Position numbers and translations under genes: made by a program
From: a bacterium
GTDB lineage: Bacteria > Armatimonadota > UBA5829
Reading direction: 5' to 3'
NCBI GenBank assembly: GCA_021373255.1
Contig: JAJFTD010000098.1
Coordinates: 1-41,269 of the forward strand
Length of the DNA: 41,269 bases
The notes under the pieces: generated by a model
Database searches by the model: none
The model's input: the letters and a program-made list of their open reading frames with translations, nothing else
Told to the model about the DNA's origin: nothing
Shown here: one piece after another, positions 1 through 41,269 of the stretch
How the letters are laid out: each line of letters begins with the position of its first letter
How positions within the stretch are numbered: the stretch's first letter is position 1

Positions 1-660
1 ATAGGCGTAATGATCATTTGCTCCAAAAATGCAGGGGCAATAGGGACTTTCTACCACTCTCACTGGCGCTTTTGCTGAGAACGAAGGATAGCTCATTACA
101 ACGCTATAATATTTTTTTGATTCCTTGCCATCTAAAACTAATATGGCTTTTCCTTCTCGGAAACCAACAAAGCATACATGCTTACTGTCTACAGAGAAAT
201 AGGGCTCTCTAATCCCGTCAAACTCTGCGCTTTCCTTTCCATCTATCACCATCACCCATTTTTTGCCTTTTCTAGCCGTATACGCAACACGGCGGCCATC
301 AGGGCTGAAGCATAAATCACGCGTGTTGTATGCCCCTTTTGTAACATTTCGTATCTGGTCGTAAGATGGGCCCTCTTTACCATCCAGCCACATACAGCAT
401 TTACCAGTCTCCAACAGTTCCACACCACCCACATGCCGGTCGCAGGGAGATTTTTTACATAACGCGAGATCAATAGGGAATTCCATGTTGTTGAGTTCTC
501 TAATGCGCTCCGGGGTCCACAACTTAAGATCATTCTCATTTTCAATAATAATTGAAGGCAGGCGTCCCAGTTTTTCAATTCTATAGTCGATCGCTTCGGC
601 TGGGCATGTAATGGTACTCGCTATTATAAGTAAGCAGAGTTTTAGAAAGATTTTATGCAA
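1..660 (-). CDS. Secreted beta-propeller-like (WD40/TolB-type repeat) protein, C-terminus cut by window edge
   Basis: An open frame of 220 codons runs to the left edge, so the C-terminus is missing. I chose the TTG at 658-660 because AGGGG lies 8 nt upstream; a GTG at 667-669 is in frame but abuts that ribosome-binding site. The N-terminus (MHKIFLKLCLLIIAS...AEA) is a typical Sec signal peptide, probably cut after AEA near residue 23. From about residue 110 it has propeller-like repeats: FSPDGRRVAYTARKGKKW, then VMVIDGKE, then FSVDSKHVCFVGFREGKA, then LVLDGKE. Such SPDG...VAY...G...VVDG repeats are typical of WD40-like/TolB-like periplasmic or extracellular proteins. Several Cys residues fall between the signal and the repeats. 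The substrate is unknown. It diverges from secG. Confidence 0.75.
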   Translation of the reverse strand, partial: MHKIFLKLCLLIIASTITCPAEAIDYRIEKLGRLPSIIIENENDLKLWTPERIRELNNMEFPIDLALCKKSPCDRHVGGVELLETGKCCMWLDGKEGPSYDQIRNVTKGAYNTRDLCFSPDGRRVAYTARKGKKWVMVIDGKESAEFDGIREPYFSVDSKHVCFVGFREGKAILVLDGKESKKYYSVVMSYPSFSAKAPVRVVESPYCPCIFGANDHYAY

Positions 661-762
661 TGTATACACCCCTATGTATAAGTTTCTTTGTTCTGATTAT
701 CGGATCCATGTGGCAATTCCTGCGTAAAGATCGGCTAATTGGTTCAAATGCGAATCAAATGA

Positions 763-791
763 TTGACTCCTGAGCAGATATCTGCTAATAT
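763..791 (+). promoter_or_regulatory. Sigma-70-type promoter for secG with a palindromic spacer
   Basis: TTGACT (763-768), a 17-nt spacer and TAATAT (786-791), preceded by TG as in extended -10 promoters. A perfect 14-bp palindrome, AGCAGATATCTGCT (773-786), fills most of the spacer and could be an operator. The predicted leader is about 95 nt long and contains a GGGC-AAGAA-GCCC hairpin near 804-816. Confidence 0.6.
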
Positions 792-830
792 ATGTGAGTT
801 GTAGGGCAAGAAGCCCGTTGACTACTTCGC

Positions 831-884
831 TGTTTCGAGAAATTGTTCTCGGAGCAGGAAATGCGCTTACGCGCTTATGAGGTG
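831..884 (+). repeat. Structured leader element, copy A, in the secG 5' UTR
   Basis: This stretch resembles the reverse complement of 1394-1449, upstream of the small membrane gene. Shared parts in order: TGTTTCGAGAA, GTTC, GGAAA, a GCGC-N4-GCGC hairpin with different loop bases, CTTA and GAGG, which serves as the ribosome-binding site. A second hairpin, CGAGAA-ATTG-TTCTCG, lies at the 5' side. Similarity was judged by eye. Confidence 0.5.
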
Positions 885-894
885 TATCTTTATA

Positions 895-1134
895 ATGGCA
901 TCCTTTTGGCACTGGTTTTTTTCGGCTTTGCAGATGATAAGTGCTGTTGCGCTTATCGCTATTGTTATGTCGCAGGCTACTAAGAGCGAAGGTCTGAGCG
1001 GAACTATCGGTGGTAAGTCTGAGTCTGCGTTTCAGGGGAAGCCGGGCCTTGAAGAGAGGCTTGCTGAGGTCACTAAGTGGTCTGCAGTTAGCTTCCTGGT
1101 GATGAGCGGAATAATGACCTACCTTGTAAAATAG
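895..1134 (+). CDS. secG: SecG, preprotein translocase subunit
   Basis: A small inner-membrane subunit of the SecYEG channel that assists protein export. The 79-residue product has the family's two-helix layout: helix 1 near residues 3-26 (FFSALQMISAVALIAIVMSQ), a Gly/Ser-rich cytoplasmic loop containing SEGLSGTIGG, and helix 2 near 60-78 (WSAVSFLVMSGIMTYLV). The length is normal for SecG. I chose ATG 895 because GAGGTG lies 10 nt upstream; the ATG at 877 has no such site. It is monocistronic, with its own promoter and a hairpin terminator directly after the stop codon. Confidence 0.92.
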   Translation: MASFWHWFFSALQMISAVALIAIVMSQATKSEGLSGTIGGKSESAFQGKPGLEERLAEVTKWSAVSFLVMSGIMTYLVK

Positions 1135-1153
1135 TAGATTTTAGTAATAAAAC

Positions 1154-1190
1154 AATCGCCCACGATTCATGCGAACCGTGGGCGATTTTC
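1154..1190. terminator. Bidirectional intrinsic terminator between secG and the small membrane gene
   Basis: A perfect 11-bp stem, AATCGCCCACG with CGTGGGCGATT, encloses a 12-nt loop. TTTTCGTTT follows on the plus strand and an A-rich stretch precedes it, so it can stop both convergent transcripts. Confidence 0.85.
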
Positions 1191-1216
1191 GTTTATATTA
1201 TTTTGTCGATATAAGG

Positions 1217-1390
1217 TTAAGCGGCTCGCCTTAGTTCTTCATGCGATATTGCCTGGTGAGGGCATTCCTCACACCTGTCGAGTTGACAATCGAAACATTC
1301 ATCACGTTCAGGTTCTTTCGCAGTGAAAACCATATATCCGTACAGGCTGATCGAGCCGATTAGCCATCCTGCAATAAAAGCAATCCACAT
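1217..1390 (-). CDS. Small Cys-rich membrane protein, unknown function
   Basis: A 58-residue product with one N-terminal membrane helix (MWIAFIAGWLIGSISLYGYMVF) and a short polar tail with four clustered Cys residues (CFDCQLDRCEEC), followed by PHQ. The Cys spacing CxxC-x4-CxxC could bind zinc or an Fe-S centre, but I know of no matching family. ATG 1390 is preferred over upstream codons because AGAGG lies about 9 nt before it and the helix then starts at the N-terminus. It follows folP on the same strand after a 129-nt gap holding two copies of a 25-nt repeat. A shared terminator separates it from secG. Confidence 0.7.
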   Translation of the reverse strand: MWIAFIAGWLIGSISLYGYMVFTAKEPERDECFDCQLDRCEECPHQAISHEELRRAA

Positions 1391-1393
1391 AAT

Positions 1394-1473
1394 CCAAACC
1401 TCTAAGCGCGATAGCGCGTTTCCCGTTTCGGGAACTTGTTCTCGAAACACCTCTAAGCGCGATAGCGCGTTTC
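1394..1473 (-). repeat. Structured leader element, copy B, with a 25-nt direct repeat
   Basis: Two identical 25-nt copies lie at 1398-1422 and 1449-1473, 51 nt apart. Each carries AAGCGCGATAGCGCGTT, which folds as GCGC-GATA-GCGC. Read on the minus strand, the copy nearest the small membrane gene ends in AGAGG, its ribosome-binding site. The adjoining segment matches the secG leader at 831-884. Confidence 0.65.
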
Positions 1474-1519
1474 TCTAAGCGCCTTCATTGCGAATTATCG
1501 GCAGATTTAACTAAGTTCC

Positions 1520-2761
1520 TCAGCGGCACTCATCCCGGAGCCGGACTATTGCGTCAGTCATCCGGGCTACCCTGCACATTTCCTTTACATCGTGCACTCG
1601 CACAATATCCGCACCGTTGGCGATAGATACAGCTATAGTTGCGGCTGTGCCCTCCATTCGCTCCCCAACAGGTAGCCCGCCAAGAACTTTACCGATGGTA
1701 GCCTTTCGAGAGGTGCCAACGAGAATAGGACGGCCGATAGATGTTAACTCACGCAGCCGCCTGAGCAGTTCCAGGTTGTGCTCTACTGTCTTGCCGAACC
1801 CTATTCCAGGATCAATGATCAATAATCTTTCGTCCGCACCAGATTCAACGAATTCCCTTACACGCTCACGAAGGAATCCACTTACTTCCCCCAGGAGATC
1901 ATCGTATACAGGGCTCTCTTGCATGCACTCTGGAGTGCCTTTCGTGTGCTGCAGGATCGCAGGGCAACGTTTCCTTGCCACAAGCGGGATCATTGCTGGA
2001 TCAAATGTGCCGGAACTGATGTCGTTTACTATCAGTGCTCCGCTGTCCAAGGCAGCCTCGGCCACTGCAGATTTGGTTGTGTCTACTGATATAGGAACTT
2101 TCAATGCCTCAGCAAGTGCACGAATAACTGGTATCACTCTTTCAGTTTCTTCCTCGGAAGAGACACCTGCTGATCCAGGTCGTGTCGACTCACCGCCTAT
2201 ATCAATAATGTCAGCGCCATATTGGACCATTTCTACTGCATGATCCACAGCAGCTTTTATATCCGTAAACTGGCCACCATCTGAGAATGAATCTGGGGTG
2301 ACGTTCAGAATACCCATTACAAGGGTCTTCTTGCCGATTTCACCAAACATTGCGCTCAGGCGAGTATCGGCAAACTCCGAAATCGGCACGTTAACCGGGC
2401 AATCATAGTTTCGGAGTGCAGTTTCTATTTCAACGGAAAGGTCTTTGCATCCAAATCCTTGCTCAAGGAGTGCGTTGAGAACGTGTTGGAACTGCTTCCT
2501 GGTACCCATCAAAATGACATCACTGTGGGTGACGCCTGCAGTGATGACTTCTCTGCTCACAGCCGCGTCGCCACCACTTGCCAGGAAAGCTTCCTTGAGT
2601 ATGTGCACGATAGGCCTGCGAACGCTTTCCAGCTTAACAAGATAATGCCTGGCTTTCGGCAGCATGTGCCGTATTCCCATCTCCTCGCAGTTCAGCCGCT
2701 GCATTTCTCGAACTATTTCAATATCGGTATTCAATTGCATTACACGTGCTTTATGAGGCAT
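1520..2761 (-). CDS. folP: Dihydropteroate synthase, long form
   Basis: Joins 6-hydroxymethyl-dihydropterin diphosphate to p-aminobenzoate in folate synthesis. The C-terminal ~270 residues are a full DHPS TIM barrel: MGILNVTPDSFSDGG, DIIDIGGESTRPGS, ISVDTTKSAVAEAAL, IVNDISSG, IDPGIGFGKT, VGTSRKATIG and RVHDVKEM. About 145 residues precede the barrel, whereas the usual enzyme is about 280 residues in all; long forms with such N-terminal domains occur in several phyla, and the role of the extension is not known to me. ATG 2761 has AGGTGG 5 nt upstream, so I prefer it to the GTG codons at 2767 and 2770. Neighbouring folate genes are absent. A 10-bp inverted repeat sits just upstream of the ribosome-binding site. 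Confidence 0.93.
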   Translation of the reverse strand: MPHKARVMQLNTDIEIVREMQRLNCEEMGIRHMLPKARHYLVKLESVRRPIVHILKEAFLASGGDAAVSREVITAGVTHSDVILMGTRKQFQHVLNALLEQGFGCKDLSVEIETALRNYDCPVNVPISEFADTRLSAMFGEIGKKTLVMGILNVTPDSFSDGGQFTDIKAAVDHAVEMVQYGADIIDIGGESTRPGSAGVSSEEETERVIPVIRALAEALKVPISVDTTKSAVAEAALDSGALIVNDISSGTFDPAMIPLVARKRCPAILQHTKGTPECMQESPVYDDLLGEVSGFLRERVREFVESGADERLLIIDPGIGFGKTVEHNLELLRRLRELTSIGRPILVGTSRKATIGKVLGGLPVGERMEGTAATIAVSIANGADIVRVHDVKEMCRVARMTDAIVRLRDECR

Positions 2762-2776
2762 ATTCACCACCTATTG

Positions 2777-2827
2777 ACTTTCGGACACTATACAATATGT
2801 CTTTGCGATAACTTATCGTCCGAAAGT
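2777..2827 (-). promoter_or_regulatory. 10-bp perfect inverted repeat in the folP leader
   Basis: ACTTTCGGAC (2777-2786) and GTCCGAAAGT (2818-2827) are perfect inverted arms around 31 nt. The inner segment has its own palindrome, CGATAACTTATCG. The downstream arm ends about 2 nt before AGGTGG, so a folded RNA could affect folP translation, or the arms could be a protein site. Confidence 0.5.
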
Positions 2828-2965
2828 AGAACTCGATTTTCTGCAGATATACTGAATGTGCATATGCTAACTTAATTGCCGAAAATCCATAGAGCTAAAT
2901 TATACCCTTCCCGTTTCGTATTCCATAACTTTCCATTGCTATCCTGCTATTTCTTCGAGGCGACG

Positions 2966-2981
2966 TGGCACGGATGGTGCA
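2966..2981 (+). promoter_or_regulatory. Sigma-54-like (-24/-12) promoter before the 45-codon ORF
   Basis: TGGCACGGATGGTGCA matches the sigma-54 consensus TGGCACGNNNNTTGCW except for G in place of the first T of TTGC. The GG (2967-2968) and GC (2979-2980) are separated by exactly 10 nt, as required. The predicted start is near 2992, leaving a leader of about 27 nt to the ATG at 3019, with an ideal ribosome-binding site inside it. Confidence 0.6.
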
Positions 2982-3018
2982 TGGTATATAAATGCATGGA
3001 AATCAACCGGAGGAAATT

Positions 3019-3156
3019 ATGATACGGGGAAAGATCAACATCAAGTTGACTGTAGCCAAGTCCCGCAGCCGTGCCAATTCCGATACCAAGCTGGGTGTAT
3101 GGACCAATGTAATGGGTGCGCTCAGCTCTCTGTGGGATACGGACAATTACGTATAA
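3019..3156 (+). CDS. 45-residue orphan small protein, unknown function
   Basis: ATG 3019 is preceded by GGAGG with 5 nt spacing, an almost ideal ribosome-binding site, and by the sigma-54-like site at 2966-2981. The product starts MIRGKINIKLTVAKSRSRAN, is basic in its first half, and ends in an aromatic, acidic tail, SLWDTDNYV. It has no clear signal peptide and only a short weakly hydrophobic stretch (VMGALSSLW). I recognise no family. Its stop lies 2 nt from the end of the convergent phosphorylase gene. The assembled promoter, ribosome-binding site and ORF argue that it is real, although it is short. Confidence 0.6.
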   Translation: MIRGKINIKLTVAKSRSRANSDTKLGVWTNVMGALSSLWDTDNYV

Positions 3157-3158
3157 AA

Positions 3159-3938
3159 CTATATTTTCAAAGCATTATTCACTCTGCATGTGCTGTCGCA
3201 TCTGCCATGTAATTCGTGAATAGCTTTACGCACGACTCTCTGCAAACCGTCGGCTGTCGCAACCATAATAAACCTTACTTCTTCGTGAGTGAGTGGGGTA
3301 GGGGATATGCCACACGCGAGGTTGGTTACCACCCCAAGTGCGCCGTAGCATAATCCTGCCTCCCGCGCCAGAACAGCTTCAGGAAGATTTGTCATTCCGA
3401 TCACATCGCCTCCCCATGAGGCGTAGAGCCTTATTTCAGCCGGGCTCTCATACCTCGGGCCTTCTACACCTATATACACAGTATTCTGAAACACATTAAT
3501 ACCTTCATCGCGGCACGCTTTATACAGAGCGTCAGACACAGTCGGGCAGTATGGGTATGTGAAATCCGTATGCACGACCGGTCCTTCTGGGGCATCAAAA
3601 AAGGTATCAATACGTCCCTTGGTAAGGTCTATGAAGTCACCGAGTATTGCAAGTGTGCCTGGGAGCAGGTCTTTTCTCAACGAGCCAACAGCACACACCC
3701 CAATCACCTGCTCTATCCCGATTTTCTTCAGAGCGGCAATCTGAGCGCGGTAATTGATTTTACTCGGCGGGACAGAATGGCTAAAGCCGTGCCGAGGTAC
3801 AAACACCACGCGGGATTGGTCAATCTCACCAATAATTACCTCAGCGTCACCGAAACGAGTATATACTGTCTCTCGCTGCCCGGATACAAAACCCTCCATC
3901 TCATCCACACCGGTACCGCCGATCAGCCCCACGTTCAT
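3159..3938 (-). CDS. MTA/MTI phosphorylase family (probable 6-oxopurine-specific) nucleoside phosphorylase
   Basis: A trimeric purine nucleoside phosphorylase-type enzyme that cleaves 5'-methylthioadenosine, 5'-methylthioinosine or a purine nucleoside with phosphate. Seen: GLIGGTG near the N-terminus, PRHG, INYRAQIAALKKIG, VCAVGSLR, VEGPRYESPAEIR, and GMTNLPEAVLAREAGLCY. Near residue 212 it has VTN, where MTA phosphorylases have Asp (as in ATDYD) for adenine; Asn there is typical of 6-oxopurine enzymes. This points to methylthioinosine or inosine/guanosine, but the assignment is inference. I chose ATG 3938 (259 residues) because GGAGG lies 10 nt upstream and the family starts just before the GGTG loop; an in-frame ATG at 3956 lacks a ribosome-binding site. 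Confidence 0.85.
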   Translation of the reverse strand: MNVGLIGGTGVDEMEGFVSGQRETVYTRFGDAEVIIGEIDQSRVVFVPRHGFSHSVPPSKINYRAQIAALKKIGIEQVIGVCAVGSLRKDLLPGTLAILGDFIDLTKGRIDTFFDAPEGPVVHTDFTYPYCPTVSDALYKACRDEGINVFQNTVYIGVEGPRYESPAEIRLYASWGGDVIGMTNLPEAVLAREAGLCYGALGVVTNLACGISPTPLTHEEVRFIMVATADGLQRVVRKAIHELHGRCDSTCRVNNALKI

Positions 3939-4285
3939 AGTTCGTCTGCCTCCCATGTATCACGAAATGAATGCGCCAGTACATATAAATAATCCTCTAT
4001 TCATTAACCCGCATTATTCGTGTTAGGTGTTAATCCTCACTCTATACTCGCTAGAGAGAGAAATACGCCTGATGGAGAGGTTTGGGCTGTATTTAGGAGA
4101 CGGAATTATTGTATAATAAGCTGCAATGCACCACCAGCCATAAGAAATGAAGGGGCTTTGTGTGTGCTTGTCTAAGATTATAATGGACCGCAGCACCCGA
4201 GGCGTCGCTCATGGACTGGCTGCGCATAACGCGCGAGCGGTCGGGTTGGCTGAATTCTCATCGTCCAAAGGAGTACAATCCGCAT
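3939..4285. other. Divergent intergenic region upstream of the phosphorylase and STAS genes
   Basis: About 350 bp without a supported gene. Two TATAAT hexamers face the STAS gene (4112-4117 and 4179-4184), but neither has a convincing -35 partner at 16-18 nt. Tandem TAACAC repeats occur near 4022-4034 on the minus strand. The STAS reading frame stays open upstream to 4211, but no start there has a ribosome-binding site. Confidence 0.4.
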
Positions 4286-4645
4286 ATGGAAATGGATTTG
4301 CAGATCAATGTTCGCAAGAATGGGACCACTCGAGTGATCGATCTCACGGGCGAAGTAGACGCATACACGTCGGCACGTTTTCGAGAAGTGATGCTTGAAT
4401 TGATCGAAGAAGGCGGCCAGAATCTGGTGATCAACATGAGCAAAGTCGAATACATAGACAGCTCAGGTTTGGGTGCCTTGGTGGGCGGGCTCAAGAGAGT
4501 CAGTGAGCGTAAAGGCCGGATAGTCATCGTATGTGACCAACCCCAGGTAAGCAAGGTGTTCGAGATTACCGGACTGGAAAAAGTATTTCCGATCTACGGC
4601 AATGAGGCGGATGCCCTTAATTTAATTGGCGGTGAGGATAAGTAA
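4286..4645 (+). CDS. STAS-domain protein, anti-sigma factor antagonist type
   Basis: A 119-residue single STAS domain resembling SpoIIAA/RsbV anti-anti-sigma factors, which bind and release a partner-switching kinase when unphosphorylated. Seen: GEVDAYTSARFREVM, LVINMSKVEYIDSSGLGALVGGLKRV, and a C-terminal helix FEITGLEKVFPI. The IDSSGLGAL motif carries the Ser that the cognate kinase phosphorylates in this family. I start at ATG 4286, with AAAGGAG 12 nt upstream, a slightly long spacing; the open frame to 4211 gives an unlikely Trp/Arg-rich extension. No anti-sigma kinase or sigma factor is in the window, so its partner is unknown. It lies 55 bp before the GT4 gene on the same strand. Confidence 0.88.
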   Translation: MEMDLQINVRKNGTTRVIDLTGEVDAYTSARFREVMLELIEEGGQNLVINMSKVEYIDSSGLGALVGGLKRVSERKGRIVIVCDQPQVSKVFEITGLEKVFPIYGNEADALNLIGGEDK

Positions 4646-4668
4646 TAGCGCTCAAAGGAAGGAGTAGA

Positions 4669-4687
4669 CCTCGAGAACGTTTCGAGG
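4669..4687 (+). other. Hairpin between the STAS and GT4 genes
   Basis: CCTCGA-GAACGTT-TCGAGG forms a 6-bp stem with a 7-nt loop. AAGGAAGGAG lies just 5' of it, about 30 nt from the GT4 start, so the hairpin might bring that site closer; a weaker GAGG lies inside its 3' arm. No U-tract follows, so it is unlikely to be a terminator. Confidence 0.4.
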
Positions 4688-4700
4688 CGATGCTTTACAT

Positions 4701-6011
4701 ATGACCAGTAAAGAAGAAGGCGCTGTTGACAGCGTAGACATATCAGTCCCTGAAGAATTCGCACTTCGTGATGAGGTAAGATGGCTAAAGAGCGAAGACC
4801 TCAATCTCTTCGGTTATCTGCGGGAAACGATGAATAAGATTGAGCCCGCATACGTAGCGACCTACCCGCCAAGTGAGTGCGGAATTGCTACATTCACTAA
4901 AGATCTATCCTCATCTGTCGCCAAGTATACGCCATTCTCTAAACCATCTATTGTGGCTATCAAGCGCGAGCATGAAATTGAACCTTATGAGCGAGTTGTT
5001 AGGTTCCAGATATTCAAAGAGAACAAGCAATCATACCTGGACGCAGCTAAGTTCATAAACGATTCCTCGATTGATGTAGTCAGCCTGCAGCACGAGTTTG
5101 GTATATTCGGTGGGCCTGACGGTGAGTATGTGCTTGATTTCCTCGAGGCTTTGGAGAAACCGGCTGTAGCTACTCTTCACACTGTGTTACAGAGACCCAG
5201 CCCGAATCAAAAGCGTATTATGCAGGAAATGGGCAGGCTTTGCCAGGTGATGGTTGTAATGGTTCGCCTGGGCCGTGAAATCCTATTGGATACCTACGGT
5301 ATTGATCCCAAAAAAGCCACCATTATTCCTCACGGTGTGCCTAATGTCCATCGGGTATCGGCTGCAAGCGTGAAGCGCGCTCTGGGAATCTCCAATAGTC
5401 GAATATTATCCACATTTGGACTCATCAGCCGGGGCAAGGGAATCGAGTATGTGATTCAAGCAATGCCAAAAATCCTTGAGAAGCACCCTAATGTAGTTTA
5501 CCTGGTTCTTGGTGAGACCCACCCAGGAGTCCGCAAGCATGAAGGTGAATCCTATAGGAATATGCTGACCGATACCGTAAACCGGCTTGGCATAGAAGAG
5601 AATGTCCGATTCAACAACCGCTTCCTCAGCCTCAACGAACTTGTTCGATATTTGTGTGCAACCGATGTGTATGTGACCCCATATCTGAGCAAAGACCAGA
5701 TCGTTAGCGGCACTCTGGCTTATGCGCTTGGTTGCGGCAAAGCGATTGTCAGCACACCTTATCTTTATGCTGAAGAGGTCTTGGCTGATGGGCGCGGGAT
5801 GCTGGTGGACTTCGAGTCGCCAGATAGTATTGCCGATACTGTTAATCGTATACTTGACGAAAAAGAACTTAAAGAAGGCCTTGAGAATTCCGCTTATACA
5901 TACGGACGCCGAGCGGCGTGGTTCAATGTAGCGGTAGATTACCTGGACCTGTTCCACAGGGTCATCACCCGGCACCACGCTGGTGTGGCAGAAGTGAAAG
6001 GAGCAAAATAA
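4701..6011 (+). CDS. GT4-family glycosyltransferase, mannosyltransferase-like
   Basis: A 436-residue GT-B fold glycosyltransferase of family 4, expected to use a nucleotide sugar in the cytoplasm. Seen: YPPSECGIATFTKDL near residue 54, the N-lobe motif typical of GT4 mannosyltransferase-like proteins; LQHEFGIFGG; ATLHTVLQ; IIPHGVP; the hinge STFGLISRGKGIEYVI; and the donor-site region KDQIVSGTLAYALGCGKAIVSTPYLYAEEVL. The first ~45 residues are a charged extension. The mannose assignment rests on remembered family resemblance, and the acceptor is unknown. The next gene begins directly after its stop and encodes the (alpha/alpha)6 protein often paired with this type, so both probably act on the same glycan. 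Confidence 0.85.
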   Translation: MTSKEEGAVDSVDISVPEEFALRDEVRWLKSEDLNLFGYLRETMNKIEPAYVATYPPSECGIATFTKDLSSSVAKYTPFSKPSIVAIKREHEIEPYERVVRFQIFKENKQSYLDAAKFINDSSIDVVSLQHEFGIFGGPDGEYVLDFLEALEKPAVATLHTVLQRPSPNQKRIMQEMGRLCQVMVVMVRLGREILLDTYGIDPKKATIIPHGVPNVHRVSAASVKRALGISNSRILSTFGLISRGKGIEYVIQAMPKILEKHPNVVYLVLGETHPGVRKHEGESYRNMLTDTVNRLGIEENVRFNNRFLSLNELVRYLCATDVYVTPYLSKDQIVSGTLAYALGCGKAIVSTPYLYAEEVLADGRGMLVDFESPDSIADTVNRILDEKELKEGLENSAYTYGRRAAWFNVAVDYLDLFHRVITRHHAGVAEVKGAK

Positions 6012-6012
6012 C

Positions 6013-7053
6013 ATTTATCCATCGATTGTATTTGAACATTTGGAGACGCTGACTGACTCAACTGGGGTGATTCAGCACGCGATCTTCTCTATACCAAACC
6101 GCAGGACCGGTTATACCACCGATGATAATGCGCGAGCTTTAATCGCGGCGGTAATGGAGTTCGAGCGCACTGGTTCCAGACAAGTTTTGCAACTGGTAAG
6201 CAAGTATCTGAGCTTTCTTCACTACGCCCAGACTCCATCAGGACACTTCCACAACTTCATGTCGTATGATCAGGTGTGGTTGGACGATCAGGGCAGTGAG
6301 GATTGTTTCGGAAGGACCCTTTGGGGCTGTGGTTACGCTCTGAGTGCTGAACTTCACCCGAATGTTAAAAAAGTCGCCAAGCAGATGTTCGATGGCGCGA
6401 TGCGATGGGTTCCATTAACTCATAGCTTGCGCGCGCGTGCATATATGTCGATGGGTCTGTATTATTATCTGAAGTTTGACCCGGATTCTACCTCTGTTAG
6501 AAGCGCATTAGAAAAGGCAGCGGACTCTATCTGCAAGGAATATCATACCAATGCAGAGCCTGAATGGACTTGGTTCGAAGATGTAATGACGTATTCCAAC
6601 GGGATGATACCCAGAGCCTTGTTCATGGCTTACCAGATCTTTGGGAAGCAAGAGTATCTGGACGTAGCTGTTAAGAGCCTGGATTTTCTGACATCGGTGT
6701 GCATACTGGACGGCATGCTCTATCCCATTGGCTGCAATGGCTGGTATATGAGAGACTATGAGCGAGCGTGGTATGATCAGCAGCCAGTTGATCCAATGGG
6801 GCACACGCTATCTTATCTATCTGCCTACGATGCGACACAGGACGAGAAATATCTTGCGCTGGCAAAGGTGTGCTTTGTCTGGTTCTTCGGGCACAACTCT
6901 GTCGGTGAGGCTTTGTATGATCCGGTCACTGGTGGCTGTTTTGATGCACTTGCACCGGATGGCGCGAACCTTAACCAGGGTTCGGAGTCCACAGTCTGTT
7001 GCTTGCTCACACAGCTCGCTATGCAGCCGTATTTAAGCAAACTGCCAAAATAA
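6013..7053 (+). CDS. (alpha/alpha)6-toroid glycosidase-like protein paired with GT4; probable ATT start
   Basis: The product is built from repeated aromatic-rich helices typical of (alpha/alpha)6 sugar-active proteins: TGYTTDDNARALIAAVMEF, GHFHNFMSYDQVW, DCFGRTLWGCGYAL, ARAYMSMGLYYY, EWTWFEDVMTYSNGMIPRAL and GSESTVCCLLTQL. The acidic motifs DDNAR and WFEDV could line an active site. I know no proven activity for the family. Relatives carry an N-terminal segment before LTDxTGxxQHA, and here the frame is open upstream of TTG 6040 through YPSIVFEHLETLTDS. The only start codon with a ribosome-binding site (AAAGGAG, 9 nt away) is ATT 6013, one base after the GT4 stop, which suggests translational coupling. 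TTG 6040 is the fallback. Confidence 0.75.
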   Translation: MYPSIVFEHLETLTDSTGVIQHAIFSIPNRRTGYTTDDNARALIAAVMEFERTGSRQVLQLVSKYLSFLHYAQTPSGHFHNFMSYDQVWLDDQGSEDCFGRTLWGCGYALSAELHPNVKKVAKQMFDGAMRWVPLTHSLRARAYMSMGLYYYLKFDPDSTSVRSALEKAADSICKEYHTNAEPEWTWFEDVMTYSNGMIPRALFMAYQIFGKQEYLDVAVKSLDFLTSVCILDGMLYPIGCNGWYMRDYERAWYDQQPVDPMGHTLSYLSAYDATQDEKYLALAKVCFVWFFGHNSVGEALYDPVTGGCFDALAPDGANLNQGSESTVCCLLTQLAMQPYLSKLPK

Positions 7054-7076
7054 TCTGCAATAACTGATGCTCTTCA

Positions 7077-7112
7077 TGCCTTCCGCAGTCCGATGCTGGG
7101 TTGCGGAGGGCA
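7077..7112 (+). other. Hairpin after the GT4 pair, possible terminator
   Basis: TGCCTTCCGCA pairs with TGCGGAGGGCA (11 bp, one G-U) around a 14-nt loop, 24 nt after the stop codon. No U-run follows, so it is a weak or Rho-assisted terminator at best. The rest of the gap to 7232 is purine-rich and contains nothing else I can support. Confidence 0.5.
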
Positions 7113-7232
7113 TTGTGCATGTTAATGGCAAAAAAAGTCGGAAGAGGGTGGCAAAAGGGTAAAGGGGTAGGGGAGACACTCAAGTCTTGGTTGATATCAG
7201 CCGAATATTGGATTGTCCACGGCTGGTACAAT

Positions 7233-7261
7233 TTGACTGAGCAGAGTCACCATGTTATACT
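7233..7261 (+). promoter_or_regulatory. Strong sigma-70-type promoter for the response regulator
   Basis: TTGACT (7233-7238), a 17-nt spacer and TATACT (7256-7261); each hexamer has one mismatch. The predicted leader to the GTG at 7352 is about 84 nt. Confidence 0.75.
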
Positions 7262-7351
7262 TGAACTTGATCATCAGCACTATTCGTGATTTGATTGCGG
7301 TTACATAGCGAAAGCGAATAATGCTGGCAGATGTTATTAGGAGGTCCCGGC

Positions 7352-7765
7352 GTGGCGAGGAAAATTCTAGCCTGTGATGATGAGAAGCACATAGTGCGCT
7401 TGGTTCAAGTGAACCTTGAGCGCGCAGGGTATGAAGTAGTAACGGCTAACGATGGCAAGGAAGCTCTTGAGAAGGTCAACTCTGAGAACCCTGACCTGGT
7501 TGTGCTTGACGTTATGATGCCTTATATGGATGGCTTTGAGGTGCTGCAAAACCTGCGGCGCAACTCTGCCACCAGAGATATACCTGTGATTATGTTAACC
7601 GCCAAAGCTCAGGATGCGGACGTATTTAAGGGTTGGCAGTCCGGTGTTGACTGCTATCTTACAAAGCCGTTCAACCCCATGGAGCTGTTGTCGTTCGTGA
7701 AGAGAATCTTTGATTCTATGGACGGCGGCCCTGGTGGTGACAAACGCTATGAGATCAACCTCTAG
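7352..7765 (+). CDS. Single-domain response regulator (CheY/Spo0F-like)
   Basis: A 137-residue stand-alone receiver domain. Seen: the acidic pocket ACDDEKH (residues 7-9), phosphoacceptor Asp in VVLDVMMPYMDGFEV near residue 52, the conserved Thr in IMLTAK, and Lys in YLTKPFNPMEL. All residues needed for Asp phosphorylation are present. No output domain follows, so it must act by protein contact, for example in a phosphorelay or on motility or partner-switching proteins. The cognate kinase is not in the window. GTG 7352 is chosen because AGGAGG lies 7 nt upstream, and the protein then begins with the usual ARKILACDDE strand. It is followed after 43 nt by a small membrane protein gene. Confidence 0.9.
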   Translation: MARKILACDDEKHIVRLVQVNLERAGYEVVTANDGKEALEKVNSENPDLVVLDVMMPYMDGFEVLQNLRRNSATRDIPVIMLTAKAQDADVFKGWQSGVDCYLTKPFNPMELLSFVKRIFDSMDGGPGGDKRYEINL

Positions 7766-7808
7766 CGTGCCCAACGTGGTGCTCGCGGAGGACTCAAGGA
7801 GAGAGACT

Positions 7809-8006
7809 GTGACCGATAGGAAATCAGCAGCAATCATTCTTGGAACAGTCGTAGGAATCGCAGCAGTTGCGGCAACTGTCGGCGTGTATGTATCCAGGCA
7901 CCATGAGCAGAATGTGGAGAATGTAAACGATATCTTCGAAAAAGCTCGAGAGACGGTGCGTAAACTAGACGAAGCAGTAGACCTGCTGCGCAAGCCGGCA
8001 GCCTAA
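7809..8006 (+). CDS. Small single-pass membrane protein, YtxH/DUF948-like in layout
   Basis: A 65-residue protein with a short basic N-terminus (VTDRKS), one membrane helix (AAIILGTVVGIAAVAATVGV) and a charged helical tail (VENVNDIFEKARETVRKLDE). The layout resembles YtxH-type or DUF948-type small membrane proteins, but I see no diagnostic motif. GTG 7809 is preferred, with AAGGAG 7 nt upstream; the open frame continues upstream into the response regulator gene, but those starts lack a ribosome-binding site. It is probably co-transcribed with the response regulator and ends at a GC-rich hairpin. Confidence 0.7.
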   Translation: MTDRKSAAIILGTVVGIAAVAATVGVYVSRHHEQNVENVNDIFEKARETVRKLDEAVDLLRKPAA

Positions 8007-8021
8007 AACAATTAACAATAA

Positions 8022-8050
8022 GGGCGTGGCATCTATCCTATGCCACGCCC
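8022..8050 (+). terminator. Hairpin terminator after the response regulator operon
   Basis: GGGCGTGGCAT and ATGCCACGCCC form a perfect 11-bp stem with a 7-nt loop. The following tract (ATTTGCAG) is only weakly T-rich, so efficiency is uncertain. Confidence 0.7.
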
Positions 8051-8123
8051 ATTTGCAGATTAATTGACGGCGCGCCATAATATATGTTATGTTAACCCGC
8101 ATAAGAAAATGCGCCTCCTCCCG

Positions 8124-8594
8124 TTAACTACGCACTCTTAGGGCAGAGAGATATCGTCCAAGGAAGAATGGAGCATACACAGCTACAATAAATATAGCAA
8201 ATACGCCTGAAGTCCCCACAGCAACAAACTTCATATAATCCAATAATGTCATAACACCGTCTAGGGCTACTTTGATTAAACCAAGAACTGCAGCTATCAT
8301 CAGTATCCCAAGCGCAACACGAGTCGGATTAAAACGTCTGATTATTTCTTCCCGGTCTTTTGCCAAGAATGTATTGGTCACCCACATCCAGCCAAAAATA
8401 AACGGCAATACCGCTGCAACCAAATACATCGCACCGTAGCCAAGGGCTGGTTTATCATCCGCAACCATACTGAGTGCCGCTAATCCCATTAATCCAATAA
8501 AGAATACCAACCAATCAATAGTGATGCTCTGTTTTTCTGTTTTTGGTCGCACCTGCATGAGATACAGCACATAATGGATAACCCGTGTTGTCAT
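8124..8594 (-). CDS. Four-helix membrane protein, unknown function
   Basis: A 156-residue integral membrane protein with about four hydrophobic helices: near residues 28-44 (WLVFFIGLMGLAALSM), 51-72 (LGYGAMYLVAAVLPFIFGWMW), 92-112 (VALGILMIAAVLGLIKVAL) and 122-146 (FVAVGTSGVFAIFIVAVYAPFF). Charged loops such as LAKDREEIIRRFNP are probably cytoplasmic. I do not recognise a family or active-site motif. The ATG has GGAG 5 nt upstream. It lies 76 nt downstream of the AmmeMemoRadiSam radical SAM gene on the same strand and may share its transcript. Confidence 0.75.
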   Translation of the reverse strand: MTTRVIHYVLYLMQVRPKTEKQSITIDWLVFFIGLMGLAALSMVADDKPALGYGAMYLVAAVLPFIFGWMWVTNTFLAKDREEIIRRFNPTRVALGILMIAAVLGLIKVALDGVMTLLDYMKFVAVGTSGVFAIFIVAVYAPFFLGRYLSALRVRS

Positions 8595-8670
8595 CTACTC
8601 TCCTTCGGAATCTAATCCTCGGCAGATTCTCTTTATAACATATGCTAGAATACGAATGTGACGCAGATAA

Positions 8671-9747
8671 TTATAACCTAATATTTAATTCCTCACCATC
8701 CACGCTGCACGCCCCATGCTCATTGACCCCGACTACTTCTGTCTCATACCGCTCACGCTTCACTGATAGATTTCCGCATTTCGGGCAGTAGGTGTTTTCG
8801 CCTTCTCGGGTGGCGATGTTGCCGAGGTAGACGAACTGCAGGCCTGCTTGTTTGCCTAGCCTTACGGCGGCGTCGAGTGTTTCTGGGGGTGTTGGAGGGA
8901 GGTTCGCGAGTTCACCGTAGGGGAAGAAGCGGGTTACGTGCCATGGGGTCTTTTCGCCCAGGTTCTCAACGATCCAGCGCGCAGTTTTAGTCAGATTTTC
9001 TTCACTGTCGTTCCAGCCTGGGATTATGTTAGTTACGCATTCCAGGTGCATGCCCCATTTTGTCTTGGCGCGGATGGTGACATCGAGTATTCCCTGTATC
9101 GAGGGTACTTTGATCAACTCTTTATAAAACTTGTCTTCCATGCTTTTTAGGTCTACTCGATAGACATCAAGGAATGGACCAATGGTGTCCAAATGCTCGG
9201 GGGTGGCGTAACCGTTGGTGACATATACAGTGTAGAGGCCGACTTCTTTGCATGCTTTTGCGCAGTCCAGCGTGTAATTGAGCCATATCCCTGGTTCGTT
9301 GTAAGTCCAGGCCACGCCTTCGCATTGATTTTCTTTCGCCATTCTTACCAGGATGTCAGGCATCACACCAGTCCTGCAGTAACTCGATGTGCTCTCTACG
9401 GCGTCCGCATAAGCTATCTCCCAATTCTGGCAAAATACGCATCGGAAATTGCAGCCCAGCGTTCCCACAGAAAAACAGTGGCTTCCTGGTTTGAAATGGA
9501 ACACGGGCTTCTTCTCTATGGGATCGGCTGCGGCAGACGATATTACACCGTAGATAGTGGTATATAGGGTGCCGTGATAATTGATTTTGGTTCTACAGTA
9601 TCCCACCCCACCCTCCGGTATGCGGCACCGGCGTTGACAAATATTACAACCTATTCTGCCACCGTCGAGTTTTTCCGACAAAAGAGCCTCTCTCAGTGCC
9701 CCTGCTGCCCTAAGCTGAGATACTTTTGAATCGATATTTTCTACCAT
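8671..9747 (-). CDS. amrS: AmmeMemoRadiSam system radical SAM enzyme
   Basis: A PflA-like radical SAM protein of the AmmeMemoRadiSam system, which co-occurs with AMMECR1-like (A) and Memo-like (B) proteins; its substrate is not established as far as I know. Seen: the CxxxCxxC cluster CNFRCVFC, an N-terminal Cys set CNICQRRC...VGYC, the TYNEPGIW motif, YVTNGYATPEHL, DVYRVDLKSM, and a C-terminal zinc-type CPKCG. ATG 9747 has AGGA 5 nt upstream and gives a usual-length protein of 358 residues. The open frame upstream to 9834 would run into the divergent GGDEF gene and lacks a better ribosome-binding site. The A component is at 24663-25181, far from this gene. Confidence 0.92.
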   Translation of the reverse strand: MVENIDSKVSQLRAAGALREALLSEKLDGGRIGCNICQRRCRIPEGGVGYCRTKINYHGTLYTTIYGVISSAAADPIEKKPVFHFKPGSHCFSVGTLGCNFRCVFCQNWEIAYADAVESTSSYCRTGVMPDILVRMAKENQCEGVAWTYNEPGIWLNYTLDCAKACKEVGLYTVYVTNGYATPEHLDTIGPFLDVYRVDLKSMEDKFYKELIKVPSIQGILDVTIRAKTKWGMHLECVTNIIPGWNDSEENLTKTARWIVENLGEKTPWHVTRFFPYGELANLPPTPPETLDAAVRLGKQAGLQFVYLGNIATREGENTYCPKCGNLSVKRERYETEVVGVNEHGACSVDGEELNIRL

Positions 9748-9816
9748 TGCATTCCTCACCACTTTCTGCCGCTTTACACACTTAATTATTGCCTTGCCCC
9801 AGCCAATAATACCATT

Positions 9817-12021
9817 GTGGAACTCAAAAATCACGTAATCTGTATAATCGCGACACTCACCCTAGCACTCGTCTGGTTTTGTATCTCCCGAGTTAGAAAA
9901 GCAGTAGCCGCAGTAAAACCGCCTGAATCAACATCCGATAGCCAAGTCATGGATTACATGATAGGCATGCTGAAACATGTGATCGAAGCACTTTCTGAGG
10001 TGGGACCACAAGCTCGTCTATCAGACGTCAGCAAGGCAATAGTTGATGTTTGTCTGGCTACACTAGATACCTCACTGGTCTCTCTGTTCACCATAGACCC
10101 ATTCGTCGGCGGCATTGAATATGAAGCCTCCGAGGGAATAAGTTCATCAGTACAAAATGCATTCATAAAACTCGCAGGTGGTCTTGTCACAGAACGCGAT
10201 AACCGTGATCCCTGGACTTTGGATGTTGATAGAAATATACTTGATGACAACGTACAGGTAATCAGAGATTCCGGCATCAGATCTATCATCGCATGCCCGA
10301 TAAGATCCGCGGCGGGAGCTAGTGGAGCGCTTGTCGCTTATTACGGGCGAAACGCAGCCCCGCCTCATGCGATCCATCTTATTCAGGCAATCGCTGCTCA
10401 GGCGTCGGCTATGATATCGTACGCTCACGAGATCGAACAAGCGAGTATCTTTCGTGATGGGCTTGCAGGTGCAAATAAAGAACTCACCACCCAAGCCGCA
10501 GTAGACGGCCTTACTGGTCTAGCAAACCATCGAACATTCCAGCAGACACTTCAGGATCTTTGTACGTCACCAGTAGGACGTCCACTTCGTACTTTTAGCC
10601 TGATTATGTTGGATGTGGACCATTTCAAGATGTACAACGACACCTATGGCCACCAGGAGGGTGATCGTGTTCTACGCACTGTTGCAGACGTGTTGGCAAC
10701 CACTCTCCGGCAAGGAGATACAGCAGCAAGATATGGTGGCGAAGAATTCACACTCATTCTCCGTGATGCAGATAAACACGAGGCCCTGGCTGTTGCCAAC
10801 AGAATCCGCCACGCTATATCAACACAGGAGAATAATAAACGAAAAATCACAGTCAGCATGGGTATTGCGGAGTGCCCTATTGACGACACGACTCCGAGTG
10901 CCATCATAGAAAAAGCCGACCGCGCTCTGTATCACGCAAAGATAACAGGACGAAACAGAGTTGTTTTGTGGGGAAGCACTGAGTATAATTCTGAATCGAT
11001 TGATGAGAATCCTTGTATAAACGTTCAGAGCGAAGCGAAAACTGTCCTTGTCGTAGCTAATGATAGAAATGCCAATCATATTAGTAAGGCACTGTCGCGC
11101 ACCCAGTGTCAGATAGATATCGCAGAAGATTCTGCCAAGGCGGCTGAACTCCTCAAAACTACAGGGTTTGATATCGCTTTGGTAGCTCTTTCATCGCTGC
11201 CTGGTGCGGATGTGAAGTCTCTGAGTGACATCACTGCTATTCATCCACACATGCCGGTAGTCCTGATCACAAACAGTCATCTGCTTGAGGAGAGCCGCGA
11301 GGCGTTGCATAGAGGTGCGTCTGATGTCTTGATTGAGCCATATAACGCATCGGAATTGCCGATGCTGATAGAGCGTAACCTTGAACGGTGCAGACTTGAG
11401 CGCCAGCGGATGTCGGAGCACGGAACATCACTAATGCTTCAAGCAATAGACTCGCTTGTTGCCGCTATAGATGCTCGAGATCACTGCACAGCAGGCCACA
11501 GCCATAGAGTCACCACCCTATCGCTTGCAATCGCAGACGAGCTCAATATGCCCACTGATGATCGCGCTGCTTTAGAGTTGTCCGCCAGGCTTCATGATAT
11601 TGGAAAACTAGGAGTTCCCGACAACGCACTAAACAAGCGAACGAAGCTTACTGAGGCTGAATGGGAGTTAATGTACCAGCACCCCGTGCTGGGCAGCAAG
11701 ATAGTTGGAACTATCGATGAGCTTGCCTATGTGAGCACGATAATCCGCCACCATCATGAACGTCTCGATGGAACCGGTTATCCTGATGGTCTGCAAGGAC
11801 CTGCAATCCCCTACCCTGCGCGCGTGATCGCCGTTGCGGACGCATACGAAGCTATGACAACAAAGAGAGCGCACCGCAAGTGCCGCACACCTCGAGAGGC
11901 GTTCATCGAGCTTCAAAACCACGTGGGAACTTACTACAATGAAGAGATAGTAGATGCCCTGGGCAGGCGCCTCATCTGTTCAGGAGAACTCACCGCCATC
12001 CCAGAGCGAAAAGCAGCGTGA
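9817..12021 (+). CDS. GAF-GGDEF-pseudoreceiver-HD-GYP membrane-anchored c-di-GMP enzyme
   Basis: A 734-residue protein predicted both to make and to degrade cyclic di-GMP. Domain order: an N-terminal membrane helix (about residues 7-25), a GAF-like sensor (about 55-200), a GGDEF domain with DGLTGLANHRTF and an intact GGEEF (307-311) preceded by the RQGD inhibitory site at the canonical 5-residue spacing, a receiver-like domain (about 409-530), and an HD-GYP phosphodiesterase with HSHRV, HDIGKLGVPD (HD 593-594) and GTGYPDGL (GYP 654-656). The receiver lacks the phosphoacceptor Asp (VALSSLPGAD) and the conserved Lys (IEPYN), so it is probably not phosphorylated. The start is GTG 9817, without a clear ribosome-binding site but placing the membrane helix at the N-terminus. 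It diverges from amrS. Confidence 0.92.
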   Translation: MELKNHVICIIATLTLALVWFCISRVRKAVAAVKPPESTSDSQVMDYMIGMLKHVIEALSEVGPQARLSDVSKAIVDVCLATLDTSLVSLFTIDPFVGGIEYEASEGISSSVQNAFIKLAGGLVTERDNRDPWTLDVDRNILDDNVQVIRDSGIRSIIACPIRSAAGASGALVAYYGRNAAPPHAIHLIQAIAAQASAMISYAHEIEQASIFRDGLAGANKELTTQAAVDGLTGLANHRTFQQTLQDLCTSPVGRPLRTFSLIMLDVDHFKMYNDTYGHQEGDRVLRTVADVLATTLRQGDTAARYGGEEFTLILRDADKHEALAVANRIRHAISTQENNKRKITVSMGIAECPIDDTTPSAIIEKADRALYHAKITGRNRVVLWGSTEYNSESIDENPCINVQSEAKTVLVVANDRNANHISKALSRTQCQIDIAEDSAKAAELLKTTGFDIALVALSSLPGADVKSLSDITAIHPHMPVVLITNSHLLEESREALHRGASDVLIEPYNASELPMLIERNLERCRLERQRMSEHGTSLMLQAIDSLVAAIDARDHCTAGHSHRVTTLSLAIADELNMPTDDRAALELSARLHDIGKLGVPDNALNKRTKLTEAEWELMYQHPVLGSKIVGTIDELAYVSTIIRHHHERLDGTGYPDGLQGPAIPYPARVIAVADAYEAMTTKRAHRKCRTPREAFIELQNHVGTYYNEEIVDALGRRLICSGELTAIPERKAA

Positions 12022-12025
12022 TAAA

Positions 12026-12544
12026 CTATTCCTCTTTTACAGCAGCTCTCTCCAAAACGCTTTCGATCATATAAATAGGAGCTTTGGCTCTGAGCCCAAG
12101 CGCAATCGCGTCACTTGGCCGGCTGTCGATATCAAGAGTTTTATCTGCTGCCGTGATGCTGACCTTTGCATAATAGATATCGTTCCAAAGGTCATCTATC
12201 AATATCCGCTCAACATTGCCACCCATCTTATTGATTACATTGTTGAGGAGGTCGTGCGTAATAGGCCGGTCAGCCGAGGCCCCATCAAGCGCAAGTGATA
12301 TTGCCATAGCCTCAAACTTACCGATCCATATCAATACCGAGCGGTTCCTTGCATCTCTAAGCAGGACAAAGTACAGCGTTCCCTGACTCTTTTCCTGCTC
12401 TCTATGCTCATAAACCCCAACAACCTTTACCTCTCGCTCCTCACGGCTTTCAGGGGACTCTTCCGGCACCCCTTCAGGGCCAAACGACTGCGAGAACAGG
12501 TCATCAGGTCTCTCTTCATCTTCAAAGTTAAAATCTTCGGCCAA
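12026..12544 (-). CDS. Bifunctional nuclease (BFN/DUF151) domain protein
   Basis: A 172-residue protein of the DUF151/BFN family, whose plant member was described as a bifunctional nuclease; the bacterial role is unclear. The first ~40 residues are acidic and low in complexity (FEDEERPDD...ESREERE). The domain follows: VLLRDARNRSVLIWIGKFEAMAI, RPITHDLLNNVI, ILIDDLWNDIYYAKV, and the signature DIDSRPSDAIALGLRAKAPIYM. The start is TTG 12544 with a moderate AAGGG upstream. It lies 91 nt downstream of rho on the same strand and is probably co-transcribed. Its end is 4 nt from the stop of the convergent c-di-GMP gene. Confidence 0.88.
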   Translation of the reverse strand: MAEDFNFEDEERPDDLFSQSFGPEGVPEESPESREEREVKVVGVYEHREQEKSQGTLYFVLLRDARNRSVLIWIGKFEAMAISLALDGASADRPITHDLLNNVINKMGGNVERILIDDLWNDIYYAKVSITAADKTLDIDSRPSDAIALGLRAKAPIYMIESVLERAAVKEE

Positions 12545-12635
12545 TGCTCACTGCCCTTTCTAAACCGAAGCGCTCCACAACGGGCAATACAAGAGCACGC
12601 TGTCCGGATACTCCTTTACCCGGCCAGCATCTGCG

Positions 12636-13907
12636 CTAATCCAAATCGCTGCTCTTGATGCTCTTATCCACGAACTGCAGGAATTCCTTGTTGGATTTCG
12701 TGTGCCTTATTCTGTCGTTCAATAATTCAGCAGCTTCAGCCGTGTCAAGAGCGGCCAGTATCCTGTGCAACTGCCAAACACGCTTGAGAGTATCTTCGTC
12801 AAACAACAGCTCATCATGCCGTGTGCCCGAGCGCTTAATATCAATCGCTGGGAATATCCTTCTCTCGGCAAGGCTTCTGTCCAGCACCAGTTCCATGTTA
12901 CCCGTGGCTTTGAATTCTTCAAAAATGGCGTCGTCCATTCGGCTGCCGGTCTCTATAAGAGCAGTTCCGATAACCGTAAGGCTTCCACCCTCTTCGATAT
13001 TTCTCGCTGCTCCAATGAATCTCTTGGGGCGGTACAACGCGCTGGGGTCAAGGCCTCCGGAGAGTGTGCGGCCACTTGGGTTGACGGTAAGGTTGGATGC
13101 CCTCGACAATCGCGTGATACTATCCAGCAGCACCACAACATCTTTGCCGGACTCCACCAGTCTCTTGCTCATCTCCAATACCATATCAGCGACACGCATA
13201 TGGTTTTCAGGCAGTTCATCGAAAGTTGAACTCACTACCATGCCATCTACAGACCTGCGAATATCTGTAACTTCTTCCGGTCGTTCGTCTATAAGGAGAA
13301 CGATCAGGACGACTTCCGGGAAGTTTTTGGTAACGCTGTTGGCAATAGTTTTGAGGAGGGTGGTCTTTCCAGCTTTCGGCGGCGCGACTATAAGTCCACG
13401 CTGGCCTTTTCCTATTGGGGAGATTAAGTCAATAAATCTAGCTGCGTAATCTTCCGCTTTTGTTTCAAGGATCAGTTGTTCATTAGGATATATAGGTGTC
13501 AGGTCGTCGAAGTTCTTGCGAGCCCTGGCGGTCTCTGGGTTCTGGCTGTTAACTGCCTGCACTCTGAGAAGACTGTAATACTTCTCTGTGTCTTTAGGCG
13601 GCCTTACCTGACCCGAGACCATATCTCCCGTCTTCAAACCAAATCTCTTGATCTGTGACTGGGACACATATACGTCCGTCATGTTGGGCGCGAAGTTAGA
13701 GTGTCTTAAGAAGCCCCAGCCGTCCGGGAGAATCTCAAGGACTCCCTGGTCGAAGATCAGCCCACTCTTCTCGGCAAACGCTTTTAGGATGCTCATAACG
13801 AGATCCTGGCGTTTGGAGTATCCATTTTCCACGCCGAGCGTGGTGGCTATCTCTTCCAGTTCTTCTACACTTTTTTTCTCTAATTCAGAAAGTTCCAAGG
13901 GCTCCAA
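12636..13907 (-). CDS. rho: Transcription termination factor Rho
   Basis: A hexameric RNA-dependent ATPase that ends transcription and releases RNA. The 423-residue product has the usual parts without the large N-terminal insertions of some phyla: an N-terminal helical domain (SVEELEEIATTLGV...KRQDLVMSILK), the cold-shock RNA-binding fold (GVLEILPDGWGFLR), Walker A (APPKAGKTTLLK), Walker B (VVVLLDSITRLSRA), and the arginine-finger region GSRMDDAIFEEFKATGN...LAERRIFPAIDI. I prefer TTG 13907, which has AGAGG 8 nt upstream; the in-frame GTG three codons earlier overlaps that site. The promoter is at 14099-14127, giving a leader of about 185 nt, in which Rho autoregulation could act. Confidence 0.96.
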   Translation of the reverse strand: MEPLELSELEKKSVEELEEIATTLGVENGYSKRQDLVMSILKAFAEKSGLIFDQGVLEILPDGWGFLRHSNFAPNMTDVYVSQSQIKRFGLKTGDMVSGQVRPPKDTEKYYSLLRVQAVNSQNPETARARKNFDDLTPIYPNEQLILETKAEDYAARFIDLISPIGKGQRGLIVAPPKAGKTTLLKTIANSVTKNFPEVVLIVLLIDERPEEVTDIRRSVDGMVVSSTFDELPENHMRVADMVLEMSKRLVESGKDVVVLLDSITRLSRASNLTVNPSGRTLSGGLDPSALYRPKRFIGAARNIEEGGSLTVIGTALIETGSRMDDAIFEEFKATGNMELVLDRSLAERRIFPAIDIKRSGTRHDELLFDEDTLKRVWQLHRILAALDTAEAAELLNDRIRHTKSNKEFLQFVDKSIKSSDLD

Positions 13908-13930
13908 TGTAATCACCTCTTAGGGATTAG

Positions 13931-13961
13931 CCTCAAGATGGTATGTGAAGAATTCTTGAGG
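13931..13961 (-). promoter_or_regulatory. Hairpin in the rho leader
   Basis: CCTCAAG and CTTGAGG (7 bp) flank a 17-nt loop about 25 nt before the rho start. In the minus-strand RNA a T-run (GTTTTTTGC) lies just upstream of the hairpin, not downstream, so it is not an intrinsic terminator. Confidence 0.4.
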
Positions 13962-14098
13962 TGCAAAAAACTTAACACTCGCATGCCTGACACGCAAGTT
14001 CTCAGGGTGCATAAGGGTTGGAATCTAAACAATGACGGAGGCGTCTATGTCCGTAAATGTCCAGCAGACATCAAGAGGACCAACTTTAAGACACTATT

Positions 14099-14127
14099 AT
14101 TATAGGATTGATACCGCGATTTGTCCA
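14099..14127 (-). promoter_or_regulatory. Strong sigma-70-type promoter for rho
   Basis: On the minus strand, TGGACA (14122-14127), a 17-nt spacer and a perfect TATAAT (14099-14104). It lies in the 254-bp gap between the hpt stop and rho, so rho has its own promoter rather than relying on guaA-hpt. Confidence 0.8.
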
Positions 14128-14161
14128 GCCCTTAAACTGTCAAATCATTACTTTTACGCAA

Positions 14162-14698
14162 TTAACCGACTATACCCACAAATGGTAGATTCCGATAACG
14201 CCCTTCATGATCCAATCCGTAGCCTACTACGAACCTATCTTCAATCACAAAGCCGCAATAATCCACACCCACATCTACCATTCGCCGGGATGGTTTATCC
14301 AATAATGCGCATATCTTAACGCTCGATGCATGTCGAGCCAAAAGATTCTCGCGCAGATAACTCATGCGAAGCGTCCATCCGGTATCGACTATGTCTTCCA
14401 CAATCAGGATATCTCGTCCTTCTACAGACACATCCAAATCTTTGAGAACACGCACAACACCTGATGACTTTTTGTCTGCGCCATAGCTGGAAAACGCAAC
14501 GAAATCATAGTCCACAATCAGATCAATGCTCCTCAGCAAATCCGCGAGAAACACTGCCGCGCCTTTGAGTATTCCTACTAACAATAACGGCTTTCCAGCA
14601 TAATCAGCCGATATTTGCTTGCCTAACTCATTAACACGAGTACGTAGTTCTTCTTCGGAGATCAGGACTTGCATATTGACATCGATCGGTGCGCTCAA
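14162..14698 (-). CDS. hpt: Hypoxanthine phosphoribosyltransferase
   Basis: Salvages hypoxanthine and guanine to IMP and GMP using PRPP. The 178-residue length is normal. Seen: VGILKGAAVFLADL, DYDFVAFSSYG, the PRPP-binding loop ILIVEDIVDTGWTL (family usually has DTGLTL or similar), ICALLDKPSRR, and the base-binding end FVIEDRFVVGYGLDHEGRYRNLPFVG. The start is TTG 14698, with GGGAG, which is part of the guaA stop region, about 6 nt upstream. It begins only 3 nt after the guaA stop, so the two are translationally coupled; together they supply GMP by synthesis and salvage. Confidence 0.94.
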   Translation of the reverse strand: MSAPIDVNMQVLISEEELRTRVNELGKQISADYAGKPLLLVGILKGAAVFLADLLRSIDLIVDYDFVAFSSYGADKKSSGVVRVLKDLDVSVEGRDILIVEDIVDTGWTLRMSYLRENLLARHASSVKICALLDKPSRRMVDVGVDYCGFVIEDRFVVGYGLDHEGRYRNLPFVGIVG

Positions 14699-14701
14699 AA
14701 C

Positions 14702-16255
14702 TTACTCCCACTCGATTGTCGCAGGTGGTTTCGAGCTTACATCATAAACAACACGGTTTACACCAGAAACTTCGTTGATCACGCGGTTGCTGATGCGTTC
14801 GAGGAGGTCATAAGGCAGCTTGGCCCAGTCTGCAGTCATTGCGTCCTGGCTGGTGACCGCTCGGACCACGATCGTATCATCGTAAGTCCTCTGGTCGCCC
14901 ATGACTCCAACGCTTCTGATAGGTGCCAGAATTGCGAACCCCATCCAAAGCTCTCTGTAAAGCCCTGCGCGCTTAATCTCGTCCACGACTATATCGTCAG
15001 CATGTCTGAGAGTATCAAGCCTTGGTTTGGTAACCTCACCAACGATCCTGATAGCCAATCCCGGTCCAGGGAAAGGCTGACGCCACACCATATCGTCAGG
15101 CAAACCCAACTCAGCGGCAACCGCCCTTACCTCGTCTTTGAACAGCCATCTAAGCGGCTCAAGCACCTTGAGGTTCATATCCTCAGGCAGCCCACCTACA
15201 TTGTGGTGAGACTTTATCACCGCGGCGTTCTTTGTCCCACTCTCGATAACATCGGGATAAAGAGTACCCTGTCCCAGCCATATGGCATCCCTGATTTGTG
15301 ACGCATGCTCCTCAAACACTCTGACAAATTCTTCACCGATGATCTTGCGCTTGCGTTCGGGATCTGTAACACCGGCAAGCCGCTTCAAGAACCGTTCTTC
15401 GGCATCTACATAGACAAGATTGATCTTGAAGTGATCATCAAATGTTTGCCTTACCTTCTCGCCTTCATTGAGCCGCAGGAGGCCGTGGTTAACAAATATG
15501 CAAGTAAGCTGGTCTCCAATAGCTTTATGAAGCAGTGCAGCCACGGTGCATGAATCGATACCACCACTCACTCCGCATACTACTCTATCAGTCCCAACTA
15601 TTTCTCTGATCTCTTTTATCGCTGTCTCAATGAACGACGCCATGGTCCAGGAACCTTTAAGCCCGCATGGTCCATACATGAAATTTCTCAGGATTTCTGT
15701 TCCCCATGGTGTGTGGACGACTTCGGGATGGAACTGCACACCGTAGAGATCACGGTCGCTGTTTTCCATTGCAGCCACCGGTGTGCTCGCTGTTCGGGCA
15801 ACTGCCTTGAAGCCGGGAGGAGCCTCTTCTACAAGGACACCGTGACTCATCCAGCAGATCAAATCTTTTTCCAGACCTGCAAAAAGGCCGGAGGAATCCG
15901 TCACTTCAAGTTCAGTCCGTCCGTATTCCTTCTGCTCGCATGCGGTTACCTTGCCGCCAAGTTGGTAGGCCATAAGCTGAGCGCCGTAGCATATTCCCAG
16001 GATAGGCACTCCACAATCATAAATAGCTTCGTCACAGCGGGGCGCGCCTTCTTCATAAACGCTCGCGGGACCGCCGGAAAAGATAATGCCCTTTGGTTTT
16101 CGGGCCAGAATCTCATCAAGTGGGGTATCAAAGGATATGATCTCACAGTAGACATTGCACTCACGCACGCGTCTTGCTATCAGCTGCGTGTATTGTGCGC
16201 CGAAATCGAGGATCAATACAATTTCTTCGATGGAAGAGGGGTGAATCTCCGCCAC
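14702..16255 (-). CDS. guaA: GMP synthase (glutamine-hydrolysing)
   Basis: Converts XMP to GMP with glutamine as the nitrogen donor. The N-terminal class I amidotransferase has [18 protein letters not shown], catalytic Cys in [12 protein letters not shown], and His-Glu in [11 protein letters not shown]. The ATP pyrophosphatase domain has the PP-loop [17 protein letters not shown], and the C-terminal dimerisation domain ends [20 protein letters not shown] 16255 is chosen because GGAGG lies 5 nt upstream; the open frame continues to a TTG at 16285 with no ribosome-binding site. The length is then 517 residues, typical. Its promoter is at 16370-16398 and hpt follows immediately. Confidence 0.97.
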
Positions 16256-16369
16256 GTGGGCCTCCGTAATACAGCGATGCCCCAATCATACTCTTTCCGG
16301 GGAATAATCGGTCTCGCCCACTCATGAATGATGCGGGACAAGTTCCTTCGGGGGGCTGTGATCTTACAT

Positions 16370-16398
16370 ATGATAACAGAGTTATCGCGATGTGTCAA
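16370..16398 (-). promoter_or_regulatory. Strong sigma-70-type promoter for guaA with overlapping palindrome
   Basis: On the minus strand, a perfect TTGACA (16393-16398), a 17-nt spacer and TATCAT (16370-16375). GATAAC-AGA-GTTATC, a perfect inverted repeat at 16372-16386, overlaps the -10 and spacer, a position suited to a repressor. Confidence 0.8.
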
Positions 16399-16429
16399 CG
16401 AGCCACAAACACGAGCTTAAATAAGTATA

Positions 16430-16463
16430 GCTGTCGACGGAATTAAGCAACCCCGTCGACAGC
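16430..16463 (-). terminator. Hairpin terminator after groL
   Basis: GCTGTCGACGG and CCGTCGACAGC form a perfect 11-bp stem with a 12-nt loop, 22 nt past the groL stop. The minus-strand tail (TATACTTATTT) is moderately T-rich. Confidence 0.75.
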
Positions 16464-16484
16464 CAATTAATCGGTTGAACTAGA

Positions 16485-18146
16485 CTACATCATACCCATG
16501 CCGGGCATGCCGCCGCCCATTCCACCCATTCCACCCATACCGCCAGGTGGCATTGGAGGCGCGGGCTGCTTGGCCTCAGGCTTTTCAGTGATGACTGCTT
16601 CAGTAGTGAGAAGCAGCGAGGCAATGCTCGCGGCGTTCTGGAGGGCAGTCCTGGTCACTTTCGCGGGATCCACGACCCCAGCCTTAACCATATCCTCATA
16701 CTCGCCTGTAGCAGCGTTGAAGCCAACGCCTTTCTTTGCTGACTTGATCTTGCCAACAACTACCGAACCTTCAGCGCCGGCATTGGCTGCAATACGGCGT
16801 GCTGGCTCTTCGAGAGCTCTGCGTACTATTCTCACGCCAATGGCTTCGTCATCTTCCGCGGTAACTTTATCCAGTGCGGGAATGATATTCAGCAGGGTTA
16901 TACCGCCACCTGGCACAATACCTTCTTCAACGGCTGCGCGGGTAGCAGACAGAGCATCTTCAATGCGAGCCTTCTTCTCTTTGAGCTCGGTCTCGGTCGC
17001 TGCGCCCACCCTGACGACAGCAACGCCGCCGGAGAGCTTAGCCAATCGCTCCTGGAGCTTTTCGCGGTCGTAGTTGGAATCAGTGCGCTCGATCTCTGCC
17101 TTGATCTGAGATATGCGGCCCTTGACTGCGTCATGGCTGCCCTTACCCTCAATGATCGTCGTATTCTCTTTTGTGATAACAACCTTCTTAGCGGAGCCGA
17201 GCATATTCAAATCAACGCTGTCCAGCTTGATACCCAAATCCTCGGTGATGAATGTTCCACCAGTGAGGATAGCGATATCCTGCATCATTGCCTTGCGCCT
17301 GTCGCCGAAGCCAGGGGCCTTGACAGCTACAGTCTGCAGGCTGCCGCGCAGCTTGTTCACAACCAGTGTAGCAAGGGCTTCGCTCTCCACATCTTCGGAG
17401 ATAATAACCAGCGGCTTGCCCATCTGGACGACCTTCTCCAACACCGGGACGAGGTCCTGGATGGAGCTGATTTTCTTCTCATACAGGAGGATCAGCGGTT
17501 CTTCATAGCTGGCTTCCATACGCTCTGTATCGGTCACCATGTAGGGGCTGATATAACCCTTGTCAAACTGCATCCCCTCAACCCACTCAAGAACCGTATC
17601 GGTGCTCCTGGACTCCTCAACGGTAATAACTCCGTCTTTACCGACTTTGTCCATAGCGTCAGCAACGATCTCGCCGATGGTGTTATCATTAGCGGAAATG
17701 CTGGCAACCTGTGCAATTTCGTCTTTCTGCTCAACGGGTGTGCTCAGCTTCCTAATTTCTTCAACAGCCGCTGCCACGGCTTTATCGATACCGCGCTTGA
17801 GAGCCATCGGTTTCGCACCTGCAGCCACGTTCAGGAAGCCCTCGTGAACGATGGACTGAGCCAGAACGGTAGCAGTCGTGGTTCCGTCACCAGCGACATC
17901 ATTGGTCTTAGATGCGACTTCGCGAACCAACTGCGCGCCCACATTCTCAAAACGGTCTTCGATCTCAATCTCTTTAGCGATTGTCACACCGTCATTGATA
18001 ATGCTGGGGCTGCCAAACTTCTTCTCGATCATTGCATAACGACCCCGGGGACCCAGGGTCACGCCGACGGCATCCGCCAGCTTGTTGACGCCGCGCTCCA
18101 TAGCGCGCCGCGCTTCTTCATGAAACTTCAGATCTTTTGCTGCCAC
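16485..18146 (-). CDS. groL: Chaperonin GroEL (Hsp60)
   Basis: The 60-kDa chaperonin that folds proteins in an ATP-driven double ring capped by GroES. Seen: the start [39 protein letters not shown], the ATP-site [43 protein letters not shown], and the GGM-repeat tail ending GMPGMGMM. The 553-residue length fits. It begins with GTG, with AGGAGG 10 nt upstream, 14 nt after the groS stop. Control is through the CIRCE site upstream of groS. The long open frames on the opposite strand of this gene are codon-bias shadows. Confidence 0.98.
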
Positions 18147-18160
18147 GTATCCGTCGCCTC

Positions 18161-18448
18161 CTACTTTTCTATGATGGCGAGGACGTCCTCCTGGCGGAGT
18201 ATAACGTACTCTTCACTTCCTATTTTTACTTCTGTTCCGGCATACTTGCCATAGATAACCCTGTCGCCGACTTTGACGTCCATCGGTGACTTCTTTCCAG
18301 AGTCCAGTTGTACTCCGGGGCCTACAGCAATGATGTCAGCTTCCTGCGGCTTTTCTTTCGCGCTGTCCGGCAGCACGATACCACCGGCTGTAACTTCCTC
18401 AGCCGACACTGCCTTAGCAATTATCCTGTCTCCAAGTGGCTTAAGCAT
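18161..18448 (-). CDS. groS: Co-chaperonin GroES (Hsp10)
   Basis: The seven-subunit lid of the GroEL chamber. The 95-residue length is standard. Seen: [13 protein letters not shown], the mobile loop region [19 protein letters not shown], the roof loop [33 protein letters not shown], and the end [22 protein letters not shown] lies 8 nt upstream of the ATG. It leads the groS-groL operon, and its promoter carries a CIRCE operator, so heat induction through HrcA is expected; hrcA itself is not in the window. Confidence 0.98.
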
Positions 18449-18487
18449 TATTTACACCTCCAACCTGAGAATGCAAAAGTCTTCTAT

Positions 18488-18514
18488 TTGGCACTCGTTA
18501 TGCGCGAGTGCTAA
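18488..18514 (-). promoter_or_regulatory. CIRCE operator (HrcA binding site)
   Basis: TTGGCACTC-N9-GAGTGCTAA matches the CIRCE consensus TTAGCACTC-N9-GAGTGCTAA with one mismatch. It lies between the groS promoter and start codon, the standard place for HrcA repression of groESL. Confidence 0.95.
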
Positions 18515-18521
18515 CGCTGGC

Positions 18522-18551
18522 ATTTTACAAGCTTTTAGGCAGTATCGGCAA
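18522..18551 (-). promoter_or_regulatory. Sigma-70-type promoter for groS-groL
   Basis: On the minus strand, TTGCCG (18546-18551), an 18-nt spacer and TAAAAT (18522-18527). The predicted transcription start falls at the edge of the CIRCE site, consistent with repression there. Confidence 0.6.
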
Positions 18552-18685
18552 GGGCTGTTGTCGGCATATATTACTAATTAACGGCATATATAGGCAGTAA
18601 TAGTTAATAAAGGCCCGATAATGTCTATTTTTCACGCTGGATCAATAAATGATACTGTAACCACTGCACAACCGCGCAAATCAGG

Positions 18686-19594
18686 CTATTTTTGATTATT
18701 CTCAGCAGCAAGCTCCTCCATTACGGCTTTAGAATCTTCCTGAAGCATTTGAATCTGCTCTGGAGTCATCGTTCCTTGCATTTGCATACCGAACTTAATC
18801 ATACGGCGCCTGTCTTCCTGGGACATGCTGAACATCATCTCTGTGGACCTGGCCTGAATTCTTTTGAACGTATCAGGGTCTGTATTCATCAACGCTTGCG
18901 ATGCCGCCGCCATATAGCTTGGGTCCACTTGGTCCATCAGGTTTATGCTCGCAACCAGGGCTTTCTCGCGCTCTTCCGGTGTCATCTTCATAAATGCATC
19001 TAGCTGCTTTTTGGCAAGGTCAGTGTACTCATCAACTGCCTTGTCTTTCTCAGCCTGCTTACTTTTCTCAGCAACTGCAGCATCGTTGGTTACCAGGTAG
19101 ACAAGGGTCATACCCAGGTCTTTTGGTGCAATAGTTTCTGCACTATTGACAGCTTTCTTGTCTTGGAAGTGCACACCAAACTTATCTACAGATGACCCCG
19201 CCATTACCATATCAGGGAAACTAAGCCCAGACATCAGTCGAACTGTAGATGCAAACTTATCCGGCTGATCAAGCAAGGGACAGGTGGGACTGATGTATAT
19301 TTTTCGCCATTGCAGCTTGGCTGGCTTGCAAACCGCTGTAAGTGCAGCCTCAATCGGCACATCATTAACAGACAATTTCACTGTGCCCTTTACAGTAGAT
19401 TCGATAATAATCCTCTGCTTCGACTGCTTTGCCAGAGAATCGAGTACTTCCCCAATCTTAGTCTCATCAGCAGAAATAGTCACCTTAGCTGCAGCCACAT
19501 TCTCCGGTGCTTTTGTGTCGGTAACTTCTGCAGCAAAAGCGACCACTGAAGTAATTAGGAATACGGCAATAACTATAAAACTGACATAACGCAT
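18686..19594 (-). CDS. Secreted STN-domain protein with helical C-terminal region
   Basis: A 302-residue exported protein. The signal peptide MRYVSFIVIAVFLITSVVAFA is followed by AEV. Residues about 40-105 resemble an STN domain (secretin and TonB N-terminus): KVTISADETKIGEVLDSLAK, then IIIESTVKGTVKLSVNDVPIEAAL. In known cases STN domains sit before secretin or TonB-receptor barrels; here no barrel follows. Instead the rest is helical and charged, rich in Met and Gln, including MKMTPEEREKALVASINLMD and MSQEDRRRMIKFGMQM. ATG 19594 has GAGGAGG 7 nt upstream. The function is unknown; it may be a stand-alone periplasmic binding module or an assembly partner. Confidence 0.75.
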   Translation of the reverse strand: MRYVSFIVIAVFLITSVVAFAAEVTDTKAPENVAAAKVTISADETKIGEVLDSLAKQSKQRIIIESTVKGTVKLSVNDVPIEAALTAVCKPAKLQWRKIYISPTCPLLDQPDKFASTVRLMSGLSFPDMVMAGSSVDKFGVHFQDKKAVNSAETIAPKDLGMTLVYLVTNDAAVAEKSKQAEKDKAVDEYTDLAKKQLDAFMKMTPEEREKALVASINLMDQVDPSYMAAASQALMNTDPDTFKRIQARSTEMMFSMSQEDRRRMIKFGMQMQGTMTPEQIQMLQEDSKAVMEELAAENNQK

Positions 19595-19656
19595 AACACT
19601 TCCTCCTCTGCAATCCAATTGACACCATGTTCTCCACGCAAGTAAATCTTCCTGCC

Positions 19657-20481
19657 TTATAACACTAAGTCATCGAGAGTAAGTTGCCTCGGGTTGCGTA
19701 GTTCGTTGATTGTCAGGCCTAGCATTCTGGCGAAGGCTCGCGCATTATCGGCGGCTTTGCCTTTATAATGATTATTGAAAAAGAGATACGTATCGGAAGC
19801 GCCATTGTCGATTGCCGCAACCTTTGGAACCCACTCTTGCAGCTCTTCTTCGGGGTAGAGATAGTTATAGCGTTCGTAAGCCTGGTCGTGCTGCCACCAC
19901 TTCTCGGAGTTACGCCCGTGAAAACGAACATAGCCAATGCCGGACGTGCGGGTCGCAGTTCTCGGCATCAACCCATTTAGCTCCGGCTCATCAACACAAC
20001 AGAATCCCAGGCCAAGATTTCCTAGAAAATCATAAGTCTCGTCAGCAGCCCATTCCTGGTTTCTCAACTCTATTACTGTGGGTAAACCCCCCACCCTGTC
20101 TTTTAGCTCCAGGAGCCTCGCTTCGTTTTCATGGGTTCTTTTGAAACCCCATGGATATTGAACTAGTATGCAGCCTAACTTGCCTGCTTCTTTCAGTGGC
20201 TCCACAGCCGAGAAGAACGCGTCGAATGCGCCTTGCTCTGGCTGATCTGCATGCGTCATCTCCTTGTGAGCCTTTACTACAAACTTAAAGTTCTCTGGAG
20301 TATTCCGCGCCATTGCGGCGAATGATGATGCGGGAGGAATTGCATAATATGTGGAATTAATCTCAACGGCTGGAAACACGCGGGCGTAATATGCCAGCAT
20401 GTTCTTCTTCGGAGTCTTTTCTGGATAGAAGGTCCCTACCCAATCGTCGTAGCTGAAGCCCGAGGTTCCTATATAGAGCAT
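19657..20481 (-). CDS. DUF72 (YecE-like) protein
   Basis: A 274-residue member of the DUF72 family, a TIM-barrel-like fold of unproven function. Seen: the N-terminal YIGTSGFSYDDWVGTFYPE, YYARVFPAVEINSTYYAIP, FKFVVKAHKEMTH, LVQYPWGFKR, VIELRNQEWA, VRFHGRN near residue 184, and YLFFNNHYKGKAADNARAF near residue 235. These are the family's usual conserved blocks, all present. The ATG has GAGG 7 nt upstream. It lies 64 nt downstream of tpiA with a hairpin in the gap, so it may be read through from the glycolysis operon. The family context gives no firm role. Confidence 0.88.
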   Translation of the reverse strand: MLYIGTSGFSYDDWVGTFYPEKTPKKNMLAYYARVFPAVEINSTYYAIPPASSFAAMARNTPENFKFVVKAHKEMTHADQPEQGAFDAFFSAVEPLKEAGKLGCILVQYPWGFKRTHENEARLLELKDRVGGLPTVIELRNQEWAADETYDFLGNLGLGFCCVDEPELNGLMPRTATRTSGIGYVRFHGRNSEKWWQHDQAYERYNYLYPEEELQEWVPKVAAIDNGASDTYLFFNNHYKGKAADNARAFARMLGLTINELRNPRQLTLDDLVL

Positions 20482-20496
20482 ATGTTCGCCTCTATG

Positions 20497-20532
20497 GGTT
20501 TAAGCCCGAGACTGCTGCCCCGGACTCAAACC
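20497..20532 (-). other. Intergenic hairpin between tpiA and DUF72
   Basis: GGTTTAAGCCCG and CGGACTCAAACC pair over 12 positions, allowing two wobble or mismatch pairs depending on strand, around a 12-nt loop. It fills most of the gap just before the DUF72 ribosome-binding site. No U-tract follows, so RNA processing or partial termination is as likely as full termination. Confidence 0.45.
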
Positions 20533-20545
20533 AAATTATGTAACT

Positions 20546-21346
20546 CTATTTCGCTGCCTTGATGATTGCTGCAAAGTCGTTTGACTTCAAAGCCGCGCCA
20601 CCCACCAGCGCGCCGTCGATGTTCGGCTTGCCAAGCAACTCGACTGCATTATCCGGCTTTACGCTGCCGCCATACTGAATTCGCACAGCATCGGCAACAT
20701 CAGCGCCATACATATCCTTCACAACGCCACGAATCAGGCCACACACCCGGTCAGCTTCGTCGGAGTCGCAAACTTTGCCCGTGCCGATCGCCCAGACGGG
20801 TTCGTAAGCGATGACCATCTTCATAGCCTGCTCCTTAGTGAAGCCTGCGAGGTCGATCTTCATCTGGCCTACGATCACCTGGTCGGTCTGTCCTGCTTCG
20901 CGTTCAGCAAGAAGCTCGCCACACGCAATGATCGGGGTCATCCCAGCGGCAAAAGCAGCCTTGGCTTTCATATTTACAGTGGTATCGGACTCACCGAAGT
21001 ATGAAAGCACGCTCTCAAGCTCGGCGTCCACGGTGCCGAAGCGCCCGCGGGTCTCAGAGTGACCAACAATTACCCACTGGCAACCGGCGTCCTTGAGCAT
21101 AGACGGAGCAATCTGTCGCGTCCACGCACCGGACTCCTTCCAGAATGTATCCTGTCCACCCAGCATAATGTTGCTGCCCTTGATGGCGTCGCCAACTTTA
21201 GCCAACGCTACAAATGTCGGGCACACAGCGACGTCCACATCAGCAACGTCACCAACCAAAATCTTAAGTTCATTGACAAGGGCGATTCCCTCATCAATGG
21301 TCTTGTTCATTTTCCAATTACCGGCAATAAACGGTTTTCTAGCCAT
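20546..21346 (-). CDS. tpiA: Triose-phosphate isomerase
   Basis: Interconverts dihydroxyacetone phosphate and glyceraldehyde 3-phosphate. The 266-residue protein has the catalytic Lys in IAGNWKMNK, His in VIVGHSETRGRFG, Glu in VIAYEPVWAIGTGK, and the phosphate loops IQYGGSVKPDN and GALVGGAALK. About 10 extra residues lie after GHSE (TRGRFGTVDAELESVLSYF) compared with the usual HSERR...GE loop; similar insertions occur in some bacterial enzymes. ATG 21346 has GAGG 6 nt upstream; the in-frame codon four positions earlier would place that site inside the gene. It follows pgk after a gap with a 10-bp inverted repeat. Confidence 0.97.
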   Translation of the reverse strand: MARKPFIAGNWKMNKTIDEGIALVNELKILVGDVADVDVAVCPTFVALAKVGDAIKGSNIMLGGQDTFWKESGAWTRQIAPSMLKDAGCQWVIVGHSETRGRFGTVDAELESVLSYFGESDTTVNMKAKAAFAAGMTPIIACGELLAEREAGQTDQVIVGQMKIDLAGFTKEQAMKMVIAYEPVWAIGTGKVCDSDEADRVCGLIRGVVKDMYGADVADAVRIQYGGSVKPDNAVELLGKPNIDGALVGGAALKSNDFAAIIKAAK

Positions 21347-21363
21347 AATTATCCTCACAAAAA

Positions 21364-21432
21364 GTTGTCAGTTACAGGCAATGTTGACGGTGCACACGCA
21401 CCCAACCCAACAAATCACCAACAACTGACAAC
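21364..21432 (-). other. 10-bp inverted repeat with inner hairpin between pgk and tpiA
   Basis: GTTGTCAGTT (21364-21373) and AACTGACAAC (21423-21432) are perfect arms around 49 nt, which contain a second hairpin GGTGC-ACAC-GCACC. It occupies most of the 101-bp gap inside the gap-pgk-tpiA cluster and could adjust tpiA expression by processing or partial termination. Confidence 0.5.
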
Positions 21433-21447
21433 CGTTTACTTTTTCTA

Positions 21448-22656
21448 TTACTTGTCCTGAAGCGCAACCACGCCCGGTAGTTCCTTGCCCTCAAGGAATT
21501 CAAGGGAAGCACCACCGCCGGTGGACACGTGGCTCATCTTGGCAGCAAAGCCCATCTGCTCTACAGCGGCTGCGGAATCACCGCCACCAATGATCGTGGT
21601 AGCATCAGCATTCGCAAGAGCCTCAGCAACAGCACGAGTCCCCTTTGCGAAGTTGGGCATCTCGAACACACCCATCGGGCCGTTCCAGACGATCGTCTTG
21701 GAGCTGTTAATGGCCTCGGTGAACTTCTTTACTGTCTCGGGTCCGATATCCATTCCCATCCAATCAGACGGAATCTGATCGACAGGCACAACCTTGCTCT
21801 CAGTGTCGTTGCTGAACTCTTTACCGACGACTACATCTACCGGCAAAAGCAGTGTCACACCTAGATCACTGGCTTTCTTCATTGCGTTCTTTGCAAGCTC
21901 TATACCGGCTTCGTCCAGAAGGGATTGTCCGATTTCAAACCCCTGTGCCTTGAAGAATGTGTAGGCCATTCCACCACCGATGATCAGGCTGTTTACCTTG
22001 GTAAGCAGATTATCGATCACGGGGATCTTGTCAGCTACCTTAGCGCCGCCAAGTATTGCAAGGAACGGTCGATCCGGGTTGCCAAGCGCTCTTCCGAGGT
22101 AGTCAAGTTCCTTTTCCATAAGGAATCCGGCGACACCGGGTACGAACTTGGTAACACCTTCGGTAGATGCGTGCGCTCTGTGAGCGGTCCCGAAAGCATC
22201 GTTTACATAAAGCTCAGCGATGCTGGCAAGCTGTTCAGCGAACTTAGGATCGTTCTTTGTCTCCTTCTTATAGAACCTGACGTTCTCAAGGAGGAGCACA
22301 TCGCCGTCCTGCAGGCTCATTGCGGCAGCTTTGACCTCGTCTCCGATGCAGTCGCTAGCCTTCTTGACCGGCTTGCCCAGAAGATCGGAGAGGCGCTGTG
22401 CCACCGGGTCCAGGTTGAACTTCTTCACCGAATCCGGAGTTACATTGCCATTCTCATCGGTTTCCGGGCGACCCAGGTGAGACACAAGAATCACCCGGGC
22501 GCCGTTATCTATCAGGTACTTGATGGTAGGAAGTGCCGCAACGATCCGCCGATCATCGGTAATTTTGCGGTCAGCATCCAGCGGCACGTTAAAGTCCACA
22601 CGGACCAGAACGCGCTTACCGCGAACGTCGATATCCTTGACGGTCTTCTTATTCAT
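21448..22656 (-). CDS. pgk: Phosphoglycerate kinase
   Basis: Transfers phosphate from 1,3-bisphosphoglycerate to ADP in glycolysis. The 402 residues match the bacterial norm. Seen: [13 protein letters not shown], the substrate-binding [34 protein letters not shown], the hinge region [34 protein letters not shown] and the C-terminal [13 protein letters not shown] with [13 protein letters not shown]. It begins immediately after the gap stop codon, with AAAGG 8 nt upstream, overlapping the end of gap, so translation is probably coupled. Confidence 0.98.
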
Positions 22657-22657
22657 C

Positions 22658-23671
22658 CTACAGACCTTTCTTAACCATGAACTTGATGAGGTCGCCCACT
22701 CTCATGGAGTAAGCCCACTCATTGTCATACCAGCTCAGAACCTTGGCGAATTTGTCGCCGATCATCATTGTGCTAAGGCCATCGAAGATCGAGCTTCTAG
22801 GATCGCCCTTGAAGTCGGAAGAAACAACAGCGTCTTCGGTGTAACCGAGGATTCCTTTCATAGGACCATCAGCAGCGGCCTTTACAGCGGCGTTGATCTC
22901 TTCAACCGTGGTCGCTCTCTTGAAGTTGAGGGTTAAGTCAACCAGGGAGACTGTCGGTGTAGGAACGCGCAGAGAAAGACCGTGAAGCTTGCCTTTGAGA
23001 TCAGGAATAACAAGACCAATGGCCTTGGCAGCACCAGTGCTGGTCGGAATGATATTCACTGCAGCTGCGCGGGCTCTTCTCGGATCCTTGTGAGCCTGGT
23101 CGGCGGTCTTCTGGTCATTGGTGTAGGAGTGAATCGTGTTCATAAAACCGTTCTCAATACCGATGGCATCGTGAAGGGCCTTAGCGAACGGCGCAAGGCA
23201 GTTCGTGGTGCAGCTAGCGTTGGAAACTATGCTGTGATTCGCTGCGTCATAGACGTCTTCGTTCACGCCCATAACAATCGTGGCATCCTCATTCTTCGCA
23301 GGGGCGGAGATGATGACTTTCTTCACTGTGCCGTGCTTGTGGGCAGCAGCCTTTGTAGCATCTGTGAAGATACCGGTGCTCTCGACAACGATCTCTACGC
23401 CATGGTTCTGCCACGGAATGTTCGCGGGGTCCTTCTCAGCATAAACGGCGATCTTCTTGCCGTCGATGATGATTCCGTCCTCAACCGCCTCAACGGTACC
23501 CTTCCACGGTCCGTAGTTAGTGTCATACTTGAAAAGGTGAGCGTTGGTCTTCGAGTCGAAAAGGTCGTTAATTGCTACGACTTCTATGTCCTTGCCATAG
23601 TTCTCCAGCATTCCGCGCAGAGACAGGCGACCGATTCTGCCAAATCCGTTAATTCCGACTTTGACTGCCAT
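22658..23671 (-). CDS. gap: Glyceraldehyde-3-phosphate dehydrogenase
   Basis: Oxidises and phosphorylates glyceraldehyde 3-phosphate with NAD(P). The 337-residue product shows the Rossmann start [12 protein letters not shown], the catalytic Cys in [49 protein letters not shown], and the end [20 protein letters not shown]. The second strand ends AINDLF, typical of the glycolytic NAD form. It leads gap-pgk-tpiA. AGGAGG lies 11 nt upstream of the ATG. Its promoter is at 23896-23924, leaving a leader of about 220 nt with hairpin potential. Confidence 0.98.
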
Positions 23672-23842
23672 TGTGATACGTTCCTCCTAGATACTGGGTT
23701 TGCAGTAGAGAACGGCCGCAGCCATCGCCGCACGTGCCGTCCCATTCATCATTTCATCCGAATTATTCACTTTAGTTGAATGCCGCAAGCCTTAGTGCGG
23801 TATTTCATTTAATCAAGAATAATGCGGATTAGACGCCAAAAC

Positions 23843-23881
23843 AGCCCGGATACTGGCATCATTGCACCAAACCACCGGGCT
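23843..23881 (-). promoter_or_regulatory. Terminator-like hairpin early in the gap leader
   Basis: On the minus strand AGCCCGG and CCGGGCT (7 bp) enclose 25 nt and are followed by GTTTTGG. It begins only about 10 nt after the predicted transcription start, a position suited to attenuation or leader stabilisation. A smaller hairpin, CCGCA...TGCGG, lies near 23782-23800. The rest of the 320-bp gap shows no gene. Confidence 0.45.
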
Positions 23882-23895
23882 TGTAAATCGCTTAT

Positions 23896-23924
23896 ATTTT
23901 ACCTACCCTCGCGAGAAGTGTCAA
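23896..23924 (-). promoter_or_regulatory. Strong sigma-70-type promoter for gap-pgk-tpiA
   Basis: On the minus strand, a perfect TTGACA (23919-23924), a 17-nt spacer and TAAAAT (23896-23901). An 8-bp inverted repeat, CCCTCGCG...CGCGAGGG (23906-23913 and 23936-23943), has one arm in the spacer and the other just upstream of the -35, resembling an operator; it could also be the 3' hairpin of the PEP-CTERM gene. Confidence 0.75.
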
Positions 23925-23991
23925 ACCATATTTCCCGCGAGGGCTGATCTTATCATATTTTACGCTATATCGCGCCAATCTATGCTGCTAA

Positions 23992-24549
23992 TTACCGTCT
24001 TCTCGTCTTAATTATCCTAACTGCAAATGTGGCACAACCACCTAATAGCGCAAGCAGGCTGCCCGGCTCCGGCACTGCGGCGGGAATGGAACCCACTGGG
24101 ACAGGAACTGAGCCGAACATCGTCCATGTAACCCCCGGCACGCTTTGTACATCATAGCCCCAGTTACCTACAGGAAAATCTTCCAGCACATAATTATCAT
24201 CTCTCGCAAGCGATGACGGAACACTGATACTAAACACCAGGCTGGCTCCGCTGGCAAGCCCTTCACCATCGGTGCACCAGGCTATATCCGTGGCTCCGCT
24301 TGTGTCCTGCTGCAAGCTAAACATCCATCCAGCCATGGGATCATACTCAGTCACAGCCGATTGTTCCACGGGTGCATAGATGTGTAGCCCTGTAACAAAA
24401 TCGCTGGATTCATCGGTGTTGGTGTAGGTGTAACGATAGATGGTGGTGTTTCCGTTGTATACCACATTACAAGTAGGCAATGATGCCATTGAAACAACGG
24501 AAAGAGAAAAGATCATCAAACAAACAAAAAGCACAGTCCTCGTATACAT
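23992..24549 (-). CDS. PEP-CTERM sorting-domain secreted protein
   Basis: A 185-residue exported protein with a signal peptide (YTRTVLFVCLMIFSLSVVSMA) and a classical C-terminal PEP-CTERM signal: VPEPGS, a hydrophobic helix LLALLGGCATFAV and a basic tail RIIKTRRR. Exosortase is expected to cleave at this motif. The middle is a small beta-rich domain, aromatic and low in charge (TIYRYTYTNTDESSDF, YDPMAGWMFSLQQD). PEP-CTERM proteins are associated with extracellular polysaccharide in families that have exosortase; no exosortase is in this window. The ATG has GGAGG 9 nt upstream, and a sigma-54-type promoter lies about 45 bp upstream. No EPS gene adjoins it. Confidence 0.9.
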   Translation of the reverse strand: MYTRTVLFVCLMIFSLSVVSMASLPTCNVVYNGNTTIYRYTYTNTDESSDFVTGLHIYAPVEQSAVTEYDPMAGWMFSLQQDTSGATDIAWCTDGEGLASGASLVFSISVPSSLARDDNYVLEDFPVGNWGYDVQSVPGVTWTMFGSVPVPVGSIPAAVPEPGSLLALLGGCATFAVRIIKTRRR

Positions 24550-24593
24550 GAATACCGACCTCCGTTTCGGTTCCCCAGCCGAGAACTCATGTA

Positions 24594-24609
24594 TGCAAAA
24601 ACCGTGCCA
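24594..24609 (-). promoter_or_regulatory. Consensus sigma-54 (-24/-12) promoter for the PEP-CTERM gene
   Basis: On the minus strand TGGCACG-GTTT-TTGCA matches the sigma-54 consensus TGGCACGNNNNTTGCW at every defined position, with GG and GC separated by exactly 10 nt. The predicted start near 24583 gives a leader of about 35 nt carrying GGAGG. An AT-rich region with TATAAT lies further upstream but lacks a -35 hexamer. Confidence 0.8.
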
Positions 24610-24662
24610 ATAGCAGAGACTGTGGATTATTATATTAATGTTGTGTGTTGTTATGGATGAGC

Positions 24663-25181
24663 TTAATCAAATCTTGCAATTTCGAAACGGTAGAGCTTGA
24701 TCATATCATCTTGTTTAATGAAAGCCTTGCGACGCGCGATGTCTATTTGTTGTTCAGGCGAGTCTACTCCATCCAGATCAGGCAGAAGCAAGCCCCTTCG
24801 CAATCCGCTCTCAACTATCACCCCATATCGCTTCGCATCAAGGTCTTTGATATCATAAACAGGTTCCGGCGGGCATAGGACGTCGACCTGACAAATTATA
24901 TGTTCAAGTTCCCGTACCTCTACCGGCATAAACCTGGGGTCGCGCATTGCAGCACTTATGGCGTTCTCACGAATCTCCAGCGCCAGATTATCCATAGCCG
25001 GCTCGATAGTGCCTATACATCCCCTGAGCTGGCCGTCCATCTTCAAGCACACAAACGCACCCGCGCTTGTCTCCAGCATATCCCTAGACACATATTCTGG
25101 AATGTCTATTATTTCACCATGTCTTACATAGGCATCAATCGTTGCGACCGCCAGCCTTACATGCGGGCTCATCTCGATCAT
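24663..25181 (-). CDS. amrA: AMMECR1-domain protein, AmmeMemoRadiSam system protein A
   Basis: A 172-residue AMMECR1-domain protein, component A of the AmmeMemoRadiSam system. Seen: AGAFVCLKMDGQLRGCIGTIEP, the family's most conserved block containing LRGCIG; ALEIRENAISAAMRDPRFMPVE; LEHIICQVDVLCPPEPV; and GVIVESGLRRGLLLPDLDGVD. The Cys in LRGCIG is invariant in the family. The molecular activity is not established. Its ATG overlaps the plsY stop by 4 nt, so it is translationally coupled, and it ends the miaB-mutS-mutL-der-plsY cluster. The radical SAM partner is at 8671-9747; Memo/B is not seen. Confidence 0.92.
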   Translation of the reverse strand: MIEMSPHVRLAVATIDAYVRHGEIIDIPEYVSRDMLETSAGAFVCLKMDGQLRGCIGTIEPAMDNLALEIRENAISAAMRDPRFMPVEVRELEHIICQVDVLCPPEPVYDIKDLDAKRYGVIVESGLRRGLLLPDLDGVDSPEQQIDIARRKAFIKQDDMIKLYRFEIARFD

Positions 25182-25810
25182 TCTGGTTCTTCTCCTCTTA
25201 CACTATCTCTGAGATCAACCTTCTGCCCTATCTTTGCCTCCGTACCATTTATGAGCCGTTTCATATTGGATGTGTGTTTTAGTATAATCGCAAGCGCAGC
25301 TACGCAAGCCAACGCCTGGTATGGAATGGGTACTCCCATGGATTTCCAGAATACCATTGCCAGCGCCACCCAAATTGTGGCAACTATGGATGCGAGTGAG
25401 ATATACCTGGTTACCGCCACCAAAATAGACCATATCACAAAGGCAATACCCGCAATAACTGGATTCAGGCCGATAATCACGCCCAGGCTGGTGGCAACAC
25501 CCTTTCCGCCCTTGAAGCCCAGAAACACTGAGAATGTGTGTCCGAAGATACTCATCAAGCCACACGCCACCACCAAATAAGGGTTCAAGCCGAATGCGTG
25601 AGCGATGATGACCGCCGCTAGACCTTTCACCGTATCAAAGAAAAAGACAGCGACAGCCGGGCCGGTGCCAAGAGTGCGCAGGACGTTGGATGCTCCTATG
25701 TTGCCACTTCCGAGCTTGCGGATGTCTATTCCGCGCGACAGGCCGATTATCAAGCCAAATGGTATAGCGCCAAGTAGATAACTAATAACCGGCGCAAGCC
25801 AGTGTGCCAA
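25178..25810 (-). CDS. plsY: Glycerol-3-phosphate acyltransferase PlsY
   Basis: A membrane enzyme that transfers acyl groups from acyl phosphate to glycerol 3-phosphate, the first step of phospholipid synthesis. The 210-residue protein has the family's multi-helix layout and conserved loops: YLLGAIPFGLIIG, KLGSGNIGASNVLRTLG, the second loop GHTFSVFLGFKGGKGVATSLGV, and the last helix with AIILKHTSNMKRLINGTE. The start is TTG 25810, just after the der stop, with GGAG about 10 nt upstream. It overlaps amrA by 4 nt at its 3' end. No plsX is in the window. Confidence 0.95.
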   Translation of the reverse strand: MAHWLAPVISYLLGAIPFGLIIGLSRGIDIRKLGSGNIGASNVLRTLGTGPAVAVFFFDTVKGLAAVIIAHAFGLNPYLVVACGLMSIFGHTFSVFLGFKGGKGVATSLGVIIGLNPVIAGIAFVIWSILVAVTRYISLASIVATIWVALAMVFWKSMGVPIPYQALACVAALAIILKHTSNMKRLINGTEAKIGQKVDLRDSVRGEEPE

Positions 25811-25811
25811 T

Positions 25812-27131
25812 CTATTTTCTCTCCTTCTTCGCTTTCCTCACTATGATCTTCAGCGGAGTACCCTCGTAAGAGTACTCTTTACGTATCTGATTCTCCAGAT
25901 AACGGACGTAAGAGAAGTGTGCCAGTTCAGGATCATTTACAAAGAGAATGATAGTAGGCGGCTTAACGTCGGGCATTGTAACATACTTAACCCGGAGTTC
26001 TTTGCCCTTACGAGCGTAGGGGTGTGCATCAACCGCATTCTGAATGATTCTGTTGAGTTCGCCGGTGGATATTCGCATGGCATGATTGGAAGCCGCATCT
26101 ATTGCAGTATCCACAGCGGCAACGACGCCCATACCCGTGACTGCCGATGTAAAGACGATTGGCGCATAACTCAAGAATGGTATCTGCCGCCGCACATCAT
26201 CAGCGAACTTATGCATATCCTCTTCAGAAAGCAGGTCCCACTTGTTTACAACCACTACACATGCACGACCGGCCTCGTGTGCGAATCCGGCAACGCGCTT
26301 GTCGCCATCACGCAGTCCATCGAATGCATCTATGACGATCATCGCCACATCCGCCCGTTCCATCGCACGTACAGCCCTGAGAACCGTATAGTACTCGATT
26401 GATCCTTGAATCTTTCCGGCTTTTCTTATGCCTGCAGTATCAACAAGCACGAGAGTTTGATCCCCGCGCTGGACAACTGTGTCGACGGCATCTCTAGTGG
26501 TCCCTGGAATATCTGACACAATCATCCGCTTTTCGCCGATAATCGCATTCATAAGGGACGACTTGCCGACGTTAGGCCTGCCGATAATGGCAATCTTGAT
26601 CGCATCTTCCGGGTAAGGACTTTCAGTGCCTTCCTCCGGCAGCGCTTTTACAACTCCATCCAGCAAATCAGCGACGGAACGTCCATTGAGCGCCGAGATC
26701 GGGTAGAGTTCCCCTAGCCCAAGCGCATAGAACTCTGCAGAATCCGCATCCCGCACCTGGTTATCGGCTTTATTCGCCACGATGAACACTGGCTTTGAGG
26801 AGCCACGGAGGTGGTTTGCTATATCCTCATCCGATGGAGTGACCCCTGCGACGGCGTCCACCATAAGAAGAATTACATCAGCCTCGTCCAAAGCGACCTG
26901 CGCCTGAACCGTGACCTGTGTCTTTAGCGGGTCTCGCTCATCGAGTGTGATTCCACCGGTGTCAATGACAACAAATTCCTTGCTATTCCACTCAGCTTCC
27001 GCATACATTCTATCCCGCGTGATACCGGCGGTGTCTTCGACAATAGCAATCCTGCGTCCCACTATTCGATTAAAAAGAGTCGATTTGCCCACATTTGGGC
27101 GACCGACTATCGCAACAAGCGGTTTATCCAT
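25812..27131 (-). CDS. der: GTPase Der (EngA), ribosome assembly
   Basis: A double GTPase that helps mature the 50S ribosomal subunit. The 439 residues contain two G domains: GRPNVGKSTLFNRIVG with DTAGIT, DTGGI and NKAD; then GRPNVGKSSLMNAIIG with DTAGIRKAGKI and NKWD. A C-terminal KH-like domain follows, ending ENQIRKEYSYEGTPLKIIVRKAKKERK in two stretches with a basic tail. Both G domains look intact. The ATG has GAGGGG 11 nt upstream. It sits between mutL (79 nt upstream) and plsY. Confidence 0.97.
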   Translation of the reverse strand: MDKPLVAIVGRPNVGKSTLFNRIVGRRIAIVEDTAGITRDRMYAEAEWNSKEFVVIDTGGITLDERDPLKTQVTVQAQVALDEADVILLMVDAVAGVTPSDEDIANHLRGSSKPVFIVANKADNQVRDADSAEFYALGLGELYPISALNGRSVADLLDGVVKALPEEGTESPYPEDAIKIAIIGRPNVGKSSLMNAIIGEKRMIVSDIPGTTRDAVDTVVQRGDQTLVLVDTAGIRKAGKIQGSIEYYTVLRAVRAMERADVAMIVIDAFDGLRDGDKRVAGFAHEAGRACVVVVNKWDLLSEEDMHKFADDVRRQIPFLSYAPIVFTSAVTGMGVVAAVDTAIDAASNHAMRISTGELNRIIQNAVDAHPYARKGKELRVKYVTMPDVKPPTIILFVNDPELAHFSYVRYLENQIRKEYSYEGTPLKIIVRKAKKERK

Positions 27132-27210
27132 ATCGTAATTATCCCCTCATCTACCGTAGGAGATAGTACCATAACACGGCCGGGGCGTCAATTGAGTAGG
27201 CTGTACGAGA

Positions 27211-29070
27211 TTATGCCCTTCTGAACTTACGGTCGAGTTCCCAGTTGGAGAGACTTATGATAATTGGGCGGCCGTGGGGACATGTAAATGGATTTTCACA
27301 CTTTAACAAGTCCTCTATCAAGCGGTCCATTTCCTCCATTGCTAAAGACTCGCCTGCCTTTACTGCCATTTTACACGCGGCTGTGATGAGCACCTGGTCC
27401 GGGCGAACGAGCAGGTGCTTTGCTATACTGAGATCCACAAGCTCCTGAATCATATCGCGCAGCACCGTTTCGGCATCTTTTGGTTTGACCGATGCCGGAG
27501 CGCCGCGCATTATATATGTGCTGCCGCCGAACATTTCCAGCTCAAATCCAGCTTTACGGAGATCATCGAGGCGTTGAGAGACTACGGCGCTTTCCTTTGC
27601 GCTCAGCGAGATGCTGGTCGGAACCACCAACCCCTGGATAGGCACACCTTTCTCCTCACGCGACTTACGCATCTGATCAAACAGTACTCTCTCGTGAGCA
27701 ACATGCTGATCAATGATGAGCACACCATCATCACATTGTGCAAGAATGTATAAGTTTCTGGCTTGACCTATTACTTTAACCCCACGCAATCCGACTGTTC
27801 TGATGGCATCAAAATCCGCTTCAGGGACTGGCGATTCTTCTACTGCCTCACCTGGTTTATGATCACTCTTCCAGACAAACGGATCGACGACATCTACCAA
27901 CGATTCTGCAACAGCCGCCTCACGACGTTTAGCGAGTGCTTCACGAAATGCTTCGGTATCCACTTCTGCAGGCATTGAGAAGCTGGCCTGTCTGTATGCG
28001 GGTTCGTCGGAAGTTGTTCTCTGTGCAGAGGGTGTATGAGCTTGCGTTATCGTAGGAGCTGCTGCTCCCTGCATCAATGCTTCGTTTACCGCCCTATGCA
28101 CCGCACTATGCACCTCGTGTTCACTGGAAAACTTGACTTCAGTCTTAGTCGGATGCACATTAACATCGACAAGTTCCGGCACCATATCTATGAACAGCAC
28201 AGCCACAGGGTACCGTCCCGGCTGTATGAGCCCACGATAAGCCTGGTCGATTGCATGGGTAACAGTTTTGCTCCGTATAGGGCGACCATTGACGAAGATC
28301 ACTTGATCTCGGCGGTTGATTTTTGTAAACGCGGGATTTGATATAAACCCCTCTACTTTCATCACAGGAGTCTCGAACTTCACCGGCGCAAGCTGCTTTG
28401 CAGTGTCCTTACCCATAACCTGAGTTATGCTGTTAAGCCAAATTCCAGTGCCGGGAGATGACAGCATTTCGCGTCCGTTGTGTATCAATCGGAAGTGGAT
28501 GGACGGATACGCCATCGCGAACCAGCCCAAAATCTCCGTAATATGGGACAACTCTGTTTGAGAAGTCTTCAAAAACTTTAACCGTGCAGGAGTATTGAAG
28601 AACAGCTTCCGAACGGCGATAGTGGTCCCCTGTGGAGCACCGACTGACTCGAGATTAGTAATTGTCCCAGCCTCGATTTCCAACCTAACACCATCGGTCG
28701 ATTCATTCTTGGTGACGATCTCAATAACAGACACCGAAGCGATACTAGGCAGTGCCTCACCGCGGAACCCCAATGTGCCGATATGCTCCAGATCCTCTGC
28801 GTCTCTGATCTTAGATGTAGCGTGCCTCTGCAGCGAGAGCACGGCGTCATCCCGAGTCATCCCGCAGCCATTATCGACAATCTTGATAAGGTCTTTGCCA
28901 CCCTCTTCTAACGTCACGGTAATCTGCGTGGCACCGGCATCAATAGAGTTCTCCACCAACTCTTTAACAACAGAAGCCGGGCGCTCGACTACTTCACCCG
29001 CTGCGATTCGGTTAGCGGTGTGCTCGTCCAAGAGGGATATTCGATTTGTCGACAGAACTTCTTCTGACAT
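27211..29070 (-). CDS. mutL: DNA mismatch repair protein MutL
   Basis: Couples MutS mismatch recognition to strand removal. The 619 residues show the N-terminal GHKL ATPase: IAAGEVVERPASVVKELVEN, IVDNGCGM, RHATSKI and GTLGFRGEALPSIASVS. The C-terminal dimerisation domain has DQHVAHERVLFDQM, ACKMAVKAGESL and FTCPHGRPIII. The DQHA-x2-E-x4-E nicking motif is present with Val for Ala and Asp for the last Glu, so a nicking MutL, as in bacteria lacking MutH, is likely but with a variant site. The stop of mutS is 3 nt before its ATG, so the two are coupled. Confidence 0.97.
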   Translation of the reverse strand: MSEEVLSTNRISLLDEHTANRIAAGEVVERPASVVKELVENSIDAGATQITVTLEEGGKDLIKIVDNGCGMTRDDAVLSLQRHATSKIRDAEDLEHIGTLGFRGEALPSIASVSVIEIVTKNESTDGVRLEIEAGTITNLESVGAPQGTTIAVRKLFFNTPARLKFLKTSQTELSHITEILGWFAMAYPSIHFRLIHNGREMLSSPGTGIWLNSITQVMGKDTAKQLAPVKFETPVMKVEGFISNPAFTKINRRDQVIFVNGRPIRSKTVTHAIDQAYRGLIQPGRYPVAVLFIDMVPELVDVNVHPTKTEVKFSSEHEVHSAVHRAVNEALMQGAAAPTITQAHTPSAQRTTSDEPAYRQASFSMPAEVDTEAFREALAKRREAAVAESLVDVVDPFVWKSDHKPGEAVEESPVPEADFDAIRTVGLRGVKVIGQARNLYILAQCDDGVLIIDQHVAHERVLFDQMRKSREEKGVPIQGLVVPTSISLSAKESAVVSQRLDDLRKAGFELEMFGGSTYIMRGAPASVKPKDAETVLRDMIQELVDLSIAKHLLVRPDQVLITAACKMAVKAGESLAMEEMDRLIEDLLKCENPFTCPHGRPIIISLSNWELDRKFRRA

Positions 29071-29073
29071 ACC

Positions 29074-31680
29074 TTAAGATCTTTCTAATTGCTTCTGTAT
29101 ATCGTATAACTTGTTCATCGCCTCAATAGGTGACATGGTAGCTATGTCTAACTTTTCGATCTCATCTATGACAGGATGCTTCTCGCCTTCAAATAGAGTC
29201 AGCTGCAGGGTCTCACGTTTTGCGCTCACTTTCGCGCCTTTACCGGTTGCTCGGGAACTGGTGCCGTTGGATTCCAGTTCTTTGAGAATCTCTTTCGCAC
29301 GTTCTATTGCCTCTGGTGGCAGACCCGCGAGCCTGGCGACTTCTATGCCGTAGCTTCGATCAGTTCCACCAGGCATGATCTTTCGCAACCAGACTATACG
29401 GTCTTTCTCTTCTCGCACGGCTATTCGGTAGTTTTTTACACCCTTTAGCTGCTTTTCGAGTTCGTTTAGGTGATGATAGTGCGTTGCGAAGAGGGTTTTT
29501 GCACCGAGAGCGTTGATCTGCTCAGCGACTGCCCACGCTATTGACAAGCCATCGTAGGTAGAGGTCCCCCGCCCTATTTCATCGAGCACAATTAAGCTGC
29601 GGCGTGTTGCGTTGTTGAGTATGCTTGCAGTTTCGTTCATCTCCACCATGAATGTGCTCTGGCCGCTGGCAAGCTCATCGTGCGCACCAACGCGGGTAAA
29701 TATGCGGTCTACAACTCCCACAACAGCCTCATCAGCAGGAACGAAACTGCCCATTTGAGCGAGAAGCGTGATCAGCGCGACCTGGCGTAGATAGGTAGAC
29801 TTGCCGGCCATATTCGGACCGGTGATAATTAGGAGCTGATCCGAGTCGCAGTTCACGACGGTGTCGTTGGGCACAAATCTTTCCTGAATGAAATGCTCCA
29901 CCACGGGGTGACGGCCATTTCTTATGCGAATATCATCACCGTCATCTACCAGCGGTTTTACAAAACCCTTTGCTGCCGCGATTTCAGCCAACGCCGCGAG
30001 CACGTCAACTTCCGCCACCGCTCTCGCCACTTTAACAACCTTAAGCGCTTCGTCCGCCACACTGTTTCGCACTTCGCAGAAGATTTTATATTCCAACTCG
30101 GCGGCTTTTTCATCAGCGCCGAGCACCTTTGCTTCCATCTCCTTCAGGGACGGCGTGATGAATCGCTCCGAATTTGTAGTGGTCTGTTTGCGAATGTAAT
30201 CTTCAGGCACGAGGTGAAGATTGGGCTTGGTTACCTCTAAGTAATAACCGAATACTGAGTTGTAGCCCACTTTAAGATTGCGGATGCCTGTTCTCTCACG
30301 CTCATCGGACTCGAGGGTTGCTATCCAGGCCTTACCATCACGCGATGCTAGGCGGAGCTCGTCCAGGTCCGGGTTATAGCCCTCGGCAATGATGCCGCCC
30401 TCTCGAACAAGAAGCGGCGGGTCTTGCACAATAGCCTTCTCGATCAGCTCAACCAATGGCTCCAGGAACTCTACTGCAGATGTGAGCGTCTTAAGGCGTT
30501 CGGTTTGGACATTCTGCAGAACAGCGGTAAGCTCCGGCAACTTTTTGATCGACTGCGCGAGGCCCACAAGATCCCTCGCGTTAGCGCTCTCCGCTACGAT
30601 TCGCGCCATCAACCGCTCAAGGTCCTGCACCCCACCGAGGATTTCACGCACATCGCCACGCAGCAGGGCATCGTTGTAGAACTCTTCAACAGAATCCAAC
30701 CGGCGATTGATCTGCTTCACGTCCAGCAGCGGCTGATCCAGCCACTTCCTTAGTAGCCTACCGCCCATTGCGGTACGTGACTTATCAATAATAGAAAGCA
30801 GGCTTGCCCCGCGAGTCTCTGCTGACATCGAATGGGTAAGCTCAAGATTGCGGCGAGCAGCGGCATCGAGGACCATAAAACCACTTGTGGAGTAGGTCAT
30901 CATCCCGGCGATAGACTGCAGCGCGTTGGCGTTGGTTTGCTTAAGATAATCCAGCACCATCGCCGCTGCCTCAAGACCCACGCTCATGTCTTCTGCGCCG
31001 AACCCACGCAGCGAATCTGTGTGGAAATGCTCTGTAAGCATCTCCCTGGCGCTCTTGCGGTAAATGGAGTTGTCCTGGTATTTGGTTACACTCGCTGAGG
31101 TACCGCGCCTGATAGGCTCCGAGAGGTCGGCGTCTATCTCCTTTACCAACACTTCAGCAGGCGCCAGCCGGCCTAATTCTTCCAGTAGACGGTGCGAAGC
31201 ATCCTTGCTGTTGATCTCAGTTACGGCGAATTCGCCCGTGGAGACATCCACTACTGCTACACCATATATATCAGGCTCGCTGGCGATAGCTACGAGGTAA
31301 TTATTGGCCTTTGCGTCGAGCATACCATCTTCAAGAACGGTGCCGGGAGTAACAACCCGAGTAACTCCTCGCTTGACGATTTTCTTGGTTTTCTTGGGGT
31401 CTTCAAGTTGATCGCATATAGCAACCCGATAACCCTTGGAGATCAACCTCGCGACATAGCGCTCAACGGCGTGATGCGGAAAGCCGCACATTGGGACATC
31501 TGCCGCGTAGCCCTGCGAGCGTGACGTAAGCACAATCTCCAGCTCACGAGATGCTATAGCGGCATCATCTCCGAACATCTCGTAGAAATCCCCCAGCCGG
31601 AACATCAAAATCACGTCGGGATATTGTTCTTTGATAGCCTGATACTGGGCCACCATCGGTGTTACTTTTTTAACGTCCAA
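29074..31680 (-). CDS. mutS: DNA mismatch repair protein MutS
   Basis: Recognises mismatches and small loops and recruits MutL. The 868-residue protein is full length. Seen: TPMVAQYQAIKEQYPDVILM, the mismatch-reading Phe-x-Glu region FRLGDFYEMFGDDA, the Walker A TGPNMAGKSTYLRQVALI, the Walker B and switch region VLDEIGRGTSTYDGLSIAWA, and LFATHYHHLNELE. The start is TTG 31680 with GGAG 8 nt upstream. It begins 24 nt after the miaB stop and runs into mutL, giving the common miaB-mutS-mutL order. Confidence 0.98.
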   Translation of the reverse strand: MDVKKVTPMVAQYQAIKEQYPDVILMFRLGDFYEMFGDDAAIASRELEIVLTSRSQGYAADVPMCGFPHHAVERYVARLISKGYRVAICDQLEDPKKTKKIVKRGVTRVVTPGTVLEDGMLDAKANNYLVAIASEPDIYGVAVVDVSTGEFAVTEINSKDASHRLLEELGRLAPAEVLVKEIDADLSEPIRRGTSASVTKYQDNSIYRKSAREMLTEHFHTDSLRGFGAEDMSVGLEAAAMVLDYLKQTNANALQSIAGMMTYSTSGFMVLDAAARRNLELTHSMSAETRGASLLSIIDKSRTAMGGRLLRKWLDQPLLDVKQINRRLDSVEEFYNDALLRGDVREILGGVQDLERLMARIVAESANARDLVGLAQSIKKLPELTAVLQNVQTERLKTLTSAVEFLEPLVELIEKAIVQDPPLLVREGGIIAEGYNPDLDELRLASRDGKAWIATLESDERERTGIRNLKVGYNSVFGYYLEVTKPNLHLVPEDYIRKQTTTNSERFITPSLKEMEAKVLGADEKAAELEYKIFCEVRNSVADEALKVVKVARAVAEVDVLAALAEIAAAKGFVKPLVDDGDDIRIRNGRHPVVEHFIQERFVPNDTVVNCDSDQLLIITGPNMAGKSTYLRQVALITLLAQMGSFVPADEAVVGVVDRIFTRVGAHDELASGQSTFMVEMNETASILNNATRRSLIVLDEIGRGTSTYDGLSIAWAVAEQINALGAKTLFATHYHHLNELEKQLKGVKNYRIAVREEKDRIVWLRKIMPGGTDRSYGIEVARLAGLPPEAIERAKEILKELESNGTSSRATGKGAKVSAKRETLQLTLFEGEKHPVIDEIEKLDIATMSPIEAMNKLYDIQKQLERS

Positions 31681-31703
31681 TAGTCAGTCTCCAGTGGGTA
31701 GTC

Positions 31704-33062
31704 TCAAGCACATACTGGTTCACAAACTTCAACCAGTTCGCCCACAAACCCGTATAAATGGCCCTCCAGGGCTCTTACTTTCACCATCTTGCCGACCATG
31801 TCGGGGTTGCCTTTAAAATTGACGGTCTTGTTCTGCCGTGTAAGGCCTGTAATCCGTCTTTTATCTTTAGGGCTCACACCCTCGACCAGCACTTCATATA
31901 CATTGCCGATCTGGCTGCTGTTGATCTCACAGGTAATGCGGTTTTGCACCTCGATTAACCGCCCCAACCGCTCGTTTTTTTCAGAACGGGTAAGTTGACC
32001 GTCCATCTTTTCGGCGGCGGTGTTCGGGATCACATTATATGCGAACATAAATGCCGCATCGAACCGGATGTCTTCAGCAAGGCGTATCGTATTTTGGAAT
32101 TGCTCCTCAGTTTCACCAGGAAAACCTACAAGAAAGTCTGTAGTGATCGCAATATCCGGCACGGCCGCCCGCAGTGCAGCGACACGCTCTCGGTAGTGTG
32201 CCGAAGTATATTTTCGATTCATCCGCCGCAACACTTCATCGTCACCAGACTGCACAGCCAGGTGTATATGCTCGCATACATTTTGCAATTCACGCATCGC
32301 GTCAATCAGCCGGTCGGACAAGTCTTTCGGGTGAGATGTTGTGAACCGTATACGCTCAATGCCCGGCACCGCGCTTACAGCTCTTAGTAAATCGGCGAAA
32401 TCGACCTTTGTATCCAGCGTGGAGCCATAAGAGTTTACGTTTTGTCCGAGGAGTGTTACTTCTCTTCGTCCCTTTCGTGCAAGATCATGTATCTCTAGCA
32501 CAATTTCATCCAAAGGACGGCTACGCTCACGGCCGCGTACATATGGAACTACGCAATAGGCGCAGAAGTTGTTGCAGCCATACATCACCGGCACAAAGCT
32601 CTTTAGCGCGTCACCTTCTCGATCGATGCGTGTGGGCGTTGTGAGCGGGTCGCTGCTGGTTTCGGGCAAGTCCAACGCCGAGGTGAACCTGCGCCGGGCT
32701 TGCACCTGCCTTATCAAATCAGGGATTTGCCATATGTTAGCCGTGCCTATTACGAGATCCAGATAAGGTCTGCCCCTCTTTAGCTTTTCACCCTCGCGTT
32801 GCGCCATACACCCGCACACGCCAATTATCATACCTGGCCTCTCGCTCTTTATATCTCTGAGCCTGCCCAGCATGCTCTTGGCTTTATCTTCCGGCTTTTC
32901 TCGCACGCTGCAAGTCACCAGCATAGCCACGTCAGCTTCTTCCGGGGAATCCGTCTGGGAGTAGCCCATCTGCATGAGGAGGTTTGCGATCTGCTCCGCG
33001 TCATCCTCATTCATTTGGCATCCCCAGGTATATACTATGAAGTTTCGATTCGATGTAGTCAT
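31704..33062 (-). CDS. miaB: tRNA 2-methylthio-N6-isopentenyladenosine synthase MiaB
   Basis: A methylthiotransferase that adds ms2 to i6A37 of tRNAs reading UNN codons. The 452 residues have the N-terminal Cys set (YTWGCQMNEDDAEQ, LVTCSVREKPEDKA, GVCGCMAQREGEKL), the radical SAM site GCNNFCAYCVVPYVRGRERSR in parts, GQNVNSYG, TTSHPKDLSD, HLAVQSGDDEVLRRMNRKYT, VGFPGETEEQF and a C-terminal TRAM domain. The block that is usually YSPRPGTPA reads YNVIPNTAAEKM here. There is no obvious ribosome-binding site before the ATG; a 16-bp palindrome occupies that place. Neighbouring tRNA-Ser(CGA) and tRNA-Cys(GCA) are likely substrates. Confidence 0.97.
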   Translation of the reverse strand: MTTSNRNFIVYTWGCQMNEDDAEQIANLLMQMGYSQTDSPEEADVAMLVTCSVREKPEDKAKSMLGRLRDIKSERPGMIIGVCGCMAQREGEKLKRGRPYLDLVIGTANIWQIPDLIRQVQARRRFTSALDLPETSSDPLTTPTRIDREGDALKSFVPVMYGCNNFCAYCVVPYVRGRERSRPLDEIVLEIHDLARKGRREVTLLGQNVNSYGSTLDTKVDFADLLRAVSAVPGIERIRFTTSHPKDLSDRLIDAMRELQNVCEHIHLAVQSGDDEVLRRMNRKYTSAHYRERVAALRAAVPDIAITTDFLVGFPGETEEQFQNTIRLAEDIRFDAAFMFAYNVIPNTAAEKMDGQLTRSEKNERLGRLIEVQNRITCEINSSQIGNVYEVLVEGVSPKDKRRITGLTRQNKTVNFKGNPDMVGKMVKVRALEGHLYGFVGELVEVCEPVCA

Positions 33063-33067
33063 AACGC

Positions 33068-33083
33068 TGATACCATGGTATCA
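33068..33083 (-). promoter_or_regulatory. 16-bp perfect palindrome just before the miaB start
   Basis: TGATACCATGGTATCA is a perfect palindrome ending 5 nt from the miaB ATG. It contains an out-of-frame ATG whose 5-codon frame ends in TGA overlapping the miaB start (ATGA), a possible leader frame for coupled translation. Confidence 0.45.
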
Positions 33084-33145
33084 AATGGGGATAGTTCCTG
33101 CAATGGTAAGTGCCTGGCGGATAGTCTGATGCGGCGGGAATTTAA

Positions 33146-33233
33146 TGGCGGAGAGGGCGGGAGTCGAACCCGCGAAGCCTTGCAGCTTACTTGTTTTCGA
33201 GACAAGCGCAATCAACCACTCTGCCACCTCTCC
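33146..33233 (-). tRNA. tRNA-Ser(CGA)
   Basis: The minus strand folds as a class II tRNA: acceptor GGAGAGG with CCTCTCC, discriminator G and encoded CCA, anticodon stem CTTGT/ACAAG with loop CTCGAAA (anticodon CGA, codon UCG), a long variable arm, and T-arm GCGGG-TTCGACT-CCCGC. A36-A37-A38 make it a likely MiaA/MiaB substrate. Confidence 0.95.
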
Positions 33234-33247
33234 GCGGTGACATGCTC

Positions 33248-33280
33248 AAAATCGGAAGCCTGGCATTTGTCGGCTTCCGA
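33248..33280 (-). terminator. Intrinsic terminator after tRNA-Arg
   Basis: TCGGAAGCC and GGCTTCCGA form a perfect 9-bp stem with an 11-nt loop; on the minus strand it is followed by TTTT. It would end the tRNA-Gly-Cys-Arg transcript before tRNA-Ser, although no separate promoter for tRNA-Ser is evident, so some read-through may occur. Confidence 0.6.
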
Positions 33281-33291
33281 CTTCGTCTACT

Positions 33292-33367
33292 TGGTGGCCG
33301 ATGAGGGAATCGAACCCCCAACGCCCGCCTTAGGACGGCGGCGCTCTATCCATTGAGCTAATCGGCC
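33292..33367 (-). tRNA. tRNA-Arg(CCT)
   Basis: Acceptor GGCCGAT with ATCGGCC, discriminator A and encoded CCA; D-arm TAGCTCAATGGATAGAGC; anticodon stem CCGCC/GGCGG with loop GTCCTAA (anticodon CCT, codon AGG); T-loop TTCGATT. All elements of a canonical 76-nt tRNA are present. Confidence 0.95.
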
Positions 33368-33381
33368 GCGAATGAAAATTG

Positions 33382-33456
33382 TGGAGGCGACGACCAGAAT
33401 CGAACTGGTGATAGCGATTTTGCAGACCGCTGCCTTAACCACTTGGCTACGTCGCC
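33382..33456 (-). tRNA. tRNA-Cys(GCA)
   Basis: Acceptor GGCGACG with CGTCGCC, discriminator T and encoded CCA; anticodon stem GCGGT/ATCGC, closing with one wobble, and loop CTGCAAA (anticodon GCA); T-arm ACCAG-TTCGATT-CTGGT. A36-A37-A38 is the MiaA/MiaB recognition pattern. Confidence 0.95.
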
Positions 33457-33465
33457 TCGATCATA

Positions 33466-33540
<75 letters not shown>

Positions 33541-33644
33541 ACTGAACACGGAAGCGATGCGTGGATCAGGTCAGTTGCATTTCCAAAATAGACAAAGCGC
33601 ACTCACTGAGCCAACCGCGAGAAACCGCCCCCAATGCCGGATAT

Positions 33645-33673
33645 ATTAAAGCATATTAGTGGTTTTGTGTCAA
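33645..33673 (-). promoter_or_regulatory. Strong promoter for the tRNA-Gly-Cys-Arg operon
   Basis: On the minus strand, a perfect TTGACA (33668-33673), a 17-nt spacer ending in TGC (extended -10) and TTTAAT (33645-33650). It lies about 105 nt upstream of the tRNA-Gly 5' end. Confidence 0.8.
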
Positions 33674-33704
33674 GGCCTGCCCGGCATTCATGCTTGGTTA
33701 GATG

Positions 33705-33743
33705 AGCGTGTATCCCCGCACAATTTGTGCGGGGATACACGCT
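33705..33743 (-). terminator. 19-bp perfect inverted repeat after the glycosidase-like gene
   Basis: The arms at 33705-33723 and 33725-33743 are fully complementary with a single central base, giving a very stable hairpin (the physical loop is about 5-7 nt). It begins 3 nt past the stop codon of the glycosidase-like gene and precedes the tRNA promoter. No U-tract follows on the minus strand, so it may protect or process the 3' end rather than terminate alone. Confidence 0.55.
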
Positions 33744-33746
33744 GTA

Positions 33747-36365
33747 TTAGAATTCAAGAACCAGATCGATACTACCCGTGAACGAATCGATTATAACAGA
33801 TTCTGATATAGGATCGTATTTACCGGTCGACACTCTCACAGCTTTACAGCCATCCGGGTGCGGGAGTCTTATCTGGACACACTTCGGCTTTCGATCTGTA
33901 TTACATTCTATTTTTACATGGATCTTGCTTTGATCCAGTTGCGATTTTATCTTCATTGATATTGGGCCGAAGTAGCTGGCAGCATTTTTTATCTCTATTT
34001 CTTTTCCGCTTTCCAGCCACTTCCTAGGAGCGCCTTGAAGAAGCTTTAATGTATCACCATCTTCCATATAAAGCATCCAGCGGGTTTCCATAAGGAACCA
34101 GCCCTCTTCATGCGTTTTGTGTGGGCTTACGTGGTAGAAGTGCTCATAAAAGCTGTATGTTTCCCTGTCAGCTAAGCCGGAGAAGCAGTTGTAATATGCT
34201 TTCAGGAATGCTTTTGTCTCACCTCGCTTAAGGTGAAGCTCAGGTTGTCGGCAGTAATAAGGTTGGCTCAGCGCAACATTGCGAGTATGCAGGATGTCAG
34301 TGAAATATTTGATCATCGTATCAGCAATCGGCTCAATATAGTCGAAGACCTCACAGAATACCAGATACATTGGGCCGATCATTGCATCGCGTGCAACGAA
34401 TGTGCCGTGCGTGTAGGCTGTATTCTTATCGAGCGCAAGAAATGTCGGGAATGTGGATTCTGCCCACGCTGGGATCGTCGGGCTCCACGTTCCATCTCCG
34501 AGCGGAACTACGGGCGACTTTGCCATTGCATCCAAACACGCAGTCCTCACATCAGTCTTTACTGCATCGGCTTCTGCTCTTATTGCCTTTGCCTGCTCTG
34601 GATTAACGTTTTTGAGCATCTCCGCAGCACGGCTGAGACCCACATAATAGTAACCGTTTGCTGTAAAGTGGCGGAAAGGTTCAACCGGGTCGGCGACAGA
34701 ACCCTCCAGCAGGCCGTAGCCTATGCTTCGGAGTTCATCGCGCATATTGCGTGCCCGCCACGCTCGCAGATACTCGCACGCTTTGAGGATATTCGGTTCT
34801 ATTCGCCGCACCCAATCGTCGTCACGCGTGTATCGGTAGTGCTCACCCGCGCACCATAGGACTGCTTGGGTTTCTAACTCATAATGGCAAAAACTCTGAA
34901 TAAAACCATCTTCATGCTGGGTCTCAAAGAAGAAATCCAGGCACCGACGTGCGATGTCATGCAGGCCCATAGAATCCATGAACTGGATAATAGGAGCACT
35001 CTCTGTTCCAATGGGACAATAAACACCAATGGTTGGAGAAAGTGTGCCGTCGGGCTCGCGCCCGAATGTGATCATGTCCAGGTGAATCAAGCCAGCCAGG
35101 ATCATCTCGGAAATACGTTGCTCAGGCACGCGCATTGTCGCGGCTGCACGCAGTTTGTTAAGCCAATACTCTCGGCACTCGGAGTGGCGGGTATCAAAAT
35201 CCTGTGCTAGAAGCTGCTTTGCTCGATCTTTCGGGAGCGGATTGTAAGGCAAGGCGAAGTCCATCGTGGCTGTCTCACCAGGTTTGATGAGTATTGTGAC
35301 CTCGTCCTTTGGCCACGGCTTGCCATTGAGCTTGGCAGTGCAAAAGAACTTACCCTCTTCAAACGACCCCAGACCGGTATTATAAAACGTGTCATTACTC
35401 TGATCAAAAGGTATAGGTGCACGGAGCCAGGCATACCTTGGGACAATTGCGTTGTTTGTTGCAACTACACGGCAGTAGAGAACAGTTTCCTCACGATCAT
35501 AAAACTCGGATGGAAGCATTTCCTCAATTGCTTTTTCATACTCCGGTGTTAAGTTGAATCCATACATGCTTGCAGACGCGACCAGATAATGGGTCCCCTG
35601 CACGGTGTTTGACGCTAGAGATGAACGCTCAAGCGATGTAAAAAGAGTGTAGTTATAATCGACTTCATCATCTACCTGCTTGCCTACAACTATGGGGAGC
35701 ACCCCGTCTTCAAGATGTCTTGACTTATCTTCAACACATCCGATGCCCTTGCCCATACGGAAGTTGTAATGAAGCTGCTGACCAGCGCAGGGTGATTGTG
35801 GATGCTGGTGCTTTTCAGTCAGATAGCCATTTGGATATCTCGGACGTACTGCAGGCCCATTCTGACCCCATGTATGCAGCCGTTCATCAAACTCAAAGAA
35901 TCGAACATCACGACTGAGGCCGAGCCATGTGGGGCAGACTTGATCACGAGTATGCTCGGCGGCATTATCGTAACACTCTTCATCCTCTGTCTCGATAATC
36001 TCCAGCTTTGTTTTCCCGCCCAGTGCGATGATTGCATTTTGAATCTCATCATAACTGCGCGAATCAGACACATCTGTCACGACAACTGAATACTCAGGAA
36101 TAAAAATCGGGTAATCAGTATTCACATCACGCAGGATGAAGCTGAACGGCAATGCGTCCGAGTTTACAGTTACTACAGTGGCCTCATCACCATGGTCGAC
36201 ATTTACGTCATCTATATTCAAAATCAGTCGTTGCGCTTTAGAGAATTTATCGCCAATTGCCTCGCCGTCACCTTTTGCTACAGTGATTGAGTGCAACTTC
36301 CCATTGCGAACGGCTACCTGGCCATTCGGGCATCTATCTTTCCATTCGATTGCTACAGAATACAA
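33747..36365 (-). CDS. Large (alpha/alpha)6 glycoside hydrolase-like protein
   Basis: An 872-residue protein with the build of large (alpha/alpha)6 glycosidases (clans around GH63, GH78, GH95 and GH106), but I cannot assign a family. The N-terminal ~400 residues are beta-rich. The helical barrel includes AGLIHLDMITFGREPDGTLSPT, split here as ILAGLIHLDMI and GREPDGTLSP, then CPIGTESAPIIQFMDSMGLH, DFFFETQHEDGFIQSFCHYE, and YRYTRDDDWVRRIEPNILKA. HEDGF, RDDDW and the later GDGTWSPTIPAW are candidate active-site acid regions. The C-terminus is a beta domain (GPISMKIKSQLDQSKIHVKI). No signal peptide is seen, so it appears cytoplasmic. The start is TTG with GGAGG 8 nt upstream. It follows the PIG-L gene by 18 nt. 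Confidence 0.75.
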   Translation of the reverse strand: MYSVAIEWKDRCPNGQVAVRNGKLHSITVAKGDGEAIGDKFSKAQRLILNIDDVNVDHGDEATVVTVNSDALPFSFILRDVNTDYPIFIPEYSVVVTDVSDSRSYDEIQNAIIALGGKTKLEIIETEDEECYDNAAEHTRDQVCPTWLGLSRDVRFFEFDERLHTWGQNGPAVRPRYPNGYLTEKHQHPQSPCAGQQLHYNFRMGKGIGCVEDKSRHLEDGVLPIVVGKQVDDEVDYNYTLFTSLERSSLASNTVQGTHYLVASASMYGFNLTPEYEKAIEEMLPSEFYDREETVLYCRVVATNNAIVPRYAWLRAPIPFDQSNDTFYNTGLGSFEEGKFFCTAKLNGKPWPKDEVTILIKPGETATMDFALPYNPLPKDRAKQLLAQDFDTRHSECREYWLNKLRAAATMRVPEQRISEMILAGLIHLDMITFGREPDGTLSPTIGVYCPIGTESAPIIQFMDSMGLHDIARRCLDFFFETQHEDGFIQSFCHYELETQAVLWCAGEHYRYTRDDDWVRRIEPNILKACEYLRAWRARNMRDELRSIGYGLLEGSVADPVEPFRHFTANGYYYVGLSRAAEMLKNVNPEQAKAIRAEADAVKTDVRTACLDAMAKSPVVPLGDGTWSPTIPAWAESTFPTFLALDKNTAYTHGTFVARDAMIGPMYLVFCEVFDYIEPIADTMIKYFTDILHTRNVALSQPYYCRQPELHLKRGETKAFLKAYYNCFSGLADRETYSFYEHFYHVSPHKTHEEGWFLMETRWMLYMEDGDTLKLLQGAPRKWLESGKEIEIKNAASYFGPISMKIKSQLDQSKIHVKIECNTDRKPKCVQIRLPHPDGCKAVRVSTGKYDPISESVIIDSFTGSIDLVLEF

Positions 36366-36383
36366 CTTGATTTCCTCCAGGTG

Positions 36384-37094
36384 TTACGGCATCAATTGGC
36401 TGCGAGTGGTGTTTCCAGGGAAGAATTTAGGTTTGCGGAACGCCTCGGCATATTTACACCCGGCTTGGAATCCTCTGTAACGAGATGCAGTCTTCCCGAA
36501 CTCAACAGTTGATACACCATACTGATCTACCATCCAAGAATCCTGGCTCTTATGGCAAGCGATCATCGCTTCCTTAGTATCCCAGTAATCGGAAATATCA
36601 ATATAGAACTCCGGCATAAAATTTACACCTGCAACTGTGTCCATATAAAAGATCTCTGGAATCTTCTCACATGCCAGGGCTTTAGTTTCGATGTTTGGGA
36701 CGGTCACCATCACATGTGTATCCCAGATAATTTGTCCTGTCGTGGTGTGATCGGGATGATAATCCGAATCTTTATCCGGGCAGATGATTATGTCCGGGCG
36801 GAACTGCCTTATCACATTTATATAGTGAAGACGAGTCTCTCGATTATTGAACAAAAACTCATCCGGGTAACCGAGCCAGAAGAATTCAGCACCGATCAAA
36901 GAAGCCGACGCACTAGCCTCAGCCTTACGCACAGCGGCTATTTCCGCTTTACTCAGTGTAGGTGAACCTACCTCGCCATTCGTGCTGATCGCAATACCCA
37001 CATCCCATCCCGCTGCTTTATACTTCGCGAGAGTTCCCGCACATGCGAACTCAATATCATCGGGATGAGCTGCAAATGCGATAATCTTACTCAT
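36384..37094 (-). CDS. PIG-L family N-deacetylase
   Basis: A 236-residue metal-dependent deacetylase of the PIG-L/LmbE family, which removes acetyl groups from N-acetylglucosamine-containing substrates. Seen: the metal and catalytic motif AAHPDDIEFACAGTLAKY, STNGEVGSPTLSKAEIAAVR, ASLIGAEFFWLGYPDEFLF, IRQFRPDIIICPDKDSDYHPDH with the second metal His, and FYIDISDYWDTKEAMIACHKSQ. GGGAG lies 6 nt upstream of the ATG. The gene pairs with the large glycosidase-like gene downstream, which suggests both act on one amino-sugar glycan; the substrate is not visible. No promoter was identified in the 180-bp gap before it. Confidence 0.93.
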   Translation of the reverse strand: MSKIIAFAAHPDDIEFACAGTLAKYKAAGWDVGIAISTNGEVGSPTLSKAEIAAVRKAEASASASLIGAEFFWLGYPDEFLFNNRETRLHYINVIRQFRPDIIICPDKDSDYHPDHTTTGQIIWDTHVMVTVPNIETKALACEKIPEIFYMDTVAGVNFMPEFYIDISDYWDTKEAMIACHKSQDSWMVDQYGVSTVEFGKTASRYRGFQAGCKYAEAFRKPKFFPGNTTRSQLMP

Positions 37095-37276
37095 AATCTT
37101 CTCCCTGAACGCGTGTTGAGTTTGTTATAGCTGCGTTGACTATAGTATACATCAGGATTCCAAAAATGCAATATATGCTCAGCAGATTTACGTAGCTTTT
37201 TTCTCAGGTGAAGATAATTACCACTGCAGCGAAAGAGCTTTTAAGAAGTGACCAGTTTGGAGATCAACTGAGGTGA

Positions 37277-37351
37277 TGGTGGGCGATACTGGATTCGAAC
37301 CAGTGACCCCTTCGGTGTGAACGAAGTGCGCTCCCACTGCGCTAATCGCCC
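37277..37351 (-). tRNA. tRNA-Val(CAC)
   Basis: Acceptor GGGCGAT with ATCGCCC, discriminator A and encoded CCA; D-arm TAGCGCAGTGGGAGCGC; anticodon stem CTTCG/CGAAG with loop TTCACAC (anticodon CAC, codon GUG); T-arm ACTGG-TTCGAAT-CCAGT. It follows tRNA-Leu by 16 nt. Confidence 0.95.
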
Positions 37352-37367
37352 GTAGCACTCTCGTAGA

Positions 37368-37453
37368 TGGTGGGGACGGTGAGAGTCGAACTCACATGAG
37401 CTTGCGCTCACTTGGCCCTCAACCAAGCGCGTCTGCCATTCCGCCACGTCCCC
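37368..37453 (-). tRNA. tRNA-Leu(GAG)
   Basis: A class II tRNA: acceptor GGGGACG with CGTCCCC, discriminator A and encoded CCA; D-arm TGGCGGAATGGCAGACGC; anticodon stem CTTGG/CCAAG with loop TTGAGGG (anticodon GAG, codon CUC); long variable arm GAGCGCAAGCTC; T-loop TTCGACT. It is first in the Leu-Val transcript. Confidence 0.95.
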
Positions 37454-37479
37454 GCAGTTCCCTATCCACGACGCAGTAT

Positions 37480-37508
37480 ATTTTACACTCTACGGCTGTG
37501 AGTGTCAA
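37480..37508 (-). promoter_or_regulatory. Strong promoter for the tRNA-Leu-Val operon
   Basis: On the minus strand, a perfect TTGACA (37503-37508), a 17-nt spacer and TAAAAT (37480-37485), about 27 nt upstream of tRNA-Leu. It lies just after the uppP stop. Confidence 0.85.
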
Positions 37509-37541
37509 TACTTTTTGTCTTATTCCACGCTTCCAATAACG

Positions 37542-38372
37542 CTATTTCTTAAGCATAAATACGCCAACCAGAAATGCTGCCAATGCGAACCTGTAAATTG
37601 CAAACGCCGTTAAGGTATTCTTTTGAAGGAAGCTAATCAACACCTTAATAGCGATATAGCCGAAAATCGCCGCACTTATAAATCCAGCTATAAATGCTCC
37701 TGATTCACCAGCCGGAAGACCTGTTTTTGCAAGGTGTTTCGCAGCAACTAAACCAGCGCCGAAGATAATAGGTGTAGACAACAAGAAACTGAAACGAGCG
37801 GCTGCAGGTCTGTCCAAACCTCGGAACAATCCGGTAGTAATTGTAATTCCTGATCTTGACACACCAGGGAACAGCGCCAGTGCCTGTGCGATTCCTATCA
37901 GTATATAATCACCGTAGTTCATTCGACTTACGTCGCGTTGTTTCTTGCCTAACCTATCAGCGACAAGCATCAAGGCACCGAATATCACCAATGTAGGGGC
38001 GACAAAATACCATTTACTGAGCTGATTTTCTATCACGTCTCCCCAAACAACTCCGGCGATAGCCGCAGGTATGCAAGCGATGATAATCGGGACCAATAGC
38101 CGCCCGGTTCCCCCACCCACTTCTTGTTTCTCGTAAGACTCATGCTTAACTACATGAGAATAGAAACTGGAGAACATCATCACCCAATCGCGCCAGTAGA
38201 ACGCGACCACGGCGACCAGCGTCCCCAAGTGTGCGGCAACATCAAAGGTCTTTCCTTGATAATTCCAGCCAAGTAGATAAGGGACAGCAATCAGATGACC
38301 GGAACTACTCACGGGTATGAATTCTGTAAGGCCTTGAATGGCCCCGAGGATTATTGCTTGTATTGCAGACAA
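37542..38372 (-). CDS. uppP: Undecaprenyl-diphosphatase UppP (BacA)
   Basis: A membrane enzyme that dephosphorylates undecaprenyl diphosphate to recycle the lipid carrier for peptidoglycan and surface polysaccharides. The 276 residues contain the family motifs GAIQGLTEFIPVSSSGHLIAV and LALFPGVSRSGITITTGLFRG, plus about eight membrane helices, for example LLVPIIIACIPAAIAGVVWG and FIAGFISAAIFGYIAIKVLI. The start is TTG 38372 with GAGGT about 9 nt upstream. It ends a cluster with the permease, wecB and the wecA-like transferase, all undecaprenyl-linked or envelope functions. Confidence 0.96.
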   Translation of the reverse strand: MSAIQAIILGAIQGLTEFIPVSSSGHLIAVPYLLGWNYQGKTFDVAAHLGTLVAVVAFYWRDWVMMFSSFYSHVVKHESYEKQEVGGGTGRLLVPIIIACIPAAIAGVVWGDVIENQLSKWYFVAPTLVIFGALMLVADRLGKKQRDVSRMNYGDYILIGIAQALALFPGVSRSGITITTGLFRGLDRPAAARFSFLLSTPIIFGAGLVAAKHLAKTGLPAGESGAFIAGFISAAIFGYIAIKVLISFLQKNTLTAFAIYRFALAAFLVGVFMLKK

Positions 38373-38402
38373 TATGAAGTTACCTCAAATCAGAATGTTA
38401 CG

Positions 38403-39515
38403 CTAGATTATTGCAGCGTCTGCTTGTTCTTTTCTTGTAATGCCACGTATTGGTGGCCGCACGTAGTATAATCGCAGCAGCTCACGCACGATCGCTGCAA
38501 CAGGAGCGGCAAGGAACATGCCGATCAACCCAAAGAACTCAGCTCCTATGAGCAGCACAATGATAACAACGGCCGGATGCAGGTGAAGCCTTGCGCCAAT
38601 GAGCCTCGGCATAATGAACTTGCTTTCAGCAAAGTGCATTACAACAACAAAAACTGTCAGCCAGGCCGCCATTCCGAGACCGGGGAAATTTAACAATCCC
38701 ACAAGTACAATCGGAATACCGCTAACTACTGGCCCGATCACGGGAATCGCTCTCGTCACAGCCGCAAATAATGCCAACACCACAACGTAAGGCACGCCCA
38801 TTATTGTCAGGAACAGCCCAGTGAGCAATCCAGCCAGTGCACAAAGAATTATCTGCCCCACTACATATCCTTTGAGTATCGCCCCGGCCTCGTGACCAAT
38901 TCTTACGGCTTCACGTCTGCGTTTGCGTGGAACGAGGCTGTACATCTCCCTGGTGAGGGATCGGTGGTCCAAAACAAAGTAGAACGCTATCACTGGTATC
39001 AGGACAAGGTCCAGGGCGAACTTTACCCACGATTTTGTGGTATCAAGCGCGCCTTGTGTATACTTACCGAGCGCTTTAGGGACTGCCTGCGGGTCCATTT
39101 TACCAATTAAAACCTTCATGTCCGCAGGAACCGTCTTCGCATACCATTTGCCTGCGCTTGCCAGCCAAGCCTTTGTCTGATTGCCATATTCCTGAACATT
39201 ATCAGTAAATCGAGTAACTTCTTCGGTAAATGGCGTCACCATCACTGTTACACATCCACCTACAAAGCCGATGAATACAATAAACGTAATAATGGTAGCA
39301 AGCAGGCGTTGAGTCTTGTGATGCAGTCCCTTGATTCTCTTGGCACATAGCCAGTCTACCAACGGCAGGAGCGCATAGGTAAGAAGAATTGCGAGGATAA
39401 GAGATATGAGAATCGACCTTACGCGATACAACACATAAGCGGTGCCGGTCACCACGACCAGTCGCACCAGCAATCCCCAGATCACTCGAATTGCAGTTTC
39501 CACATTTGTTGCCAT
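38403..39515 (-). CDS. AI-2E/PerM-family membrane permease
   Basis: A 370-residue multi-pass protein of the AI-2E transporter (PerM/YdiK/TqsA) family; the members' true substrates vary and are often unknown. Seen: N-terminal helices VVTGTAYVLYRVRSILISLI, a long hydrophilic segment (residues ~95-160), LVLIPVIAFYFVLDH, GYVVGQIILCALAGLLTGLF, and the C-terminal helices with FAESKFIMPRLIGARLHLHP, LLIGAEFFGLIGMFLAAPVA and a basic tail. ATG 39515 overlaps the wecB stop (TGATG), so translation is coupled; the longer open frame to 39548 lies inside wecB with no ribosome-binding site. Confidence 0.9.
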   Translation of the reverse strand: MATNVETAIRVIWGLLVRLVVVTGTAYVLYRVRSILISLILAILLTYALLPLVDWLCAKRIKGLHHKTQRLLATIITFIVFIGFVGGCVTVMVTPFTEEVTRFTDNVQEYGNQTKAWLASAGKWYAKTVPADMKVLIGKMDPQAVPKALGKYTQGALDTTKSWVKFALDLVLIPVIAFYFVLDHRSLTREMYSLVPRKRRREAVRIGHEAGAILKGYVVGQIILCALAGLLTGLFLTIMGVPYVVVLALFAAVTRAIPVIGPVVSGIPIVLVGLLNFPGLGMAAWLTVFVVVMHFAESKFIMPRLIGARLHLHPAVVIIVLLIGAEFFGLIGMFLAAPVAAIVRELLRLYYVRPPIRGITRKEQADAAII

Positions 39516-40651
39516 CAGGCCAGGTACCGGGAGCGGATGATCTCCCAAATCCTCTCTGCCGCGTGCCCGTCACCGTAGGGATTTTTCGCCTCGGCCATTG
39601 CGGAATACGCTGCACTATCAGTGAGCAGTTTCTGAGCCTCGGTTACAATTGTATTTACATCGGTCCCGACGAGTTTTGCGCTTCCCGCATCCACACCCTC
39701 CGGGCGTTCGGTGGTTGTTCGCAGCACCAGAACAGGCTTACCCAGCGATGGCGCCTCTTCCTGCACCCCACCGGAATCCGTCAGCACTATATATGCCGAT
39801 TTGATCATGTGCACAAACGGCACATACTCCGGCGGCTCTATAAGTATTACGCGCTGCTCAGCTTGAAGTTCCGGAAAAACCACATCTCGCACAATCGGGT
39901 TTTTGTGCACAGGGAAAACTACAGTGAAATCCGGGTTGCGTGCCAATATTCGCTTTACTGCTGTGCAGATATCGCGCATCGGATCACCCCAGTTTTCACG
40001 CCGGTGGGCCGTGAGCAGTATCATCTTTCCCGATTCTGCAGCCGCACGAACTCTCTCGTCGTCAAAATGATAATCACCAGCCGCGATGCTAAGCAGGGCA
40101 TCTATGACTGTGTTGCCGGTCACAAAGACAACGTCATCCCTCACACCCTCCTTAAGCAAGTTCATTCTGGACTGCTCGGTAGGGGCGAAATGCAGATCGG
40201 CGATAACTCCAGTCAGCCGGCGATTCATCTCTTCCGGGAACGGGTTATATTTATTATCGGTGCGCAATCCCGCCTCAACATGGCCAAATGGGACTTTATG
40301 GTAAAATGCGGCGAGGCTGGCTATGAATGTTGTGCTGGTATCACCCTGCGCGAGGACGAGATCGGGCTTGACTTCATCGATCACCCTGTCTAGACCTTCT
40401 AATGCACGGGTCGAGATCTGAGCGAGGGTTTGTCTAGCCGACATGATATTGAGATCAAAGTCGGGTTGGAGCTTGAATGCGTGCAGAACTTGCTCCAGCA
40501 TCTCCCTGTGCTGACCTGTCACAGCGAGCACGAGTTCGGCTTCCTGCGGGTGCTTTTTTAGTTCGAGCACAACCGGAGCCATCTTGACAGTATCCGGCCT
40601 TGTGCCACATACTGCCAGAATCTTGATAGGGGTAGTCCTATTATTCGACAA
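39515..40651 (-). CDS. wecB: UDP-N-acetylglucosamine 2-epimerase (non-hydrolysing)
   Basis: Converts UDP-GlcNAc to UDP-ManNAc for surface polysaccharide or teichoic-acid-like linkage units. The 378 residues are full length. Seen: VCGTRPDTVKMAPVVLELKK (most relatives have GTRPE), VTGQHREML, LVLAQGDTSTTFIASLAAFY, GHVEAGLRT, NPFPEEMNRRLTGVIADLHF, TGNTVIDALL, LLTAHRRENWG, VFPVHKNPIVR, and the UDP-site LTDSGGVQEEAPSLGKPVLV with RPEGVDAG. The start is TTG 40651 with AGAGGG 10 nt upstream. It sits 15 nt after the wecA/tagO-like gene and overlaps the permease gene. Confidence 0.96.
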   Translation of the reverse strand: MSNNRTTPIKILAVCGTRPDTVKMAPVVLELKKHPQEAELVLAVTGQHREMLEQVLHAFKLQPDFDLNIMSARQTLAQISTRALEGLDRVIDEVKPDLVLAQGDTSTTFIASLAAFYHKVPFGHVEAGLRTDNKYNPFPEEMNRRLTGVIADLHFAPTEQSRMNLLKEGVRDDVVFVTGNTVIDALLSIAAGDYHFDDERVRAAAESGKMILLTAHRRENWGDPMRDICTAVKRILARNPDFTVVFPVHKNPIVRDVVFPELQAEQRVILIEPPEYVPFVHMIKSAYIVLTDSGGVQEEAPSLGKPVLVLRTTTERPEGVDAGSAKLVGTDVNTIVTEAQKLLTDSAAYSAMAEAKNPYGDGHAAERIWEIIRSRYLA

Positions 40652-40666
40652 TTGTCTCGAACCCTC

Positions 40667-41269
40667 TCATCTGACGTAGGTGAAAAGCGCATATGCGACG
40701 GCGCAAAACACGAATGTAAGCCCGTAAATGAACCATATCACCTGTCTGTGTGAAAAACCCTTGCTTGTGAGCCTGTGGTGAAGGTGGCTTGTGTCGGCCT
40801 CGTCTATCCTCTTGCCGGTAGCAATCCGCCTTAGCACCACGAATGCAGTATCAAAAAGTGGCACACCCAGGACCAGCACAGGTGCGGCCACCGCCACGAA
40901 CGCAGCAATCTTGAACGCCCCCGCTATGGAAATCCCCGCGAGCATAAACCCGAGGAATTGGGCACCAACAGTGCCCATAAATATCTTAGCCGGAGGATAA
41001 TTATACCGCAGGAACCCAACAGTTCCTCCAACAAGAGCAGCCGCCATTACTGCGGATATCTCAAACTTGGCTCCTGATCGGATTGCCATAAACATCAGCG
41101 TTGCCGATGCGATTGCAGCAATTCCAGCCGCCAGGCCGTCCATGCCGTCCATGCAGTCAACGGCCTTGGTAACCATCAGCACCCAAAGCAGGGTAACGGG
41201 CACACTCGCCCACCCCAGCCACATCAACCGTCCTCCAAGGAACGGGTTGGTAATGTGGACTATCTTCAC
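40667..41269 (-). CDS. WecA/TagO-like undecaprenyl-phosphate glycosyl-1-phosphate transferase, N-terminus cut by window edge
   Basis: A membrane enzyme of the MraY/WecA/TagO family that loads a sugar-1-phosphate on undecaprenyl phosphate. About 200 C-terminal residues are visible; the frame runs off the right edge, so the GTG at the edge is not the true start. Seen: NPFLGGRLMWLGWASVPVTLLW split across the usual TagO loop, KAVDCMDGMDGLAAGIAAI (the family's DGxDGLAAG), VGFLRYNYPPAKIFMGTVG, and the loop DEADTSHLHHRLTSKGFSHR. The motif that is normally FMGDxGS reads FMGTVGAQ here, so the usual Asp and Ser are replaced. It leads wecB, the permease and uppP. Confidence 0.9.
   Translation of the reverse strand: MKIVHITNPFLGGRLMWLGWASVPVTLLWVLMVTKAVDCMDGMDGLAAGIAAIASATLMFMAIRSGAKFEISAVMAAALVGGTVGFLRYNYPPAKIFMGTVGAQFLGFMLAGISIAGAFKIAAFVAVAAPVLVLGVPLFDTAFVVLRRIATGKRIDEADTSHLHHRLTSKGFSHRQVIWFIYGLTFVFCAVAYALFTYVR

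Follow-up and report, generated by a model that had tools for sequence, protein, structure and literature searches.

The window, i.e. the whole stretch of 41,269 nucleotides that was analysed, carries near its beginning the gene secG and, convergent with it on the opposite strand, a gene for a small cysteine-rich protein with one likely membrane helix (Table 1). The first-pass annotation had given this protein 58 residues; with the start now placed at 1390 it has 57, and no Pfam or NCBIfam match was found for it. In all 13 relatives with a match (20 were searched) the small gene is encoded on the other strand, no more than 160 nt away from secG, which makes it a conserved neighbour of secG. 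FolP was tried as a synteny anchor and given up: homologues were found, but the 1.5-3 kb retrieved around them contained neither secG nor the small gene. Between the two genes of the window there is a strong terminator-like hairpin of 15 pairs (1154-1187), with a T-run on the minus strand.

Table 1. Genes, putative signals and repeat copies around secG (positions are those of the window)
Feature	Position	Strand	Remarks
Sigma70-like promoter of secG, TTGACT-17-TAATAT	763..791	+	one site where shuffled sequences give 1.6; weak on its own
Full composite copy, secG leader	829..877	+	hairpin 1 831-856, hairpin 2 GCGC-TTAC-GCGC 863-874; 61.6 bits
GAGG ribosome-binding site of secG	879..882	+	also in congeners without the element, by reading
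secG, 79 aa	895..1134	+	TIGR00810 / PF03840
Gene for the 57-aa Cys-rich protein, one likely membrane helix	1217..1390	-	conserved in relatives
GAGG ribosome-binding site of the 57-aa gene	1399..1402	-	downstream edge of the array, by reading
Full composite copy, leader of the 57-aa membrane protein	1403..1451	-	hairpin 1 1449-1424, hairpin 2 1417-1406; 75.0 bits
Truncated further unit(s), hairpin 2 only	1452..1482	-	same array as 1403-1451
CCGATAAT box upstream of the 57-aa gene	1494..1501	-	also in relatives; 80-nt array between box and start codon

The leaders of the two convergent genes have an element of about 50 nt in common, and both copies were located where the first-pass annotation had placed them. 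The aligned 49-nt units share TGTTTCGAGAA, a hairpin, a GGAAA linker, GCGC-N4-GCGC and CTTA. In general terms the layout begins with GG-TG, which is followed by hairpin 1 (at most 11 pairs, closed by a short loop), a linker, GCGC-N4-GCGC (hairpin 2) and a terminal CTTA. The array on the minus strand covers 1403-1482 as a whole (80 nt), and the partial copy reported there at 1449-1473, identical over 25 nt, was borne out. The window copies are no chance matches, since GGGAAACGCGCTATCGCGCTTAGAGG (26 nt of the second copy, up to 3 mismatches allowed) occurs twice in the window, in the second and in the partial copy, vs 0.00 times in shuffled sequences, and since the more diverged secG copy was recovered with an E-value of 1.8e-5 (79% over query positions 1-52) when the whole genome was searched with the second copy.

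Both units lie between promoter-like sequences and a ribosome-binding site. The secG leaders of four congeners contain, by reading, a promoter pair TTGAC(C/T)-17/18-TAT(G/C)AT as well as GAGG, and the composite copy of our genome is found downstream of the promoter-like pair of secG. Upstream of the small gene, the CCGATAAT-like box is preceded at about 15 nt by TGAGGA (in our genome and in 5 out of 10 relatives) or by a variant thereof. The two together are promoter-like, and the box resembles the -10 element of FliA/WhiG-type sigma factors.

Three comparisons of occupied and empty sites indicate insertion of the unit. For secG, a match was found in 18 relatives and 16 leaders were examined over 220 nt upstream, none of which holds the palindrome of hairpin 1. 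For the small gene, a match was found in 13 relatives and 10 leaders were measured; the CCGATAAT-like box lies 18-23 nt before the start in 9 out of 10, and 114 nt before it in the tenth, where the start is uncertain. In our genome this distance is 103 nt. Without the 80-nt array it would shrink to 23 nt, the junction then reading AAGGAGG, or to 20 nt with the right end of the array set three bases further. The third case, at C26, is a unit lying in frame within an alpha-L-rhamnosidase-like ORF, where it accounts for 51 nt, i.e. exactly 17 extra residues that are present in none of the 11 aligned homologues. It is thus the leaders without a palindrome, the spacing restored by removal of the array and the residues absent from the homologues that point to insertion. 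We note that these comparisons leave an ambiguity of 1-4 nt at the ends of the unit and that the right ends do not agree.

No palindrome was seen, by reading, in the 110 nt upstream of glmM in 14 relatives either, and the composite copy is absent from the orthologous leaders examined (16 for secG, 14 for glmM and 11 for the small gene). The 11 leaders of the small gene were inspected over 300 nt; one of them (G005) has a palindrome, which is of the family-B type described below and lies upstream of the box. The same leaders bear on the translation signals. It had been proposed that GAGG is part of the element and that the repeat supplies ribosome-binding sites, and both proposals had to be given up: the four congeners have GAGG in their secG leaders even though the element is missing there, GAGG occurs in few of the 16 right flanks, and AAGGAGG is present at the junction left by removal of the array. 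The Shine-Dalgarno sequences belong to the host genes themselves.

The first-pass annotation had also considered a dispersed repeat, which was right, and had suggested a genome search with a covariance model as a check. When the 4.19-Mb genome was searched with 62 nt of the second copy, 33 matches were obtained, some of which are the same palindrome on the other strand. The covariance model, built from 18 copies, gave 21 matches of at least 50 bits and two more above 40 bits, which are lower bounds as 150 out of 1818 candidates were scored. By reading, hairpin 2 is present in 19 of these 23 matches, at 16 sites, which makes at least 19 such copies in the genome (a single pair is mismatched in two of them, and the loop is longer in another); it is degenerate at C133 and C155 and missing at C147 and C173. 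Direct tandem pairs occur at three sites (C135, C118 and C38). Downstream of three copies (L071, L073 and L078) comes GTATTC(A/G)G(C/T)TA, with GAATAATGCG after it, so these copies are located in or next to another repeat.

In relatives the picture is a different one. Twelve of the 61 genomes searched, our own included, gave matches, and among the matches listed the full-length repeat occurs in our genome only. Outside it the listed matches consist of tag and palindrome alone, 20-36 bases long (in the large cases scoring was limited to 15 candidates at most), with the exception of one match in a congener that covers 43 positions at 81%. The best model score in the four congeners was 39.7 bits (150 candidates scored in each). 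The first half of the unit, i.e. the tag GGTG and a palindrome of 22-24 nt with the core TTTCGGGAAC-TT-GTTCCCGAAA, is a REP-like repeat and stands alone in relatives, up to the class level. Hairpin 2 was tried as an independent repeat as well, and this candidate was rejected: it has 65 matches in our genome at up to 2 mismatches vs 5 in the reversed control, but 42 of these are TCGCGCTNTCGCGATTA; one exact solo hairpin 2 was found (C164:20154), and in the four congeners the matches are at or below the control level. TCGCGCTNTCGCGATTA, with 42 copies in our genome (e.g. G000:C12:22843-22859), is a further dispersed repeat that resembles hairpin 2.

The solitary palindromes of the relatives show how the first half varies. 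The tag GGTG adjoins exactly one side of the palindrome in 22 out of 32 cases, both sides in 2 and a side within one mismatch in 8; the 32 are the distinct copies with at least 8 pairs among the fetched loci, and the fetching queries contained part of the tag, which raises the share of tagged copies but does not create the one-sidedness. It is also conspicuous that the stem changes in pairs between copies, e.g. GAAC/GTTC, GAGC/GCTC and GAAT/ATTC, so that the fold is kept.

The position of the copies relative to genes was determined for 20 sites, i.e. the 16 with hairpin 2, the 2 with a degenerate hairpin 2 and the 2 without it. Eighteen of them are intergenic, as against an intergenic share of 17.8% in these loci. 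The 16 composite sites comprise 2 within ORFs, 7 between divergent genes, 5 between unidirectional genes and 2 at contig edges; the second window copy, which the gene caller had put in the convergent class because it missed the small gene, was corrected by hand. The 7 divergent cases among the 12 classifiable sites correspond to p 0.04-0.05 vs random intergenic positions. Such a placement, together with a core of 22-24 bp that is a near-perfect palindrome, might suggest an operator to which a regulatory protein binds, hairpin 2 being a by-product. We consider this very unlikely: the flanking tag of the relatives' copies is predominantly one-sided, the stem bases differ in pairs between genomes while the fold is kept, and in secG and in the 57-aa gene the unit is found downstream of the promoter-like boxes. 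Moreover, 62 loosely matched palindromes in relatives, some of them chance matches, are distributed over 4 divergent, 20 unidirectional and 7 convergent regions, 23 ORFs and 8 edges.

The excess of composite units close to gene starts, compared to random positions, is marginal to moderate. In a first test with all 18 intergenic sites, 7 were within 40 nt of a start vs 20.9% expected (p 0.06; p 0.03-0.45 at other thresholds). The test was then confined to the 14 intergenic composite sites, which leaves out the ORF sites C26 and C119 as well as C133, C155, C147 and C173. With the caller that also made the control, 6 of the 14 are within 40 nt (p 0.05-0.1); the count rises to 7 when the small gene of the window is added by hand (p 0.015-0.03) and to 8 with a DUF6485 gene added likewise (p 0.003-0.008), both additions favouring the bias, missed genes having been sought at the composite sites only. 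The distances are 14, 14, 17, 28, 30 and 34 nt from the caller, and 12 nt (small gene) and 20 nt (DUF6485 gene) by hand; since the genes were called by codon score, single values may be wrong. In five of these units the CTTA end faces the gene, in three the GGTG end. The constant position relative to the start codon, claimed on the basis of the window, applies to the two window copies and a few others but not to the family, and the numbers fall short of proving that starts are strongly preferred.

A related palindrome, here called family B, is typically GTTG-TTTCGGGAAA-CCCT-TTTCCCGAAA and was found in 33 copies in 40 stretches of our genome (hand-picked from 41 rows, with six GGTG-type singles, one composite copy and one partial match left out). 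Two inverted family-B palindromes, with the same core and the tag GTTG, flank an ORF at C82 (L064), one of them 23 nt and the other 26 nt away from its open frame. The product is a REP-associated tyrosine transposase (RAYT; NF047646, 87.9 bits at a cut-off of 80). Two inverted copies of one repeat around a RAYT gene are what defines a REPtron, and this arrangement is thus seen for the GTTG palindrome at C82; a RAYT gene between two inverted REPs is described as the hallmark by Nunvar 2010 (PMC2817692). The RAYT ORFs at C174 (L063) and C124 (L067) are also above the cut-off, and have other palindromes, inverted, on both sides. As our genome thus has three RAYT ORFs over the cut-off with differing palindromes on both sides, besides a fragment at C102 (L065) with a palindrome on one side, several REP families coexist in it. 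The GGTG palindrome was not seen on both sides of a RAYT, neither at the 7 Y1_Tnp matches of our genome nor at 23 in nine of the eleven relatives searched, i.e. the GGTG form lacks this arrangement at 30 Y1_Tnp matches, one half-site apart. The latter is GGTGTTTCGGGATT, tagged but without the second arm, 59 nt upstream of the C102 RAYT fragment (37.4 bits, below the cut-off).

The two families differ in their position. Only 1 of the 33 family-B copies lies within 40 nt of a start (p 0.003-0.02 vs random), that one being upstream of the RAYT ORF at C82, and 2 of 32 are in divergent regions. The contrast with the composites in closeness to starts is large (Fisher p 0.002 to 0.00007); it owes as much to family B avoiding starts as to an excess of composites, because 1 in 33 is itself below the random level.

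The transposase matches also bear on another reading, in which the unit is a miniature IS200/IS605-like element, with one hairpin from the left end and the other from the right end of a decayed insertion sequence. Two different hairpins near both ends do recall the subterminal hairpins of IS200/IS605, and the best Y1_Tnp matches of the genome (C93) may be such an insertion sequence. Hairpin 1 with its tag, however, forms an independent repeat in other genomes, and the surroundings of the seven Y1_Tnp matches showed no hairpin 1 paired with a hairpin 2; this origin is less likely still than an operator.

Least likely of all is a cis-acting RNA regulator in the 5' leaders of a common regulon (an RNA regulator was one of the two readings of the first-pass annotation): the secG leader RNA folds better than shuffled sequences (z -2.86) and 6-8 of the 14 intergenic composite sites are near a start, but the second leader folds no better than its shuffles (z 0.49), the copies lie in both orientations relative to the nearest start and two of them inside ORFs, the orthologous leaders lack the composite, and no Rfam family except tRNA matches the window. 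In the RNA alignment 97.3% of the cells pair; one pair has a double change, which was reached by 236 out of 500 shuffles, i.e. there is no covariation above that of shuffles. It is this, together with the mixed orientation, that makes a regulator unlikely. The second copy, as RNA, is predicted to adopt another fold, GTTCCC-GAAAC-GGGAAA, in place of the long stem. Scatter without regard to starts and a lack of covariation had been named in advance as findings that would speak against a regulator, and the data come close to this: covariation does not exceed that of shuffles and the closeness to starts is marginal. The hairpins, if transcribed, may nevertheless affect these mRNAs.

The element common to the two leaders is very probably a mobile DNA repeat of the REP type that is not autonomous and that has two hairpins in this form. 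It belongs to a dispersed family, its insertion can be traced at three host sites, and a RAYT ORF lies between copies of a related palindrome. As in REPs, the palindrome is short, dispersed and mostly extragenic, and an unpaired tag is present on one end, even though the copy number is low for REPs. In mechanistic terms, the GGTG tag is followed by a palindrome able to form a hairpin in single-stranded DNA, and in this species both are joined to the second, small hairpin GCGC-N4-GCGC that ends in CTTA. A RAYT (TnpA-REP, a HuH single-strand transposase) may recognise the tag and the hairpin and move or copy the unit, as proposed for REPs elsewhere; the composite could be mobilised by the C82 RAYT or by another one.

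Compared with REPs and REPtrons with RAYT/TnpA-REP (Nunvar 2010, PMC2817692; Di Nocera 2013, PMC3733652; TnpA-REP biochemistry, PMC8266576), the similarities are the unpaired tag on one end, the dispersed and mostly intergenic occurrence, the stem changes that keep the fold, and the related palindrome that flanks a RAYT ORF in inverted orientation. The differences are the tag, which is GGTG (GTTG at the RAYT) and not GTAG, the low copy number and the second hairpin. Membership in the GTAG superfamily was rejected on account of the tags, GGTG in the composites and GTTG in the RAYT-linked family (the published variants of GTAG are GYAG, GYRG, GTRG, GTMG and GTGG), and so was membership in the CGTC superfamily, whose tag the unit does not carry. 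The position of the composite is likewise unlike that of ordinary REPs, as gene starts and divergent regions are not avoided, whereas published REPs are mainly found between unidirectional or convergent genes, near 3' ends (PMC3733652). BIMEs and REPINs are similarly arrays of REP units, but they consist of two inverted REPs with a spacer; the tandem composites are direct repeats and their second hairpin is no REP, so this assignment was rejected too. The closest published analogue is the degenerate GTAG-1 unit of Pseudomonas, which together with an unrelated stem-loop forms the composite repeats at ppf 607 of Pseudomonas putida and pfs 4255 of P. fluorescens; these have hundreds of copies and flank a RAYT gene (PMC3733652). 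In both cases a REP and an unrelated stem-loop are multiplied as one unit; the organisms and the sequences are other ones, and a RAYT-flanking composite was not seen here.

The right flanks may hold a clue to the choice of target. In 14 of the 16 right flanks without a following copy the fourth base after CTTA is G, with p 2.6e-7 for that column alone, which is the best of the 24 columns examined. At tandem junctions one or two bases separate CTTA from the next GG, and the flanking G thus matches the head of a following unit. The unit may therefore insert beside G-rich sequence, the GG of a Shine-Dalgarno sequence being one such place; if insertion before GG is preferred, this alone would direct units to Shine-Dalgarno sequences, and copies would survive there where the ribosome site remains usable. 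A bolder and rather doubtful extension is that a REP lineage with a second hairpin has gained a new insertion habit, i.e. that it lands at the GG of Shine-Dalgarno-like sequences and so installs hairpins between the transcription start and the ribosome-binding site of many genes in one species. If this is true, genes such as secG and glmM may be affected in the translation or the stability of their mRNAs.

With the mobile-repeat reading, the range of REP/RAYT systems would be extended to a GGTG-tagged form with two hairpins that does not avoid gene starts, unlike the RAYT-linked family of the same genome. The three natural comparisons of filled and empty sites, one of them inside an enzyme, can serve for tests of insertion. 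The case also calls for caution: where two neighbouring leaders have a structured element in common, two insertions may lie behind it rather than a regulon.
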